A DNA stretch of 64,000 bases, from the NCBI RefSeq assembly GCF_002798405.1, contig NZ_PGGV01000029.1, positions 310,001 through 374,000 of the forward strand. Direction: 5' to 3'. The notes beneath the pieces were generated by a model. The model saw only the letters and a program-made list of their open reading frames with translations. It was not told where the DNA came from and searched no databases. Of the stretch, positions 1 to 64,000 are shown piece after piece. The stretch comes from Glycomyces xiaoerkulensis (GTDB lineage: Bacteria > Actinomycetota > Actinomycetes > Mycobacteriales > Micromonosporaceae). The translations under genes and the position numbers were made by a program. Position 1 is the first letter of the stretch; every line of letters begins with the position of its first letter.

Positions 1-2
1 TC

Positions 3-566
3 ATCCTGAACCCGATCCTCGGCGATCGCGTCCTCGGGCCGCTCAACGGTCTCCAATGGGCGATCGTGATATCGGCCTCCAGCGCGGTGGCCATCGCGAT
101 CTGGCGCGCGGTCCGCAAGGAGCCGATCCGCTACGCGCTCAACGGCCTGTTCGGCATCGCACTCGGCGCGTTCCTGGCCTGGCGCAGCGACGACGCCCGC
201 GACTTCTATCTGCCCGGGATCATCCAGGGCGGGATCTACGGGTTCCTCCTGATCGGCTCGGCGCTCATCCGGCACCCCATCATCGGCTGGATCTACGCCG
301 TGGTCGCCCAGGGCGGCAAGAAGGAGTGGCGCGACAACGAGCCGCTGGTGGACGTGCTCAGCAAGATCACCATCCTGTGGGGGGCGGTGTTCCTGGTCAA
401 GAACGCCGGGCGGCTGTGGCTCTACTTCGCCGACATGGACCACGCACTGGGCTATGTGACCCTCTTCGGGGGCTGGCCGGTGACGATCGCGCTGACGGCC
501 TTCACGATTTGGGCGGTGAGGCGCAAAATGAAGGCGGTCCAGGCCGCTGGGGCCGGGACCGCCTGA
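3..566 (+). CDS. DUF3159 membrane protein, 5' end outside window
   Basis: The reading frame is open from base 3, so the N-terminus lies upstream of the window. About 187 residues are visible, with four or five hydrophobic segments (around IALGAFLAW, GIYGFLLIGSALI, ITILWGAVFLV, WPVTIALTAFTIW) and short charged loops. This matches the actinobacterial DUF3159 integral membrane family, often encoded beside paired TrkA regulators, as here. The function is unknown; a link to potassium or ion transport is inferred only from that neighbourhood. A start at 66 is possible in principle, but the uninterrupted upstream frame makes truncation by the window edge more likely. Confidence 0.7.
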   Translation: MLNPILGDRVLGPLNGLQWAIVISASSAVAIAIWRAVRKEPIRYALNGLFGIALGAFLAWRSDDARDFYLPGIIQGGIYGFLLIGSALIRHPIIGWIYAVVAQGGKKEWRDNEPLVDVLSKITILWGAVFLVKNAGRLWLYFADMDHALGYVTLFGGWPVTIALTAFTIWAVRRKMKAVQAAGAGTA

Positions 567-582
567 CAACCTGAGTCGTCGG

Positions 583-1659
583 TCAGCCGATGCTGCAGGT
601 CAGTTCGGGTACGTCGTTGGAACCGCTGTAATTGCCGTTGAACCCGAACGAGGTCGACCCTCCGTTGGAGAGGGTGCTGTTGTAGGACTCGCCGGTGGCG
701 GTGACCGAGGAGCCGGACTGGTCGAGCGTGCCGGACCAGGAGTTGGTGATCTGCTGGTCGCCGTTCCAGTTCCAGCTCACCTCCCAGGTGCCGGAGCCGC
801 CGGTGCTGGTGACCTCGACGTTGGCGGTGAAGCCCGAGCCCCAGTCGTTGGCGATCTGGTAGTCGGCCTCGCAGTCGCCCGATGCGGGCGGATCGGTCGG
901 CTCGGTCGGCTCGGGGTCCGTCGGCTCGGGGTCCGTCGGTTCCGGCTCGGTCGGCTCGGGGTCGGTCGGTTCCGGGTCCGGAGGTGCGCCGTCGCCGAAC
1001 CACACGTCCGAGCAGGAGTAGAAGCTCTGGTCGATGTGGCTGGCCTGCCAGACCACGTAGACCACGTGGTGGCCGGTGCGTCCGGGGGCGCTGACCGGGA
1101 TGTCGACCGCCTCGCCGGGCTCGTAGACGCCGGTCTCCACGACCCGTTCCAGGTCGCCCCAGCCCAGGGGCTGGGTCTCGGCGTCGTAGCCCTGCCGGGT
1201 GACGTACACCCAGTAATAGTCGCCGCCGTGGGTGGCGGTGTCCTCGTAGTGGAGGGTGAAGTTGTTGTTCACCTGCGTGGTGTGCCACGGGCCCGGCTCG
1301 TCGAGCGAGGCGTAGCGGCCGCCCTCGGCGTTGCCGCCGGAGCAGAGCTGACCGTCGGGGATCCGCTGCTCGTGCTGCCCCTGCATGCCTTCGCGCAGGA
1401 GGCCGTTCCAGTTCCACATGGTGTTGGGGTTCTCCTGCCAGGCCTGCCAGCACATGGGGTCCTCGTCCGCCATGTCGGGGTTCTGGTGGTCGTCGCCCCA
1501 CCGGTCCCAGCAGGAGTAGTGGCGGGCGGGCGGCGAGGTGGCGGTGCCGTGAGCCGACGCCGACTGCGTGGTGATGAAGAACGCGGACGTCCCGGCGATC
1601 ACCACGGCGGCCGCCGCCATGATGAGGCCTCTGAGTCGGCCTCTTCTCGATTTGAGCAT
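583..1659 (-). CDS. Secreted AA10 lytic polysaccharide monooxygenase with CBM2
   Basis: A 358-residue secreted copper oxidase expected to cleave chitin or cellulose oxidatively. A Sec signal peptide (RRGR, hydrophobic stretch, ASA) is followed directly by His37, which becomes the N-terminal histidine of the copper brace after cleavage; a second candidate brace histidine lies in TATHGGDYYW. The AA10 domain runs to about residue 220. A Pro-Thr linker of DPEPT units follows, then a CBM2-type cellulose/chitin-binding domain with flanking cysteines and several tryptophans. The start at 1659 has a GGGAG Shine-Dalgarno; the upstream alternative at 1698 would put extra residues before the signal peptide. 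It separates DUF3159 from trkA and so looks like an insertion in that neighbourhood. Substrate choice between chitin and cellulose cannot be read from the sequence. Confidence 0.9.
   Translation of the reverse strand: MLKSRRGRLRGLIMAAAAVVIAGTSAFFITTQSASAHGTATSPPARHYSCWDRWGDDHQNPDMADEDPMCWQAWQENPNTMWNWNGLLREGMQGQHEQRIPDGQLCSGGNAEGGRYASLDEPGPWHTTQVNNNFTLHYEDTATHGGDYYWVYVTRQGYDAETQPLGWGDLERVVETGVYEPGEAVDIPVSAPGRTGHHVVYVVWQASHIDQSFYSCSDVWFGDGAPPDPEPTDPEPTEPEPTDPEPTDPEPTEPTDPPASGDCEADYQIANDWGSGFTANVEVTSTGGSGTWEVSWNWNGDQQITNSWSGTLDQSGSSVTATGESYNSTLSNGGSTSFGFNGNYSGSNDVPELTCSIG
888..985 (-). repeat. Short tandem repeat encoding the Pro-Thr linker
   Basis: Imperfect 15-18 bp units rich in ggctcggggtccgtc encode repeated (T/E)DPEPT/EPEPT blocks linking the LPMO catalytic domain to CBM2. 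Linker length is likely to vary between strains through repeat slippage without shifting the frame. Confidence 0.75.
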
Positions 1660-1700
1660 GGTATCGCTCCCAAGTAAAATGGAAACATTGACAAACATAA

Positions 1701-1729
1701 ATTTATCCTACCCATGCCCGTTATGTCAA
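1701..1729 (-). promoter_or_regulatory. Promoter of the LPMO gene
   Basis: On the minus strand, TTGACA (1729-1724) and ATAAAT (1706-1701) are separated by 17 bp in a conspicuously AT-rich stretch. The position is about 45 bp upstream of the LPMO start. It is close to a vegetative sigma-70-like consensus. Confidence 0.6.
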
Positions 1730-1753
1730 AGAACCCGCGTTGACCAGCGGTTT

Positions 1754-2419
1754 CTACCGGGATTTCCCGAGGATGACCGCTCGCGTCGCGTCCTCGGCAT
1801 CCTCGTTGCAGACGAAAATGAGCTCGTCACCCGCCTCCAGGCTGTCCTCACCACTGGGAGCGATTACCCGCCGACCCCGGATGATCGCCACCAGCGCCAC
1901 GTCGTGCGGCAGCGGCACCTCCGAGACGATCGCGCCCACGTGCGGGGCGTCCTGCGGCAGGGTGATCTCGACCAGGTTCGCCTGGGACTGCCGGAAACTC
2001 ATCAAGCGCACCAGGTCGCCGACGCTCACGGCCTCCTCCACCAGCGCGGCCAGCAGCCGGGGCTTGGACACCGAGACGTCCACGCCCCAGTCCTCGTTGA
2101 ACAGCCACTCGTTCTCGGCCCGGTTGACCCGCGCGACCACCCTCGGCACCGCGAACTCGGTCTTCGCCAGCAGGCTCACCACCAGGTTCACCTTGTCGTC
2201 CCCGGTGGCGGCGACGGCCACGTCGCAGGTCTCCATGTGGGCCTGCCGCAGGTTCTCCAGCTCGCAGGCGTCGGCCAGGAGCCACTCGGCCTCCTCCACC
2301 CGCTCGGGCCGCATCGCCTCGGGCTCGCGCTCGATCAGGAGCACTTGGTGGCCGTTGCCGACCAGCTCCGAGGCGATCGATCGGCCCACGTTGCCGGCCC
2401 CGGCTATCGCCACGCGCAT
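1754..2419 (-). CDS. TrkA-family potassium channel/transport regulator (second copy)
   Basis: A 221-residue cytoplasmic protein with an N-terminal RCK_N Rossmann domain (nucleotide motif IAGAGNVGRSIA at residues 5-16) and a C-terminal RCK_C/TrkA-C domain from about residue 140. Such proteins bind NAD(H)/ATP and gate K+ transport complexes. Its ATG overlaps the stop of the upstream trkA paralogue (ATGA at 2419), so the two are translationally coupled and probably form a heteromeric regulator like mycobacterial CeoB/CeoC. No K+ transporter subunit is adjacent; the APC permease at 9.4 kb is a possible ancestral partner, because that family often sits beside trkA pairs. Confidence 0.88.
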   Translation of the reverse strand: MRVAIAGAGNVGRSIASELVGNGHQVLLIEREPEAMRPERVEEAEWLLADACELENLRQAHMETCDVAVAATGDDKVNLVVSLLAKTEFAVPRVVARVNRAENEWLFNEDWGVDVSVSKPRLLAALVEEAVSVGDLVRLMSFRQSQANLVEITLPQDAPHVGAIVSEVPLPHDVALVAIIRGRRVIAPSGEDSLEAGDELIFVCNEDAEDATRAVILGKSR

Positions 2420-3093
2420 CAGACACCTTCCTGCGGGGGACGCCCCGCGATCGCGGCGACCATGTCGGCCCCGTCGTCTGCCACCAGCATGTACACCTGG
2501 TCACCGTCCTGCAGCACCGTCGAATCCGTGGGGAGGGAGGCCCGCCCGAACCTGGTGATGTAGGCGGCCCGGTGGCCGGTCGCCGCCTCCAGCGAACCCA
2601 GCGGCATGCCGACCCAGCCCTCGTCGAACAGGACCTCGACCATCGACAGCGTCGCGGTCGGGTCGCGCCACAGCGGCGCCTGCTCCTCCGGCAGGAGGTG
2701 GCGCAGCAGCCGGTCGGCGGTCCACCGGACCGTCGCCACGGTAGGGATGCCCAGGCGTTCGTAGACGGTGGCCCGCTGAGGATCGTAGATGCGGGCGATG
2801 ACGTTCTGGACCCCGTAGTGCTCGCGCGCCACCCGCGCGGCGATGATGTTCGAGTTGTCGCCCGAGGAGACCGACACGAACGCGTCGGCCCGCCGGATGC
2901 CGGCCTTGGACAGCACCTCGCGGTCGAAGCCGATGCCCTTGACGGTGGTCTCGTCGAAGTCCGGGCCGAGCCGGCGGAAGGCCTTGGGGTTCTGGTCGAT
3001 CACCCCGACCGTGTGCTCCAGTTCCACCAGGCCGCGCGCCAGCGTCGCGCCGACGCGGCCGCAGCCCATGATCACCACGTGCACCCGGCTCAC
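2419..3093 (-). CDS. TrkA-family potassium regulator (first copy)
   Basis: A 224-residue RCK_N + RCK_C protein. The nucleotide-binding motif IMGCGRVGATLA lies at residues 8-19, with acidic residue D34 at the end of the second strand, typical of NAD-binding TrkA. The C-terminal half carries a TrkA-C domain ending QDGDQVYMLV. It is the first gene of the two-gene unit with the paralogue downstream. The 213-bp gap upstream (3094-3306) separates it from the accessory DUF397/XRE block and holds no gene I can support. Confidence 0.88.
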   Translation of the reverse strand: MSRVHVVIMGCGRVGATLARGLVELEHTVGVIDQNPKAFRRLGPDFDETTVKGIGFDREVLSKAGIRRADAFVSVSSGDNSNIIAARVAREHYGVQNVIARIYDPQRATVYERLGIPTVATVRWTADRLLRHLLPEEQAPLWRDPTATLSMVEVLFDEGWVGMPLGSLEAATGHRAAYITRFGRASLPTDSTVLQDGDQVYMLVADDGADMVAAIAGRPPQEGV

Positions 3094-3306
3094 TCCCTTC
3101 CCGACGTCGAAGCGACCATACCGCGGCGCCCGCCCACCGCTACGGTCACGCTACCGGCTTTCCTGGAGAGCGCTCCGGCATTCGGGTCGGAAACGGGGAC
3201 CTCGGGGTCGAGGGAGAATGCACCCGCCTGAGCACGTGAACGGTCTCGTCGTTGAACTCGACCGGCTCGGACTCTGGACGACCCGCTGGATGCTTGGGGA
3301 TTGAGG

Positions 3307-3807
3307 TCAGGCGGCGGCGAACTCCCGCAGGGAAGCGATCGAGAACTCGCCGTCGATGGACGATTCTCTGAACGCCTTCCACTCGGCAGGGGTGTAGACG
3401 AGGACGTCGCCGCGGGGTTCGTCCGCTGTGCGGACGGCCACCAGGCCGGTGTCGGCGTAACCGATCTCCAGCGCCGCTCCGCCGCCGGTTCCCACCCACA
3501 GCGCCGCGGAGCCGTCGAACGAGCCCTTCAGCGGGTGGACCAGCGACGGTCCGTCGTGAGCGGGTTCCGTCCGCAGAGCCGGGACGCCTTCCCCCACGAC
3601 TGTCTCCACGAACGCCTCGAAGCTCTGGAGCGAAGCGCTGAGGATCGGGCTCTCTTCTCCGAGCTTGCTGTCGCGAAGCTCGACCAAACCGGCGTGAAGT
3701 CGGACCTCGACACAGTTGCTGCTGCCATTGCCCGAGCTGCGGCTCGGCTTCCGCCAAGCCAAGCTGGTCGTGGGGGTCTCGCTGCCCAGCGGCGAACGAA
3801 TCGTCAT
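3307..3807 (-). CDS. Tandem DUF397-domain protein
   Basis: A 166-residue protein with two DUF397-like units. The first spans about residues 12-60 and contains the family hallmark W-R-K-SxxSxxxxxCVEV followed by RDSK. The second (about 105-155) is diverged, with a VYTPAEWKAF ending typical of DUF397. DUF397 proteins are small actinobacterial partners of XRE/DUF5753 regulators, and this gene overlaps the XRE stop codon by 4 bp (ATGA at 3807-3804). Pairs of this kind have been linked to developmental regulation and toxin-antitoxin-like interaction in Streptomyces. The role here, modulating the neighbouring regulator, is inference. Confidence 0.8.
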   Translation of the reverse strand: MTIRSPLGSETPTTSLAWRKPSRSSGNGSSNCVEVRLHAGLVELRDSKLGEESPILSASLQSFEAFVETVVGEGVPALRTEPAHDGPSLVHPLKGSFDGSAALWVGTGGGAALEIGYADTGLVAVRTADEPRGDVLVYTPAEWKAFRESSIDGEFSIASLREFAAA

Positions 3808-4661
3808 TTCTTCACGTCCTTCAATATCTCGCGGATGCACTCGACCGTCCTGGCCTTGTCAAGGGCTTCCTCGTTCCAGAGCGCATCAAAAGTCGCTGTA
3901 AATGAGTCTACGTCAGGGGCTTCGAGGAACTTTGTTACCGCCGATGAGTCGATGCAGACGACCTCGGGAAGCGGCTCTGGAAGTTGGAAGTGGGTGAACT
4001 CCACCGTGATGCCCGCAGCGATGTGCTTCCAGCACTCCTTCGGAAGGATGCGCAGCTCGACGTGCGGCCACTCGATCATATCCAGGAGGTGACTGAACTG
4101 GTCACGCATGAGCTGATCCTCCTCGAACCGCTGGAAGAGAACCGGCTCGTGGACCAGGAAACGGAGGGTCTTGGGCTCCTTGCCGGTGAACACCTGGTGG
4201 CGCATGAGTCGGGCTTCGACGGTCCGCTGGACCTGAAGATCGTCGCCGCTCTCGGGGCCGTGCGAGATGAGTGCTGTCATGTACTCCCTGGTCTGCGTCA
4301 ATCCGGGGAGGGCCGTCAACGCGAGGACGTTGACAGTATGAGCGTTGTCCTCCAGCCACAGGTAGTCCGTGAAGTTTCGATTGATGTACGGCTCGTAGTT
4401 GTCCCACCAGCCTCGCTGCGTCACGTCCTTGGCGAGCCTGAGCATGTCCGCGCGTTGGGTCATGTCTGATACCCCGTAGAGGTCCAGCAATTTCAGAAGA
4501 TCGTCACCAGGAATCGGGTTTTGACCGGATTCAAACTTGCTTACGACGCTCTTCACCCGCCGGAGGTACTCGCCCACCTCCTGGACGGACAAGCCGCTCT
4601 CATCCCTCAGCTCCTTGACGGTCTTGCCCAACCATCGAGCGCGCCATGTTGGCTCGGCCAC
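3804..4661 (-). CDS. XRE/HTH regulator with DUF5753 (Scr1-like)
   Basis: A 285-residue regulator. Residues about 13-60 form an XRE helix-turn-helix (LRDESGLSVQEVGEYL then VSKFESGQ). Residues 85-275 match the DUF5753 ligand/partner-binding domain (TQTREYM, PKTLRFLVHEPVL, ELRILP). It starts with GTG preceded by AGGAG and is encoded upstream of, and translationally coupled to, the DUF397 gene. It is divergent from the small-gene/hemB-like cluster, and a perfect inverted repeat (4768-4785) sits in the shared intergenic region next to the plus-strand promoter. The obvious inference is that it controls that cluster and possibly itself. Confidence 0.88.
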   Translation of the reverse strand: MAEPTWRARWLGKTVKELRDESGLSVQEVGEYLRRVKSVVSKFESGQNPIPGDDLLKLLDLYGVSDMTQRADMLRLAKDVTQRGWWDNYEPYINRNFTDYLWLEDNAHTVNVLALTALPGLTQTREYMTALISHGPESGDDLQVQRTVEARLMRHQVFTGKEPKTLRFLVHEPVLFQRFEEDQLMRDQFSHLLDMIEWPHVELRILPKECWKHIAAGITVEFTHFQLPEPLPEVVCIDSSAVTKFLEAPDVDSFTATFDALWNEEALDKARTVECIREILKDVKK

Positions 4662-4767
4662 GTTCGCTCCTACCTCTCTGGTCGCACACGAGCCATCCTA
4701 CGGATCGGCTGCGGTCGACGACGGCAGCAACCCCTCGGCTTCAGCCAGAGTATCAATCAGCGGAATA

Positions 4768-4785
4768 GTTTCTCTAGTGAGAAAC
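4768..4785. promoter_or_regulatory. Perfect inverted repeat, candidate XRE operator
   Basis: GTTTCTC-TAGT-GAGAAAC is a perfect 7-bp palindrome with a 4-bp spacer. It abuts the -35 box of the plus-strand promoter and lies about 107 bp upstream of the divergent XRE gene. Position and symmetry suggest the binding site of the XRE/DUF5753 protein. Confidence 0.55.
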
Positions 4786-4814
4786 TTGACTCAATACTGA
4801 AACTAAGACATACT
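4786..4814 (+). promoter_or_regulatory. Promoter driving the small-gene/hemB-like cluster
   Basis: TTGACT (4786-4791) and CATACT (4809-4814) are spaced by exactly 17 bp in an AT-rich patch directly after the inverted repeat. The predicted start of transcription is near 4821, where a GTG codon opens a 94-codon reading frame, compatible with a leaderless transcript. Confidence 0.55.
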
Positions 4815-4820
4815 CCTCCT

Positions 4821-5105
4821 GTGCCGCGGATCATGCAGGGGTTTGCCGACAGGGACCTTCACTGTCCGAATCACGGCGCGTTAGAGGTCCGGGCGCTGCT
4901 CATGGGCGGCAGCCGGAAACTGGGGCTCGGCCATCGCCGCCCGGATCGCCCACTCTCCGGGTTCGAGGGGATCAGCGGAGTGCGGGCGCCCTCACAACTC
5001 AACAGGCCATTGACCAGCCGCCATGAGATAGACGGCGGCCCGCCGGGAGACCTGATGTTTGGCGACATGATCTCGGCGGGCCGCACTACCTCCGGCGCAG
5101 CATGA
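4821..5105 (+). CDS. Possible leaderless small ORF, 94 aa, unknown
   Basis: GTG at 4821 lies 7 bp after the -10 box and opens a 94-codon frame ending at 5105, just before the next gene's ribosome binding site. Third positions are mostly G/C, as in neighbouring genes. The translation (MPRIMQGFADRDLHCPNHG at the start) resembles no family I know. The alternative is that 4821-5120 is an untranslated leader containing the hairpin at 5036-5083. A reverse-strand frame over 4871-5122 is less convincing because it would run against the promoter and has no visible ribosome binding site. Confidence 0.3.
   Translation: MPRIMQGFADRDLHCPNHGALEVRALLMGGSRKLGLGHRRPDRPLSGFEGISGVRAPSQLNRPLTSRHEIDGGPPGDLMFGDMISAGRTTSGAA
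5036..5083 (+). promoter_or_regulatory. Inverted repeat upstream of the small-gene operon
   Basis: CGGCCCGCCG (5036-5045) and CGGCGGGCCG (5074-5083) are perfect 10-bp complements separated by 28 bp, ending 37 bp before the ATG at 5121. No U-tract follows. It may be a leader hairpin or a second protein-binding site. A role is not shown by the sequence. Confidence 0.4.
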
Positions 5106-5120
5106 AAGGACCTGTCTCTC

Positions 5121-5492
5121 ATGCATTACCTGGCTCATCCATTCTATGCGCCCGCAGTAGCGCGGGCCAAGACGATTCTCGCGCTCCACCGGCCCCGGCG
5201 TTCGGGCCTGTTCCGGCTCTGGCGATGCGACTGGTGCAACGAACGCTGCGGCCGCGACGGCTGCTCGGCCCGTCGTGCCGCGCTCGCCGTCTACGACGAA
5301 CACGCCGGTGAAAACGAGCGAACCTGGGACCTTGCCTGCGGCCACCTGTTCACGCCCTCAGAGGCGCTGCACGTCACTCCGACAGAAGTGCTCCCGGCCC
5401 TGCCCTCCGAGGCATTCCAACCCCGATCGGCGGAGCCGGTCGGCCGATGGGGGCCGTCGTACCCGGCGGATGCGGAGGCGGTGATCGCTTGA
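5121..5492 (+). CDS. Small cysteine-rich (zinc-ribbon-like) protein, unknown function
   Basis: A 123-residue protein not recognised as a known family. Residues about 34-50 hold a compact cysteine cluster (CDWCNERCGRDGC), suggesting a metal-binding knuckle. A further cysteine-histidine pair (ACGHLF) lies near residue 75. The ATG has an AAAGGA ribosome binding site. Its stop overlaps the TTG start of the next gene (TTGA), so it is the first well-supported member of a tightly coupled run of four small genes. Small Cys-rich proteins of this sort occur in actinobacterial accessory loci beside XRE/DUF397 pairs; the role here is unknown. Confidence 0.55.
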   Translation: MHYLAHPFYAPAVARAKTILALHRPRRSGLFRLWRCDWCNERCGRDGCSARRAALAVYDEHAGENERTWDLACGHLFTPSEALHVTPTEVLPALPSEAFQPRSAEPVGRWGPSYPADAEAVIA

Positions 5493-5764
5493 GCCGCCGC
5501 ACGATCACCATCGACATGACCGAGGTCGCCGGCACCGGACTGCGAGAGGTCCTGGCGCGGCAGACCGCTCCAAGCGAGCTGTACTGCATCGGCATCACCG
5601 CGCACGGATCGGTCGAACTCGGCCCGGCGTTGATCGGCCTCGACGGCGCGGTCTCAGCCCTCTTCGACGACGGCGAGACCGACCGCTGGCTCGACGACGC
5701 GAGTTTGGCCGACCTGCTTGCCAACCTGAGCGTGTTCGTATGCCCGGCAGGGGAGCGGCCGTGA
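5489..5764 (+). CDS. Small protein of unknown function, 91 aa
   Basis: Not recognised. The TTG at 5489 overlaps the preceding stop by 4 bp and has GGAGG about 12 bp upstream, so I prefer it to in-frame starts further upstream that would lie inside the previous gene. The protein is acidic (DDGETDRWLDD near the middle), with no membrane segment or cysteine cluster. Its own stop overlaps the GTG of the next gene. Coupling on both sides argues that it is translated and belongs to the same unit. Confidence 0.5.
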   Translation: MSRRTITIDMTEVAGTGLREVLARQTAPSELYCIGITAHGSVELGPALIGLDGAVSALFDDGETDRWLDDASLADLLANLSVFVCPAGERP

Positions 5765-6318
5765 GCGCACCGACCAACGATACGTGCCCGACCACGTCGC
5801 TGACAGTCGACACCGGCCCCGAACGGGGACTGCGCCTGGCGCTGACTGCCCACCTCGGTGACGGCGCAGTCAGCCTCCACACAGTCGCCGCCTGCCGACG
5901 AATGGTCGGCATGGTCACCGGCATCGGTGCTACCGCGCACCGCGCGCCGCGCATCACGTTCGAGGACCCCTTCGCGGTCCGCCTCGGCGACTACGGCGAA
6001 GCGCTGACGCGGGCCGCCGAAGCGTTCTACCTCGGTGTGGCCGCCATATCGGTCACACGGCACATGATCGGCGAGTTCGAGCTGCCCGGCGGTAGCCGGT
6101 ACCGCCTCTATGCCGACGACCGGGTCCGTGCGGTGAGCATCTGCCGAATCGCACCGACCATGGAGACGCGAAAACGGTTCCTCGCCTCCGGCCTGCACTA
6201 CCGGCGACCGAGGTTCTTCTTTCCGGCCAACTGGACCCGCGAGGACCGGCACCGTGCCCGGACCGCGGTCCGGGTCTCGCGTCGCGCGGCCCTCACACAG
6301 AGGACGCCCGGATGCTGA
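5761..6318 (+). CDS. Protein of unknown function, 185 aa
   Basis: Not recognised. The GTG at 5761 overlaps the previous stop (GTGA) and has AGGGGAG upstream; an in-frame ATG at 5740 is less likely. The body has alternating hydrophobic strands (LTVDTGPERGLRLALTAHL and FELPGGSRYRLYADDRVRAV), suggesting a compact beta-rich fold. The C-terminal third is strongly basic (many Arg, for example HRARTAVRVSRRAA), compatible with nucleic-acid or acidic-partner binding. There are no signal peptide or membrane helices. The end overlaps the next start by 7 bp. Confidence 0.5.
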   Translation: MSAPTNDTCPTTSLTVDTGPERGLRLALTAHLGDGAVSLHTVAACRRMVGMVTGIGATAHRAPRITFEDPFAVRLGDYGEALTRAAEAFYLGVAAISVTRHMIGEFELPGGSRYRLYADDRVRAVSICRIAPTMETRKRFLASGLHYRRPRFFFPANWTREDRHRARTAVRVSRRAALTQRTPGC

Positions 6319-6605
6319 CCGAGCGGGAATTCCTCGATGACTTCTTCATTAAGCACATCGAGGTCGTCTTCAGCGTCTTCGTTCTGCCGCAGCCGATCCG
6401 TGGGGGCGAGGGTCGGTTTCGAGTCACAGCCTACGAGGGCGCGACTCGAACCGCGTGCCACCGGGTGTGCGATTTCCGCATCGGCGACCCGAAAGCGGAC
6501 TGGGCGGAAGGACTGCCCCGTCAGTGGGACCGGGACCTGATCCTCGAACCGGCCCAACGGATCGCGACCGAGCTGCGGAGCGGGACCCGCATCCCTGACG
6601 CCTGA
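6312..6605 (+). CDS. Small protein of unknown function, 97 aa
   Basis: Not recognised. The ATG at 6312 overlaps the previous reading frame. The sequence begins MLTEREFLDDFFIKHIEVVF and ends with a charged helix (EPAQRIATELRSGTR). It is the last of the four coupled small genes; a 139-bp gap follows before the hemB-like gene. No motif gives a function. Confidence 0.5.
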   Translation: MLTEREFLDDFFIKHIEVVFSVFVLPQPIRGGEGRFRVTAYEGATRTACHRVCDFRIGDPKADWAEGLPRQWDRDLILEPAQRIATELRSGTRIPDA

Positions 6606-6707
6606 GCCGGGCCGCCGCTGTATTGGCCCGCTGGCCTGCTGGAGCCGATCCGGCGGCGGCCGCTTCTGCAACTTGTCGGTTCTCCGATACCGATACCCAA
6701 GAAGACC

Positions 6708-6728
6708 TGTTGTGATCGATTGATAACA
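6708..6728. promoter_or_regulatory. Imperfect palindrome upstream of the hemB-like gene
   Basis: TGTTGTG-ATCGAT-TGATAACA is a dyad with one base of asymmetry, 17 bp upstream of the hemB-like ATG in the 139-bp gap 6606-6744. It could be an operator for a regulator that separates the small genes from the tetrapyrrole-like genes. I see no convincing -35/-10 pair here, so read-through from the 4786 promoter is also possible. Confidence 0.3.
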
Positions 6729-6744
6729 CCGAGGAGGGCATCGT

Positions 6745-7728
6745 ATGTCCGATAGATCGATGCAGACCATTCCCAACCGACGTTCCCCTGAAGGGGTCAA
6801 CCCTGGTCGAGCGCGCCGGGCCGTCCGCCATCTCTACGACCATGACCATCTCGAACCTGGCCGGATGTCCATGCCGCTGCTCGTCCGCTCGAACGGCGAG
6901 GTCTCCGGTGAGCTGCCCGGTGAGATCGACCTCGGCGGACTCGCCGGAGAAGCGAGGCGCCTGGCCCGCCTCGGCCTCGGAGGGGTGAAGGTGTTCGTCA
7001 CCGGACACGACCGCGACGCCATCGCCACCGGCGCCACAGCGGCGGACAACCGCATGGCGAGGGCCATCGGCGAAATCAAGGCGGCCGCACCCGACCTGGC
7101 CGTCACCACCGAGGTCTGCGGGTGCTCGTGGACGACCAGCCGCGAATGCGTCCTGCGCAAGGACGGGGGCCTGATCGACCTGGAGGCGACCTATGCCCTC
7201 ATGGGTGAGATGGCCCTACTCCACGCCGAAGCGGGCGCCGACGCGGTCTCACCTACCGCCATGCTGGACGGCTCGATCCGGCAAGTGCGGGACGCGCTCG
7301 ATGCCGAAGGGTGGCGTGATGTGTCGGTGTGCCCCAACATCGCGGTCGACGGCGAACTGTACGAGCCGTTCAAGACGATCATGGACACCGACCCCGGCAC
7401 CGGCCGCCGCGCGGGCCTCCAGCTCAGCTCGGGACGATTGGTCTCCGGTGTCCTCCAGTGCGCCGAGGAATGGATCGTCGAAGGCGCGGACAGCCTCACC
7501 CTCCAACCGGTCCTGACCAATATCGATGGGCTGACCGCGTTGGCGGGGTATACCTTCAATCCGATCGTCGCCTACTCGACTTCGGGCGAGTGGGCCGCGC
7601 TCCGGCATCTCCCGTCCTCGGCGGTCCTGGATTATCACCGCATGTTCCTGCGTCTGGGCGCCGACCACGTCTTGACCTATGCGGCCGACGTCCTTGCCGA
7701 CGCCCTCCGTGAAAGGGAAGGCCACTGA
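6745..7728 (+). CDS. Porphobilinogen-synthase (HemB)-like protein lacking both Schiff-base lysines
   Basis: A 327-residue protein that aligns end to end with PBGS (ALA dehydratase), which condenses two 5-aminolevulinates. Conserved: the zinc cysteines C125, C127 and C135 in the exact CxCx7C spacing, the segment SPTAMLDGSIRQVRDALDA (family PSAAMDGxxxxIRxALD), LYEPFK (family FYGPFR) and YSTSGEW (family YQVSGEY). Altered: the Schiff-base lysine of the (Y/F)xxKxAS segment aligns with Ala200, and that of MVKPA aligns with Gln254 (LTLQP). Without these lysines normal PBGS chemistry is not expected, so it may use another substrate, act as a scaffold, or be inactive. The ATG has a strong GAGGAGG. It overlaps the methyltransferase start (TGATG). 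It is unlikely to be the housekeeping hemB. Confidence 0.82.
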   Translation: MSDRSMQTIPNRRSPEGVNPGRARRAVRHLYDHDHLEPGRMSMPLLVRSNGEVSGELPGEIDLGGLAGEARRLARLGLGGVKVFVTGHDRDAIATGATAADNRMARAIGEIKAAAPDLAVTTEVCGCSWTTSRECVLRKDGGLIDLEATYALMGEMALLHAEAGADAVSPTAMLDGSIRQVRDALDAEGWRDVSVCPNIAVDGELYEPFKTIMDTDPGTGRRAGLQLSSGRLVSGVLQCAEEWIVEGADSLTLQPVLTNIDGLTALAGYTFNPIVAYSTSGEWAALRHLPSSAVLDYHRMFLRLGADHVLTYAADVLADALREREGH

Positions 7729-8303
7729 TGCGCGCCGAGCCGTTCACCCAACCGGCCGTTCTGGAGCAGATCGGCTATCTCAGCGAGACTCTTGGGTTCG
7801 CGATGAGCTGCGACCGGCGAGTCGGGTCGCTCCTAGCGGTCCTGGCCGCTTCAAAGCCCGGCGGCAACCTCGTCGAGATCGGCACCGGGTTCGGTGCCGG
7901 AGCCGCATGGCTGCTCTCGGGCATGGACGACGAAGCCCGGCTGACCACGGTCGAGATCGACCGCTCCAACGTTGCTATCGCCCGGAGTCAGCTCGGCGGA
8001 GACGAACGAGTGCAGATCGTCGAGGCCGACGCACACGCCTGGCTGGAGCGCTACGACGGCATACCGATCGATCTGGCCTTCGTCGACTGGCGGGCGGGCA
8101 AATTCGCCCAACTCGACCGCGTCGTCGAGTTGCTCGCGCCCGGCGGCCTCTACGTGGTAGACGACCTCCTGCCGCAACCGACCTGGCCCGACGGCCACGA
8201 GAGGCGCATCGGCGAGTTCTTCGGCTCCTGGCCCCGCACCGACATGGCGGCCGTCCCGATCGAGTGGGCCTCCGGGCTCCTGATCGCCGCGAAGCTACCG
8301 TAG
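7728..8303 (+). CDS. Class I SAM-dependent methyltransferase (O-methyltransferase type)
   Basis: A 191-residue Rossmann methyltransferase. The SAM-binding motif I is [14 protein letters not shown] (about residues 49-62), followed by acidic motif II VEIDRSN and VEADAHAW. The motif IV region is IDLAFVDWR, and motif V/VI contains [15 protein letters not shown]. The VDDLL segment and small size resemble metal-dependent catechol/caffeoyl-CoA-type O-methyltransferases. Its ATG overlaps the hemB-like stop, and the hemC-like gene starts 4 bp after its end, so the three form a coupled cassette. The likely role is methylating the product or an intermediate of the neighbouring enzymes. The substrate is unknown. 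Confidence 0.8.
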
Positions 8304-8307
8304 GACG

Positions 8308-9255
8308 ATGACGTCGAACGTGCTGCGGATCGTGACCCGCTCGTCCCCGATGGCGCTCGCCCAGGTCGAGCGGGTCCGCACCCTCCTGGCCGATTCCGAT
8401 TCCGATTCCGATTCCGATTCCGGCCTCGGCGTCGAGGTCGTGCCGATCACCACCACGGCGGACAAATGGACCGGGAGCCTGACCGACCTCGGCGGCAAAG
8501 CGCACTTCGTCAAGGAAGTCGACGCGGTCCTGGCGGCCGGGGCCGCCGACGTGGCGGTCCACTGCCTCAAGGACATGCCCGGTGAACGGCCGCTCCCCGA
8601 AGGCATGACCATCGCTGCCTACCTCGAACGAGACGACGTCCGCGACTGCCTCATCCACCCCGAAGGGCTGACGCTCACCGAACTGCCCGCCGGGGCCAGG
8701 ATCGGGACCTCGTCGGTGCGACGCCGAGCCCAACTCGCCGCGATCCGGCCCGACCTCGAATTCAGGCTGTTCCGTGGCAACGCCAACCGCCGCCTGGAGA
8801 AGCTCTACGCCGGGGAGGTCGACGCGGCGATCCTCGCCGTCTCCGGGCTCGAACGCATAGGCCGGACCGATGTCGCCGCAGAGATCTTCGAGCCCGAGGT
8901 GCTCCTCCCGCCGGTCGGCGCCGGCATCCTCGCCCTCCAATGCCGCGAGGACGACCCGGCCACGCTGGAGGCGCTGGCGCCCCTGGGCGACCCGCAGACC
9001 TGGCGCGAGGCGGCCGCCGAACGCATGTTCCTCCACGTCCTCCAAGGCCATTGCAACTCACCGATAGCCGGATACGCCGCGCACGTCGACGGAGAGCTGA
9101 CCCTGCGAGGTGAGGTCTACTCGCTCGACGGCAAGCAGGTCCTCACCGCCTCCGAGACGGCCGGAGCGCTCGACCCGACCGACCTCGGCATCGCCGTAGG
9201 ACTGGCGATCGCCAGGCAGGGCGGGCGAGAGATCATTCAGGAGGCCGAGCAGTAG
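8308..9255 (+). CDS. Hydroxymethylbilane-synthase (HemC)-like protein
   Basis: A 315-residue homologue of porphobilinogen deaminase, which polymerises four porphobilinogens on a dipyrromethane cofactor. Retained: [10 protein letters not shown] near the N-terminus, catalytic Asp in [33 protein letters not shown] and the cofactor-attachment cysteine in [13 protein letters not shown]. Departures from the usual motifs: GGKAHFVKE for GGKGLFx[13 protein letters not shown] for VGQGAxGIECR, and an inserted run of five Asp-Ser pairs after residue 28. The enzyme is therefore probably able to build a cofactor but may act on a modified pyrrole. The RBS is weak, so translation may depend on coupling to the methyltransferase. 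It could instead be the organism's only HemC, although its position beside a lysine-less HemB paralogue argues against that. Confidence 0.82.
8392..8421 (+). repeat. Five tandem GATTCC hexamers inside the hemC-like gene
   Basis: A perfect 6-bp x 5 microsatellite encoding (Asp-Ser)5 in the loop between the first helix and following strand of the HMBS fold. Copy-number change would keep the frame and alter only loop length. Confidence 0.9.
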
Positions 9256-9372
9256 ACAATCGGTCCCCGAGGGGCCGGTAGGACCCGGTCAAGTCCGGGC
9301 ACAGCCCGTCGGCCGGGTCGGTGATGGCCGGACCCGGCCGCCCGGCGCGGGTTGGAGCGCTACGCTACGGCC

Positions 9373-11364
9373 GTGACCCGCTCCTTGTCCGTCTTCAAAC
9401 GGCTGCTCGTCGGTGAGCCGTTCACCAGCGAGCGGCAGCGCGCCCTCGAGCTGTCCAAGCGCTACGCCATCCCCCTGCTCGCGGTCAACCCCATCTCCTC
9501 GCTGGCCTACGCGCCCGAACAGGTCTTCCTCATCATGGCCGCCGCGGGCACCGCCGCCTACGCCTACTCGGTGTGGACCGGTCTGGCCGTCGCGGTCGTG
9601 ATGCTGACCGTCATCGCCTCCTACCGGTACACCGTCCAGGCCTACCCGGGCGGGGGCGGCGACTACCGGGTGGTGACGGCGAACTTCGGGCAGCGCGCGG
9701 GCATGCTGGCCGCCGCGGCGCTGCTGCTGGACTACATCCTCACCGTGGCGGTGTCGGTGGCCGCGGCGGTGACGAACCTGGCGGTGGTGCTGCCGGGCCT
9801 GCGCGAATGGCGCGAGTGGGTGTGCGTGCTGGTCATCGTGCTGCTGACGGCTTTCAACCTGCGCGGCGGACGCATCCCCGGCCGCATCGCGGCCGGGGTC
9901 GCGCTCCTGTTCGTCCTGTGCATGACCGCGGTGGTGCTGGTGGGCCTGTTCCGGATCGCCGCCGGCGACGAGCTGCACCCGCTCTCGGCCGACTTCAGCT
10001 CGGTCGGCGAGGCCGCCGAGTGGACCGGGGCCGCCCTGTTCCTGCTGTGCGCCCGCGCCTTCGCCGCCGGGTCGGTGGCGGTGACCGGGGTCGAGACGTT
10101 CACGACCCGGGTGCGGTTCTTCCGCCCGCCGCGCGGCCGCAACGCCGCGGCGGCGATCACCGTGGTCGGCGCCGTGACCGTGGCGCTCTTCGTCGGCATC
10201 ATCATGCTGGCCTACCTGGTCGGCGCCCAGGCCAGCTCCGACCCGAGCCGGCAGTTGGCCGGGATTCCCGAGGACTACGTGCAGATCCCGCTGGTCGGGC
10301 AGTTGGCCGGGGCCGTGTTCGACTCGGTGGCGGTGCTGATGTGGCCGATCATGCTCGCCACCGCCGGCGTGCTCACCCTGGCGGCGAACACCGCGTTCGT
10401 GGGCTTTCCGCAGCTCGCCACCGTCTTCGCGCAGGACTCGCTGCTGCCGCGCCAGTTGCACAAGCGCGGCGACCGCCTGGTCTACTCCAACGGGATCATC
10501 ATCCTGGCCGTCTCCGCGGCCGTGCTGGTGGTGGCCTTCGGCGGGGTGACCTTCCGGCTCATCGGCCTGTACATCGTGGGCGTGTTCCTGTCGATGGTCC
10601 TGGGGCACGCGGCGATGATGCGGCACTGGGGGCGCGTGCTCGCAGTCGAGCGCGATCCCTCCCGGCGCGGCCGGGCACGCCGCGCCAGGCGCACGGCGTC
10701 GGCGGCCGCGCTGATGTGCGCGGCCGTGCTCGGAATCGTCGCGGTCACCGACTACCGGCGCGGCGGCTGGATCGCGGTGGTCATCATCGGCCTGGGCTAC
10801 GCGCTCATGTGGTACGTCTCGCGGCACTACACGGCCGTGGCCTCCGAGACCGAACTGCCACCGGGCAAGCCGCGTCTGCCCTCGCGCAACCACGCGATCG
10901 TGCTGGCATCGAGCGTGAACCGGCCGCTGATGCGGATGCTGGCCTACGCCAAGGCCACGCGCCCCGACAGCGTCACGGCGCTGACGGTCAACGTGGACGC
11001 GGCGGCATCGCGGGCACTGCTGGCCGAATGGGAGCGGCGCAAGATCGGCGTCCCGCTGACGGTGGTGGACTCGCCCTACCGGGAGATCACCGGCCCGATC
11101 GTCGACTACGTCAAGGCGCTGCGGCGGGACGCGCCGCGCGACGTGGTGACCGTATACCTGCCCGAGTTCGTCGTCGGCCACTGGTGGCAGCGGCGGCGAT
11201 TCTCGCGCAACTACTTCCCCTGGTCGACGAATCTGCTGCACAATCAGACTACGAAGGCGATCCGTCGCCAACTCAGGTACGAGCCCGGCGTGATGATCTG
11301 CATCGTGCCGTGGATCCTGGGCGAGAACATGGAACCGCCGCCGCTGCGGCGAGTGCGCCGGTGA
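9373..11364 (+). CDS. APC-superfamily amino acid/polyamine permease
   Basis: A 663-residue inner-membrane permease with about 12 transmembrane helices. Helix 1 holds the unwound motif region NPISSLAYAPEQ, and helix 2 is followed by YTVQAYPGGGGDYRVVTANFG, the APC substrate-site region. A soluble C-terminal domain of roughly 150 residues follows (RNHAIVLASSVNRPLMRML), resembling a USP/adenine-nucleotide-binding tail found in this subgroup. I prefer the GTG at 9373 over the TTG at 9352 because it places the basic N-terminus directly before GEPFTSERQ. In related genomes this permease commonly neighbours trkA pairs and the TRAM methyltransferase; here the 3.3-9.3 kb block separates it from trkA. 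The substrate is not predictable. Confidence 0.85.
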   Translation: MTRSLSVFKRLLVGEPFTSERQRALELSKRYAIPLLAVNPISSLAYAPEQVFLIMAAAGTAAYAYSVWTGLAVAVVMLTVIASYRYTVQAYPGGGGDYRVVTANFGQRAGMLAAAALLLDYILTVAVSVAAAVTNLAVVLPGLREWREWVCVLVIVLLTAFNLRGGRIPGRIAAGVALLFVLCMTAVVLVGLFRIAAGDELHPLSADFSSVGEAAEWTGAALFLLCARAFAAGSVAVTGVETFTTRVRFFRPPRGRNAAAAITVVGAVTVALFVGIIMLAYLVGAQASSDPSRQLAGIPEDYVQIPLVGQLAGAVFDSVAVLMWPIMLATAGVLTLAANTAFVGFPQLATVFAQDSLLPRQLHKRGDRLVYSNGIIILAVSAAVLVVAFGGVTFRLIGLYIVGVFLSMVLGHAAMMRHWGRVLAVERDPSRRGRARRARRTASAAALMCAAVLGIVAVTDYRRGGWIAVVIIGLGYALMWYVSRHYTAVASETELPPGKPRLPSRNHAIVLASSVNRPLMRMLAYAKATRPDSVTALTVNVDAAASRALLAEWERRKIGVPLTVVDSPYREITGPIVDYVKALRRDAPRDVVTVYLPEFVVGHWWQRRRFSRNYFPWSTNLLHNQTTKAIRRQLRYEPGVMICIVPWILGENMEPPPLRRVRR

Positions 11365-11473
11365 GCGCCCTCAAGGCGACGACCTGGCATTCCGATGGGC
11401 CTCACCGGCCGAGTCGGAAGCATATAGCATGAGGCTCACCCATGTGCCCAGCAACAACCCATTGGGGACACGA

Positions 11474-13105
11474 ATGAGCTCGACCGATACTGAACATAGA
11501 CCTTCGATAATCGCCCGCGTGCGCGAGTCGATCGCCCCCCGGGTCTTCTACCCGGCCTCCGCGATCATCCTTGCCTTCGTGCTCGTAGGCACCATCTGGC
11601 AGACGCCGGACCCCGCCGAGGGTGAGGAGAAGCAGACCGACTTCTCGGTCATCCTCAACAACGTCAACGAATGGATCACCCAGAACCTCGGGTGGTACTA
11701 CATCTTCGTCGTGTTCGCGTTCGTACTGTTCGCCGCCGGCATCGGCGTCTCCCGGCTCGGGAGGATCCGGCTCGGACCCGACGACTCCAAACCCGAATTC
11801 TCCCGCACCTCGTGGTTCGCGATGCTCTTCAGCGCCGGCATGGGCATCGGCCTCGTCTTCTGGGGCGCGGCCGAACCCCTGGCGCACTACGCGACGCCCC
11901 CCTACGCCTCCCCGGAGACCGAAGCGGCCGCCCGCGACGCCATGCACGCCTCGTTCATGCACTGGGGCGTCCACGCCTGGGCCATCTACATCGTGGTCGG
12001 CCTCGCCCTCGCCTTTGCGGTGCACCGCAGGGGCCGCCCGCTGTCGCTGCGCTGGACCCTCGAGCCCCTGCTGGGGGAGCGGGTCCGCGGCGTCCTCGGC
12101 GACGTCATCGACGTCACCGCCGTAGTCGCCACCCTGTTCGGCGTCGCGACCTCGCTGGGCCTGGGCGCCCAGCAGATCAACGCGGGCCTCGAGGCGCTCA
12201 ACATCGTCGGCGCCCCCGCCGACGCCACCCAGACGAACGCGGCCCAGATCATCACCATCCTGGTGATCACCGGCATCGCGATCTGGTCGGTCATCACCGG
12301 TGTCAAGAAGGGCATCAAGTGGCTGTCGAACATCAACATGGTGCTGGCCGCCGTGCTCCTGGTGTTCGTGTTCGTCTTCGGCCCGACCCTGTTCCAGCTC
12401 CGCGAGCTGTTCACCTCGATCGGCTACTACTTCCAGAACATCCTCCAGACCTCGCTCGACGCCGGCGCCTACCCGGCCGCCGAGAGCGGCTACCCGAACG
12501 CGGGCGGCTTCCAGGCGGCCTGGACCGCCTTCTACTGGGGCTGGTGGATCAGCTGGGCGCCCTTCGTGGGCGTGTTCATCGCCCGCATCTCGCGCGGCCG
12601 GACCGTGCGCGAGTTCTGCCTCGGCGTCCTGCTGGTGCCGACGGCCATCTCGTTCGTGTGGTTCGCCGTCATGGGCGGCACCGCGCTGCACCAGGCGATG
12701 GGCGGCGCCGACATCCTCGGCCTGAGCGAGGCCGCGGCCCTGTTCAGCATGCTCGAGGGCCTGCCGGTCACCCCGCTGCTGGCGGGACTGGCGACGCTGC
12801 TGGTCGTGACCTTCTTCGTCACCTCCTCGGACTCCGGTTCGCTGGTGATCGACACGCTGTCCTCGGGCGGCAACCTCGAGCCGCCCAAGCCGACCCGCGT
12901 GTTCTGGGCGAGCGCCGAGGGCGCCGTGGCCATCACCCTGCTGATCGTCGGCGGCATCGGCGCACTCCAGACGGTCTCGATCGTCACGGCGCTGCCGTTC
13001 TCGATCATCATGATCGCCATCTGCGTGGCGACCGTGAAGGCCCTGAGCGCCGACCCCACGGTGCGACTTCGCCGCACCCCCAAGAAGGCCGAAGCGAAGC
13101 AGTAG
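11474..13105 (+). CDS. BCCT-family glycine betaine/choline transporter
   Basis: A 543-residue, 12-helix secondary transporter. Diagnostic BCCT features are the glycine-rich GMGIGLVFWGAAEP, the paired FYWGWWISWAPFVGVFIARISRGRTVREF region, and the TSSDSGSLVID stretch in helix 10. It imports quaternary ammonium compatible solutes driven by Na+ or H+. The ATG at 11474 has GGGGAC upstream and is preferred to 11429. Together with the ATP-driven betaine system at 16.2-19.2 kb it gives the cell two osmoprotectant uptake routes. The short, basic C-terminus (RLRRTPKKAEAKQ) is small compared with osmosensing members, so strong osmotic gating by the tail is doubtful. Confidence 0.92.
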   Translation: MSSTDTEHRPSIIARVRESIAPRVFYPASAIILAFVLVGTIWQTPDPAEGEEKQTDFSVILNNVNEWITQNLGWYYIFVVFAFVLFAAGIGVSRLGRIRLGPDDSKPEFSRTSWFAMLFSAGMGIGLVFWGAAEPLAHYATPPYASPETEAAARDAMHASFMHWGVHAWAIYIVVGLALAFAVHRRGRPLSLRWTLEPLLGERVRGVLGDVIDVTAVVATLFGVATSLGLGAQQINAGLEALNIVGAPADATQTNAAQIITILVITGIAIWSVITGVKKGIKWLSNINMVLAAVLLVFVFVFGPTLFQLRELFTSIGYYFQNILQTSLDAGAYPAAESGYPNAGGFQAAWTAFYWGWWISWAPFVGVFIARISRGRTVREFCLGVLLVPTAISFVWFAVMGGTALHQAMGGADILGLSEAAALFSMLEGLPVTPLLAGLATLLVVTFFVTSSDSGSLVIDTLSSGGNLEPPKPTRVFWASAEGAVAITLLIVGGIGALQTVSIVTALPFSIIMIAICVATVKALSADPTVRLRRTPKKAEAKQ

Positions 13106-13113
13106 CACGACCC

Positions 13114-13141
13114 GCCGGGCACCGCCGAGGCGGTGCCCGGC
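13114..13141 (+). terminator. Hairpin terminator after the BCCT gene
   Basis: GCCGGGCACCGC (13114-13125) pairs perfectly with GCGGTGCCCGGC (13130-13141) around a 4-base loop. No T-run follows, as is common for actinobacterial terminators. Confidence 0.6.
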
Positions 13142-13205
13142 CACCCCACCGCCACCCGACCGCGGGTAGCCTCTCCGAGATGGGAAAGGTGGGGGAAGCG
13201 AACTC

Positions 13206-14387
13206 ATGATCGTCACGATCGACGACGTCGCCGCGGGCGGCCACTGCGTGGCCCGGGCCGACGGCGAGGTGTACTTCGTGCGCCACGCACTGCCCGGCGA
13301 GCGAGTGCGCATCGAGGTCACCCAGCGCAAGAAGCGCTTCGCCTTCGCCGACGCGGTGGAGATCCTCGAACCCTCGCCCGACCGCGTCGAGGCGCCCTGC
13401 CCGTGGGCCGGACCCGGCAAGTGCGGCGGCTGCGACTTCCAGCACGCCGCCCCCGAGGCCCAGCGCCGCCTCAAGACCCGCGTCCTGGCCGACCAGCTCA
13501 CCCGCATCGGCGGCCTCGAGCCTTCCGCTCTCGAAGGCGTCGAGGTCGAAGAACTGCCCTGGAAGGAAGGCGCCCTCGGCTGGCGCACCCGGATGCAGTA
13601 CGCGGTCGACCGCGACGGCCGGGCCGGGCTCCGCGAGCACAAATCCCACCGCGTCATCCACATCGATGAGTGCGCGATCGCCTCCGAACCCATCCGCGAG
13701 GCGCGCATCCTCGCACGGAACTGGAAGGGCCTGGGCGCGGTGGGCGTGGTCGACTCCGACGAGGACCGCCTCACCGTCTACACCCAGTTGCGCCGCACCT
13801 CCCGGCCCCATCACAAGAGCGGCCCCGCCACGATCCACCAGCGGGTCGGCCGGTTCGAGTTCGAGCTCGGCTTCGACGGCTTCTGGCAGGTCCACCCGCT
13901 CGCCGCCGAGACCTTCCTCGACTGCGTGCTGGAGTTCCTGGCCCCGCGCGAGGGCGAGGCCGCCTGGGACCTGTACGCCGGCGCCGGCCTGTTCGCCGCC
14001 GGACTGTCCGAAGCGGTCGGCCCGAACGGCCGCGTCGTCGCCGTCGAGAACGCGGCGGCCCCGCGCACGGCCGCCAACCTCGCGGACCTCCCGAACGCCG
14101 GTGCCCTCGGCGGCGAGGTGGCCGAGACGCTCCCCGCCCTGGGCCGGACCGACATCGTCGTGCTCGACCCGCCGCGGCACGGCGCCGGGCCCGAGGTGGT
14201 GGCCGCGATGACCGCGGCCGGTCCACGGGCGATCTGCTACGTCTCCTGCGACGCCGGCGCGCTGGCCCGCGACGTGAAGGCCTTCGCCGAGCACGGCTGG
14301 TCCCCGGCCCGCATGCGCGCGTTCGACGCGTTCCCGATGACGCAGCATTTCGAGACGATCGCGCTGTTCGAGCCGGTTCAGGCGTAG
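13206..14387 (+). CDS. TRAM-domain class I RNA (uracil-5-)methyltransferase, RlmD/TrmA-like
   Basis: A 393-residue enzyme that probably methylates a uridine in 23S rRNA or tRNA. An N-terminal TRAM RNA-binding domain (residues 1-55, GGHCVARADGEVYFVRHALP) is followed by a four-cysteine iron-sulfur motif (CPWAGPGKCGGC plus a further Cys) and a Rossmann SAM domain (DLYAGAGLFAAGL). The catalytic site contains LDPPRHGAG and nucleophile Cys in CYVSCDAGALARD, with the C-terminal FDAFPMTQHFETIALF typical of the family. It belongs to the conserved APC-permease/TRAM/dxs neighbourhood. Its 3' end overlaps the convergent membrane-protein gene by 10 bp. Confidence 0.9.
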   Translation: MIVTIDDVAAGGHCVARADGEVYFVRHALPGERVRIEVTQRKKRFAFADAVEILEPSPDRVEAPCPWAGPGKCGGCDFQHAAPEAQRRLKTRVLADQLTRIGGLEPSALEGVEVEELPWKEGALGWRTRMQYAVDRDGRAGLREHKSHRVIHIDECAIASEPIREARILARNWKGLGAVGVVDSDEDRLTVYTQLRRTSRPHHKSGPATIHQRVGRFEFELGFDGFWQVHPLAAETFLDCVLEFLAPREGEAAWDLYAGAGLFAAGLSEAVGPNGRVVAVENAAAPRTAANLADLPNAGALGGEVAETLPALGRTDIVVLDPPRHGAGPEVVAAMTAAGPRAICYVSCDAGALARDVKAFAEHGWSPARMRAFDAFPMTQHFETIALFEPVQA

Positions 14388-15742
14388 GCGAACAGCGGTG
14401 GGAACACCAGGACCACCGCCCACACCCAGGCCGCGTAGACGCCGACGTATCCGGTCTGCCAGCGCTCCAGGCGCGAGAAGGGCGACCGGTTCCGGACGAA
14501 GGAGAGCAGCAGCCACGCCGTCCCGGCGAGATTGGCGAAGAGGACGATGTTCTCGCCGAGGGCGGCGGTCTTGTTCGGGCTGAAGCCCCACTCGCCGATG
14601 CGGCCGGCGACGGCCAGCAGCACCAGCAGGTCGATGAGCAGCGCGCTCACGACCAGCCCGAGCTGGAGCCGGTCGAAACCGCCGGGCCGCGCTTCGGGGT
14701 CGCGGGCCGAGACCGAGTACAGCAGCAGGCCGAGGACGACCACCAGCAGCAGGTTGAACAGGATCAGCGCGTCGCGTTCGACGTCGATGAGGCTGCCGGT
14801 CAGGGCGATGGCGGCCAGGACCGCCAGGAGCGCGGCCGTGAACAGCGGGGTGAACACGCGGGTGAGCACCGGCGCCATGTTCTCGACGACGCTCTGTTTG
14901 GCCTCGACCAGCCAGGCGGCGACCACGACGGCGGCCGCGGCCCCGCACGGCAGCAGCCAGGATTCGACGAACGGCTCGGCGTCGAGGCCGATGGCGCCGA
15001 AGGTGCCCACGGTGAACAGGGTGAGCACGCCGCCTCCGAGCCCGATCAGGACCAGGTAGATGAACCACTCCCCGGTGAAGCGGATGAAGTCCATCCGGCG
15101 GCGCCCGGACCGCCACTCGCCGCCGACGTAGGCCGCACCGACGACGAACCAGAGCGCGATCGGCAGGTGGATGGAGGTCAGCACGATGCTCTGGGAGTCC
15201 GCGGCCAGCGGGTAGGCGTTGGCACCGACGGCCGCGAGGGCGACCAGCGCCGCCATGACCGCGAGGGTGCGCGGACCGGTGCGGCGGCGCCAGGCGAAGT
15301 AGGCCGCCAGGGGCGTCAGGGTCAGCGGGCCGAGGTTGCGCGCGTAGAAGCCCGCCTCGCCGCCGAGGCCGAGCCCGAACGCCGCGGGGGCCTTGACCGC
15401 GATCGCCGCGAGGGCGGCGAAGACGAGCATGGCCGCCAGGTCGTGCCGTCGGCCGGCGGCCGCGCCGTCCGGTTCGGGGGCCAGCACCAGTTGCTTCCAC
15501 AGCCGGTCGGAGTGTTCGCGGGCGAACTCGCGGGAGATCTCGTCGAGGCGGCCCATGCGTTTGACGGCGATGAGGAAGGCTTCGTCGGAGCGCAGGCCGG
15601 CCTCGGTCAGGTCGGTGATCCGGCCGCGCAGGTGGTCCTCGAGCTCGTCGGCGTCGGAGTCGCGCATGGCCCGGCGGCGCAGCGTGTAGGAGCGCCACCG
15701 GGCGATCTGGGATTCCAGATCGGTGTCGGCGTCGGTGGTCAC
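14378..15742 (-). CDS. PadR-linked membrane protein (permease-prefix domain)
   Basis: A 454-residue protein. Residues 1-90 are a soluble, helical 'permease prefix' (HAAS-like) domain with ELEDHLRGRITDLTEAGLRSDEAF and AVKRMGRLDEISREFAREHS. About ten hydrophobic segments follow. Genes of this type almost always follow a PadR regulator, as here (3-bp gap, same strand), and are thought to be membrane efflux or stress proteins under PadR control. No transport motif identifies a substrate. The last 10 bp overlap the convergent TRAM methyltransferase. Confidence 0.75.
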   Translation of the reverse strand: MTTDADTDLESQIARWRSYTLRRRAMRDSDADELEDHLRGRITDLTEAGLRSDEAFLIAVKRMGRLDEISREFAREHSDRLWKQLVLAPEPDGAAAGRRHDLAAMLVFAALAAIAVKAPAAFGLGLGGEAGFYARNLGPLTLTPLAAYFAWRRRTGPRTLAVMAALVALAAVGANAYPLAADSQSIVLTSIHLPIALWFVVGAAYVGGEWRSGRRRMDFIRFTGEWFIYLVLIGLGGGVLTLFTVGTFGAIGLDAEPFVESWLLPCGAAAAVVVAAWLVEAKQSVVENMAPVLTRVFTPLFTAALLAVLAAIALTGSLIDVERDALILFNLLLVVVLGLLLYSVSARDPEARPGGFDRLQLGLVVSALLIDLLVLLAVAGRIGEWGFSPNKTAALGENIVLFANLAGTAWLLLSFVRNRSPFSRLERWQTGYVGVYAAWVWAVVLVFPPLFAYA

Positions 15743-15745
15743 GGA

Positions 15746-16114
15746 TCAGCCCTCCAGCGCCGGGCGGACGGTGGGGTCGAGCGACCGCGAGGCGGTCCAG
15801 ACGCCCTGGAGGGCTTCGACGACCGCGTCCCATTGGCGGCGCTGTTCGACCAGTTCGGCGCGGCCCCGGTCGGTGATGCGGTAGTACTTGCGCCGCCGGC
15901 CGCCGCCGGGGCTGCGCCAGTGGGACTCGATGTGGCCGAGCCGTTCGAGGCGGTGCAGCAGGGGGTAGAGCAGGCCTTCGGTCCACTCCAGGCGTCCGCC
16001 GGACCGCTCGCCGACCTGCTTGAGGATGGCGTACCCGTAGCTTTCCTCCTCGGCGAGGATGCCGAGCACCAGCGGTGCGGCCGAGGCGGCGACCAGATCC
16101 TTGGCGATGTGCAT
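15746..16114 (-). CDS. PadR-family transcriptional regulator
   Basis: A 122-residue winged-helix repressor. The DNA-binding domain (residues 5-85) contains PLVLGILAEEESYGYAILKQV and LYPLLHRLERLGHIES, then the wing RRRKYYRITDRGR. The start at 16114 follows the promoter and operator palindrome closely and excludes a short upstream extension from 16147. It is co-transcribed with the downstream membrane gene. A perfect inverted repeat overlapping its promoter indicates autoregulation. Confidence 0.9.
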   Translation of the reverse strand: MHIAKDLVAASAAPLVLGILAEEESYGYAILKQVGERSGGRLEWTEGLLYPLLHRLERLGHIESHWRSPGGGRRRKYYRITDRGRAELVEQRRQWDAVVEALQGVWTASRSLDPTVRPALEG

Positions 16115-16125
16115 GCGCACGCTCC

Positions 16126-16163
16126 TAACCCTAGAACTGCGATGCATAGTAGCTCTAGGGTTA
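16126..16163. promoter_or_regulatory. Perfect inverted repeat, likely PadR operator
   Basis: TAACCCTAGA (16126-16135) and TCTAGGGTTA (16154-16163) are exact 10-bp complements with an 18-bp centre. One arm lies within the -35/-10 spacer of the PadR promoter and the other at the transcription start, the layout of a self-repressing operator. Confidence 0.7.
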
Positions 16164-16175
16164 AGAGCGCGTCAA
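16146..16175 (-). promoter_or_regulatory. Promoter of the padR-membrane protein operon
   Basis: On the minus strand, TTGACG (16175-16170) and TACTAT (16151-16146) are separated by 18 bp, with transcription expected near 16138, about 24 bp upstream of the PadR start. Confidence 0.6.
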
Positions 16176-16197
16176 GCCGCGGTGCGCCCGCACGACG

Positions 16198-16232
16198 AAG
16201 GGAGGGGCCGGGCGAAGCCCGGCCCCTCCCTT
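16198..16232 (-). terminator. Strong hairpin terminator after opuAC
   Basis: A perfect 16-bp stem (16198-16213 with 16217-16232) closes a GAA loop 13 bp beyond the stop of the betaine-binding-protein gene. It also separates the divergently transcribed PadR unit from this operon. Confidence 0.8.
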
Positions 16233-16244
16233 GGAGCGTCTCCT

Positions 16245-17183
16245 TTAGGAGATCAGGTCCGAGAAGGGGTTCTCCTCGAGCCATGCGCTGACACCGGCCT
16301 CGACGTCGCCGTCGTGCTCGGTGAAGACCGTGTTCTCCAGCCCGGCGAGCTGCTCGTCGCTCAGCGCGAACGAGCCCATCGCGTCGGCGATGTCGGAGTG
16401 CTCCTCCGAGAAGCCCGGGCGCGCCACGGTGTTGATCGTCTCGACGTCGCCCAGCGTGCCCTCGGGGTCCTCGAGGTTCTTCAGGTCGTACTCGGCGTAG
16501 GCCCAGTGCGGCTGCCACAGGGTGACGACGATCGGCTCCTCGGCGGCGATCGCCGAGTCCAGCTCGGCGAGCATGGTCGCGGTCGAGGAGGTCTGCAGTT
16601 CCAGGTCGTCCATGCCGTAGGTGGGCATGGAGTTGTCCTGCACGGCCTCGGTCAGGCCCGCGCTCGGCTCGATGCCGACGATCTGGCCGCCGAACAGGTC
16701 GGCGTTGTCGTTCAGCTCGGTGAGCGAGTCGACCTCGTCGACGTAGGACGGGACGGCCACCGTCAGCGCGGCGTTCTCGTTCCAGGTGCCGATCTGCTCG
16801 AGCTGGTCGCCGTACTCGTCCATGTAGGTGGCGTGCGTGACCGGCAGCCAGGCGTCGAGGAAGAGGTCGACGTCGCCGGAGGCGACGCCCTCGTAGAGCA
16901 CGCCCGCCTCGCCGATCTCCTCGACGGTGACGTCGTAGCCGGACGCGGTGAGCGCCTGGTTCCACAGCTCGGTGGCGACCACGCCCTCGTCCCAGCCCGG
17001 GATCAGGCCGATCGTGATGTCGCCTTCGCCTTCAGGAAGGCCGAAGTCGGTGCCGGTGTCGCCGTTGCCCCCGTTGTCGCCGCTGTCGCCGTCCTCGCTC
17101 TCGACGCTGCAGGCGGACAGCCCGATACCGAGCGCGGCGGCCGCGCTCGCGGCGACGGCACCCTTGATGAATGTTCGACGCAT
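16245..17183 (-). CDS. opuAC: Glycine betaine/proline ABC transporter substrate-binding lipoprotein
   Basis: A 312-residue extracellular lipoprotein of the OpuAC family. The signal peptide starts MRRTFIKGAVAASAAAALG and ends in a lipobox with Cys25 (LSAC). A Gly/Asp-rich linker follows (about residues 28-48). The binding domain has the ITIGLIPGWDEG opening, the WLPVTHATYMD segment and VTLWQPHWAYAEYDL, where aromatic residues form the quaternary-ammonium cage. It is the third gene of an ATPase-permease-binding protein operon, 41 bp after the permease. It should deliver betaine or a related solute. Confidence 0.92.
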   Translation of the reverse strand: MRRTFIKGAVAASAAAALGIGLSACSVESEDGDSGDNGGNGDTGTDFGLPEGEGDITIGLIPGWDEGVVATELWNQALTASGYDVTVEEIGEAGVLYEGVASGDVDLFLDAWLPVTHATYMDEYGDQLEQIGTWNENAALTVAVPSYVDEVDSLTELNDNADLFGGQIVGIEPSAGLTEAVQDNSMPTYGMDDLELQTSSTATMLAELDSAIAAEEPIVVTLWQPHWAYAEYDLKNLEDPEGTLGDVETINTVARPGFSEEHSDIADAMGSFALSDEQLAGLENTVFTEHDGDVEAGVSAWLEENPFSDLIS

Positions 17184-17224
17184 GTGTCGTGGTTCCTTTC
17201 CCTTGGGTGTGCGGTTGTTCCGTG

Positions 17225-18124
17225 TTACTTGGTAATTGCGGCCGCGCGTGCGACCGGGGTCCGGTCGGCCAGCCCGTGCATGATGCGGTCGAGGAAGACC
17301 GCCAGGAAGACCACCGAGATGCCGGCGTTGACGCCCATGGCGATGTCGACCCGTCCGAGTGAGGAGACGATGACGCCGCCGAGCCCGCCGCCGCCGACCA
17401 TTCCGGCGATGACGACCATCGACAGCGCCAGCATGATGACCTGGTTGAGCCCGGCCACGATCGTGGGCAGGGCCAGCGGCAGTTTGATGCGGGCCAGGAT
17501 CCGCGTCGGCGAGGCGCCGAAGGCCTGCCCGGCCTCGACGACCTCGTGGTCGACCTGGCGGAGGCCGAGTTCGGTGAGCCGCACGCCGGGCGGCATGGAG
17601 AAGACGATGGTGGCGATCATGCCGGGAACGGGGCCGATGCCGTAGAACATGACCACCGGCAGCAGGTAAACGAACGCCGGAAGCGTCTGCATGAAGTCGA
17701 GGATCGGCCGGACCACGGTGGAGGCGGCGCGGAACTCCGAGGCGATGATGCCGATCGGGATGGCCAGCAGCGTGGCCAGGGACGCGGCGACGACCACCAT
17801 GGCGAGGGTCTCCATGGTCTCCTCCCAGTACGGGGACCAGCCGGCGATGAACATCCCGCCGCCGATCACCAGGGCGAGCTTCCAGCCCCGCGCCAGGAAC
17901 GCGATGGCCGCGAACAGCACGATCATGACGCCCGAGGGCATCCACAGCAGTGCCTCGAGGAGGCCGTCGTTCATGGACCCGAGGAACGCCTCGGTCCCGT
18001 CGAACAGGGCCGTCCACTCGGACCGGAGCCACCGGACGCCCTCGTCGACCCATTCGCCGAGGGGCATGTCGGGCAGGGGGTTCCAGACATAGGTCCAGAA
18101 CCAGTCGCGCAGGTATTGAATCAT
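17225..18124 (-). CDS. opuAB: Glycine betaine ABC transporter permease
   Basis: A 299-residue inner-membrane permease with about six helices of the ProW/OpuAB type. The conserved EAA loop is EAGQAFGASPTRILARIKLPLALP (abridged: EAGQAFGASP...LPLALP), which contacts the ATPase. The family signature stretch PLLDFMQTLPAFVYLLPVV is present as PILDFMQTLPAFVYLLPVV. The start at 18124 overlaps the ATPase stop by 4 bp, so the two are coupled. Confidence 0.92.
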   Translation of the reverse strand: MIQYLRDWFWTYVWNPLPDMPLGEWVDEGVRWLRSEWTALFDGTEAFLGSMNDGLLEALLWMPSGVMIVLFAAIAFLARGWKLALVIGGGMFIAGWSPYWEETMETLAMVVVAASLATLLAIPIGIIASEFRAASTVVRPILDFMQTLPAFVYLLPVVMFYGIGPVPGMIATIVFSMPPGVRLTELGLRQVDHEVVEAGQAFGASPTRILARIKLPLALPTIVAGLNQVIMLALSMVVIAGMVGGGGLGGVIVSSLGRVDIAMGVNAGISVVFLAVFLDRIMHGLADRTPVARAAAITK

Positions 18125-19164
18125 GCTCGCTGGGGCTCCTGGGCATCTGAGGCGGTCTCGGGGGCGAGGGACTTGATGATGGCGCGGGGCGTGACCACGC
18201 CGAGCGGCTCGTTCCACTCGTTGACGACCAGCAGCGGCTGGTCGGAGGCGACGACCGTGCCGTACAGGTCGTTGACGGTCACGCCGGACTCGACGGTCTC
18301 GAGCCCGCGGGTCTCGGTGTCGGAGCCGACCGGCTCCATGACCGCCTCGGCGGTGAGCACCCGGGACCGGTCGACGTCGGCGATGAAGTCGGCGACGTAG
18401 TCGTCGGCCGGGTGCTTGAGGATCTCCTCGGCGGTGCCCAACTGCTTCACCACGCCGTCGCAGATCGCGATCCGGTCGCCGATCTTCATGGCCTCGTTGA
18501 GGTCGTGGGTGATGAACACGATGGTCTTGGCGAGCTTCGCCTGGAGCTCGAGGAGCTGATCCTGCATCTCTTGGCGGATGAGCGGGTCGAGGGCGCTGAA
18601 GGCCTCGTCCATGAGCAGGAACTCGGTATCGGCGGCCAAGGCGCGGGCCAGGCCGACGCGCTGCCGCATGCCGCCGGAGAGCTGCGCGGGCAGTTTGTCC
18701 TGCTCGTCGCCAAGCCCGACCATCTCGACCGCCTCCCTGGCACGGTCCATGCGCTCGTCGCCGGGGAGCTTCCTGATCTCCAGCCCGAATGCGACGTTCT
18801 CGAGCACGTTGCGGTGCGGGAGGAGGGCGAAGTGCTGGAACACCATGCTCACCTTGTCGCGGCGCAGCTCGCGGACGCCCTTCTTCGACAGGGACCGGAG
18901 ATCGACGCCGTCGATCCAGATCGAGCCGGCGGTGGGCTCGATGAGGCCGTTGAGCATCCGGATGAGGGTCGATTTGCCCGAGCCGGACAGACCCATGACC
19001 ACGAACGTCTCACCGGTGGCGATCTCCCAGTTGTGGTCGATGACCGCGGCGGTCACTCGATTGGGGAGCTCTTCGCGGGGGACGCCGGCCTTCAGATCGT
19101 CGACGGCCTGGTGCGCTCCTTTTCCGAAGACCTTATAGAGAGATTCCACTGAGAGGGCAGACAT
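18121..19164 (-). CDS. opuAA: Glycine betaine ABC transporter ATP-binding protein with CBS region
   Basis: A 347-residue ATPase of the ProV/OpuAA type. Walker A is GLSGSGKST, the signature is LSGGMRQRVGLARAL, Walker B is FLLMDEAFSALD and the switch histidine is in ITHDLNEA. The insertion before Walker A and the VFQHFALLPHRNVLEN Q-loop are typical of this subfamily. After residue 260 there is about one and a half CBS-like units (VLTAEAVMEPVG, LLVVNEWNEPLGVVTPRAIIKSLA), shorter than the usual tandem pair that senses ionic strength. The start at 19164 has GGAAGG; it is the first gene of the operon. Confidence 0.92.
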   Translation of the reverse strand: MSALSVESLYKVFGKGAHQAVDDLKAGVPREELPNRVTAAVIDHNWEIATGETFVVMGLSGSGKSTLIRMLNGLIEPTAGSIWIDGVDLRSLSKKGVRELRRDKVSMVFQHFALLPHRNVLENVAFGLEIRKLPGDERMDRAREAVEMVGLGDEQDKLPAQLSGGMRQRVGLARALAADTEFLLMDEAFSALDPLIRQEMQDQLLELQAKLAKTIVFITHDLNEAMKIGDRIAICDGVVKQLGTAEEILKHPADDYVADFIADVDRSRVLTAEAVMEPVGSDTETRGLETVESGVTVNDLYGTVVASDQPLLVVNEWNEPLGVVTPRAIIKSLAPETASDAQEPQRA

Positions 19165-19235
19165 CGTTTCCTTCCGGTTGACGGTCGGCAACCACTGCCA
19201 ACCCTAGTCGTACTGCAGGACGATCAGCACGTGCG

Positions 19236-19263
19236 CGGGCCGTGAGAAACAAGACACGGCCCG
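19236..19263. promoter_or_regulatory. Inverted repeat upstream of the betaine transporter operon
   Basis: CGGGCCGTG and CACGGCCCG form a perfect 9-bp stem around a 10-base AT-rich loop, 72 bp upstream of opuAA. It could be the terminator of the upstream gene or an operator for osmotic control. The region 19192-19389 otherwise shows nothing I can name. Confidence 0.4.
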
Positions 19264-19389
19264 TGTCGCCCGATTGTTCCGGCTGGGCAGAGCACGGTTG
19301 GTGAATCTCTACCGGTCATTCATCTGATTGTCTGCAATCCTACTTTGTCGAGACTGTTGCGAAACGGCAATCAATTCCCGGCGTCGTGA

Positions 19390-20292
19390 TCAGATCAACC
19401 GCGCCGCCAGAGCCCGTTCGGACAGTGACGCCAAGTCGCGCTCGCCGAGTCCGAGCGAAGCGGCTTTGTCGTATTCGGCGGCGATGTCGGTTCCCATTCG
19501 CAGCGGCGAGTCGGTGCCGAGCACCACCTCGATCCCCGCCTCCAGGAACCGCGGCAGCGGGTGCTCCTCGAGGGAGCCGACCATGCCCAGCACCACCGCG
19601 GAGGTGAGGCACACCTCGACGGTCACGCCCCGGTCGGCCAGCAGGCGCATCACGCCGGGGTCGCTCGCGGCCCCGACGGCGTGGCCGATGCGGTCGACCT
19701 GCTCGATGTGGGCCAGTGCGGCCAGGTTGGAGGTGTTGAAGGCCCCGGCGGGCACGGTCACGCCCAGGCCCGCCGCGGCGGCGGCCTCGGCGACCATGCG
19801 GCCGCGGGTCCAGTCGGCCTCGGCCGCATAGGGGACGTAGACCAGTTCGACCCCGGCCAGGCCCGCCGCGGCGGTGTCGCCGAAGGCGTCGCAGATCTCC
19901 CGCACGGTCGGCTCCCACAGGTTCAGGCTCAGGACCGCGCCGGCGTCGAAGCCGGGGTGGGCCTCGGCGACGCGGTCGAGGGCGGCGTCGAAATGCGCCA
20001 TGAAGCCGGGGTAGATGATCGATTCCTGCGGCAGCCGCAGCTCGGCGTAGGCCGCGCCGCCGGAGGCGGCCGCCTCGAGCGCGTTCTCCAGGATGCCCTC
20101 GTAGACCTCGCCGGCGACCGCGTCCAGGTCGAACCGGGGCACCGCCGACAGCCGCTGGAGCCGGGCCAGCCCCGGTGAGGCGCGGCTTTGCACCTCGGCT
20201 CTGCGCTCGGCCCAGTCGACCGGCGAGGAGCTCAACACCTGATCGAGGCGCGCGGGCCATTCGGTGTTCTGGTGCAGGTCAATCAGATCCAT
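19390..20292 (-). CDS. Adenosine-deaminase-like protein with altered catalytic residues
   Basis: About 300 residues following the adenosine deaminase fold: DLIDLHQN at the N-terminus, PAGAFNTSN in the middle, IGHAVGAASDPGVMRLLADRG, VCLTSAVVLG and EVVLGTDSPLRMGTD. In true deaminases the equivalents are HxH (zinc), HAGE (catalytic Glu), HG, CPxSN and (N/T)DDP. Here the second zinc His is Asn, His-Ala-Gly-Glu has become Pro-Ala-Gly-Ala, and the Asp-Asp pair is Asp-Ser, so ordinary adenosine deamination is unlikely. The start is uncertain: 20292 begins just before the first strand, while 20379 adds 29 unconserved residues; neither has a clear ribosome binding site. It is divergent from dxs. Confidence 0.7.
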   Translation of the reverse strand: MDLIDLHQNTEWPARLDQVLSSSPVDWAERRAEVQSRASPGLARLQRLSAVPRFDLDAVAGEVYEGILENALEAAASGGAAYAELRLPQESIIYPGFMAHFDAALDRVAEAHPGFDAGAVLSLNLWEPTVREICDAFGDTAAAGLAGVELVYVPYAAEADWTRGRMVAEAAAAAGLGVTVPAGAFNTSNLAALAHIEQVDRIGHAVGAASDPGVMRLLADRGVTVEVCLTSAVVLGMVGSLEEHPLPRFLEAGIEVVLGTDSPLRMGTDIAAEYDKAASLGLGERDLASLSERALAARLI

Positions 20293-20454
20293 GTTGTGAT
20301 GATCACACTGAGCATGCAGGTGCGGTGGACTTTCGTCCGGCGTGTCCCTTTCGTGGAGTGACGGGTATCCGACAGTCATTGAGTGTTACGTGTCACGTTT
20401 CGACGTGGGAGCGGCACGCCCACCGAGCCGACGCCACGGCTAGACTTCGGCCCT

Positions 20455-22359
20455 ATGACCGCCACCGACGAACCCGAGATGGGCCCGATCCTCGCCTCCA
20501 TCGGCAGGCTGGCCGATTTCAAGTCGCTCGACGAGGCCGAACTGCCGCTCCTGGCGTCCGAACTCAGAGAGTTCCTCATCGGAGCGGTGGCCCGCACCGG
20601 CGGGCACATCGGGCCCAACCTCGGTGTGGTGGAACTGACCATGGCGATCCACCGCGTCTTCGACTCCCCGCACGACCAGGTCGTCTTCGACACCGGGCAC
20701 CAGTCGTACGTCCACAAGATCCTCACCGGACGGGCCGGCCGGTTCAGCGGCCTGCGCCGCCGCGGCGGCCTCACCGGCTACCCCAACCGCGCCGAATCCC
20801 CCCACGACCTGGTGGAGAACTCCCACGCCTCCACCGCGCTGTCCTACGCCGACGGCCTCGCCAAGGCCAACGCGCTCTCCGGCTCCGACCGGCACGTCGT
20901 GGCCGTGGTCGGCGACGGCGCCCTCACCGGCGGCATGTGCTGGGAGGCGCTCAACAACATCGCCGCCCGCGACGACCTCCGGCTCGTCATCGTCGTCAAC
21001 GACAACGGCCGCTCCTACGCCCCGACCGTCGGCGGCATCGCCAAGCGGCTCGCCGGGCTGCGGCTGAGCCCCGGCTACGAGCCGGCCCTGGAGAAGATCA
21101 AGCACACCGTCGAGGGCATCCCGGTCGTCGGCCACGCCGCCTACTCGGCGCTGCACGCGGCCAAGACCGGCGTGAAGGACGCCCTGGCCCCGCAGGGCAT
21201 GTTCTCCGACCTCGGCATCAAGTACGTCGGCCCCATCGACGGCCACGACTACGACGAGGTCGCCGAGGCCCTCGACCAGGCCAAGCGGTTCGGCGGGCCC
21301 GTGATCATCCACGCCCTCACCGAGAAGGGCCGCGGCTGGGCCCCCGCCCGCGAGGACGAGGCCGAGCAGATGCACTCCCCCTCGTCGGCGTTCGACCCGA
21401 TCACCGGGCAGCCGGTCGCCGCCAAGAAGCGGCGCTGGACCGCCGTGTTCTCCGAGGAACTGATCACCCATGCGGAGACCCGGCCCGACCTGGTGGCGAT
21501 CACCGCCGCCATGCCCGGCCCCACCGGCGTCGACAAGCTGATGAAGCGCCACCCCGACCGCGTGTTCGACGTCGGCATCGCCGAGCAGCACGCCGTCACC
21601 TCCGCGGCCGGGCTCGCGATGAACGGCCTCCACCCGGTCGTGGCCGTCTACTCCACGTTCATGAACCGCGCCTTCGACCAGACCGTGCTGGACGTGTCCA
21701 TGCACCGCCTGCCGGTCACGTTCGTACTCGACCGCGCCGGCATCACCGGACCGGACGGGCCCAGCCACTTCGGCATCTGGGACACCTCGATCTTCCGCGT
21801 GGTGCCGGGCATGCGGATCGCCGCCCCGCGCGACGAGGCGACTCTGCGCGAGGAGTTCGCCGAGGCGCTCGCGATCGACGACGGCCCGACGATGCTGCGC
21901 TTCCCCACCGGGGCGATCCCGGCCGGGAACCTGGAGCCGGTCGACACCCGCGAGGGCCTGGACCTCCTGGTCGAGCCCGAGGGCGACGAGCTGCTCATCG
22001 TCGCCTGCGGCGCGCTCGCCGCCACCGCGGTCCAGGCCGCCGCCCGGCTGGCCGACGAGGGCGTCGCCGCGACGGTGGTCGACCCCAGGTGGATCTGTCC
22101 GGTCCCGGACGCGCTGGTGAAGCTCGCCGGGCAGTACCGGCTGGTAGCCACGGTCGAGGACGGCGTCCGCGCCGGAGGCTTCGGCGACGCGCTCGCCCAG
22201 GCCCTGCGCGACGCGGGCACCGAGGTGCCGCTGGTCGATTTCGCCGTCGCCCGCGACTGGCACCCGCACGGCGCCCGTCCCGAACTGCTGGCCGACCTCG
22301 GCCTCACCCCCGAGGCCATCGCCGAGCGCCTCGGGGCCGAGGCCGAGCGCCGCCGCTGA
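20455..22359 (+). CDS. dxs: 1-deoxy-D-xylulose-5-phosphate synthase
   Basis: A 634-residue thiamine-diphosphate enzyme that condenses pyruvate and glyceraldehyde-3-phosphate, the first step of the MEP isoprenoid pathway. The N-terminal domain has GGHIGPNLGVVELTMAIH and VFDTGHQSYVHKILTGR. The ThDP/Mg site is GDGALTGGMCWEALNN followed by VVNDN. The pyrimidine domain contains DVGIAEQHAVTSAAGLA and RAGITGPDGPSHFG. The C-terminal transketolase domain is complete. The ATG at 20455 gives the usual length. It closes the conserved TRAM-dxs neighbourhood and is followed by a strong hairpin. This may be one of two dxs copies in the genome, as in Streptomyces; the window cannot show that. Confidence 0.95.
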   Translation: MTATDEPEMGPILASIGRLADFKSLDEAELPLLASELREFLIGAVARTGGHIGPNLGVVELTMAIHRVFDSPHDQVVFDTGHQSYVHKILTGRAGRFSGLRRRGGLTGYPNRAESPHDLVENSHASTALSYADGLAKANALSGSDRHVVAVVGDGALTGGMCWEALNNIAARDDLRLVIVVNDNGRSYAPTVGGIAKRLAGLRLSPGYEPALEKIKHTVEGIPVVGHAAYSALHAAKTGVKDALAPQGMFSDLGIKYVGPIDGHDYDEVAEALDQAKRFGGPVIIHALTEKGRGWAPAREDEAEQMHSPSSAFDPITGQPVAAKKRRWTAVFSEELITHAETRPDLVAITAAMPGPTGVDKLMKRHPDRVFDVGIAEQHAVTSAAGLAMNGLHPVVAVYSTFMNRAFDQTVLDVSMHRLPVTFVLDRAGITGPDGPSHFGIWDTSIFRVVPGMRIAAPRDEATLREEFAEALAIDDGPTMLRFPTGAIPAGNLEPVDTREGLDLLVEPEGDELLIVACGALAATAVQAAARLADEGVAATVVDPRWICPVPDALVKLAGQYRLVATVEDGVRAGGFGDALAQALRDAGTEVPLVDFAVARDWHPHGARPELLADLGLTPEAIAERLGAEAERRR

Positions 22360-22370
22360 CCCGAACGCGA

Positions 22371-22408
22371 AGAAGCGCGGCCGGCCCGATCGGGCCGGCC
22401 GCGCTTCT
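22371..22408. terminator. Bidirectional hairpin terminator after dxs
   Basis: A perfect 17-bp stem around a GATC loop spans 22371-22408, starting 12 bp after the dxs stop. No T-run is present. It can serve dxs and the convergent toxin-antitoxin remnant. Confidence 0.8.
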
Positions 22409-22471
22409 GGTGCTTGGAGTTAGGACGCCGCGAGGGCTCGAAAGGTTGCCTCCCGGCCGGAGGAATTCCGC

Positions 22472-22575
22472 TCAGGATGCGAGGCCGAGATACCGGATGA
22501 CGGCATGCTCGACCTGTTCCATATCCTCCGGGCTGAGGAAGTCGATGAGTTCGCCGGTGACGTAACGCGTGTCAA
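22472..22575 (-). pseudogene. C-terminal remnant of a MazF/PemK-like toxin
   Basis: Directly after the antitoxin, one frame over, codons read VDTRYVTGELIDFLSPEDM followed by EQVEHAVIRYLGLAS and a stop. The GEL-x-x-LSPEDM-x-x-V-x-x-A-x-x-RYLGL pattern matches the last helices of MazF/PemK toxins, but the N-terminal beta-barrel and catalytic residues are missing. The segment begins inside the antitoxin's last codons without a start codon in this frame. The simplest reading is an in-place deletion that fused the toxin tail to the antitoxin end. The assignment rests on the short tail motif only. Confidence 0.5.
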
Positions 22576-22841
22576 CGGGTGTCTTCCTTCCTGGCGGCGA
22601 CGGTGATGTCCGCTCCGAGCACGCGGATATCGCCCGACTCGTCGTACTCCCAGTCGTCCGGCTCGTCGGACGGGTCCTCCAGCGCCAGGCGGGCCATGTC
22701 GGCGCGGGCTCGCTCCTCCCAGGCCGTGCGTTCGAGGCTGCGCAGGCCGCGACGAAGCACGTCGGAGGCGCTCTCCCCTTCGCGCTTGAAGCTCTGGATG
22801 ATCTGCTCGTCCTCGTCGGTCGGACGGAATCCTATGGTCAT
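22572..22841 (-). CDS. Ribbon-helix-helix-type antitoxin-like protein (partner of lost toxin)
   Basis: An 89-residue protein. The N-terminal MTIGFRPTDEDEQIIQSF and SASDVLRRGLRSLER form the strand-helix-helix pattern of CopG/RHH-type antitoxins that partner MazF/PemK toxins in actinobacteria. The C-terminal half is acidic (EDPSDEPDDWEYDESGD), as expected for a toxin-neutralising tail. The reading frame is intact although the toxin behind it is reduced to a tail, so it may persist as a solitary DNA-binding protein or neutralise a toxin encoded elsewhere. Confidence 0.65.
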   Translation of the reverse strand: MTIGFRPTDEDEQIIQSFKREGESASDVLRRGLRSLERTAWEERARADMARLALEDPSDEPDDWEYDESGDIRVLGADITVAARKEDTR

Positions 22842-22897
22842 GGTTCCAGCGTGCAGCATTTGTCTAACTCTGGGCTCGAGTGCCCGAGGCCGGCCGG

Positions 22898-25429
22898 TCA
22901 GCGCATCGAGCGGATCGAGCGCGACAGGCGGCGCAGGTCGCGGCGGCGCTGCTCCAGCGTGGCGCCGGCGAGGATCAGGATCGCGCCGCCCACCGCGGGC
23001 GGGATCCACTGCGGAATCAGGTGCCAGAGCAGGGCCAGCTCGTTGATCGTCAGTGCCGCCAGCGCGGCCGAGCCGAGGATCAGCGGCGCCTGCCAGCGCC
23101 GGGCCAGCCCGGCGATGACCACCGCGAGGGCGGCGGCACCGACCCCGACGCGCCGGGCGGCCTCGCCGTCCTCTCCGAGGGCCGCCAGCAGGCTGGGGGC
23201 GAGCCCGACCGCGACCGGCGCCGCCAGCGCCGTCCACGAACCGGATTCGGGCCTGCGCAGCAGGTGCCGCACCCCGATGCCGAACAGCAGCGCCGCCGGC
23301 GGCCCCGTGAAGGACTCCAGCGTGGTCACCGAGTAGGACGCCAGCAGCGTCCACCATGCGAGCGTGCCGGTGCACAGGGCCGCGATCGCGTAGGCCCGCC
23401 GCTTGGCCGGCGCCATCACCGACACCCCGGCCAGCGCGAGGGTGTACGCGCCGATCGCGGCTGGCAGCAGCCGCACCGAGCCGGAGGAGGCGATGAGCTC
23501 GGCGATCCACTCCGCACCGAGCATGACCGCGACCGTTGTCCCGGCCAGAACGTGGGCCAGGATCGCCCCCAGCACCCGGTCGGCGCGCGTGCGCCGCCGA
23601 GCTCCGGCCGCGATCATGAGCATCGCCGCCGCCGCGCCCGTCAGGGCGAACCCCAGTTGGAGCGCGTCCGCCCCGAGGTGCGGGCTGGAGCCGATCGCGG
23701 CGGCGGTCACCGGCAGCCAGACCGCCAGCATCACCCAGGAGGTGCACCGGCCGGTCATGGTCGCCGAGGCCAGTGCGGTCGCGAGGGCCACCGCCGCCGC
23801 GAACGTGAAGCCCAGCACCGGGACGGCCGCCTGCGGGGCCGAGACCTCGTGCCACAGCAGCCCGGCCGCGCCGACGGCCGCGAACGTGGCGGCGAAGGCG
23901 ACCACGTCGATCCGCCAGACGCGCGGCACCAGTGCCGCGGCGAACGCGGTCAGGGCGAGCACGATCGGGACCTCCCAGGTGTAGGGCCCGAACGGATCCA
24001 CGTCCCACCAGACGACCGGCAGCGCCTCGAGCGCGATGGCCGCGCCGGCGGCCGCGACGGCCACCAGGCCGATCCGGGCGGCCCGGCGCAGCGGCTCGTG
24101 CAGCGGTCCGCGCACGGCGAGCGCGATCGCCGCGGCCGCCGCGGACGCGCCGAGGTACGAGGTCAGGTCGGGCGCGTCGACGGCGACGATCGCGAGCGAG
24201 GCCAGTCCGGCGATCGCGGCGACGGCCCCGCCGAGCAGGCCCGGTTCGGATTCGGAGCGGTCGAGCTCGCCGACCAGGGCCGCGATGAGCGCGCCGAGCA
24301 GCGCGAGGGAGGGGACGGTCAGCTCGGCCTCGCCGGCGCGGATCGACAGCACCCAGGCGGCGACGGCCAGCGAGCCGGTGGCGGCCCAGGCGATGAGTGT
24401 GGTCAGGGTCGTCGCCCCGGCCCGGCGCGCGTAGACGGTCGCCAGCAGGTTCCCGGCGGCCAGCAGGGCCACCGCGGCCGCGACGACCGGCACGAGCGGG
24501 TCGCTGAGGCCGAAGGCCACGCGCAGGCCGGCCAGGAACGCCAGCACCACCGCCGCGCACAGCAGCAGCCGCGAGGCAACCGGTTCGGAGCGCCGGTAGT
24601 GGCTCGGGCGGTGCGCGGCGACCCATGCGGCCGAGGCCAGCACGGTGGCGGTGCCGAGCATGAGCAGCGCGGCGTTGATCGTCTCGCCGACGGCGGCGAA
24701 GGAGGCCCCGATCGCCGCCAGCGGGAGCATGGCCCAGCCGGTGGCGGCGACCGGCACGGCCGCCCGGTAGGCGGCGAGCGCGGCCAGTACGAGCATCGTC
24801 CAGGTGCCGACCGCTTCGGCGGTGAGCGAGGCCCCGCCGGGCAGGAGCAGGTAGTACCCGGCCAGGGCCGAGCACCAGAGCGCCAGTGAGGCGAGCGCGC
24901 CGAAGGTCTCGGCGGTGGCGCGCAGGCCGAACCGCAGCAGCGCGACGGGCGTGCCCAGCAGGAGTGCGGTGAATCCGGTCAGGATCGCCAGGCGCCCGGC
25001 GTCGCCGAGGTGGCGCCAGGCCACGGCGGTGAAGATGACTATCGCCGCGGCCACCAGCAGACCGCCGAGGCCCAGCAGCAGTGTCTGCACGGCCTTGGCG
25101 CCCATTTCGGGCCGGGCGCGCGGCGGAGGCGGCGGTGGGGGAGTGGCGGGACCGGGCGGGGCGGGCGTCGGCCCGGTGGTCGGAGCCGGTGCGCTCGGGG
25201 ATGCCGCGGTCCGGTTCCGGTAGGACTCGGCCAGGCGGCCCAGAGCCTCGAGCACTTCGAGCCGCTCGGCCTCGACCGCGGCGCGGCTGCGGTTGTGGTG
25301 CGAGATCACGCGAAGGGCCGTGTCCAGCTCGTCGAGCCGCGCCAGGAGCGGCTCGGGTCCCCTGCCGCAGCTCGGACACTGGGCGGGTGTGCTGCGCTGT
25401 CCGCAGCGGGGGCAGGTGTACGTGTTCAC
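22898..25429 (-). CDS. Giant polytopic membrane protein with N-terminal zinc ribbon
   Basis: An 843-residue protein. Residues 4-22 carry two CxxC knuckles (CPRCGQRSTPAQCPSCGRG), a zinc ribbon. A helical stretch and a proline-rich linker (about 75-105, including seven consecutive Pro) lead to more than twenty Ala/Val/Leu-rich transmembrane segments filling the rest. It belongs to the large actinobacterial family annotated SCO7629-like/DUF2157-like integral membrane proteins, whose function is unknown. Long runs of internally similar helices suggest duplication. It is a single gene, with 128 bp of non-coding sequence before the next minus-strand gene upstream. Confidence 0.75.
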   Translation of the reverse strand: MNTYTCPRCGQRSTPAQCPSCGRGPEPLLARLDELDTALRVISHHNRSRAAVEAERLEVLEALGRLAESYRNRTAASPSAPAPTTGPTPAPPGPATPPPPPPPRARPEMGAKAVQTLLLGLGGLLVAAAIVIFTAVAWRHLGDAGRLAILTGFTALLLGTPVALLRFGLRATAETFGALASLALWCSALAGYYLLLPGGASLTAEAVGTWTMLVLAALAAYRAAVPVAATGWAMLPLAAIGASFAAVGETINAALLMLGTATVLASAAWVAAHRPSHYRRSEPVASRLLLCAAVVLAFLAGLRVAFGLSDPLVPVVAAAVALLAAGNLLATVYARRAGATTLTTLIAWAATGSLAVAAWVLSIRAGEAELTVPSLALLGALIAALVGELDRSESEPGLLGGAVAAIAGLASLAIVAVDAPDLTSYLGASAAAAAIALAVRGPLHEPLRRAARIGLVAVAAAGAAIALEALPVVWWDVDPFGPYTWEVPIVLALTAFAAALVPRVWRIDVVAFAATFAAVGAAGLLWHEVSAPQAAVPVLGFTFAAAVALATALASATMTGRCTSWVMLAVWLPVTAAAIGSSPHLGADALQLGFALTGAAAAMLMIAAGARRRTRADRVLGAILAHVLAGTTVAVMLGAEWIAELIASSGSVRLLPAAIGAYTLALAGVSVMAPAKRRAYAIAALCTGTLAWWTLLASYSVTTLESFTGPPAALLFGIGVRHLLRRPESGSWTALAAPVAVGLAPSLLAALGEDGEAARRVGVGAAALAVVIAGLARRWQAPLILGSAALAALTINELALLWHLIPQWIPPAVGGAILILAGATLEQRRRDLRRLSRSIRSMR

Positions 25430-25557
25430 CCCGTCAGTGTGCTGGGCATGTCAACACGGAGTTCGGACTGTCGGAACGTGTTTTGTGCGGCCCCGACAAC
25501 TACCGGCCGGTATCGGCCCTTCCGAGGGGGATATCTTGGCGGATTCCTCCAAGCGGA

Positions 25558-25618
25558 CTAGTTGACCCGCTCGTACTCCTCGATGATCTCCCAGGCGAGG
25601 TCCTCCCACTGCGCGTAG
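25558..25618 (-). repeat. 61-bp perfect direct repeat, copy 1
   Basis: Identical base for base to 26796-26856. It covers the stop codon and the last 19 codons of the lysozyme-like gene, encoding YAQWEDLAWEIIEEYERVN. Confidence 0.95.
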
Positions 25619-26457
25619 CGGCCGGGGTGGGCCGAGCGCTGGACGGTCTGTGCCGCCGCGGTGAGGGGCATGTTCCGCCAGCCGGGGACCTCCTCGAGAC
25701 CGCCGTAGAACTTGTGGGCCGCGGTGGACACGTCCATGAGCTCGGCGACCGTTCCCCAGCCGGTCGAGGGCCGCTGCTGGAAGATCCCGACCGAGTCGTG
25801 GTCGGAGCCCTCGAGCTGCCAGTCGTGGTCGTAGGACTCGGGCACGCCGGTGTTGGCGGCGTTGTAGAGCTTGGCCTCCTGCATCGCGGTCGCCAGCGCC
25901 ACCGCCCAGGCGCGCCGCTCCAGGCCCCGTTCCACGCCGACCTCGATGATGGTCACGGCGTTGTCCATCTGGGCCCGGTCGAGGCCGCCGACCGGTTCCG
26001 GGGGGCCGTCCGGCTCCGGGTCGGGCTCCTCGTCCTCGGCCGATTCGGTCTGGTCGGGCGTCTCCTCGGCCTCGTCGTCGGCTTCCTCGGCCGCCGCCGC
26101 GGGGTCGTCCTCGGCCAGTTCGGGCCGGGAGGCCGTGCCCGGGCTCGACCGGAGTTCCCGGCTCGGCCGGCGCTCGGTCGCTTGGCGTTCGTGGCCGATC
26201 CGGGTCTGCTCGGCGACGAAGCTCCCGGTCCGCAGGTCCTCGCCGGAGGCCAGGATGGCGCTCGCCGAACCGACGCAGATGATCGCGGCGACCGCGGCGG
26301 CCGCGATGTGGGCCAGCGCGGGGGCGGCGCGATGCCGTCCGCGCCCGCGCCGATGCCGGCCCGGACCGGCGCGATGGCGGCCGGGGGCGACACGGTGGCG
26401 GTCGCCGCGGTCTTCGGCGCTGGTCGCAGGATCTGGGGGGAGTGCCCGCTCTCGCAC
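25558..26457 (-). CDS. Secreted or membrane-anchored lysozyme-like protein (copy B)
   Basis: A 299-residue protein. A long Arg/His-rich basic N-terminus (GRHRRGRGRHR) precedes one hydrophobic helix (about 47-70), then an acidic, low-complexity Glu/Asp/Ala spacer, then a 130-residue lysozyme-like domain from VGGLDRAQMDNAV. The domain has MQEAKLYN, where the Glu occupies the transglycosylase catalytic position, and SDHDSVGIFQQRPSTGWG, a signature of actinobacterial SLT-like peptidoglycan hydrolases. It is a paralogue of the next gene; their last 61 bp including the stop are identical. Likely anchored by its N-terminal helix and facing the cell wall. The GTG start has no obvious Shine-Dalgarno. 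Confidence 0.65.
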   Translation of the reverse strand: MRERALPPDPATSAEDRGDRHRVAPGRHRAGPGRHRRGRGRHRAAPALAHIAAAAVAAIICVGSASAILASGEDLRTGSFVAEQTRIGHERQATERRPSRELRSSPGTASRPELAEDDPAAAAEEADDEAEETPDQTESAEDEEPDPEPDGPPEPVGGLDRAQMDNAVTIIEVGVERGLERRAWAVALATAMQEAKLYNAANTGVPESYDHDWQLEGSDHDSVGIFQQRPSTGWGTVAELMDVSTAAHKFYGGLEEVPGWRNMPLTAAAQTVQRSAHPGRYAQWEDLAWEIIEEYERVN

Positions 26458-26682
26458 AGAGGAAAGGCTAGGGGCGTGTAGCGGCAGCTCAGGGCCGCTG
26501 CCGGCACCCTCGGCGGTAATTGAAGACCGTCGATTCCCTCTCGGTGCGCCTGAGGTTTTCGAGCGGAAGAGGCTCTATCGCGGCACCTGCGCGCGATCGG
26601 GGCGGTTCGGGCGGGTTCGTCTCCGCCGGACGGGCGGGGCCGCGTCGGGCGAACGGCGGTCCGGAATGCCGGAACCTCTGGT

Positions 26683-26698
26683 GTGACTTAAGTCATGT
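26683..26698. promoter_or_regulatory. Candidate Crp/GlxR-type site
   Basis: TGTGA-CTTAAG-TCATG matches the TGTGA-N6-TCACA consensus with two mismatches and contains a perfect 12-bp palindrome (TGACTTAAGTCA). It lies in the 338-bp gap 26458-26795 between the lysozyme-like paralogues, about 230 bp upstream of the 26457 start. In mycobacteria such sites control cell-wall resuscitation factors, a suggestive parallel only. Apart from this site and the terminator at 26739-26771 the gap shows nothing. Confidence 0.35.
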
Positions 26699-26738
26699 GC
26701 GCGGAGTCTCAGCTCGGTCACCAGGCGTTTTGAACGGG

Positions 26739-26771
26739 ACCGGGCCCCGCGGCAGCGCCGCGGGGCCCGGT
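26739..26771 (-). terminator. Hairpin terminator after lysozyme-like copy A
   Basis: A perfect 15-bp G/C stem (26739-26753 with 26757-26771) with a 3-base loop lies 25 bp beyond the stop of the 26796-27551 gene. It should prevent read-through into the second paralogue. Confidence 0.75.
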
Positions 26772-26795
26772 CGTGCGGGGAGGCACGGAGGAAAG

Positions 26796-26856
26796 CTAGT
26801 TGACCCGCTCGTACTCCTCGATGATCTCCCAGGCGAGGTCCTCCCACTGCGCGTAG
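26796..26856 (-). repeat. 61-bp perfect direct repeat, copy 2
   Basis: Exact copy of 25558-25618 at the 3' end of the upstream paralogue. The absence of any synonymous change over 61 bp contrasts with extensive divergence in the rest of the two genes. Confidence 0.95.
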
Positions 26857-27551
26857 GCGTCGGGGTAGGCCGAGATCTGCACGGCCTGCGCGGCGGCGGT
26901 GATGGACTTCTCCTCCCAGTCGGAGACCTTCTTGAGCGTGCCGTAGAACTTGCCGGCCGAGGTCTTCGGATCCATCAGCTCGCCGACGCTGCCCCAGCCG
27001 GTCGAGGGCCGCTGCTGGAACAGCCCCACCGAGTCGTGGTCGGAGCCTTCGGCCTGGTAGTCGTGGTCGTACGACTCGGGCACGTTGACGTTGGCGTAGT
27101 TGCGGAGTTTGGACTCCTGCATGGCGCAGGCCAGGGCCACGGCCCAGCCGTCGCGGTCGAGGTCGTTCTCGATGCCGGCCTCGATGATGTCGACGGCGTT
27201 GGCCATCTGGTCCTCGTCCAGGCCGCCGACCGGCTGGGGCTCCTCAGGATCCTCGGCCTCGGCGGTGGCGGCGGCGTCGTCGGAGACGATGCCGAGCATC
27301 TGAGCGGTGGTCCCGGCGAACCCGCCGTCCGGGTTCGAGCCGGTCTCGTCCGGGTCGTCCATGCCGGTGATCGTCCAGGCGGCGCCCGTGGTAGAGCCGA
27401 TGAAGATCGCGGTGGCGGCCCCTGCGACGGTCAGGCGCGGCCCGAAGCGGTCGACCACGCGGGTCGCCGCCGACTTGATGCGGTCGGAAGTGATGAGTGT
27501 GGCGCTCCGAAGCGACTCGGTCGCGCGCTCGACATTCTCGCGAATCTGCAC
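26796..27551 (-). CDS. Secreted or membrane-anchored lysozyme-like protein (copy A)
   Basis: A 251-residue paralogue of the preceding protein. An amphipathic N-terminus is followed by a hydrophobic anchor (LTVAGAATAIFIGSTTGAAW), a spacer, and the lysozyme-like domain from VGGLDEDQMANAVDIIEAG. It retains MQESKLRN with the candidate catalytic Glu and SDHDSVGLFQQRPSTGWG. A promoter 7 bp upstream of the GTG at 27551 means that transcription probably begins at the start codon. It and copy B are similar over about 140 C-terminal residues but differ in N-terminal regions, so the duplicates may be placed or regulated differently. Substrate is presumed peptidoglycan. Confidence 0.68.
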   Translation of the reverse strand: MQIRENVERATESLRSATLITSDRIKSAATRVVDRFGPRLTVAGAATAIFIGSTTGAAWTITGMDDPDETGSNPDGGFAGTTAQMLGIVSDDAAATAEAEDPEEPQPVGGLDEDQMANAVDIIEAGIENDLDRDGWAVALACAMQESKLRNYANVNVPESYDHDYQAEGSDHDSVGLFQQRPSTGWGSVGELMDPKTSAGKFYGTLKKVSDWEEKSITAAAQAVQISAYPDAYAQWEDLAWEIIEEYERVN

Positions 27552-27557
27552 CGCGCA

Positions 27558-27585
27558 AACATAGAGGGAGAAACGCGCTGGTCAA
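27558..27585 (-). promoter_or_regulatory. Leaderless promoter of lysozyme-like copy A
   Basis: Minus-strand TTGACC (27585-27580) and TATGTT (27563-27558) are separated by 16 bp. The GTG start codon at 27551 begins 7 bp after the -10 box, so the transcript should have no leader. Confidence 0.55.
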
Positions 27586-27728
27586 AGAGGGTTACTTCAC
27601 CGTAGGTCACTGGATGGGAGCGATTCCGTACACGCCTGGGACGGCCATCCGGATTTTCCGATAGCTCCGCTATTGCCGGACGTGGGAGGGTCCTGCTGGA
27701 ACTGCTCCCATCCGCCCCCGGAATGAGA

Positions 27729-27764
27729 CGAGCCCGGGTTCACCCTTTCGGGTAAACCCGGGCT
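27729..27764 (-). terminator. Long hairpin terminator after fadB
   Basis: GAGCCCGGGTT (27729-27739) pairs perfectly with AACCCGGGCTC (27754-27764), with further inner pairing of ACCC and GGGT around TTTC. It lies about 58 bp past the fadB stop. The rest of 27552-27821 shows no gene. Confidence 0.75.
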
Positions 27765-27821
27765 CGGTTGAAAAACAAAGTGACCTTCACCACTTACGGG
27801 TTCGCAACGCGCGCGCGGCTC

Positions 27822-29915
27822 CTAATCCGAGGCCCGCATGGCGTCGAACACCTTGCCGACCGCTTCGGTCGAGATCCCGGCCCGGTCCAGATACGGGGTG
27901 AGTCCGCCCAGCCAGAACGGGAATCCCGCACCCAGGATCATCGCCAGGTCGATCTGCTGCGGCCCGGGCACCACGCCCTCGTCGAGCATGAGCCCCACCT
28001 CCTCGGCCAGGCCCCGCAGCGTCCGCTGCCTGACCTCCTCGGCCGTCGACGGCCGGTCCCCGAGCTCGACCAGCGCCTCGGCCTGCTCGGTGAGCCTGCC
28101 CTCGCCGGCCGCGTCGGGGTCGAACACCTGGAAGTCCGCCTCGGCCAGGCGCCGCAGGTTCTCCGACTTCGGGAACCGCGGCCCCAGGTCCTCGTTCAGG
28201 TGGCTGGTCAGGTGCCAGGCGACCTGAAGACCCACCAGCTCCAGCAGCGCGAACGGCCGCATCGGCAGGCCCAGCTCGTCGAGCGCCACGTCGGCCACCC
28301 CGGCCGGAGTGCCCTCGTCGACCGCGCCGGTCACCTCCGCGAGCATCCGGCCCAGCAACCGGTTCACGATGAACGCCGGACGGTCGGCCGAGCCGACCGC
28401 GGTCTTCTTCAGCTTCTTGGCCACCTCGTACGCCGTCGCCAGCGTCTCGGTGTCGGTCGAGTCGGTCCCGATGACCTCCACCAGCGGCATGACCGCCACC
28501 GGGTTGAAGAAGTGCATGCCCACCAGGCGCTCGGGCCGGGACAGCTTCGAGGCCATCGCCGTCACCGACAGGCCGGAGGTGTTGGTGACCAGCAGGCACT
28601 CGTCCGAGACGACCTGCTCGACCTCGGCGAAGACCGCCTGCTTGACCTTGAGCTCCTCGAACACGGCCTCGATCACCAGGTCGCAGTCGGCGTAGACGGC
28701 CTTGTCGGCGCTGGCCGAGATCAGCCCGCGCAGCCGCGCCGCCGCCAGCTTCGACACCCGGCCCTTGGACTCGAGTTTGTCGATCTCGCCGCGCACCTGC
28801 GCCAGGCCGCGGTCGGCCCGCTCCTGGTCGAGGTCGGTCATGACCACCGGGACCCCCAGGCGCCGGGCGAACATGAGCGCGATCTGCCCGGCCATGAGCC
28901 CGGCGCCGACCACGCCGACCTTGCCGATCTCCTTGGCCAGGCCCGAACTCGGCGCCCCCGCCGGCTTCTTGCCGAGCTGCCGCACCAGGTTGAACGCGTA
29001 CAGGCTGGTCTTGAACTCCGGGGCCGTCTCCAGGTCGGCCAGGGCCTCGTCCTCGGCGAGCGAGCCCTCCTCGAACGAGGCGGTGCGCGCCAGGTCCAGC
29101 AGGTCCAGGGCCTTCATCGCCGCCGGCGAGGCGTTGTGGGTCTTCCGGTCGACCGTCTTCCGGACCTCGGCCATGACCGCCGGCCACGACTGCCGGTCGA
29201 TCTCGGGCCGCTCCACGGCGATCTCGCCGCGCACGACCCCGACCGCCCAGGCGAGCGACTCCTCGAGGAAGTCGGCCGGCTCGAACGCGGCGTCGGCGAT
29301 GCCCATGCCGGCCAGTTCGGGGCCGCGCAGCATCTTGTTCTGGTTGAGCGGATTGCCGATGATGACCTTCGCGGCCGCCTCCGGGCCGATCAGGTTCGGC
29401 AGGATCTGCGAGCCGCCCCAGCCGGGGATCAGGCCGATCGAGACCTCCGGCAGGCCCAGCCCCATCGCGCCGGTCGAGACGGTCCGGTAGTGGCAGTGCA
29501 GCGCCAGCTCCATGCCGCCGCCCAAGGCGGTGCCGTTGACGAACGCGAAGGTCGGTACCTCGGAGTCCTTGAGCCGCTTGTAGACCGCGTGCCCGGCGCG
29601 GGCCATCGCCAGACCCTGCTCGCGGGTCTCCAGCAGCGGCATCATCTTGATGTCCGCGCCGGCCAGGAAGATGAACGGCTTGCCGGTGACGGCGATGAGC
29701 CCCAGGTCATCGGCGGCCTCGACCTCGTCGAGCGCGTTCCACAGGCTCTTGAGCCCGCCGGGGCCGAACGAGTTCGGCTTGTTGTGGTCGAAGCCGTTGT
29801 CGAGCGTGATCAGCGCGGCCCTGCCGTCCAAACCGGGCACGTCGATATAGCGGACCAGCGACTCGGTGACCGCCTCGTCGGGGAAATCGGGGAATTCAAC
29901 GGGGAACGTGCTCAT
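27822..29915 (-). CDS. fadB: Fatty acid oxidation complex alpha subunit (enoyl-CoA hydratase/3-hydroxyacyl-CoA dehydrogenase)
   Basis: A 697-residue bifunctional enzyme. The N-terminal crotonase domain has GADIKMM, and the oxyanion/catalytic region NGTALGGGMELALHCHYR plus LPEVSIGLIPGWGGSQ with the paired acidic residues. The NAD domain (about residue 310) starts VGVVGAGLMAGQIALMFARR and is followed by HFFNPVAVMPLVEVI with the catalytic His, and NRLLGRMLAEV. The C-terminal dehydrogenase domain is complete. It carries out hydration and NAD-dependent oxidation in beta-oxidation. Its ATG overlaps the fadA stop (TAATG), so the complex subunits are made together. Confidence 0.95.
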   Translation of the reverse strand: MSTFPVEFPDFPDEAVTESLVRYIDVPGLDGRAALITLDNGFDHNKPNSFGPGGLKSLWNALDEVEAADDLGLIAVTGKPFIFLAGADIKMMPLLETREQGLAMARAGHAVYKRLKDSEVPTFAFVNGTALGGGMELALHCHYRTVSTGAMGLGLPEVSIGLIPGWGGSQILPNLIGPEAAAKVIIGNPLNQNKMLRGPELAGMGIADAAFEPADFLEESLAWAVGVVRGEIAVERPEIDRQSWPAVMAEVRKTVDRKTHNASPAAMKALDLLDLARTASFEEGSLAEDEALADLETAPEFKTSLYAFNLVRQLGKKPAGAPSSGLAKEIGKVGVVGAGLMAGQIALMFARRLGVPVVMTDLDQERADRGLAQVRGEIDKLESKGRVSKLAAARLRGLISASADKAVYADCDLVIEAVFEELKVKQAVFAEVEQVVSDECLLVTNTSGLSVTAMASKLSRPERLVGMHFFNPVAVMPLVEVIGTDSTDTETLATAYEVAKKLKKTAVGSADRPAFIVNRLLGRMLAEVTGAVDEGTPAGVADVALDELGLPMRPFALLELVGLQVAWHLTSHLNEDLGPRFPKSENLRRLAEADFQVFDPDAAGEGRLTEQAEALVELGDRPSTAEEVRQRTLRGLAEEVGLMLDEGVVPGPQQIDLAMILGAGFPFWLGGLTPYLDRAGISTEAVGKVFDAMRASD

Positions 29916-31105
29916 TACTTGTCTCCCTCGAAGTGCGGGTTCTCCCAGATGACCGTGCCGCCCTGGCCGAGGCCGACGCACATGGTGGTGATGCCGTAGC
30001 GCACCTCGGGGTGCTCGGCGAACTCGCGGGAAAGCTGGGTCATCAGCCGGACCCCCGAGGAGGCCAGCGGGTGGCCCACGGCGATCGCCCCGCCCCACGG
30101 GTTGACCCGCGGGTCGTCGTCGGCGATCTTGAAGTGGTCGAGGAAGGCCAGCACCTGGACGGCGAAGGCCTCGTTGATCTCGATGATCCCGATGTCGTCG
30201 ATCGACAGCCCGGCCCGGTCGAGGGCCTTCTCGGTGGCCGGGATCGGCCCGACCCCCATGGTCTCGGGGTCGACGCCGGCGAAGGCGAAACCGACCATCG
30301 TCATCGACACCGGCAGCTCCAGGGCCTCGGCGGTCCCGCGGTCGGCGACGAGGCAGGCGGTCGCGCCGTCGGTCAGCGGCGCCGAGGTCCCGGCGGTGAC
30401 CTTGCCGTGCGGGCGGAACGGGGTGCGCAGGTCGGCCAGGCCCTCCACGGTCGTCTCCGGGCGCGGCAACTGGTCGGCCGTCGCCACGGTCCAGCCCTCG
30501 TCGGTCGATCGGGCGGCCATCGAGGTCATGTCGGCCTGGAGCTCGTCGAGCGCCGCGGCGTACCGCTGCTGGGTCGCGGCGGCGTACTCGTCGGCGCGCT
30601 CCTTGGTGATGGCCGGGAACAGGTCGTGGAGGTTCTCAGCGGTGTTGCCCATGACCAGTGCGTCGGTGTCGACCAGTTTCTCGGCGACGATGCGCGGGTT
30701 GGGGTCGGCGCCCTCGCCCATCGGGTGGTTGCTCATCGACTCCACGCCGCCGGCGATGGCGATCTCGTAGTTGCGCGAGGCGATCGCGGAGGCCACGGTC
30801 GTCACCGCGGTCATGGCCCCGGCGCACATGCGGTCGATGGAGAAGCCCGGCACCGAGCGGGGCAGGCCCGACAGCAGCGCCGCCGAGCGTCCCAGCGTGA
30901 GCCCCTGGTCGCCGATCTGGGTGGTGGCCGCCAGCGCCACCTCGTCGATCCTTTCAGGAGGCAGGGCCGGATTGCGGCGCAGCAGCGTCCTGATGCAGCG
31001 GATGATCATGTCGTCGGCGCGGGTCTCCTCGAAGAGTTTCCCCGCCTTGCCGAACGGAGTTCTCACTCCGTCGACGAAGACGACATCGCGGATGGTGTCG
31101 TTCAC
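29915..31105 (-). CDS. fadA: Acetyl-CoA C-acyltransferase (3-ketoacyl-CoA thiolase)
   Basis: A 396-residue thiolase, the beta subunit of the fatty-acid oxidation complex. The nucleophile is the Cys in SIDRMCAGAMTAV; the second active-site region is IEINEAFAVQVLAF with NPWGGAIAVGHPLASSG (His), and the C-terminal catalytic Cys is in YGITTMCVGLGQGG. The GTG at 31105 has a GGGAGG ribosome binding site, better than the ATG at 31135. It is the first gene of the fadAB operon, downstream of a promoter overlapped by a palindromic operator. Confidence 0.95.
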   Translation of the reverse strand: MNDTIRDVVFVDGVRTPFGKAGKLFEETRADDMIIRCIRTLLRRNPALPPERIDEVALAATTQIGDQGLTLGRSAALLSGLPRSVPGFSIDRMCAGAMTAVTTVASAIASRNYEIAIAGGVESMSNHPMGEGADPNPRIVAEKLVDTDALVMGNTAENLHDLFPAITKERADEYAAATQQRYAAALDELQADMTSMAARSTDEGWTVATADQLPRPETTVEGLADLRTPFRPHGKVTAGTSAPLTDGATACLVADRGTAEALELPVSMTMVGFAFAGVDPETMGVGPIPATEKALDRAGLSIDDIGIIEINEAFAVQVLAFLDHFKIADDDPRVNPWGGAIAVGHPLASSGVRLMTQLSREFAEHPEVRYGITTMCVGLGQGGTVIWENPHFEGDK

Positions 31106-31140
31106 GCTTGCCCTCCCTTGGGTATGCGACGTCACAGCCG

Positions 31141-31169
31141 ATGTTACTCGCTAGTAAGATCGGTGTCAC
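31141..31169 (-). promoter_or_regulatory. Promoter of the fadAB operon
   Basis: Minus-strand GTGACA (31169-31164) and TAACAT (31146-31141) are spaced by 17 bp, about 36-42 bp before the fadA start codon. Confidence 0.55.
31144..31157. promoter_or_regulatory. Palindromic operator in the fadAB promoter
   Basis: TTACT-CGCT-AGTAA is a perfect 14-bp dyad extending with one mismatch per side (AT-x-TTACT...AGTAA-x-AT). It overlaps the spacer and -10 box. TTACT/AGTAA palindromes are typical of TetR-family regulators of fatty-acid catabolism in actinobacteria; such a regulator is not encoded in this window. Confidence 0.55.
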
Positions 31170-31222
31170 GGCCCCCCGGCCGTGGTCTCAGGCTAGTACC
31201 GACGGCCCGTCCACGAGGACTT

Positions 31223-32440
31223 CTAGGAGTTGCTCAGCGCCTCCGACAGACTCGAAGCGAGCAGGTCGACCTGCCAGCGGCGGGCCCCGGCCTCCAGCAG
31301 CGCCGAGCGGACGTGCCGCTCGCTCGGCCGCTTCGGCGGATCCCAGGCCAGGCCGCGCACGATGGCCGGCGTCATGAGGTTCTCCGGCGGCAGATTGTGC
31401 TTCCCGGCCACTTCGGAGACCACTTCGCGGGCGGCGGTCAGGCGCACGGCGGCCTCCGGGTCGCGGTCGGCCCAGCGGTGCGTCGCCGGCGGGCCGTCCT
31501 GCGGGGGCGTGGTCGACGGCAGCTTCTCGCCCGGCAGCCGCCGGGCCTCGGCCAGGGCCGACAGCCACAGCCTGGCGTTGGCGCGCCCGCCCCGGCGGCG
31601 GAACCCCGGCAGGCTCATCAGCTCGGCGAAGTCGGTCGGGTCGCTCGTGGCCGCCTCGACGATCGCGGCGTCGGGCAGGACCTTGCCGGGGGCGCGGTCG
31701 AGCTTGCGGGCGAGGCCGTCGCGGGCCTCCCAGACCGCGCGCACCCGCCCCAGTGCCTTGGCGCCGCGGACCTTGTGGATGCCGCTGGTGCGCCGCCACG
31801 GCTCCTTGCGCGGCTTCGGCGGACCGGCGGTGCGCACGTGTTCGAACTCGGCCGCCGCCCAGCCCGTCTTGCCCTGGGCGGTCAGTTCGGCGGCGAGGCG
31901 CTCGCGCAGTTCGAGCAGCAGCTCGACGTCGAGGGCGGCGTAGGCGAGCCAATCGTGCGGCAGGGGCCGCTGCGACCAGTCGGCCGCCGAGTGCTGCTTC
32001 TCCAGCCGGAAGCCCAGCAACTGCTCGGTCAGCGAGGCCAGGCCCACCTTCTCGAAGTTGCACAGCCGGGCGGCCAGCTCGGTGTCGAACAGCGTCGCCG
32101 GGCGCAGTTCCAGCTCCTCCAGACACGGCAGGTCCTGGCTGGCGGCGTGCAGGATCCAGTCGAGGTCGGCCAGGGCGCGGCGCAGCGGGGTGAGGTCGTC
32201 GATGGGGATGGGGTCGACCAGCACCGTGCCCGCACCGGCGCGCCGAAGCTGGATAAGGTAAGCGCGACCCGAGTAGCGGAAACCGGAGGCGCGCTCGGTG
32301 TCGATCGCGACCGGGCCGGAGCCGGCCCGGAGGCACTCGGCGGCCTCGGCGAGTGCGTTCGGACCCTCGATGAGCGGGGGCATGCCTTCACGAGGCTCGG
32401 TCAACAGTTGTGGCTCTGGTTCGGGCTGGGGATCGGTCAC
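31223..32440 (-). CDS. Ribonuclease D-like 3'-5' exonuclease with HRDC domain
   Basis: A 405-residue protein. The DEDD exonuclease domain (residues 25-200) has motif I IDTERASGFRYSGRAYLIQL, motif II HAASQDLPCLEEL, and motif III YAALDVELLLELRERL. An HRDC helical domain follows around residues 225-300 (EARDGLARKLDRAPGKVLPDAAI), and a further C-terminal helical region completes it. It should trim stable RNA 3' ends. In related genomes this gene is regularly found between fadAB and the heme genes, as here. Confidence 0.9.
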   Translation of the reverse strand: MTDPQPEPEPQLLTEPREGMPPLIEGPNALAEAAECLRAGSGPVAIDTERASGFRYSGRAYLIQLRRAGAGTVLVDPIPIDDLTPLRRALADLDWILHAASQDLPCLEELELRPATLFDTELAARLCNFEKVGLASLTEQLLGFRLEKQHSAADWSQRPLPHDWLAYAALDVELLLELRERLAAELTAQGKTGWAAAEFEHVRTAGPPKPRKEPWRRTSGIHKVRGAKALGRVRAVWEARDGLARKLDRAPGKVLPDAAIVEAATSDPTDFAELMSLPGFRRRGGRANARLWLSALAEARRLPGEKLPSTTPPQDGPPATHRWADRDPEAAVRLTAAREVVSEVAGKHNLPPENLMTPAIVRGLAWDPPKRPSERHVRSALLEAGARRWQVDLLASSLSEALSNS

Positions 32441-32639
32441 CTGTTCAAGGTACGGCGGAGTAGCTTGCCGCCGCTACTGCCTCGCCGCCGCCGGGACCGA
32501 TATACACCCGAACGTGGCCTTATAGCACTGTTTTCGGTCACCCGCAAGAGGCAGCCGCCTCCCGATCCGCGGGACGATGCGCGCCACATCGCGCCCGCTG
32601 ATGCGGGCGGGCCCCCGTCCCGCATGCCAAGATGAACGG

Positions 32640-33680
32640 GTGCGAACCGATCCGGCCCCCAAGACGACCTCACCGTTCCTAGCGGCCTGCCGCGGGGCGG
32701 AGCCCGAACGAGTGCCGGTCTGGTTCATGCGCCAGGCCGGACGCAGCCTCCCCGAATACCGCAAGGCACGCGAGGGGACCACCATGCTGGAGGCCTGCCG
32801 CACGCCCGAACTGGTCTGCGAGATCACCCTGCAGCCGGTGCGGCGCTACGGGGTCGACGCGGCGGTCTTCTTCTCCGACATCGTCGTCCCGCTGGCGGCG
32901 ATCGGAGTAGACATCGAGATCGTGCCCGGCGTCGGCCCGGTCGTGGCCGAGCCGTTCCGCACCGAGTCCGACGCCGACCGGCTCCGCAACCTCGACCCGT
33001 GCGACGTCGGCTACGTGACCGAGGCGACCGGCCTGCTGACCAAGGAACTCGGCGACACCCCGCTGATCGGCTTCGCCGGCGCCCCGTTCACCCTCGCCTC
33101 CTACCTCATCGAGGGCGGCCCCTCCCGCGACCACGCCAAGACCAAGGCGCTCATGCGCTCCCGCCCCGACCTGTGGCACGCCATCGCCTCCCGGCTGGCC
33201 GCGATCTGCGGCGAATTCCTCCGAGTCCAGGTCGAGGCCGGCGCGAGCGCCGTCCAATTGTTCGACTCCTGGGCCGGGGCGCTCTCGGAGGCCGACTACC
33301 GCCGCTACGCCCTGCCGCACTCGACCGCCGCGCTCATGAGCGTGGCCGACGCGGTCCCCCGCATCCACTTCGGCGTCGGCACCGGGCACCTGCTCGAGGC
33401 GATGGCCGAGACCGGAGCCGAAGTCAGCGGCGTCGACTTCCGCATCCCGCTCGACCAGGCCGCCGCCCGCCTGCCCGGCAAACCCCTCCAGGGCAACCTC
33501 GACCCGACCGCGATCCTGGCCGACCCGGCCGCGCTCCTGGCCGAGACCGACGAGGTCCTGCGCGCCGGCCGCGCCGCGGGCACCCACATCTTCAACCTCG
33601 GCCACGGCGTCCTGCCCGACTCCGACCCCGACCAGTTGGCGCGCGTCGTCGACCACGTGCACGAGGTGACCGGCCCGTGA
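32640..33680 (+). CDS. hemE: Uroporphyrinogen decarboxylase
   Basis: A 346-residue enzyme converting uroporphyrinogen III to coproporphyrinogen III. The N-terminal PVWFMRQAGRSLPEYRKARE holds the two conserved arginines. Further family landmarks are FFSDIVVPL (catalytic Asp), GFAGAPFTLASYLIEGGPSR, and the C-terminal FNLGHGVLPDSDPDQLARVV. The GTG at 32640 gives the standard length; an upstream ATG at 32577 is less likely. It is the first gene of a heme operon, with the hemY start overlapping its stop (GTGA at 33677). Confidence 0.95.
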   Translation: MRTDPAPKTTSPFLAACRGAEPERVPVWFMRQAGRSLPEYRKAREGTTMLEACRTPELVCEITLQPVRRYGVDAAVFFSDIVVPLAAIGVDIEIVPGVGPVVAEPFRTESDADRLRNLDPCDVGYVTEATGLLTKELGDTPLIGFAGAPFTLASYLIEGGPSRDHAKTKALMRSRPDLWHAIASRLAAICGEFLRVQVEAGASAVQLFDSWAGALSEADYRRYALPHSTAALMSVADAVPRIHFGVGTGHLLEAMAETGAEVSGVDFRIPLDQAAARLPGKPLQGNLDPTAILADPAALLAETDEVLRAGRAAGTHIFNLGHGVLPDSDPDQLARVVDHVHEVTGP

Positions 33681-35035
33681 GGATCCTGATCGTCGGTGGC
33701 GGCATCACCGGGCTCGCCGCCGCCCACCGCCTGCGCACACGGCTGGGGGAGGACGCCCGGATCATCATCACCGAGCGCTCCGGCCGACTCGGCGGCAAGA
33801 TCCACACCGTCGGCTTCGTCGGCAGGCCGGTCGAGGCCGGCGCCGAATCGCTCCTGGCCGCCCGCCCCGAGGCGATGGAACTGGCCCGGGACGTCGGCCT
33901 CGGCGACGACCTGGTCCACCCGGTCGGCCTCAAACCCGCCCTCAGCCTCGAGGGCCGACTGCGGGACCTGCCCGCCGGCACCATGATGGGCCTGCCCGCC
34001 GACCCGGCCGACGTCGCCGCGGTCGCCGAGGTCAAAGAGGCCGGCGGCTCCCAGCGCCCCCTCCTGGCACCCGGCGCCGACATGTCGGTGGGGGAACTCG
34101 TGCGCGCCCAGCTCGGCTCCGAAGTGCTCGACCGGCTCGTCGCGCCCATGCTCTCGGGGGTGTACGCCGGCGACGTCGACCGGCTCTCGGTCAGAGCCGT
34201 CATGCCGCAGCTCGCCGCCGCCCTCGAACGCCACTCCCGCCTCACCGAAGCCGTCGCCGAAGTCAAGCGGCCCTCGACCGGCGCGCCCGTGTTCGCCTCG
34301 ATCGAAGGGGGCCTCACCCGCCTGGTCACCGCCACCTCCGCGTGCGCGCGCGCCGACGTGCGCCTGGGCATGACCGTCCGCGAACTGCGCCAGACCCCCT
34401 ACGGCTGGGAGGTCGTCGTCGGCCCGGTGCCCGACCCGATCCGGCTGCACGCCGACGCGGTCATCCTCGCCGTCCCGGCCGGACCGGCCGCCCGGCTCCT
34501 GCGCGGAGTCGAACCCGAGGCCGCCGCCGCGCTCAGCGGCGTCGGCTACGCCTCGGTCGCCCTGGCCACCTTCGCGTTCGACCACATCGACCTGCCCGAG
34601 ACCTCGGGCTTCCTGACCCCCGCCGGCGGCGGCAAGACCGTCAAGGCCGCCACCTTCTCCAGCCGGAAGTGGCCGCACCTGGGGAAGCGCCGCTCCATCC
34701 TGCGCGTCTCGATGGGACGCCTCGGCGAGGAGGCCCTGCTCCAGCACGACGACGAGACCCTCGCCAGGACCGCGCTGCGAGAACTCGGCGAGCACCTGGG
34801 GCGGCGGACCCCCGAACCGGTCGCGCACCGCATCGACCGGTGGGGCGGCGCGCTCCCGCAGTACGCGCCAGGCCACCCCTCGCGCATGGCCGAGGCGAGG
34901 GAAGGGCTCCGCACCCACCACGGCATCGCGATCGCCGGCGCCGCCGTCGACGGAGTCGGCATCGCCGCCTGCATCGGCTCGGGCCGGGACGCCGCCGACC
35001 AGATAGCCGACCAACTGGCCTCCGGATCAGCATAG
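33677..35035 (+). CDS. hemY: Coproporphyrinogen III oxidase (HemY/CgoX type)
   Basis: A 452-residue FAD-dependent oxidase. The dinucleotide-binding motif [16 protein letters not shown] is at residues 5-20, followed by [13 protein letters not shown] and the EAGAESLLA segment. The C-terminal FAD-contact region is [21 protein letters not shown]. Because hemQ follows 13 bp later, this enzyme belongs to the coproporphyrin-dependent pathway of Gram-positive bacteria and should make coproporphyrin III rather than protoporphyrin. A ferrochelatase gene is not in the window. Confidence 0.92.
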
Positions 35036-35048
35036 GAAGGGCCGCACC

Positions 35049-35762
35049 GTGACCGACCAGTCCAACAACCCGAACGCCCAGCGCATCAAGGAACTCAACG
35101 CGAGCATCCGCTACACCCTGTGGTCGGTGTTCCGCGCCGAGGCCCCGCTCCCGTCGATCCGCCAGGACCTCGCCTCCGACACCGAGGGGTTCTTCGAGAA
35201 GCACTGCGCCGACCTGGGCGTGACCGTGCGCGGCACCTACGACCTGACCGGTATGCGCGCCGACGCCGACCTGATGGTCTGGTGGCACGCAGAGAGCGCC
35301 GAAGCCCTCCAGAAGTCCTACGCCGACTTCCGGCGCAGCCCCTTCGGACGGCACCTGGCGCCGGTGTGGTCGAACATGGCCCTGCACCGCCCGGCCGAGT
35401 TCAACCGCAGCCACATCCCGGCGTTCCTGGCCGGCGAGCCCCCGCGCGAGTTCGTGTGCGTCTACCCGTTCGTCCGCTCCTACGACTGGTACCTCCTCCC
35501 CGACGAGGAGCGCCGCGACCTGCTGCGCGAACACGGCCAGATGGCGCGGGACTACCCCGACGTGCGCGCCAACACGGTCGCGTCCTTCGCGCTGGGCGAC
35601 TACGAGTGGATCCTGGCCTTCGAGGCCGACGAGCTGCACCGGATCGTGGACCTGATGCGCGAACTGCGCGCCTCCAGGGCCAGGCTCTACGTGCGCGAGG
35701 AGATCCCGTTCTTCACCGGCAAGCGCCGCAGCATCACCGACATCATCAACGACCTGCCCTGA
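35049..35762 (+). CDS. hemQ: Coproheme decarboxylase (HemQ, chlorite-dismutase family)
   Basis: A 237-residue enzyme that converts coproheme to heme b. The chlorite-dismutase fold is recognisable by the N-terminal YTLWSVFRA, the loop [20 protein letters not shown], the catalytic Tyr region [16 protein letters not shown], the proximal-histidine helix [27 protein letters not shown], and the C-terminal [15 protein letters not shown]. The last catalytic step of the heme pathway therefore stays linked to hemE and hemY. GTG start with GGAAGGGCC upstream. Confidence 0.95.
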
Positions 35763-35920
35763 TGCTCGGCGGCCTGATCTACGGCGGGACGCTCTGCCTC
35801 CTGCTGGGAGCCGGGTGCCTCATCGCGGTGCTGGTGGTCCTGGTCCTGGCGATCGTCTACCGCAGGACCCCGGGCCGCCCGACCGACGGCGACGAGGACG
35901 GCGGCGATGGGCGGATCTAG
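35762..35920 (+). CDS. Tiny single-pass membrane protein
   Basis: A 52-residue protein not recognised as a family. One hydrophobic segment (CLLLGAGCLIAVLVVLVLAIVY) is followed by an acidic tail ending [13 protein letters not shown]. Its ATG overlaps the hemQ stop (TGATG) and its 3' end overlaps the signal peptidase gene by 14 bp, so translation is coupled on both sides. A helper for the neighbouring peptidase or for heme delivery is conceivable; the sequence does not decide. Confidence 0.55.
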   Translation: MLGGLIYGGTLCLLLGAGCLIAVLVVLVLAIVYRRTPGRPTDGDEDGGDGRI

Positions 35921-36359
35921 CTGGTGGCTGAGCGCGCTGGCGGTCATCGCGGCGGTGGCGCTCATGGTGGAGGCGGTCCTGTGGCTGCGGCGGCAGTGGC
36001 TGCTGGTGAACGTCGAGGGCCCCAGCATGGAGCCGACGCTGCGCGACGGGCAGGAGGTCCTCGCCAGGCGCACCCGCCGGATCGGGACCGGCCAGATCGT
36101 CGTGGTGCGCGCCCCCGACCCGGTCCTGGGCTGGGCCGAGGCGCCGCCGCGCCGCCGCCGGGGCCGCGGCGGACCGACGGGTCCGTGGTGGGTCAAGCGC
36201 GTGGCCGCCGGCCCCGGGGAGCCGATCCCCGACTCGTCCGAGGCGGTCCCGCCGGGCCACTACTTCCTGCTCAGCGACAATCCCGCAGGCGACGACTCCC
36301 GCCGCCACGGCCTCTGCCCGGCCGAATCGATCGCCGGCGTGATGATCCGCAAATTCTGA
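35907..36359 (+). CDS. S26-family signal peptidase I-like protein
   Basis: A 150-residue membrane-anchored serine protease. One N-terminal helix ([19 protein letters not shown]) precedes box B with the nucleophile Ser in [12 protein letters not shown]; the catalytic Lys lies in [12 protein letters not shown]; box E is [18 protein letters not shown]. It is shorter than housekeeping LepB and has an Arg/Gly-rich insertion (PRRRRGRGG). It is the last gene of the heme operon, an unusual pairing, and may process a specific exported partner rather than bulk Sec substrates. Confidence 0.82.
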
Positions 36360-36457
36360 TCCGGGCCGTGGAACCCTTCGGGGTCGGGACGACGAATAAG
36401 GGCTTCCTAAGTACCGGGCCCCTTTTCCCAGGATCCAGGACGTGGCAGACTTGCACC

Positions 36458-38302
36458 ATGCCTGCGCTTCGTTCACGCACTTCCACCCACGGCCGGCAGA
36501 TGGCCGGGGCCCGCGCGCTGTGGCGCGCGACCGGCATGACCGAGTCCGACTTCGGCAAGCCGATCGTGGCCGTAGCCAACTCCTACACCCAGTTCGTACC
36601 CGGCCACGTCCACCTGAAGGAACTCGGCGGCGTCGTCGCCGAAGGGGTCGAGGCCAACGGCGGGATCGCCCGCGAGTTCCACACCATCGCCGTCGACGAC
36701 GGCATCGCCATGGGCCACGGCGGCATGCTCTACTCGCTGCCCAGCCGCGAGATCATCGCCGACTCGGTCGAGTACATGGCCAACGCCCACTGCGCCGACG
36801 CGCTGGTGTGCATCTCCAACTGTGACAAGATCACCCCCGGCATGTTCATGGCCGCTCTGCGCCTCAACATCCCGGTGGTGTTCGTATCCGGCGGTCCCAT
36901 GGAGGCCGGCAAGACCGTCGACAAGGACGGCGTGGTGCAGCGCAAGCTGGACCTGATCGACCCGATGGTCGCCGCCGCCAACGACGACGTCTCCGACGCC
37001 GAGCTCGGTCGCATGGAGGCCGATGCCTGCCCCACCTGCGGCTCGTGTTCGGGCATGTTCACCGCCAACTCGATGAACTGCCTGACCGAGGCCATCGGCC
37101 TGTCGCTGCCCGGCAACGGCTCGACCCTCGCCACCCACGCCGCCCGGAGGGACCTGTTCAGCGGGGCCGGGAGCGTGGTCATGGACCTCTGCCGCCGCTA
37201 TTACGGGGAGGACGACGAATCGGTCCTGCCCCGCAACATCGCCACTCACGACGCCTTCGAGAACGCCATGGCCCTCGACGTCGCCATGGGCGGTTCCACC
37301 AACACCGTCCTCCACCTGCTGGCCGCCGCGCGCGAGGCCGGCCTGAACTTCTCGGTGTCCGACATCGACGCCGTCTCCCGGCGCGTCGGCTGCATCTGCA
37401 AGGTCGCTCCGAACTCGCCGGACTTCCACATGGAGGACGTCCACCGGGCCGGCGGCATCCCCGCCATCCTCGGCGAGCTGTACCGCGCCGGCCTGCTCCA
37501 CGACGACGTGCGCGCGGTCCACTCCGACTCGCTCGACCAGTGGCTCGGCAAGTGGGACATCCGCTCCGAGAGCCCCGACCCCGAGGCGATCGAGCTGTTC
37601 CACGCGGCGCCGGGCAACGTCCGCACCACCGAGGCGTTCTCCACCCGGAACCGCTGGGCCAGCCTGGACACCGACGCCGAGGACGGCTGCATCCGCTCGA
37701 TCGAGCACGCCTACACCGCCGACGGCGGCCTCGCGGTCCTGTTCGGCAACCTCGCCGAGGACGGCTGCGTGGTCAAGACCGCCGGTGTCCCCGAGGAGAA
37801 CCTGACCCACTCCGGTCCCGCCCGCGTCTTCGAGTCGCAGGAGGATGCCGTCCAGGGCATCCTCGACAAGTCGGTGCGGGAAGGCGAGGTCATCGTCATC
37901 CGCTACGAGGGCCCCAAGGGCGGCCCCGGGATGCAGGAGATGCTCTACCCGACCTCCTTCCTCAAGGGCCGCGGCATGGGGCGCAAGTGCGCGCTCATCA
38001 CCGACGGCCGCTTCTCCGGAGGCACCTCCGGGCTCTCGATCGGCCACATCAGCCCCGAGGCGGCCGGCGGCGGCCTGATCGCCCTGGTCGAAGACGGCGA
38101 CATCATCGAGATCGACATCCCGGCCCGCCGCATGGAGCTCAAGGTCGACGACGACACGCTCACCAAGCGCCGTGTCACCCAAGAGAAGCGCGAGCGCCCC
38201 TATACGCCTGCCGGACGCGAGCGGAGCGTGACGACCGCGCTGCGCGCCTACGCCTCGATGGCCACCCCGGCCAGCGACGGCGCCGTCCGCAAAGTGGACT
38301 GA
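36458..38302 (+). CDS. ilvD: Dihydroxy-acid dehydratase
   Basis: A 614-residue iron-sulfur dehydratase of valine/isoleucine synthesis. Cluster and active-site landmarks are [10 protein letters not shown], the [19 protein letters not shown] segment, and [11 protein letters not shown]; the C-terminal domain has [15 protein letters not shown] and the [20 protein letters not shown] stretch with the catalytic Ser. It is a stand-alone transcription unit with the start at 36458. It is separated from ilvBNC by the GGDEF-EAL gene, and has a strong terminator behind it. Confidence 0.95.
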
Positions 38303-38313
38303 AGAGGTCACCC

Positions 38314-38353
38314 GGACGCGGTCGGCCCTCCACGAGGAGGGCCGGCCGCGTCC
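38314..38353 (+). terminator. Hairpin terminator after ilvD
   Basis: An 18-bp stem (38314-38331 with 38336-38353, one G-U pair) closes an ACGA loop 12 bp after ilvD. The remainder of the 328-bp gap 38303-38630 contains no gene I can support and no recognisable riboswitch or clear promoter. Confidence 0.8.
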
Positions 38354-38630
38354 GGTTCGGAAGATTGGCACATCGATTTTTCGAGGCGGGCGTCGTCATC
38401 GGGGGCTACCGCGCGACTACGCGCCGCGGTCCTTCGTGCGCTTCCGCAGGTGAAATGCCGTATTTGCGGATTGTGAAGTGACGCACCGTGGTTCGATGGC
38501 GACGGCGATCCGCGTCCGCGTTCACAAAGGATGCATGTGCAGACGGCATGTGCCTCGGGGCGCGGTTTTCATTCGACCCCGGATACGGCATCCTGTATGG
38601 CACGAGGGTTTCTAGGATTGGGCTCTGTGC

Positions 38631-41282
38631 ATGTCGCCATCACCTCGCCGCGCGCGTAGATTCGTCTCGTGGATCGCGGCCACGGCCGTATGGGGCTCTG
38701 TATTCGCAGCGGCCATCGTTACCGGACTGCGATCGTCCCCCGACGGACTCCACGACGCCACCGCCCCGAGCCTCGGCAGCCTCGGCGCCGCCTGCGCCGG
38801 CCTGCTGCTGTGGCGCGTCGCGGGCGACTTCCCGCGCGCCCGCCGCCCCACCTACCGGCTGCTGGCCGCCGGCGTCCAGGCCACCGCCGCCAGCGTGGCC
38901 GCCGCGAGCTGGCTCCCCGCCGGCGCCGCCTCCCTGACCGCCGGGATAGGCTTCACCGCCGCGATCTGCCTGTTCGGCCTCGCGCTGCTGCGCCTTCCCG
39001 ACGAAGGCTGGGACGCCCCGGCCGTCCAGCGCCGGCTCATCGACGGCGCCATCGTCGGCCTGAGCCTCCTGTTCGCCTTCTGGCTCTCGGTCGGCCGCCC
39101 CTGGATGGCCGACTTCCACGGCCACCTGGTCGGCACCGACCTGGCGATAGTCCTCCCCGGCATGCTCGGGCTCGTCCTGTTCGGCGTCGGACTGACCACC
39201 ACCTTCCGCGTCAACCGCTGGCGCCGCTGCCTCGCCGCCGCCTACGTCCCGGTGCTCGGGGTCCACACCAGCTCGATGGCCATGTTCGCCGGCTGGCAGT
39301 GGGGACGACCGGACGTGGCGGTCCTGTGGTGGTCGTTCGGCTGGGTCGCTGCCTGCACCCTCCTGCTTGGCGTCAGCTACATGTCGCGCCGGCAGCAGGC
39401 CTCCGCCGACAAGCGCAACTACCCGACCGTCCACTACGCCGTCATGGCCGGAGCCGCCGCCCTCGCCACCGTCGTGTTCCTCCGCAACGGCGCCGTTGCG
39501 GGAGCGCTGCCGCTCGACGCGGCCCTGCTCGGCCTCGCCGCCGTCGCCGCGCTCGGCACCCGCCTCGTGCTCACCCACTTCGACGTCCGCCGCGTCACCG
39601 ACGAGGCCGCCGACCGGCACCGCCGCCTCACCGCCATCGTCGGGGTCGCCTCCGACACCGTCCTGGTCCTCGACGCCGACCTCAAGGTCACCTGGCACCC
39701 CGAGGACGCCGCCTGGCGGCCGGCCACCGGCGCCGGCCAGTGCGTCGGCGCGGCCTTCCTCGACCTGGTCCACGCCGACGACCGGCGCAAAGCCGCCGAG
39801 AGCCTGGAGCAGCTCGTCGAAGGGGCCAACGCCACCGGCAAGGCCGAACTCAAGGTCCGCGTGCGCGACTCCCTGCGGCGCTGGCGGCACACCGAGACGA
39901 TCGTGACCGACCTCCGCGGCCAGCCGCAGGTGCGCGGCCTGGTCGCCCGCGTCGAGGACGTCGGCGCCCGCCGGACCCTGGAGGCGGAGCTGGCGCGCAT
40001 GGCCTACAGCGACCCGCTCACCGGCATGGCCAACCGCCGCGCGCTGCTGCAGAACCTGGAGGACGGCGTCGCCGCCGAGGAGAACGAGACGGCGCTGCTC
40101 CTGCTCGACCTCGACGGATTCAAGAACGTCAACGACACCCGCGGCCACGACTTCGGCGACGAGCTGCTGGTCGAGGTCTCCCGCCGCGTCAGGGACCTGC
40201 TGCGGCCCACCGACCTCGGAGCGCGCCTGGGCGGCGACGAGTTCGCGATCCTGCTGCGCGCCGACCGCGCCGAGGCCGTCTCGGTGGCGCGCGACCTGGT
40301 CCGCACGCTCTCGGAACCGTACGAGTTCCACGACGAGTCGACCGTCTACACCACCGGATCGGTCGGCATCGCGACCGCCTCGGGCGGGGTCGAGGACCCC
40401 GAGCTGCTGCTGCGCAACGCCGACCTGGCGCTGCGGGCGGCCAAGCAGGCCGGCCGGAACCGCTACGAGACCTACGACGCCGAGTTCGACCGCAGGGTCC
40501 GCCGCCGCAACGAGCTGATCCAGGAGCTGCGCGGCGCGATCGCCCGCAACGAACTCCACCTGGTGTACCAGCCGATCTTCAGGCTGGCCGACCGCTCGAT
40601 CGTCGGCGCCGAGGCGCTGCTGCGCTGGAACAACCCGCGCCTGGGCCGGGTCAGCCCCGGCGAGTTCATCCCCGCGGCCACCGAGGCCGGGCTGACCCAG
40701 GAGCTGGCGGTCTGGGCGGTCAACCGCGCCGCCGAGCAGCTCGCGCAGTGGCAGTCGTCCGGCATCAAGGCCTGGATCTCGGTCAACGTCTCGGTCAAGG
40801 AGCTGCACACCCACAAGTTCGCCACCGAGGTCAACACCGCCCTGTTCGCCGTCGGCGTCCCGGCCTCGCGCCTGGTCCTGGAGGTCACCGAGCACGACTT
40901 CTCCCACCAGCTCAACACCCTGGTGGCCCAGCTCCAGGCCCTGCGCGGGGCGGGCGTGCGCACCGCCCTGGACGACTTCGGCTCCGGCTACTCCTCGCTC
41001 GGCCAGCTCGACCGGCTCCCGATCGACATCATCAAGATCGACCGCGACCTGATCGCCAAGGCCGACGGCGGGGTCGGCCCGCTCGCGCAGGTCGCCGTCG
41101 AACTCGGGCGCCGCCTGGGCATGGACGTCATCGCCGAGGGCGTCGAGACCGACACCCAGCTCGAGGCCATGGTCGAAGCGAAGGCCCCGCTCGTCCAGGG
41201 CTACCTGCTGGCCGAGCCGATGCCGGCCGAGCAGATCACCCGCTGGCTCTCGGAGAACCGGCCCGCCATCTCGGCCGCCTGA
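38631..41282 (+). CDS. Membrane GGDEF-EAL protein (c-di-GMP synthesis and hydrolysis)
   Basis: An 883-residue protein. About eight or nine transmembrane helices (residues 10-315) form an uncharacterised sensory domain. A PAS-like region follows (about 330-440, VASDTVLVLDADLKV), then GGDEF (about 450-610, intact LGGDEFAILL with an inhibitory RPTD site five residues upstream), then EAL (about 625-870). The EAL catalytic set looks complete: IVGAEALLRW, SVNVSV, ALDDFGSGYSSL, IIKIDRDL, IAEGVET and VQGYLLAEP. Both activities may therefore be real, with output set by the sensor. It sits between ilvD and ilvBNC without obvious functional connection. Confidence 0.92.
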   Translation: MSPSPRRARRFVSWIAATAVWGSVFAAAIVTGLRSSPDGLHDATAPSLGSLGAACAGLLLWRVAGDFPRARRPTYRLLAAGVQATAASVAAASWLPAGAASLTAGIGFTAAICLFGLALLRLPDEGWDAPAVQRRLIDGAIVGLSLLFAFWLSVGRPWMADFHGHLVGTDLAIVLPGMLGLVLFGVGLTTTFRVNRWRRCLAAAYVPVLGVHTSSMAMFAGWQWGRPDVAVLWWSFGWVAACTLLLGVSYMSRRQQASADKRNYPTVHYAVMAGAAALATVVFLRNGAVAGALPLDAALLGLAAVAALGTRLVLTHFDVRRVTDEAADRHRRLTAIVGVASDTVLVLDADLKVTWHPEDAAWRPATGAGQCVGAAFLDLVHADDRRKAAESLEQLVEGANATGKAELKVRVRDSLRRWRHTETIVTDLRGQPQVRGLVARVEDVGARRTLEAELARMAYSDPLTGMANRRALLQNLEDGVAAEENETALLLLDLDGFKNVNDTRGHDFGDELLVEVSRRVRDLLRPTDLGARLGGDEFAILLRADRAEAVSVARDLVRTLSEPYEFHDESTVYTTGSVGIATASGGVEDPELLLRNADLALRAAKQAGRNRYETYDAEFDRRVRRRNELIQELRGAIARNELHLVYQPIFRLADRSIVGAEALLRWNNPRLGRVSPGEFIPAATEAGLTQELAVWAVNRAAEQLAQWQSSGIKAWISVNVSVKELHTHKFATEVNTALFAVGVPASRLVLEVTEHDFSHQLNTLVAQLQALRGAGVRTALDDFGSGYSSLGQLDRLPIDIIKIDRDLIAKADGGVGPLAQVAVELGRRLGMDVIAEGVETDTQLEAMVEAKAPLVQGYLLAEPMPAEQITRWLSENRPAISAA

Positions 41283-41316
41283 GACCACGACACGACTTCT
41301 CGGAGTGTGAGAAAAG

Positions 41317-41345
41317 TTGACTCACGGGCCGGAATGGTGCATGCT
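41317..41345 (+). promoter_or_regulatory. Promoter of the ilvBNC operon
   Basis: TTGACT (41317-41322) and CATGCT (41340-41345) are separated by 17 bp. The GTG of the leader peptide starts 7 bp after the -10 box, implying a leaderless transcript. Confidence 0.65.
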
Positions 41346-41351
41346 GGCATC

Positions 41352-41423
41352 GTGCCGAAGCAGGACTACATCAAGCCAGCCGCCGCGAACCCGCAGCGGC
41401 CGCTTGCCGTAGTACTTATTTAG
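41352..41423 (+). CDS. ilv leader peptide (attenuator), 23 aa
   Basis: A 23-codon frame starting with GTG and ending in LAVVLI followed by TAG. The terminal run of Leu-Ala-Val-Val-Leu-Ile uses CTT, GTA, GTA, CTT and ATT, codons that are scarce in this G/C-rich genome, so ribosome progress should respond to charged tRNA for branched-chain amino acids. The first arm of a hairpin begins at its stop codon. This is the arrangement of transcription attenuation known for ilvBNC in Corynebacterium. The N-terminal part ([16 protein letters not shown]) has no known role. Confidence 0.85.
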
Positions 41424-41450
41424 CGCACCGTCGTCTCCTCGACGGTGCGC
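41423..41450 (+). promoter_or_regulatory. Attenuator hairpin 1 at the leader stop codon
   Basis: GCGCACCGTCG (41423-41433) and CGACGGTGCGC (41440-41450) are perfect 11-bp complements with a 6-base loop. A ribosome stalled on the Val/Leu/Ile codons would cover the first arm, changing whether this hairpin forms. Confidence 0.75.
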
Positions 41451-41485
41451 TCGCCCCGTGCGTCTTTGCACGCGGGCGATTTTTT
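41451..41485 (+). terminator. Attenuator: intrinsic terminator before ilvB
   Basis: TCGCCCCGTGC (41451-41461) pairs with GCACG-c-GGGCGA (41468-41479, one bulged C) around GTCTTT, directly followed by six T residues (41480-41485). It is a textbook Rho-independent terminator placed 63 bp before ilvB, unusual in this window where most hairpins lack T-runs. Confidence 0.85.
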
Positions 41486-41547
41486 CTGCCCGGGGAACGA
41501 CGTCCCAGTGTCGACAGTCAGCAAATACTCCCTATTGGACGAAGGAC

Positions 41548-43410
41548 ATGAGCACACCAGTGAAGGCACCGAAGCCAGGGCCGCGCGCCGCCGGGGCGCA
41601 GCCGCCCCGGCCGAAGGCCCCCAAGCCCGGCCCGCCGCAGAACTCCCCCGCCGCCGCCCCGGTCCTCACCGGCGCGCAGGCCATCGTGCGAGCCCTCGAG
41701 CAGCTTGAGGTCGAAGCGGTCTTCGGCATCCCCGGCGGGGCCATCCTCCCCGCCTACGACCCGCTCCTCGACTCCACCAAGGTGCGCCACGTCCTCGTCA
41801 GGCACGAGCAGGGCGCCGGGCACGCCGCCGAAGGCTACGCGCTGGCCACCGGCAACGTCGGCGTCTGCATGGCCACCTCCGGACCCGGCGCGACCAACCT
41901 CGTCACGCCCCTGGCCGACGCCCACATGGACTCGGTCCCGGTCGTGGCCATCACCGGCCAGGTCGCCTCGGCGGCCATCGGCACCGACGCGTTCCAGGAG
42001 GCCGACATCCAGGGCATCACGATGCCCATCACCAAGCACTCGTACCTGGTGACCGACGCCGCCGACATCCCGCGCATCCTGGCCGAGGCCTTCCACGTCG
42101 CCTCCACCGGACGCCCCGGCCCGGTCCTGGTCGACATCCCCAAGGACATCCTCAACGCCAAGTCGCCGTTCGTGTGGCCGCCCAAGCAGGACCTGCCGGG
42201 CTACCGGCCCACGATCCAGCCCCACGGCAAGCAGATCCGCGAGGCCGCCTCGCTCATCGCCGACGCCAAGCGGCCGGTGCTGTACGTCGGCGGCGGCGTG
42301 GTCAAGTCCGGCGCCCACGCCGAGCTGCGCCGGCTCGCCGAGCTGACCGGCGCGCCGGTGGTCACGACGCTGATGGCGCGCGGGGCGTTCCCCGACACCC
42401 ACGACCAGCACCTGGGCATGCCCGGCATGCACGGCACCGTGCCTGCCGTCCACGCGCTCCAGAAGTCCGACCTCCTGGTCGCCCTCGGCGCCCGCTTCGA
42501 CGACCGGGTCACCGGCAAGCTGTCGACCTTCGCGCCCGGGGCCAAGATCGTCCACGTCGACATCGACCCGGCCGAGATCGGCAAGAACCGCGAGGCCGAC
42601 GTGCCGATCGTCGGCGACTGCCAGGCCGCCATCGCCGCGATGGTCGAGGCCTACGAGGACCCGGGCCCGGAGCGCCTCAAGGGCTGGTGGGAGACCCTCA
42701 ACGATCTGCGCGAGCGCTACCCGCTCGGCTACGAGGCCCACGACGCGGACGAGTCGCTGGCCCCGCAGCACGTGATCGAGCGGCTCGGCCGGCTCGCGCC
42801 CGACGACACCATCTGGACCGCCGGCGTCGGCCAGCACCAGATGTGGGCCAGCCAGTTCATCACCTACGAGACGCCGGGGACCTTCCTCAACTCCGGCGGC
42901 CTGGGCACCATGGGCTTCGCCGTTCCGGCCGCGATGGGCGCCAAGCTGGGCGAGCCCGACCGGACCGTGTGGGCCATCGACGGCGACGGCTGCTTCCAGA
43001 TGACCAATCAGGAACTGGCCACCTGCGCGGTGGAGGGCATCCCGATCAAGGTCGCCGTCATCAACAACGGCAACCTCGGCATGGTCCGCCAGTGGCAGAC
43101 CCTGTTCTACGACAAGCGCTACTCCAACACCAACCTGTCGACGCACCACAGCGACGAGTCGCCGCGGGTGCCCGACTTCGTCAAGCTCGCCGAGTCCCTC
43201 GGCTGCGTGGGCCTGCGATGCGAGCGCGCCGACCAGGTCGACGAGGTCATCGAGGAGGCCGGCGCCATCAACGACCGGCCCGTGGTCGTCGACTTCACCG
43301 TCGGCCGCGACGCCATGGTGTGGCCGATGGTCCCGGCGGGCGTGTCCAACGACGAGATCCTCTACGCCCGCGACGTGCGGCCCACCTTCGACGACGAGGA
43401 GGCGGTGTGA
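41548..43410 (+). CDS. ilvB: Acetolactate synthase large subunit
   Basis: A 620-residue ThDP-dependent enzyme condensing pyruvate with pyruvate or 2-oxobutyrate. After a Pro/Lys-rich N-terminal tail (residues 1-38) come [18 protein letters not shown], the glutamate-containing [14 protein letters not shown], and [15 protein letters not shown]. The FAD domain includes [13 protein letters not shown], and the ThDP/Mg motif is [17 protein letters not shown] followed by [13 protein letters not shown]. The ATG at 41548 has GAAGGA upstream. It overlaps ilvN by one base and is controlled by the leader attenuator. Confidence 0.96.
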
Positions 43411-43937
43411 TGACCAAGCACACCCTCTCGGTCCTCGTCGAGAACAAGCCGGGCGTCCTGGCCCGCGTGGCCGCCCTGTTCTCCCGGCGCGGCTTCAACA
43501 TCGACTCGCTGGCCGTCGGGGAGACCGAGCACCCCGGCGTCAGCCGCATCACCATCGTGGTCGGCGTCGAGGTGGGCTCGCTCGAGCAGGTCACCAAGCA
43601 GCTCAACAAGCTCATCCACGTGCTCAAGATCGTGGAGCTGGAGCCGGACGCCTCCGTGCAGCGGGAACTGCTGCTGGTGAAGGTCCGCGCCGACGCCGCC
43701 ACCCGCGGTCAGGTGATCGACGCCGCGAACCTGTTCAAGGCCCGCTCGGTCGACGTCACACCCGACACGGTCACCTTCGAGGTCACCGGGAACTCCGACA
43801 AGATCGAATCGTTCCTGGAAGTCCTCGAACCGTACGGGATCAAGGAGCTCGTCCAGTCGGGGACCGTCGCGCTCGGGCGCGGGGCCAAATCGATGGCCTC
43901 GCTGTCCCGGTACGTCTCACCGAGCCAAGTCAAGTAA
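43410..43937 (+). CDS. ilvN: Acetolactate synthase small (regulatory) subunit
   Basis: A 175-residue ACT-domain protein that activates the catalytic subunit and mediates valine feedback. The N-terminal ACT domain is HTLSVLVENKPGVLARVAAL and RRGFNIDSLAVG, where the Gly/Asn residues of the valine site are present. The C-terminal half (LLLVKVRADAATRGQVIDAA, VTGNSDKIESFLEVLEPYGI) is the second ALS-small domain. The ATG overlaps the ilvB stop (TGATG). Confidence 0.96.
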   Translation: MTKHTLSVLVENKPGVLARVAALFSRRGFNIDSLAVGETEHPGVSRITIVVGVEVGSLEQVTKQLNKLIHVLKIVELEPDASVQRELLLVKVRADAATRGQVIDAANLFKARSVDVTPDTVTFEVTGNSDKIESFLEVLEPYGIKELVQSGTVALGRGAKSMASLSRYVSPSQVK

Positions 43938-44966
<1,029 letters not shown>

Positions 44967-44985
44967 TCCGGCCACCGCCGGGACG

Positions 44986-45016
44986 GCCCCTGCCCCTTGC
45001 GGGCGGGGGCGTTTTT
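44986..45016 (+). terminator. Intrinsic terminator after ilvC
   Basis: GCCCCTGCCC (44986-44995) pairs with GGGCGGGGGC (45001-45010, one G-U), followed by GTTTTT (45011-45016). Confidence 0.8.
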
Positions 45017-45059
45017 CGTCGCCGGGCCCGTCCGGTCGGCCGCCGCGAGTCCGGCCGGG

Positions 45060-45464
45060 CTATTGCTGGCGGGCTGCGGCGACTTCGCGGGCGGCCGGGG
45101 ACAGCGCCGGACCCACCTGGTTGATGAGGTTCGCCAACTCGTGGCCGACCTGCCCGATGTCGCAGTGGAGCCCGGCCAGCGCCAGCAGGCTGGCACCGCT
45201 GGAGACGGACATCGAGAACATGTATCCGCCGTTCATCTCGGTGAGGTTGCTGATGACCGGGTCTGCCTGCAAGGACCTCGCCGCTCCCGCCAGCAGGCTC
45301 GTCAGGCCCGAGGCGATGGCCGACAGCCGCTCGGCCTCGTCGCGGGGCAGTGAATCGTTGGAGGCGATCAGCAGTCCGTCGGCCGCCACCGCGATCACGT
45401 GCGTCACGTGGGGGACGCGGCCTACGAAATCGTTGAGCAGGAAATCCAATTGTGAGCTGGTCAT
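45060..45464 (-). CDS. Roadblock/LC7-domain protein (conservon B-type)
   Basis: A 134-residue roadblock protein, a predicted GTPase-interacting scaffold. The pattern LDFLLNDFVGRVPHVTHVIAVAADGLLIASN followed by ERLSAIASGLTSLLAGAA is the family signature. The start at 45464 lies 10 bp after the kinase stop and is preceded by AGGACACC; the upstream in-frame extension lies in the kinase gene. In complete conservons (cvnA-D) this gene is followed by a DUF742 protein and a Ras-like GTPase; neither is here, and ilvC follows in the opposite direction. Confidence 0.9.
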   Translation of the reverse strand: MTSSQLDFLLNDFVGRVPHVTHVIAVAADGLLIASNDSLPRDEAERLSAIASGLTSLLAGAARSLQADPVISNLTEMNGGYMFSMSVSSGASLLALAGLHCDIGQVGHELANLINQVGPALSPAAREVAAARQQ

Positions 45465-45474
45465 AAGGTGTCCT

Positions 45475-47985
45475 TCAGTTCCTGGGGTTCGTTTGCGATC
45501 TGCTGCCCGAGAGGCCGCGGGCGTAGGCCGAGTACGTGGCACCGATGGTGCGGGGATCGCGGTGGATGGGCCCGTCGGAGCGCTCGTTGGTGGGGGCGAC
45601 GGCTCCGGGGGCCAGGTTGGACATCGGCTGCCGCATCGGGAGGCCGTTCTCGGTGAGTGCGGGGGACTCCTGCCCGTTCGGCGGGAGTGGCGCGCCGGCC
45701 AGCAGCGACGGCTCGGCGTATCCGGCGTCCCCGACGTCGAACTTGACCTGCGGAAGCTGTGCCAGGGCCTCGGTCGGCTCGTCGAGCACCGACGCCGTCG
45801 GCCGGGAGCCGCCGACGGCCGCCACGCCCCGGGCGGGGGAGGGGGACGGCGGGGCCGACTGCGGCGTGGCGGACTTGTCGAACAAGGGGGCGTTGCGCCG
45901 CTGGTTGATCGGGTCCGGCGGCGGCGGTGCGGAGGCGCCGGCGGCGATCGCGGCGGTCCTGGTGGGGGGCTCCTCCGGCGGGGTGAACGACAGGATGCGG
46001 CCGGGGATGGCGACCTCGGCGATGGTGCCGCCGCCTATGGAGGGCCGCAGCTCCACCTCGATGCCGTAGCGGACCGCGAGGTGGCCGACCACGGTCAGCC
46101 CCATCGCCTGCATGGCCTCGAGGTCGACCGGGACGCGGCGGCGTATGCGGTCGTTGAGTTGGGCCATGCGTTCGGCGTCGATGCCGATGCCGTGGTCGCG
46201 GATTTGCACGAGGGCTCGTCCGGTCAGGACCCTCGCCGAGACCTCGGCGCTGGACTCGGAGTAGCGGGTGGCGTTGTCCATCAGTTCGGCCAGGAGTTGG
46301 ACGAGGTCGTCGACGGCCTCGGCCTTGACCCAGGCGCCGTCCTCGGCGGCCAGGTCGATGCGGGTGTAGTACTCGATGCGGCTCTGGGCGGCGGTGAGGA
46401 CGTCGCCCAGTTTCGCTTCGGTGGTGCGGACCTTCGCGGCCGAGGATCCGCCGAGGACCAGCAGGCTGTCGTTGGTGCGGCCGATCAGCGAGATGAGGTG
46501 GTCGAGCCGGAAGAGCCGCTGGAGGCGCTCGGGGTCCTGCTCGTTGCGTTCGGCGTCGTCGAGTTCGGAGGTGAGGCGGCCGGTGAGGGAGTGGCCGCGC
46601 CGCGCCAGGCGGACGAAGATCGCGCCGACGTGGTACCGCAGCAGCGCCTGCTGGGCGGAGATGCGGATGGCCTCGCGGTGGATGATGTTGAACGCCTCGC
46701 CGACCTCGGCGAGTTCGTCGGTGCCGCGCGTGCGCAGCGGGGGAGTGGTGCGGGCGGCGAATTCGAACGGCGTGAGCCCGTTGAGGCCCTCCTGCTCGTC
46801 GACGTGCTTGACCGCGCGCGGCAGGTCGACCATGGCGATCTGGCGGGCCGATCCGGACAGGTCCCGCAGCCCGCGGGTGACCGAGCGCCCGAGACCGAAG
46901 GCGATCAGGACCGCGATGGCCAGTGCCGCGACCGCGATCGCGCCCTCGATCATGAGCCGCTGGACCACCGATTCGCGGATGGCGGCGGCGAGGGCGTCGG
47001 TGTCCTCGAGTGAGTCGACGACCAGAGCCGCGGTGGCCGCGTGCCGGGAGTCGTAGGCGGTCATCAGGGACTCGTGGTCGATCTCCTGCACGTCGTCGGA
47101 CCGGGACCCGGCGATCGCGCTTTCGAGCCGGTTGGCCGGGCGGGCGTCGCCCGCGCCGAGGCCGCCGACCTTGAACACCGCCGCGTCGGGGTCGACCTGG
47201 GCGGTGATGCGGCGGTATTCGCCGAGCGTCTCCTCGCGGGCGCCGGTGAGGCGCACGAACGGCCGGTACTTGTTCGCCAGCGCTTTGCCGTCCTCGAGGC
47301 TGAGCACGAGCAGGCGGAGCTGCTCGGACTGCTCGTCGATGTCGAGCAGGAGGCTGGCGGTGCGCAGTTCGCGGCTGAGGTCGGCGGTGCCGGCGACGTC
47401 GACCGCCCGCTCGAGCACCGCCGACATGCGGGCGATGGCCGAGTTGTACACCGTCAGGTGCACTTCGGCCACGGTGCCGTTGTGGACCGCGCGCCGCGCC
47501 AGGTCGAGTCGGCCGAGCGGCTTGTCGGCCAGGTCGAGCAGCTCGAAGACCTCGGCGTCGAGGTCCTGGTCGAGTTCGGTGCGGGTGGCGTCGAGGACTT
47601 CGAGTTCGGTGTCGGCGGCCGATTCGGCCGCTTCGAATCCGGCGGTGAGGTCGTCGTCCTCGCCGAGTCCGGCCCGGTCCTGGAAGATCAGTTTCGCCGC
47701 GGCGAGGCGCTCGGCCTGCATCGCCTGGATGACGCCGTTGACGTCGCCGACGAGGCTGACGACCTCGGCCGTGTCGCCGACGGCGGCGGCCTCGGCGGCC
47801 GACTCGGCCAGGCGCACCCCGACCATGCCGGTGAGGGTGAGCGCCGGGATCAGCAGCATGATCGCGAGCTTGGTGCGGATCCTGATCGACGACCACCACG
47901 GTCCCCGGTCGGGGACGGGGTCGGAGGGGGCGGCGGCGTCCTCCACCATGGCGGTGGCTCCTTCGGTTTCTCGGGGTGAAGTCAT
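45475..47985 (-). CDS. Sensor histidine kinase with nitrate-sensing-like domain (conservon A-type)
   Basis: An 836-residue membrane kinase. The first helix lies at about 38-57. An extracytoplasmic helical domain of the NIT type follows (about 60-340), then a second helix near 350-372 and a HAMP segment. The dimerisation helix with a candidate phospho-acceptor His is FRLDHLISLIGR. The ATP-binding domain has LLAELMDNATRYS (N box), IRDHGIGID (G1) and GLTVVGHLAVRYGIEV (G2). A 200-residue Pro/Ala-rich tail ends the protein. The ATG at 47985 overlaps the livF stop and has GGGAG; an ATG at 47949 with GAAGGAG is an alternative. It reads as an appendage of the liv operon. Confidence 0.85.
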   Translation of the reverse strand: MTSPRETEGATAMVEDAAAPSDPVPDRGPWWSSIRIRTKLAIMLLIPALTLTGMVGVRLAESAAEAAAVGDTAEVVSLVGDVNGVIQAMQAERLAAAKLIFQDRAGLGEDDDLTAGFEAAESAADTELEVLDATRTELDQDLDAEVFELLDLADKPLGRLDLARRAVHNGTVAEVHLTVYNSAIARMSAVLERAVDVAGTADLSRELRTASLLLDIDEQSEQLRLLVLSLEDGKALANKYRPFVRLTGAREETLGEYRRITAQVDPDAAVFKVGGLGAGDARPANRLESAIAGSRSDDVQEIDHESLMTAYDSRHAATAALVVDSLEDTDALAAAIRESVVQRLMIEGAIAVAALAIAVLIAFGLGRSVTRGLRDLSGSARQIAMVDLPRAVKHVDEQEGLNGLTPFEFAARTTPPLRTRGTDELAEVGEAFNIIHREAIRISAQQALLRYHVGAIFVRLARRGHSLTGRLTSELDDAERNEQDPERLQRLFRLDHLISLIGRTNDSLLVLGGSSAAKVRTTEAKLGDVLTAAQSRIEYYTRIDLAAEDGAWVKAEAVDDLVQLLAELMDNATRYSESSAEVSARVLTGRALVQIRDHGIGIDAERMAQLNDRIRRRVPVDLEAMQAMGLTVVGHLAVRYGIEVELRPSIGGGTIAEVAIPGRILSFTPPEEPPTRTAAIAAGASAPPPPDPINQRRNAPLFDKSATPQSAPPSPSPARGVAAVGGSRPTASVLDEPTEALAQLPQVKFDVGDAGYAEPSLLAGAPLPPNGQESPALTENGLPMRQPMSNLAPGAVAPTNERSDGPIHRDPRTIGATYSAYARGLSGSRSQTNPRN

Positions 47986-48687
47986 CAGTCGACTCCCAAG
48001 TAGGCCTTGACGACTCGGGGATCGGACAGCAGCTCCTCGGCCGGTCCGCTGTGGGCCGTCCCGCCGGTCTCCATGACGTGGGCCGTGTCGGCGGTGCGCA
48101 GCGCCCGGCGGGCGTTCTGCTCGACCAGCACGACGGTGACGCCGGCCCGGCGGATCTGCTCGATCGCCGCGAACACCTCGTCGACGACCTTGGGGGCCAG
48201 GCCCATCGACGGTTCGTCCAGGAGCATCACCCGGGGCCGGGCGATCATGGCGCGGGCGATGGCGAGCATCTGCTGCTCGCCGCCGGACAGGGACCCGGCC
48301 GGCAGGGAGCGGCGCTCGGCGAGCACGGGGAACAGGTCGTACATCTCCGCTTCGGGCGCCGCCTGCCTGCGGCGGCGGTAGGCGCCGAGGCGGAGGTTCT
48401 CGGCGACGGTGAGGGAGCCGAGGATCTGGCGCCCTTCGGGAACGAGCACCAGGCCGGCGGCGACGCGGCGGTGCGCCGGCCAGCGGGTGATGTCCCGTCC
48501 GTCGAGCCGGACGGCCCCGGACTTGGGGCGCACCAGCCCGGCGGCCGCGGCGAGCACCGAGCTCTTTCCGGCGCCGTTGGCGCCGATGAGGGCGACCAGG
48601 CCCCCCTCGGGGACCTCGATGGACACGTCGCGGACGGCCTGGACGCGCCCGTAGGAGACGTGGACGGATTCGATGGCGAGCAGCGGT

Positions 48688-48695
<8 letters not shown>
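47985..48695 (-). CDS. livF: Branched-chain amino acid ABC transporter ATPase
   Basis: A 236-residue ATPase of the LivF type. Walker A is GANGAGKSS, the signature is LSGGEQQMLAIARAM, Walker B is VMLLDEPSMGLAP, and the switch region is VVLVEQNARRAL, characteristic of Liv/Urt ATPases. The ATG at 48695 gives the usual MSEPLLAIESVHVSYG opening. It overlaps the end of the fused livM-livG gene by 8 bp. Confidence 0.93.
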
Positions 48696-50378
<1,683 letters not shown>

Positions 50379-50379
<1 letters not shown>

Positions 50380-51257
50380 CAGACCTCCCTGACCTTGACG
50401 TGCCCGAACAGGCCGCGGGGTCGCAGCACCAGGACGGCGAAGAGGACGGCGAAGGCGACCATGCCCTTCCAGGTGGAGTCGAGCCAGTGGACGGTGAGGG
50501 CCTCTGCGAGTCCGAGGACCAGCCCGGCGGCCATCGCGCCCCACAGGGACCCGAGTCCGCCGAGGATGATGACCGCGAATCCGATCAGTTCGATCGAGGC
50601 GCCCAGTCCGCGGCCGGCCTGGCCGAGGTTGAGCGCCAGGAGCGCGCCGGCGACCGCGCCGAGACCGGACGACAGCGCGTAGGTCCCGGCGGTCACGAGC
50701 CCGACGTTGACGCCGAGCACGCGCGCGGCGCCCGGGTTCTCGGCCACGGCCCGCATGGCCCGTCCCATCGGGGAGGAGGAGACGAGCCATGCGAGGCCGA
50801 GCATGAGCGCGAGCGCGAGGGCCAGCGTCACGATCTGCGTCAGGGTCACGCGCACTCCGGCGATCTCGTAGAGCCGGTTGGGAAAGTACTCCTGCGGGAA
50901 GCTCTTCGGCTCGGTGCCGTACCGGGCGTGGAGGACCGCGATGAGCACCCCGCCGAAGGCGATCGAGGAGATCAGCCCGGCGAAGTGCTCGTCGTCGCGG
51001 CCCGACAGCGGCCGGAACGCGGTGCGTTCGAGCACCACGCCGAGGACCGCGCCGATCGCGGCCACGGCCGGGAACATCGCCCACACCGGGAGGTCGAACC
51101 GCACGGCGAGTTCGATGCCGGCGAAGGCGCCGGCGGTGAAGATCGCGGCGTGGGCGAGGTTCAGGTGCCGGAGGATCCCGAACACCAGCGTGAATCCGAT
51201 CGCGAAGAGCGCGTAGATCGAACCGGCGAAGACGCCGTTGGCCAGTTGCTGCACCAT
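50379..51257 (-). CDS. livH: Branched-chain amino acid ABC transporter permease
   Basis: A 292-residue permease with about eight helices. The N-terminal QQLANGVFAGSIYALFAIGF is the typical LivH opening. The EAA-like loop is RAMRAVAENPGAARVLGVN, and IILGGLGSLWGAMAAGLVLG follows in the C-terminal half. Its stop overlaps the ATG of the livM-livG fusion. With the other liv genes it forms a five-component importer for Leu/Ile/Val or related solutes. Confidence 0.92.
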
Positions 51258-51300
51258 CGATGGTTCCCTGACGGAGGTTGAGAGGTGTGGACGGCCGCGA

Positions 51301-52482
51301 TCAGCCCTCGAGGAGGGTGAACTCGCCGGAGCGGATGATCTGGACGAACGGCTCCTGGGTGACCTCGCCGTCCTCGGCGAGGGAGATGGGGCCGAGGATG
51401 GAGTCGAACTCCAGGATCTGGCCGAGGTTGTCCTTGATCGCCTCGCGGTTGGCGTCGCAGTCGGCGCGGACGGCCTCGTCGATCAGGTAGGCCGCGGTGT
51501 AGGCCTGGGCGGCGAACTGGTCGGGGGCCCGGTCGTACTGCTCGGTGTAGTCGGCGATGAAGTCGGCGTTGCCGGTGGTGTCGGCCGCGGCGCTCCAGGC
51601 GCCGCCGACGATGAGGCCCTCGGAGGCGTCCTCGAGGGCGCCGACCAGGACCGGCGAGTTGAAGGCGTTGCCGCCGACGATCGGCGACTCGATGCCGAGG
51701 TCGCGGGCCTGCTTGACCAGCGGGACGGTCTCGCCGGGCAGGGCCGAGAGGATCAGCGCGTCGACCTCGTTCTGCTGGACCTTGCTGAGCTGGGCGCTGA
51801 AGTCGGTGTCGCCGGTCTCGAAGCTCTCTTCGACGACCACCTCGACGCCTTCGTCGGCGAGGACGTCGGTCATGGTGTTGAACGCCGAGTCGGTGAACTC
51901 GTCGGCGCTGTCGTAGAGGACGGCGACGTTCTCGATGCCGAGGGTCTCCTTGGCCGCGGGGATGCTGGCCGCGAGCGCGACCTCTTCGGGCAGGGAGGCT
52001 CGGAAGATGTAGTCGCCGATCTCGGGGATGCCTTCGGCGGTGGTGGAGATGCCGACGGTGGGGACGCCGGCGCTCTGGGAGTCGGTGTAGGTGGTGAACG
52101 CCATGTTGGAGAGCGTCGGGCCGATGATGGCGCTGACCTCGTCGCGGTCGATGACCTTCTCGAAGGCGGCGACGGAGTCCTCGAGGCTGGTCTTGTCGTC
52201 CTCGTAGGTCACCTCGTACTCGACGCCGCCGGCGGCGTTGATCTCCTCGAAGGCCATTTCGATGCCTTCGCGCTGGTACTCCCCGGCGAACGCGGCCGCT
52301 TCGGTGAGGCTGAGGACGGCGCCGATCGGGACGGTCTCCTCGATCGTGCAGTCGGCGCCGGTTCCGGAGCCGACGAGGGTGTCGTCGGACTGTTCCGCCG
52401 CTCCCTCCTCGGAAACGCAGGCGGCCGAGGCGAGCAGTGCGGCGGCAGCCGCGAGGGCGCCGGAAGTTCTGTAGAAACGCAT
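51301..52482 (-). CDS. livJ: Branched-chain amino acid ABC transporter substrate-binding lipoprotein
   Basis: A 393-residue periplasmic-binding-fold lipoprotein. Signal peptide with lipobox and lipidated Cys22 (LLASAAC). Two lobes of the LivJ/LivK type follow: VPIGAVLSLTEAAAFAGEYQ, AIIGPTLSNMAFTTYT and VPTVGISTTAEG, then AVLYDSADEFTDSAF and the hinge and C-terminal lobe. It is the first gene of the operon, so the binding protein is probably made in excess. The exact ligand is uncertain: branched-chain amino acids, urea and amides use similar proteins. Confidence 0.92.
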   Translation of the reverse strand: MRFYRTSGALAAAAALLASAACVSEEGAAEQSDDTLVGSGTGADCTIEETVPIGAVLSLTEAAAFAGEYQREGIEMAFEEINAAGGVEYEVTYEDDKTSLEDSVAAFEKVIDRDEVSAIIGPTLSNMAFTTYTDSQSAGVPTVGISTTAEGIPEIGDYIFRASLPEEVALAASIPAAKETLGIENVAVLYDSADEFTDSAFNTMTDVLADEGVEVVVEESFETGDTDFSAQLSKVQQNEVDALILSALPGETVPLVKQARDLGIESPIVGGNAFNSPVLVGALEDASEGLIVGGAWSAAADTTGNADFIADYTEQYDRAPDQFAAQAYTAAYLIDEAVRADCDANREAIKDNLGQILEFDSILGPISLAEDGEVTQEPFVQIIRSGEFTLLEG

Positions 52483-52870
52483 GTTCTTCCTTGAGAGTCA
52501 CTGACGGGTGGGGGCGACAGCGGGGACCGTCCGCTTCGCGGAGTGTGGGGTCCCGCTGGCGGCACGACGCACACGATATCCGGACGGAACGTCAGACACA
52601 AGAGCGAACAGGCAGATCATTCAAAAAGGAGCTTGAACGGTATATCTCACCGGTGGAGCCCCAGCAAGGGTTTTATACCATCGGCACCAGTCGGCACGTG
52701 CGGGAACACCCGGACCAGGGATGCGGCGGATATTCGGGCTCCTATATAACAGACCGCCGAATCCTTTATGAATTCGGGTTATACCAGTTCGAATGCGGAC
52801 GGGTCGTGGGCGGTTCCACCCGGGGGCCGCACCCGTTCGACACCGCGGACGAGGCCGTTATGCTGGTCTG
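52483..52870. other. 388-bp gap between livJ and miaB
   Basis: It holds the divergent promoters of livJ and miaB. From 52590 to 52800 it is AT-richer than its surroundings, with GGTATA and TATACC about 45 bases apart (starting near 52637) as possible pairing arms and several TATA-like stretches. No open frame with a ribosome binding site, no RNA gene and no riboswitch that I recognise is present. Confidence 0.5.
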
Positions 52871-54373
52871 GTGGTTGACGTCGACAGTGCGCGGACCTAC
52901 CGGGTCCAGACGTTCGGGTGCCAGATGAACGTGCACGACTCCGAGCGGATCGGCGGTCTGCTCGAAGACGCCGGGTACGTGCCCGCCGACGACTCGCAGA
53001 CCCCCGACCTGATGGTGTTCAACACCTGCGCCGTGCGCGAGAACGCCGACAACAAGCTCTACGGCAACCTCGGCCACCTGCGCCCGGTCAAGCGGAAGCA
53101 CCCGGGCATGCAGATCGCGGTCGGCGGCTGCCTGGCCCAGAAGGACCGCGGCGAGATCGTCGAGCGCGCCCCCTGGGTCGACGCCGTCTTCGGCACCCAC
53201 AACATCGGCGCGCTCCCGACCCTGCTGGAGCGCGCCCGGCACAACGAGGCCGCCGAGGTCGAGATCCTGGAGGCGCTCGAGACCTTCCCCTCGACGCTGC
53301 CCACCAAGCGCGAGTCGACCTACTCCGGCTGGGTCTCGATCTCCGTGGGCTGCAACAACACTTGCACGTTCTGCATCGTCCCGTCCCTGCGCGGCAAGGA
53401 GAAGGACCGCCGCCCCGGGGAGATCCTCTCCGAGGTCCGCGCGCTGGTCGACGAGGGCGTCTCGGAGGTGACCCTCCTGGGCCAGAACGTCAACACCTAC
53501 GGCGTCGAGTTCGGCGACAAGTACGCCTTCGGCAAGCTGCTGCGCGCCTGCGGCGAGATCGACGGACTGGAGCGGGTCCGTTTCACCAGCCCGCACCCGC
53601 GCAACTTCACCGACGACGTGATCGCGGCGATGGCCGAGACACCGAACGTGTGCCATCAGCTCCACATGCCGCTGCAGTCGGGTTCGGACCGCGTCCTCAA
53701 GGAGATGCGCCGCTCCTACCGCTCGGCGAAGTTCCTCGGCATCATCGACAAGGTGCGCGAGGCCATGCCGGATGCGGCGATCACCACCGACATCATCGTG
53801 GGTTTCCCCGGCGAGACCGAGGAGGACTTCCAGGCCACGCTCGACGTGGTCGAGGCCGCGCGGTTCTCCAGCGCCTTCACCTTCCAGTACTCGATCCGGC
53901 CCGGCACCCCCGCCGCCGAGATGGCCGACCAGATCCCCAAGGCCGTGGTCCAGGAGCGCTACGAGCGGCTCGTCGAGCTCCAGGAGCGCATCTCCTGGGA
54001 GGAGAACCGGAAGCTCGAGGGCGCCGAGGTCGAGCTGCTGGTGACCGCCGGCGAGGGCCGCAAGGACGAGGCCACCGGGCGCCTGTCGGGCCGGGCCCGC
54101 GACGGCCGCCTGGTCCACTTCTCGGTCACCCCGCGCGAGGCCGACGCCTACGACAACGCCGAGGGCGTGCGCCCCGGCGACGTCATCACCACCACCGTCA
54201 CCTACGGCGCCCCGCACCACCTGGTGGCCGACGCCGAGATCCGGAGCCACCGGCGCACCAGGGCCGGCGACGCCTGGGAGTCGGGCCGCAGCCCGAAGCT
54301 CCCCGGCGTGAGCCTCGGCATGCCGACCATCGGCCGAAAGAGCGAGGCCGAGACCCCCGGTTGCGCCTGCTGA
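52871..54373 (+). CDS. miaB: tRNA-2-methylthio-N6-dimethylallyladenosine synthase
   Basis: A 500-residue radical-SAM methylthiotransferase acting on i6A37 of tRNA. The UPF0004 domain has three cysteines for the auxiliary cluster ([21 protein letters not shown]). The radical-SAM motif is CNNTCTFC. The C-terminal TRAM domain follows ([23 protein letters not shown]). The protein begins [15 protein letters not shown] from GTG 52871; upstream frame is open but unconserved. The tail includes [10 protein letters not shown], which overlaps the antisense VapC reading frame. Its partner miaA lies 7.5 kb downstream. Confidence 0.94.
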
Positions 54374-54882
54374 CCAGCCGCGTCGGCCATGGGCGGAGTC
54401 ACTTCGCGTCCTGCCTGCCGAATGTCGACGCACTCCCTCAGCGCCCGGTTCGCAATGTTGGGTAAGTCGGCCTCGCCCGGTGGCACTACCCACTCCGTGC
54501 GCTGACCTGTCACCTTGGCGATCCGGTCGAAATCGCGGTCGTAGTGAAGGACTTTGACCGAATGCCGCTCGGCCGTTGCCGCGATGACGATGTCCGGCAT
54601 CCGGACCGTTCGGTGTTCGGACTGCTTCACCAGGATCGCTTGGATCTCGACGGCGCGGTCCCAGACTTGATCGGGTATGAACAGCCGTTCGAAGCCTCTG
54701 CACCACTCGTGAATATTGTCGCAGTCCGCGGTGTTCCGGGCACCGTAGACCAGCTCCATCTCAATCGGGGGGCAGATGGCGACCAGCCCGCTTTGGATGA
54801 GCGGTGCGACGCGCTCCGCCACGGCCGGTTTTCTCTGACGAATGAGAACGCTGGTGTCGAGGAGATGGGTAGCCGTCGTCAC
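54202..54882 (-). CDS. VapC-like PIN-domain toxin with C-terminal read-through extension
   Basis: A 226-residue reading frame. The PIN domain fills about residues 1-140 with the acidic residues for Mg2+: [29 protein letters not shown] and [10 protein letters not shown]. VapC toxins normally end near [12 protein letters not shown]; here the frame continues for about 85 residues, of which the last 57 or so are antisense to the miaB 3' end and have no family resemblance. The gene therefore appears to have lost its original stop. The GTG overlaps the vapB stop (GTGA). The domain looks catalytically complete; stability or activity with the tail is unknown. Confidence 0.82.
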
Positions 54883-55082
54883 CAGGCCCGGTCCCTCAGC
54901 TCGCGGTGGTCTTCGAATTCCATACCGCCGTCAGCGAGCCACTCCATGAGTCGCTCCCGCCTCCGCCGGTCGACCGCGTCCTTGAGGGCCGCGTTGACGG
55001 TACCGACCTTCGTGTTGGTTCCGTAGATCTCGGCCGCCAGGGTGATCAGTTCGTCGTCGAGGTTCATCACTGTTCTCGGCAT
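54879..55082 (-). CDS. VapB-like antitoxin
   Basis: A 67-residue protein with an N-terminal ribbon-helix-helix-like region (RTVMNLDDELITLAAEIYGTN, then VGTVNAALKDAVDRRRRERL), a pattern of type II VapB antitoxins, and an acidic C-terminus ([18 protein letters not shown]) that would occupy the toxin. The start at 55082 has a GGGGGG-rich ribosome binding site 4-10 bp upstream. It is coupled to vapC by a 4-bp overlap. Confidence 0.85.
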   Translation of the reverse strand: MPRTVMNLDDELITLAAEIYGTNTKVGTVNAALKDAVDRRRRERLMEWLADGGMEFEDHRELRDRAW

Positions 55083-55219
55083 TGTCTTCACCCCCCTCAC
55101 CGTAGACTGCCGCAGAGCCCAAGCATACCGTCAGCGCACGCGTGTCGCGATCACTTCTGTCGCCTTCTTGACAGCGTCGATCGATTCAGGTGGATACCGC
55201 GACGACGCCAACCGGGATA

Positions 55220-55744
55220 TCAGAAGATGAACCCCAGCGGGAATCGGATCACAATCAAGGCCACACCCACTATGCCCAGGACCAGGCCCGCCATGGCCAT
55301 GCCGCGGTTGTCGGCCTCGCCCCGGTTGGCCTTGCCGAGACCGAGGGCGCCGAAGATGATCCCCAGGATCGCGCACGGCAGGCAGCACACCCCGATGATC
55401 CCGAGCACCAGGCCCGCGACCCCGAAGCCGTTCTCCGGCGGCCGGCCCGGCGGGTACGCCCCGTAGGGCGCCGGCACCGGCATCGGCGGAGGCGCCGTCG
55501 GATACTGCATGCCGTACGGGTCGTACCGGTACGGCCCCGGCGACCGCGCCGGGGACGAGCCGGGCAGATCGTCCAGCACCCGGTTGAGATCGCCGTACGA
55601 CGCGGCCGCGTACGCCTCGCCCGAGCGCCGCTCGAACTCGGCCAGGGACAGCCGCCCCGCCTCCAGCGCCTCCCGGAGCTGGCCGATCACGTGCTCCCGC
55701 TCATCGTCGGACACGTTCATGCCGTAGGGGTCGGGGGCGTCCAT
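55220..55744 (-). CDS. DUF1707 + DUF4190 membrane protein
   Basis: A 174-residue protein. Residues 8-60 form a DUF1707 domain (SDDEREHVIGQLREALEAGRLSLAEFERR followed by DLNRVLDDLP), a putative SHOCT-like membrane-associated helix pair. A Pro/Tyr-rich linker (70-105) leads to a DUF4190 module of two helices (GVAGLVLGIIGVCCLPCAI and MAGLVLGIVGVALIVI) with a CCLPC cysteine cluster. Its function is unknown; cell-envelope stress is a common guess. The start may be at residue 9 (Met of MNVSDDER). Confidence 0.8.
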   Translation of the reverse strand: MDAPDPYGMNVSDDEREHVIGQLREALEAGRLSLAEFERRSGEAYAAASYGDLNRVLDDLPGSSPARSPGPYRYDPYGMQYPTAPPPMPVPAPYGAYPPGRPPENGFGVAGLVLGIIGVCCLPCAILGIIFGALGLGKANRGEADNRGMAMAGLVLGIVGVALIVIRFPLGFIF

Positions 55745-55834
55745 GATGCTCCTCTGGGTCGGGCGGGGGCCGTGCCGCCGTCGAGCCGGCCGGGGGTCCC
55801 CAAAAGCGTACGCAATGGACGCCCCCGGCGCGGA

Positions 55835-57685
55835 TCAGACGAGGCTGTCCTCCCACCGGCGGTGGAGCTCGGCGTAGTTCCCGCCGGACTCGACCAGGGC
55901 CGCCGGCGGGCCGTCCTCGGTGACGAGCCCCTCGCTCAGCACCACCACGCGATCGGCGATCTCGACCGTCGACAGGCGGTGCGCGATGATGATCGCCGTC
56001 CGGTCGGCCAGGATCGTGCGCAGCGCCCGCTGCACCAGCCGCTCCGAAGGGATGTCGAGCGAGGAGGTCGCCTCGTCGAGGATCAGCACCCGCGGGTCGG
56101 CCAGGAAGGCCCGGGCGAACACCACCAACTGGCGCTGGCCGGCCGACAGGCGCCCGCCGCGCTTGCGGACGTGCGTCCCGTAGCCCTCGGGGAGCGCCTC
56201 GATGAACTCGTGGGCGCCCACGACCTCGGCCGCCCGGACGATCTCCTCTCGGGAGGCCCCCGGCTTGCCCAGCTCGATGTTCTCGGCGATCGTGCCGTTG
56301 AACAGGAAGTTCTCCTGGGTGATCATCACGACGTTGTCGCGCAGGTCCGCCTCGGTCAGCTCGCGCAGGTCGACCCCGTCGAGCCTGATCGACCCGCCGC
56401 GCGGGTCGTAGAACCGGCTGACGAGCTTGGCCATCGTGGTCTTGCCCGCCCCGGTGGCGCCCACCAGCGCGATCGTCTGTCCCCCGGGGATGCGGAGGTC
56501 CAGGTTCGGCAGCACCACCTCGTCCTCGCGGTAGTAGAAGGTGACCTCGTCGAACCGCAGCTCGCCGCGCGGCCGCTCGATCCGCTCGGGTTCGCCGGGC
56601 TCGGGCACCTCGATCCGCTCGTCCAGGACGCCGGAGAGCTTCTCGAGCGCCGCGGTGGCCGACTGGAGCACGTTGTAGAACTGCACCAGCTCGTTGAGCG
56701 GGTCGAAGAAGCGCTTCATGTACAGCAGGAACGCAGTGAGCACGCCGATCTCGGTGTTCCCCTGCATGGCCTGCCAGCCGCCGAAGAGGAGCACCACGAC
56801 CGTCGCCAGGTGGCCGATGCCGCGCACGCCCCCGGACATGATCGCGTTCTGCTGGTGGCCCTTGGCCTGCGCCAGGCGGTTGTCCTCGTTGAGCCGCCCG
56901 AAGATCTCGCGGTCTCGGCCCTCGCGCCGGTAGGCCTGGACGGCGCGGATGCCGCCCATGGACTCCACGAAGTAGACGATCAGGACCGCCACGGTCTCGC
57001 GGGCCTTGCGGTAGGCGATCGCCGAGACCCGGCTGAACCACTTGGCCAGCATGAGCATCAGCGGGAACGTCAGCAGCGAGACCGCCGCCAGCAGCGGATC
57101 GATCACCAGCATGACGACGGTGATGGTCACGACGTTCATCGCCGCCAGGACCAGGTCGTCCACGCCGTTCTCGGTCATCTCGCGGATCGACTCCATGTCG
57201 GAGCTCTGGCGGGCGGTGACCCGGCCGGAGGTGAACCGTTCGTGGAAGGCGATCGAGAGGCGCTGGAACTTCCAGAACACCCGGTTTCTGAGCGCGTACA
57301 GCATCGCGTTGCCGACCCGGGCCGACTGGGCGATGTAGAACCGCACGCACAGGTACTCGAGCGCGGCGGTGACCGAGAAGGCGACGGCGATGCCGACGAT
57401 GATCGAGTAGTCGCCGCGTTCGCTGATGGCCGGGATGCCGTGGTCGATGCCGTACATGACCAGGATCGGGGCGGCCATGGTCGCGAAGTTCTGGACGACG
57501 AGGATCCCGACCAGGAGCGCGATGGACCGCCGATGCGGGCGCATCATCGATCCCAGCAGCCTGCGGCTGCGCGAGCGCAGCTCCCGGATCGCCTCGGCGT
57601 CGTCGAGTTCGGCGCTGGTGCGCTCGGCGTCGGCCTGTTCGGCGCGCCCGCGCCAGGCCGCGTGCCGGTGCTGATGGGCGCTCAT
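55835..57685 (-). CDS. ABC exporter half-transporter B (catalytic nucleotide site)
   Basis: A 616-residue protein with six transmembrane helices (about residues 50-340), then an ATPase domain. Walker A is GATGAGKTT, the Walker B is VLILDEATSSLD with catalytic Glu, and the H-loop is IIAHRLSTV; its signature motif reads LSAGQRQ, a deviation from LSGGQ. Start at 57685; it overlaps the upstream half-transporter by 4 bp. In a heterodimer with that protein, its Walker A/B would pair with the partner's canonical LSGGQ, making the competent site. It exports an unidentified compound. Confidence 0.9.
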   Translation of the reverse strand: MSAHQHRHAAWRGRAEQADAERTSAELDDAEAIRELRSRSRRLLGSMMRPHRRSIALLVGILVVQNFATMAAPILVMYGIDHGIPAISERGDYSIIVGIAVAFSVTAALEYLCVRFYIAQSARVGNAMLYALRNRVFWKFQRLSIAFHERFTSGRVTARQSSDMESIREMTENGVDDLVLAAMNVVTITVVMLVIDPLLAAVSLLTFPLMLMLAKWFSRVSAIAYRKARETVAVLIVYFVESMGGIRAVQAYRREGRDREIFGRLNEDNRLAQAKGHQQNAIMSGGVRGIGHLATVVVLLFGGWQAMQGNTEIGVLTAFLLYMKRFFDPLNELVQFYNVLQSATAALEKLSGVLDERIEVPEPGEPERIERPRGELRFDEVTFYYREDEVVLPNLDLRIPGGQTIALVGATGAGKTTMAKLVSRFYDPRGGSIRLDGVDLRELTEADLRDNVVMITQENFLFNGTIAENIELGKPGASREEIVRAAEVVGAHEFIEALPEGYGTHVRKRGGRLSAGQRQLVVFARAFLADPRVLILDEATSSLDIPSERLVQRALRTILADRTAIIIAHRLSTVEIADRVVVLSEGLVTEDGPPAALVESGGNYAELHRRWEDSLV

Positions 57686-59454
57686 GCGGCGACCTCCTCG
57701 GCTTCGGCGGCGAGCACGTCCCCGTAGGCGCGGCTGGACTCCAGCAGTTCGGAGTGACCGCCGACGGCCTCGATCCGTCCCCCGTGGAGCAGCGCCACCC
57801 GGTCGGCCAGCGCGACCGTGGAGGGCCGGTGGACCACCACCAGCGCCGTCGTGTCCCGCAGCACCTGCCCCAGGGCGTGCTCGACCAGTTCCTCGGTGTG
57901 GACGTCGAGCGCCGACAGCGGGTCGTCGAGCACCAGGACGGCCGGTTTGACGACCACGGCCCGGGCCAGTGCGAGCCGCTGCCGCTGCCCGCCCGAGAGC
58001 GACAGGCCCTGCTCGCCGATGCGGGTGTCGAGCCCGTAGGGCAGGTCGTGGACGAAGTCGGCCTGGGCGATGCGCACGGCCTCTTCGACGTCGCGCTCGT
58101 CGGCGTCGGGGCGGCCGAGCGCCAGGTTCTCCCGGACGCTCATGGAGAACAGCGTGGCCTCTTCGAACGCGGTGGTGACCACGCTTCGGAGGCCGTCGAG
58201 CCGGAGGTCGCGGACGTCGGTGCCGTCGAGGGTGATCCGCCCGCCGGTGGGGTCGTTGAGCCGCGAGGGGAGGGAGACCAGGGTGGTCTTGCCCGAGCCG
58301 GTCTTGCCGGCGATCGCGACCGTCTCGCCGGGTTTCACGGTCAGGTCGACTCCGCGCAGGACCTCGGTGCCGTCGTCGTAGGCGTATCTGACGCCTTCGA
58401 ACGCCAGCTCGCCGCGGACGGTGGACCGGTCGACCGTGCGGGCCCCGGGCCGGTCGCGGATGTCCGGTTCGGTGTCGAAGACCTCGTAGACGCGGTCGGC
58501 TGCGGTCATCGCCTCGTTCCCGTGGGCCATGACCCAGCCGGCGGCCTCGATCGGCCACAGCAGACCCAACTGGAGCAGGATGAACGCGGTCAACTGCCCG
58601 AGTGAGAGCTGGCCGTTCGCGACCAGGATCGCGCCGACGACGAGCGTGGCGCCGAGCCCGGCCGAGGCGATGGCGCCGAACGCCGACCACGAGCGGGAGG
58701 CGATGAGGCTTTTGCGGACGCCGCGGTGCCGCAGCTCGTCGGCCTCCCGGTCGAACCTCCCGGCCATGAGCGGTCCGCGCCCGAGCGCCTTGATCGCGCG
58801 GATGCCGAGCGCCGATTCCTCGGCGGCGCTGGAGACTTCGCCGGACTGGTCCTGCTCGGACCTGGCCGCGGGGAGGAACTCCTTGAAGAAGCCCCGGCCG
58901 ATCAGGAACAGGGGGACGGCGGTGGCGGCGACCAGCAGCGCCAGCCGCCATTCGATCCAGAACAGTTGGGCGAGGATGACCGTCGACATGCCGACGGCGC
59001 TGATGGCGAAGATCAGGCCGCCTGCGAAGAAGCGGCGGATCATGCCCAGGTCGACGGTGACCCGGGCGAGGAGCTGCCCGGTCTGCCAGCGGTCGTGGAA
59101 GCCGGTGTGGAGCCGCTGGAGGTGCTCGTACAGGGCGGCACGGATGTCGGCCTCGATGGACATCGCCGTGGAGGTCTGGAAGTAGCGCCGGGTGAGCGCC
59201 AGGAGGGCGTCCGCGGCGCCGAGGGCGGCGATGAGTCCGGCGAACGCCCAGAGCCGGTCGAGGTCCCGGTCGGCGATGGGGCCGTCGATGGCGGCGCCGA
59301 CCACGGGAGGGATGGAGAGCGCGGCGGCGATGTTGAGGAGCACCATGGTCCACAGTGCTCCGAGTCGGAAACGGTAAGGGTATAGGTACTGCTTGAGCCT
59401 CCACAGGTTGGCCAGGGGCGACTTCCGCAATCGCGGATCGTCTGTTTCGGACAC
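57682..59454 (-). CDS. ABC exporter half-transporter A (degenerate nucleotide site)
   Basis: About 590 residues: six helices followed by an ATPase domain. Walker A is GKTGSGKTT, signature LSLSGGQRQRLALARA is canonical, but Walker B is VLVLDDPLSALD, in which the catalytic glutamate is Asp. The H-loop is VVVHRPSTV. With LSAGQ in its partner this defines one degenerate composite site, as in TM287/288-type heterodimeric exporters. The GTG at 59454 (VSETDDPRLRKSP) is the best start; in-frame alternatives reach 59520. It is the first gene of a two-gene operon. Confidence 0.88.
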   Translation of the reverse strand: MSETDDPRLRKSPLANLWRLKQYLYPYRFRLGALWTMVLLNIAAALSIPPVVGAAIDGPIADRDLDRLWAFAGLIAALGAADALLALTRRYFQTSTAMSIEADIRAALYEHLQRLHTGFHDRWQTGQLLARVTVDLGMIRRFFAGGLIFAISAVGMSTVILAQLFWIEWRLALLVAATAVPLFLIGRGFFKEFLPAARSEQDQSGEVSSAAEESALGIRAIKALGRGPLMAGRFDREADELRHRGVRKSLIASRSWSAFGAIASAGLGATLVVGAILVANGQLSLGQLTAFILLQLGLLWPIEAAGWVMAHGNEAMTAADRVYEVFDTEPDIRDRPGARTVDRSTVRGELAFEGVRYAYDDGTEVLRGVDLTVKPGETVAIAGKTGSGKTTLVSLPSRLNDPTGGRITLDGTDVRDLRLDGLRSVVTTAFEEATLFSMSVRENLALGRPDADERDVEEAVRIAQADFVHDLPYGLDTRIGEQGLSLSGGQRQRLALARAVVVKPAVLVLDDPLSALDVHTEELVEHALGQVLRDTTALVVVHRPSTVALADRVALLHGGRIEAVGGHSELLESSRAYGDVLAAEAEEVAA

Positions 59455-59584
59455 GCTTGATGATCTCGACCGCTCTGAACCCACCCGGCCACCGTAGGCA
59501 GGCCGGGTGGGAGGCGGCAAGCGATTTTCTAGCCGGGCGGCTAGTGACGCTGGGAACAGTTCGAGTACGTACGTCGGCCGGGCA

Positions 59585-60328
59585 CTACTCCAGGAGCAGC
59601 TCCCGGAGCCGCTCGGCGTCGCGGAAGCCGGCCGAGCGCGCGTAGGAGGACATCGAGCCGAACCGCTCCTCGATCGCCGCGATGGTCCGCCGCATCGCCT
59701 CGGCCGGGGTGCCCAGGCCGCGGTCGCGCTGCGGCGCGCCGAGAGTGGCGTCGCGCCACGCCCGCCACCGCATCAAGCCCACATTGGACAACTCGTAGTC
59801 GGCGGCGATGTCCTCGGCGTCGACGCCCAGCAGCGACAGCAGCACCGCCGCGATGATGCCGGTGCGGTCCTTGCCGGCCATGCAGTGAAAGATCACCGGC
59901 TCGCCGCCCGCGATCACCTGGAGCGAGTCGCGGACGGACTTGTAGCCCGACTCCATCATGCCGGTGTACCGCTGCGACAGGAAGCGGACGATCTCCTCGT
60001 CGGGGGAGTCGTTGAAGACCTCGATCTCCACCGACTCCCAGGCGATGTGGAGCATCTCGAAGTGGTGGAAGGCGACCCCGTCGCGCTCGGGGAACCGGCC
60101 GGTCTTCGCCAGCTCGTTCGGGCGCCGCAGGTCGATCACGTGCCGCACCCCGAGCTCCTCGACGATGTAGTCGAGGTCGGCCTCGGTGGCCTGCCCGAAG
60201 TTGTCGGAGCGGAAGACCTGTCCGGTCTTGACCTTCTTGCCGTCGGCGGCGTCGAGGCCCCCGACGTCGCGCAGGTTGAAGACCTGCTCGGTGGGGAGGA
60301 ACTGATGGGGGAGGACGTCCGGGGTCAT
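59585..60328 (-). CDS. Protein tyrosine/serine phosphatase (IphP/MptpB-like)
   Basis: A 247-residue phosphatase. The N-terminal NLRDVGGLDAADGKKVKTGQVFRSD is the family opening, with IDLRRPNELAKTG following; the catalytic P-loop is HCMAGKDRTG, with Cys nucleophile, Asp in the loop (a feature of MptpB-like enzymes) and Arg. The C-terminal YARSAGFRDAERLREL is typical. The start at 60328 has AGGAAGG. Substrates in such enzymes include phosphoproteins and phosphoinositides; none can be chosen here. Confidence 0.92.
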   Translation of the reverse strand: MTPDVLPHQFLPTEQVFNLRDVGGLDAADGKKVKTGQVFRSDNFGQATEADLDYIVEELGVRHVIDLRRPNELAKTGRFPERDGVAFHHFEMLHIAWESVEIEVFNDSPDEEIVRFLSQRYTGMMESGYKSVRDSLQVIAGGEPVIFHCMAGKDRTGIIAAVLLSLLGVDAEDIAADYELSNVGLMRWRAWRDATLGAPQRDRGLGTPAEAMRRTIAAIEERFGSMSSYARSAGFRDAERLRELLLE

Positions 60329-60531
60329 GCCAAGCCTTCCTGTCGGCGGGGTGTCACGTTCGGTATTGTCCCGCACTGCAACGACGGCGCGAACCGCTGC
60401 GGTCCACGCCGTTGTGAGGCTCAATTATGGCCGCCCGTGCCGCTTCCCCGCCAGTCCGGGGCGCGCTATTCGGGTTGCCTTCGGCGGCCACCGGCGGGCA
60501 CCGGAGCGCCTTCCGCAAGCTCCAGGCTGCG

Positions 60532-61749
60532 CTACTTGGCGCCTTCCGCGAGCTCCAGGAACTGCTTCTTCCCCGCCAGGTCCTCTTCGGCCTTCTTGAC
60601 CCGCTTCGGGTCGCCTTCGGCCTTGGCCCGCTCGAGCTTCTCCTCGGCCTCGGCCACCTGCTGCTTCATCTGCAGCAGCAGCGGATTCTCCTCGACCGGG
60701 ACCTTCCGCCAGGCCGTGTCCATCGCCTCGCGGAGCTTGTCCTCGACGTTGCGCAGCCGCCGCTGCAACTTGGCCTGGTGCTTCCGCGGCACCGGCCCGA
60801 TCTCGTGCCACGAGCCCTGGATCCTCCGGAACGCCGCCTGCGCGGCCTTCGGGTCGGCGCTGATGTCGAGCGCCTCGGCCTCCCGGAGCAGCTCCTCCTT
60901 GGCGGCCTGGTGGGCCTCCAGCTCCGCGTCGCGGGCGCTGAACGCCTCGGAGCGGGCGTTGAAGAAGACGTCCTGGGCGGCCCTGAACCGCTTCCAGGCC
61001 TTCTGCTCGGCATCGGGAGCGAGCCGGCCCGCCTCCTTCCACTCCGCCATGAGGGCCTTGAGCCTGTCGGCGGTCGGCCCCCAGTCGGTCGAGGTCGACA
61101 GCTCCTCGGCGGCGGCGATGAGCTCTTCCTTCTTGGCGGCGATGACCTTGCGCTCGGCGTCGAGCTGCGAGAAGTAGGCGCCGCGGCGCCGCGTGAAGGC
61201 GTCCCGCGCGGCGGCGAACTTCCGCCACAGCTTCTGGTCGGTCTTCCGGTCGACCCCGTGGATCGACTTCCACTCCTCGACCATCTCGCGGAACCGCTGC
61301 CCCGAAGCCTTCCAGTGGCTGTCGCGCTGCGAGATCTCCTCGGCCTCGGCCACCAGGGCCTCCTTGGCGGCGATCGCGTCGGCGCGCTCGGCCTCCTTGA
61401 CGGCCTTGAACTCCTCCACCCGCTCGTCGGCGTGCTTGGACAGTTCGTCCAGCCGCGTCGCCAGCGCGTCCACGTCGCCGACGACGGCCGCCGAGTCCAG
61501 CCCCTCCCGGAGCTTGCGAAGCTGCTGGGCCGCCTGCTCCACGTCCGCCGAGTCCGAATTCAATCGGGAGGCGATGAGATCGACTTCGACCACCAGGTCG
61601 GCGTACTTCCGCGCGAAGTGCGCGAGCCCCTCGTCGGTGGTGCCGGCCTGCCAGGAACCGACCGCGCGCTCACCGGAGGAGGTTTTCACGTAGACCGTGC
61701 CATCGGCGTCGATCCGGCCGAATCGGGTCCAGTCTCCGAGGTCACTCAT
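60532..61749 (-). CDS. DUF349-repeat coiled-coil protein
   Basis: A 405-residue soluble protein with an N-terminal beta domain (DWTRFGRIDADGTVYVKT) followed by a long alpha-helical region of three or four DUF349 repeats recognised by W-(R/K)-x-A-(G/P)-x2-R and FRAAQDVFFNAR, FAAARDAFTRRRG and ERAKAEGDPKRVKK. The helices are rich in Glu, Lys and Ala. DUF349 proteins are sporadically linked to RNA-processing and envelope functions but lack a defined role. It is divergent from miaA; the 203-bp gap downstream (60329-60531) shows nothing. Confidence 0.85.
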   Translation of the reverse strand: MSDLGDWTRFGRIDADGTVYVKTSSGERAVGSWQAGTTDEGLAHFARKYADLVVEVDLIASRLNSDSADVEQAAQQLRKLREGLDSAAVVGDVDALATRLDELSKHADERVEEFKAVKEAERADAIAAKEALVAEAEEISQRDSHWKASGQRFREMVEEWKSIHGVDRKTDQKLWRKFAAARDAFTRRRGAYFSQLDAERKVIAAKKEELIAAAEELSTSTDWGPTADRLKALMAEWKEAGRLAPDAEQKAWKRFRAAQDVFFNARSEAFSARDAELEAHQAAKEELLREAEALDISADPKAAQAAFRRIQGSWHEIGPVPRKHQAKLQRRLRNVEDKLREAMDTAWRKVPVEENPLLLQMKQQVAEAEEKLERAKAEGDPKRVKKAEEDLAGKKQFLELAEGAK

Positions 61750-61830
61750 CGCGGTAATCTCATATCCTTCACGAACTTTGGGGAGTACTCCCCGTACCTT
61801 ACAGGCCGTACGAACCGGAGAGGTTTTCTG

Positions 61831-62769
61831 TTGGTCCGAGGAAGCAGCACCCCCACCCTACAGCCGCCGGTCGTCGCCGTGGTAGGCCCCACCGCGGCCG
61901 GAAAGACGGCGCTGTCGGTGGCACTGGCCGAGCGGCTCGGCGGAGAGATCGTCAACGCCGATTCGATGCAGCTCTACCGCGGCATGGACATCGGCACCGC
62001 CAAGATCACCGCCGCCGAGCGCCGCGGGGTGCCCCACCACGTGTTCGACGTCCTCGAGGTCACCGAGACCGCCGACGTGGTCGCCTACCGCGACCGGGCT
62101 CGCGCCGCCGTCGCCGGCATCCGCGAGCGCGGCAACCGCCCGATCCTGGTGGGCGGCTCGGGCCTGTACGTCCAGGCCGCGCTGGACGAGATGGACTTCC
62201 CGGGCACCGACCCGGCGGTGCGGGGCCGCCTGGAGGCCGAGCTCGAACGCGTCGGGTCGGCGGCGCTGTGGGAGCGGCTGCGCGAGACCGACCCGGATGC
62301 GGCCCGGGCGATCCTGCCGTCCAACGGCCGCCGCATCGTCCGCGCCCTGGAGGTGGTGGAGCTGACCGGTTCGTTCACCGCGAGCCTCCCGGAGGCGCCC
62401 CGGCCCCACTTCGAGGCGGTCCGCATCGGCGTCGACCTCGACACCGCCGCCCTGGACGAGCGCATCGAGCACCGCGTGCGGTCGATGTGGGAGGGCGGAC
62501 TGGTCGAGGAGGTCCGCGCCCTGGAGGCCGAGGGCCTGCGGGAGGGCCGAACCGCCTCCCGCGCCCTGGGCTACCAGCAGGTGCTGGCCCACCTCGCCGG
62601 CGAGTACGACGAGCGGGAGGCCTTCCGCCGCACCGTCCAGGGCACCCGCCGGTTCGTGCGCCGCCAGCGCTCCTGGTTCAAAAGGGACGGCCGCATCGAA
62701 TGGTTCGATGCGGCCGACCCGGATCTGGTCGAGCGGGCGGTCAGACTCGCGGCTTCGGGCTCTTGGTGA
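61831..62769 (+). CDS. miaA: tRNA dimethylallyltransferase
   Basis: A 312-residue enzyme adding a dimethylallyl group to A37 of tRNAs reading UNN codons, preparing the substrate for MiaB. The P-loop is VVGPTAAGKTALSVALAERL; NADSMQLYRGMDIGTAKI and GGSGLYVQAALDEMDF are the next family motifs, and RTASRALGYQQVLAHL, RFVRRQRSWFKRD complete it. TTG at 61831 has GAGAGG upstream and starts ahead of the P-loop by a conserved distance. Its final 29 bp overlap the convergent aldo/keto reductase gene. Confidence 0.93.
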   Translation: MVRGSSTPTLQPPVVAVVGPTAAGKTALSVALAERLGGEIVNADSMQLYRGMDIGTAKITAAERRGVPHHVFDVLEVTETADVVAYRDRARAAVAGIRERGNRPILVGGSGLYVQAALDEMDFPGTDPAVRGRLEAELERVGSAALWERLRETDPDAARAILPSNGRRIVRALEVVELTGSFTASLPEAPRPHFEAVRIGVDLDTAALDERIEHRVRSMWEGGLVEEVRALEAEGLREGRTASRALGYQQVLAHLAGEYDEREAFRRTVQGTRRFVRRQRSWFKRDGRIEWFDAADPDLVERAVRLAASGSW

Positions 62770-63736
62770 GGGTCGGGTCGGTCAGCGCGACCGGCTCGAA
62801 CAGCTCGTCGATCTTGGCCATGACGTCGGCGTCGAGCTTGACGCCGATGGCCTTGACGTTCTCCTTGAGCTGCTCGGGGCGGGAGGCGCCGATGATCGCG
62901 GCCGACACGTTCGAGTGCTGGAGCACCCAGGCCAGGCTGAGCTGCGCGGTGGTCAGGCCGACCTCCTCGGCGATGGGACCGAGGCGCTGGACGCGCTCGA
63001 GGACGTCGTCGTTCATCCAGTTCTCGACGAAGCGGCCGTACTTGGGGTCGGCGGCGCGCGAGCCCTCGGGGGCGGGCTGCCCGGGCCGGTACTTGCCGGT
63101 GAGGGTGCCGCCGGCGAGCGGCGACCACACGATCTGGCCGATGCCGAGCTCCTCGCAGGCGGGGACGACCTCCTCCTCGATGACCCGCCACAGGATCGAG
63201 TACTGCGGCTGGCTGGAGACCAGTTGGATCTTCAGGTCCTGGGCGAGGGCGTGGGCGCGGCGGATCTGGTCGGCGGTCCACTCGCTGACGCCGATGTAGT
63301 GGGCCTTGCCGGCGTGGACGATGTCCGCGAACGCCTGCATGGTCTCCTCGAGCGGCGTCTCGTGGTCGTAGCGGTGGGCCTGCAGGAGCTCGACGCGGTC
63401 GGTCTGGAGCCGCCGCAGCGAGTTGTCGATGGCCTCCTTGACGTGCTTGGCCGACAGGCCGCGATCGTTCTTGCCCCCGCCCATGGGCCAGTAGGTCTTG
63501 GTGAAGATCTCGATGCCGTCGCGGCGCTCGCCCTTGAGCGCGCGTCCGAGGACCTCCTCGGCGGCGCCGCGGGCGTAGGTGTCGGCGGTGTCGAAGGTGG
63601 TGATGCCCTCGTCGAGCGCGGCGCGGACGCAGGCGATCGCGGCGTCCTCCTCCACCTGCCCGCCGTGGGTGATCCAGTTGCCGTAGACGAGTTCGGAAAT
63701 GACGAGGCCGGAGCGGCCGAGGTGACGAAACTCCAT
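62741..63736 (-). CDS. Aldo/keto reductase (Kv-beta-like)
   Basis: A 331-residue NADPH-dependent (beta/alpha)8 oxidoreductase. The start MEFRHLGRSGLVISELVYGNW is typical. Catalytic residues: Asp and Tyr in FDTADTYARGAAEEVLG, Lys in FTKTYWPMG, and the His-equivalent stretch LLQAHRYD. C-terminal cofactor contacts are SNVSAAIIGASRPEQLKENVKA. The family reduces aldehydes and ketones; this subgroup is related to voltage-gated channel beta subunits. Substrate unknown. Confidence 0.9.
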   Translation of the reverse strand: MEFRHLGRSGLVISELVYGNWITHGGQVEEDAAIACVRAALDEGITTFDTADTYARGAAEEVLGRALKGERRDGIEIFTKTYWPMGGGKNDRGLSAKHVKEAIDNSLRRLQTDRVELLQAHRYDHETPLEETMQAFADIVHAGKAHYIGVSEWTADQIRRAHALAQDLKIQLVSSQPQYSILWRVIEEEVVPACEELGIGQIVWSPLAGGTLTGKYRPGQPAPEGSRAADPKYGRFVENWMNDDVLERVQRLGPIAEEVGLTTAQLSLAWVLQHSNVSAAIIGASRPEQLKENVKAIGVKLDADVMAKIDELFEPVALTDPTLTKSPKPRV

Positions 63737-63808
63737 GGCGACGAGCCTACCGGCCGCGCGGCAAGTGTCAACGACGGAAACCTCACAAGCCCACAGGCGC
63801 CCGTCCGC

Positions 63809-64000
63809 TCACAGCGGTCCGTCGTCGATCGATACGGCCGCGTCCAGCGACCGGACCGCCTCGGCCCGGTCGGCGCGGGGCGGTAGCAGCTCGTGGCCGT
63901 CGAGCCCGAACGTGCCCCAGGTGAAGCCGTCCAAGGTGACCAGGAACCCGGCCGGGTGCACCAGGACCTGCTGGAACTGGGGGGCGACGATGACGCGTCC
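63809..64000 (-). CDS. C-terminal part of an unknown protein, 5' end outside window
   Basis: A minus-strand frame open from the window edge to a TGA at 63811-63809. Sixty-three residues are visible: GRVIVAPQFQQVLVHPAGF, then LVTLDGFTWGTFGLDGHELL and a charged end (AVRSLDAAVSIDDGPL). The third codon positions are G/C-rich as in real genes here. The visible part is too short for a family assignment. Confidence 0.5.
   Translation of the reverse strand, partial: GRVIVAPQFQQVLVHPAGFLVTLDGFTWGTFGLDGHELLPPRADRAEAVRSLDAAVSIDDGPL

Follow-up and report, generated by a model that had tools for sequence, protein, structure and literature searches.

Clustered duplicates of early genes of tetrapyrrole synthesis are known from the tolyporphin cluster of a cyanobacterium, in which duplicate hemB and hemC genes lie together and housekeeping copies are present besides (according to passages of PMC10459692). 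Furthermore, alaremycin, a compound from Streptomyces, inhibits PBGS (passages of PMC12670364). The locus analysed here lies in the window, a stretch of 64,000 nucleotides from Glycomyces xiaoerkulensis (contig NZ_PGGV01000029.1), and encodes a PBGS-like protein, a methyltransferase and an HMBS-like protein (hemC2), in this order (Table 1). The original prediction had named these three genes and, ahead of them, four small genes with mutual overlaps. Open reading frame coordinates and Pfam matches agree with it for the trio, including the overlap of one base between the PBGS-like stop and the methyltransferase start (TGATG) and the 4-base gap between the methyltransferase end and the HMBS-like start, and the four small genes were located as well.

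Table 1. Features of the trio locus (positions within the window)
Feature	Position	Strand	Remarks
Insertion	3158..9357	.	about 6.2 kb, conserved flanks; empty or otherwise filled in four same-genus genomes
DUF397 protein	3307..3840	-	regulator's partner; on insertion
HTH (XRE) regulator with DUF5753	3804..4661	-	on insertion; divergent from cassette; second copy on contig C26
Four small ORFs	5121-5492, 5447-5764, 5740-6318, 6312-6605 (5121..6605)	+	mutually overlapping; separate module sharing the insertion
Interrupted dyad TGTGATCGA...CAC	6711..6729	.	before PBGS-like gene; putatively operator-like; found by eye, no statistic
PBGS-like gene	6745..7728	+	327 aa; Pfam ALAD, 156.5 bits
COMT-fold class I SAM methyltransferase gene	7728..8303	+	191 aa
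TANNNT (TACCGT) -10-like element	8296..8301	+	ends 6 nt before HMBS-like ATG; overlaps methyltransferase stop codon
HMBS-like (hemC2) gene	8308..9255	+	315 aa; Porphobil_deam, 219.7 bits

The cassette is distinct from housekeeping heme synthesis, since the same genome has a second, separate hemB (contig C27, 86150-87097, 416.9 bits) and a second, separate hemC (C27, 83549-84151, 226.5 bits); the prediction that the PBGS-like and HMBS-like proteins are accessory is thereby borne out. HMBS had also been expected to fall outside the housekeeping clade. Indeed, in the HMBS tree four actinobacterial canonical HemC rows form a clade (97/94) that excludes the trio rows, with E. coli HemC on the trio side via a long branch. 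A housekeeping duplicate as a reading of the cassette is rejected on the basis of the trees.

The PBGS-like protein resembles PBGS (HemB, ALAD, PF00490) in its predicted TIM-barrel fold (model pLDDT 86.6; Foldseek TM-score about 0.8), and all 50 PDB matches listed by Foldseek for the model were PBGS chains. The zinc-type cysteines C125-x-C127-x7-C135, a motif from which metal binding is predicted, are kept in 15/15 PBGS-like proteins, and the equivalents of the substrate-binding residues R216, Q220 and S273 of E. coli PBGS are largely kept, with those of Q220 and S273 invariant (15/15). The protein differs from PBGS in three respects. Its score is below the cut-off of the NCBIfam porphobilinogen synthase equivalog (154.1 versus 297 bits), it has an invariant new lysine, Lys82, in barrel strand 80-85, a position taken by Met both in the organism's HemB and in E. 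coli PBGS, and both Schiff-base lysines are missing, as they are in all 15 PBGS-like relatives, with Q254 at one of these positions. Because both lysines are absent, the cassette is seen as re-purposed, in line with what the original prediction had proposed. A PBGS without these lysines may yield no product at all. A literature search restricted to open-licence papers, and thus a weak negative, gave no account of such a PBGS or of the trio.

The methyltransferase resembles COMT-type O-methyltransferases (Methyltransf_24/Methyltransf_3) in fold, with 5x7f and TomG 5n5d as the best structure matches (TM-score about 0.8), and in its metal-type Asp residues. The SAM motif E-x-G-T-G and D120, D145 and D146, which we take to be metal-type ligands, are invariant in 13/13 trio methyltransferases; fold, SAM site and acidic residues are those of a putative metal-dependent COMT-type enzyme. 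The trio enzyme is shorter (191 aa) and, in the trio, is always encoded upstream of HMBS.

The HMBS-like protein is a probable member of the HMBS family (HemC, PF01379, TIGR00212), scoring above the NCBIfam hemC cut-off (303.5 versus 164 bits). All 11 tested active-site residues are kept in 73/73 HMBS-like proteins, including the catalytic Asp, the pyrrole-binding Arg residues and the cysteine for the dipyrromethane cofactor (Cys242-equivalent); in the window protein this cysteine is C249. Unlike HMBS, these proteins form a clade apart from the host HemC and carry the changes S81C and Q198A (E. coli numbering; 73/73, compared to 0/5 canonical rows), with E239Q and G241H as further fixed changes. 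Ser96 of human HMBS, which corresponds to Ser81, is listed among the chain-elongation residues, and Gln217, which corresponds to Gln198, positions Gly218 on PBG (passages of PMC10577081; the match between human and E. coli numbering was made in the present analysis). S81C and Q198A may mirror a different product as readily as resistance. A further difference from HMBS is a leaderless-type promoter motif of its own: a -10-like TANNNT precedes HMBS at 14/14 trio loci and at 19/19 and 40/40 further HMBS loci (73/73), against a background of 23/319 called starts, which are crude start sites from the gene caller.

A search for the three-gene arrangement elsewhere, as the original prediction had suggested, found the ordered trio at 12/12 loci from a scan of genome contigs and in one further genome (L016), and the overlap of the PBGS-like and methyltransferase genes at all 12 of these loci and in the window. 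The arrangement exceeds chance. Among Streptomyces-group genomes, the trio-type HMBS (hemC2) is present in 250/392, and an unbroken PBGS-like gene in at least 3/392, which is a lower bound because a frameshifted copy in one genome (G450, locus L092) escaped the scan. Methyltransferase sequence lies directly upstream of HMBS at 13 of 59 further HMBS loci, 40 of which were hand-picked among the higher-ranking listed matches and are therefore non-random, and at 0/40 in the reversed control; at one of the 13, all three trio genes are present, the PBGS-like gene with a frameshift. Since these 13 loci retain the methyltransferase sequence, the solitary hemC2 copies are descendants of the trio. Their reading frames are open, and dN/dS of HMBS, at 0.155 for trios and 0.160 for solitary copies, indicates purifying selection in both. 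In many genomes HMBS has persisted beyond its partners, and it has a promoter-like motif of its own, which points to a self-standing role; its frequent lone survival after decay of the PBGS-like and methyltransferase genes suggests a spare, possibly poison-proof heme enzyme. At type II loci, HMBS is encoded by one gene or by two and the trio methyltransferase is missing; a pathway role for HMBS accounts for these loci as well.

In the window, the trio lies on an insertion of about 6.2 kb that is missing from four same-genus genomes. The dyad of the window is shared with the trio of Glycomyces amatae (L018), which lies at an unrelated locus, and a dyad before the PBGS-like/methyltransferase pair is exact at 8 of 11 loci (two near-identical). 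In a tree with unsettled bootstraps, the AU test went against placing all 11 trio HMBS rows from the Streptomyces group in one clade (p 0.00174). In sum, the trio is a mobile gene set of some soil actinobacteria, derived from early heme-making enzymes. The genes next to it vary among loci: a sulfotransferase lies beside the trio in L018 and a LanC-like gene in L019, and P450-like genes also occur. YcaO/TfuA was present at only one of 19 loci searched (L028, identical to L008) and is therefore taken as a neighbour and rejected as a component of the system. An anti-phage defence function found no support: PADLOC, run on six window proteins, gave only a partial generic match (mad2) for the methyltransferase. 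The same holds for a phage origin, since the 10 records from a phage collection all had less than 60% identity and the scan of viral contigs gave no relative.

None of the four small ORFs is named by Pfam. Homologues with 48-66% identity recur in the same order elsewhere in the genome, on contig C26, and the ORFs are therefore real genes. The C26 copy of the regulator and small-gene module lies upstream of ATP-grasp RiPP-type genes, whose products fell short of the NCBIfam cut-offs, one with 334.9 bits against 350 and the other with 207.5 against 380. According to the original prediction, the small genes may supply regulation, a precursor or a carrier to the pathway. This idea had to be abandoned: they occur at 0 of the 19 loci examined, the three that were searched against plasmids (5121-5492, 5740-6318 and 6312-6605) gave no match at E 0.01, and the module recurs beside the ATP-grasp RiPP-type genes. 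Because of their absence from these loci and their second copy, we place the small genes outside the trio system.

Our best and still unproven reading, which we hold tentatively and at somewhat under an even chance, is that the trio is a mobile, self-protecting antimetabolite cassette directed against tetrapyrrole synthesis. Having a zinc-type site and the substrate-carboxylate residues, the PBGS-like protein would make or hold a porphobilinogen-type pyrrole, the methyltransferase would methylate it, and the methylated product would block HMBS. The HMBS-like copy, altered at the elongation positions by S81C/Q198A, would maintain heme synthesis, and solitary hemC2 genes would be orphan immunity genes that have survived the loss of the pair that makes the product. 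Consistent with this model, the PBGS-like and methyltransferase genes are translationally coupled, with the operator-like dyad ahead of them. As looked for in target duplication, a duplicate of the essential HMBS lies beside putative biosynthetic genes, with the housekeeping copy elsewhere, and, as looked for in a resistance gene, hemC2 is commoner than the putative producer genes and is kept after their loss. In a more specific form, which we consider rather unlikely, the PBGS-derived enzyme (with the catalytic lysine moved to Lys82, or with zinc alone) and the coupled methyltransferase make the first genetically encoded HMBS inhibitor, and the second hemC in about two thirds of the sampled Streptomyces-group genomes is its orphan immunity gene.

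The original prediction favoured a specialised-metabolite pathway, in which a non-standard pyrrole comes from the PBGS-like protein, such pyrroles are joined by the HMBS-like protein into an oligopyrrole, short or linear, and the methyltransferase modifies the product. The three genes do remain together in a kept order, the HMBS has its cofactor cysteine and catalytic residues yet fixed changes at the elongation site, and single loci have tailoring-like neighbours (YcaO and TfuA, the sulfotransferase, the LanC-like gene); the YcaO/TfuA, P450-like and sulfotransferase genes suit a biosynthetic cluster just as well as the antimetabolite cassette. However, most sampled loci keep HMBS without the pair, where only ordinary PBG would be available, HMBS has its own promoter motif, and the neighbours change from locus to locus, so we consider such a pathway unlikely.

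Solitary hemC2 could also persist merely as a handy second HMBS. A self-standing isozyme of general benefit, for example in stress or development, with the pair as oft-lost regulatory or PBG-handling genes, would fit the solitary copies, which are open, under purifying selection and motif-bearing, and the presence of hemC2 in 250/392 genomes, but it leaves unexplained why the altered PBGS and the methyltransferase move with hemC2, reaching unrelated genera and an insertion, and it appears distinctly unlikely to us. It is also imaginable that the trio serves detoxification or overflow control, with the PBGS-like protein binding excess ALA or PBG, the methyltransferase capping it and the HMBS-like protein draining PBG. 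The largely kept R216/Q220/S273 equivalents and the operator-like dyad before the pair would agree with this, but the pair is rare and mobile and no link to a heme-stress regulator was seen; this explanation is very improbable.

If the antimetabolite reading is true, the origin of the frequent second hemC of Streptomyces would be explained as a relic of a three-gene cassette, and resistance outlasting production would give a clean orphan immunity gene in metabolism. Furthermore, there would be a PBGS-fold enzyme with an altered mechanism and a natural inhibitor of HMBS, for which the literature passages at hand give synthetic PBG analogues only. Like alaremycin, the proposed product would be an actinobacterial antimetabolite against early tetrapyrrole synthesis; the likeness concerns the compound, and alaremycin, as the passages have it, is an ALA analogue acting on PBGS. 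With the tolyporphin cluster, as far as it is described in the passages cited, the locus shares clustered duplicates of hemB and hemC in addition to housekeeping copies. That cluster has seven hem genes (hemA, hemL, hemB, hemC, hemE and two hemF), whereas the trio consists of three genes, lacks hemE and hemF, and includes a PBGS-like protein without the Schiff-base lysines.

The arrangement of a PBGS-like gene, a methyltransferase gene and an HMBS-like gene (hemC2) recurs outside the window, and every gene that the original prediction had named was found at its place (see the table). A pattern scan of genome contigs, with an alignment of three relatives as the query, returned 12 loci from Glycomyces amatae, Promicromonospora umidemergens and ten Streptomyces, and tblastn revealed the same order and strand in 12/12. 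In all 12 loci and in the window, the stop codon of the PBGS-like gene and the start codon of the methyltransferase gene overlap.

Pfam assignments of the trio genes (window positions)
Feature	Position	Pfam match	Score (bits)
PBGS-like gene	6745-7728	ALAD	156.5
Methyltransferase gene	7728-8303	Methyltransf_24	46.1
HMBS-like gene	8308-9255	Porphobil_deam	219.7

A type II form has the PBGS-like gene with one or two HMBS genes, and no trio methyltransferase was found in it; it is present on plasmid phiM2 of Streptomonospora litoralis and in genome G698. The PBGS-like protein is rare: at E 1e-45, it was detected in 2/396 genomes of a phylum draw and 1/249 of an order draw (both counting the window's own genome), and in 3/392 of a genus draw around genome G352, two of the three being type I (the trio form). 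The corresponding profile matched 2/296 genomes of a class draw at E 1e-75, own genome included. Locus L016 has all three trio genes, with the PBGS-like gene split over two frames. At L025:8971-9001, a stop codon lies a few codons past the likely PBGS-like start, perhaps marking another decaying copy. Genes of various kinds adjoin single loci. In Streptomyces sp. NBC_00249, TfuA and YcaO genes precede the trio (L028:6025-8732; the same locus as L008 of G352). The Promicromonospora trio has immediately 5′ of it a LanC-like gene, one unknown gene and two genes that look P450-like by eye (L019:3297-8955). In G698, the type II cluster, which includes two HMBS genes, adjoins genes that by eye resemble mobilization or relaxase genes (L017:1360-3751).

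The four small genes upstream of the trio, which the original prediction had suggested may serve the pathway in regulation or as precursor or carrier genes, are another module, distinct from the trio. They were absent at E 0.01 from all loci examined (0/19), and the Pfam search of the window proteins gave no match for any of them. This genome has a second copy of the module on contig C26 (L047:2813-6051), with the regulator at 38%, DUF397 at 40% and the small genes at 65, 58, 66 and 48% identity; behind it come genes for an ATP-grasp peptide maturase-like protein and a methyltr_grsp-like methyltransferase, both below the NCBIfam cut-offs. Next, 3′ of these ATP-grasp RiPP-type genes, C26 carries 74 bases from the 5′ end of the trio HMBS gene (70/74 identical; L049:4728-4801), and this piece stops where the hexamer repeat of the window copy starts. 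This repeat, (GATTCC)n at 8392-8425, gives a 10-residue insertion that is absent from the other 13 trio HMBS sequences. A large recombinase-like gene (by eye) lies near the C26 module (L049:8530-10059).

In four same-genus genomes with the downstream permease, out of five searched, the sequences flanking the window locus at ~3158 and ~9357 are 67, 146, 238 and 1288 bases apart; therefore, the DUF397 gene, the HTH/DUF5753 regulator gene, the small genes and the trio lie within an insertion of ~6.2 kb. The HMBS and PBGS-like sequences of the window both cluster in their trees with those of Promicromonospora and not with those of Glycomyces amatae (support 95/81 and 93/97), as would be expected of a cassette that is transferred from one genus to another.

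Separate housekeeping genes were found, in line with the original prediction: hemB and hemC both lie on contig C27 (416.9 and 226.5 bits), and the three other carrier genomes checked (G352, G459 and G698) likewise have both. The PBGS-like protein misses the NCBIfam PBGS cut-off (154.1 versus 297 bits). Its model (pLDDT 86.6) has the PBGS fold, with a TM-score of ~0.8 for the best PDB match, and all 50 PDB matches listed are PBGS chains. The zinc-type cysteines C125, C127 and C135 as well as Q226 and S280 (E. coli Q220 and S273) are kept in 15/15 relatives and R222 in 14/15 (all numbers counted on the aligned chain); in PBGS, the equivalents of Q226, S280 and R222 bind substrate. Both Schiff-base lysines are lost: 13 of the 15 relatives have Gln at the K247 position and the other two have Glu, and the K195-bearing stretch has no Lys in the alignment of these sequences. 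PBGS binds two ALA molecules as Schiff bases via two active-site lysines, according to PMC7242693. K82, on strand 80-85, is invariant (15/15) and is Met in the genome's own HemB and in E. coli PBGS. The methyltransferase (METHYLTRANSFERASE) has a COMT fold, as judged from model and structure search, and Asp 120, 145 and 146 are invariant in 13/13.

The HMBS-like protein keeps 11 tested active-site residues in 73/73 sequences (14 trio, 59 others; the latter comprise 19 loci at hand and 40 chosen from the upper part of the match list). Four substitutions in E. coli numbering are fixed in this set and absent from five canonical rows: S81C, Q198A, E239Q and G241H. In human HMBS, as described in PMC10577081, chain elongation involves Ser96 among other residues, Gly218 is aligned with PBG by Gln217, and the cofactor-binding loop spans residues 257-263; by offset from PMC8561815, we infer that these sites correspond to E. 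coli positions 81 and 198 and to the loop that contains 239 and 241.

The HMBS outlives its partners. In the genus draw around G352, the trio-type HMBS was present in 250/392 genomes at E 1e-100, far commoner than the PBGS-like gene there, and trio rows interleave with other HMBS rows in the trees. When the sequence immediately 5′ of HMBS was compared with a nucleotide model built on the 3′ end of the methyltransferase gene, 4/19 and 9/40 loci gave matches, and a reversed control gave 0/40. These remnants range from a whole methyltransferase plus a PBGS-like gene split over two frames (L092, G450) through a methyltransferase broken into three pieces that lie in different frames (L074) and C-terminal stubs (L072, L084) to short 3′ pieces. 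The model detected no upstream remnant in 46/59 loci, so that the trio descent of those 46 rests on the tree. HMBS has no internal stop in the 40 chosen loci and is open in the other 19, and dN/dS (Nei-Gojobori) is 0.155 for trio (36 pairs) and 0.160 for solitary HMBS (136 pairs). A single clade of the 11 Streptomyces-group trio HMBS rows was rejected (AU p 0.00174, rough bootstraps). Streptomyces linear plasmids encode another type of solitary HMBS, which shares ~46% identity with the window protein (L011:9001-9924, L012:9001-9927).

In 14/14 trio loci and 59/59 others, a TANNNT element lies 5′ of the HMBS ATG, with its end 6 or 7 nt from the start codon (background, 23/319 called starts with the element within 5-8 nt), the spacing of actinobacterial leaderless promoters; in the window, the element overlaps the methyltransferase stop. 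A perfect dyad, CCGAC-N5-GTCGG, lies 14-15 bases 5′ of the PBGS-like start in 8/11 Streptomyces-group trio loci (17 matches in 201,083 bases of these loci, the 8 counted); it is imperfect in L026 and L027, and L028 has none. A different interrupted dyad is common to the window and L018.

Two main rivals have to be weighed against the reading as an antimetabolite system. One is an oligopyrrole pathway with HMBS as one of its enzymes; the type II loci favor it as much as the antimetabolite reading, and so do the tailoring-like neighbors at single loci (YcaO/TfuA, sulfotransferase, LanC-like and, by eye, P450-like). The other is that hemC2 is an isozyme of general use.

In the antimetabolite model, the altered pyrrole enzyme and the methyltransferase would be expressed as a pair, and the HMBS-like protein would be a working enzyme of the target type, driven by a separate promoter, that persists once the pair has gone. 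Both the chemistry of the pair and resistance of the HMBS-like protein are what we infer here. Such a pair, together with a separately driven HMBS, would look like an antimetabolite with a protected copy of its target.
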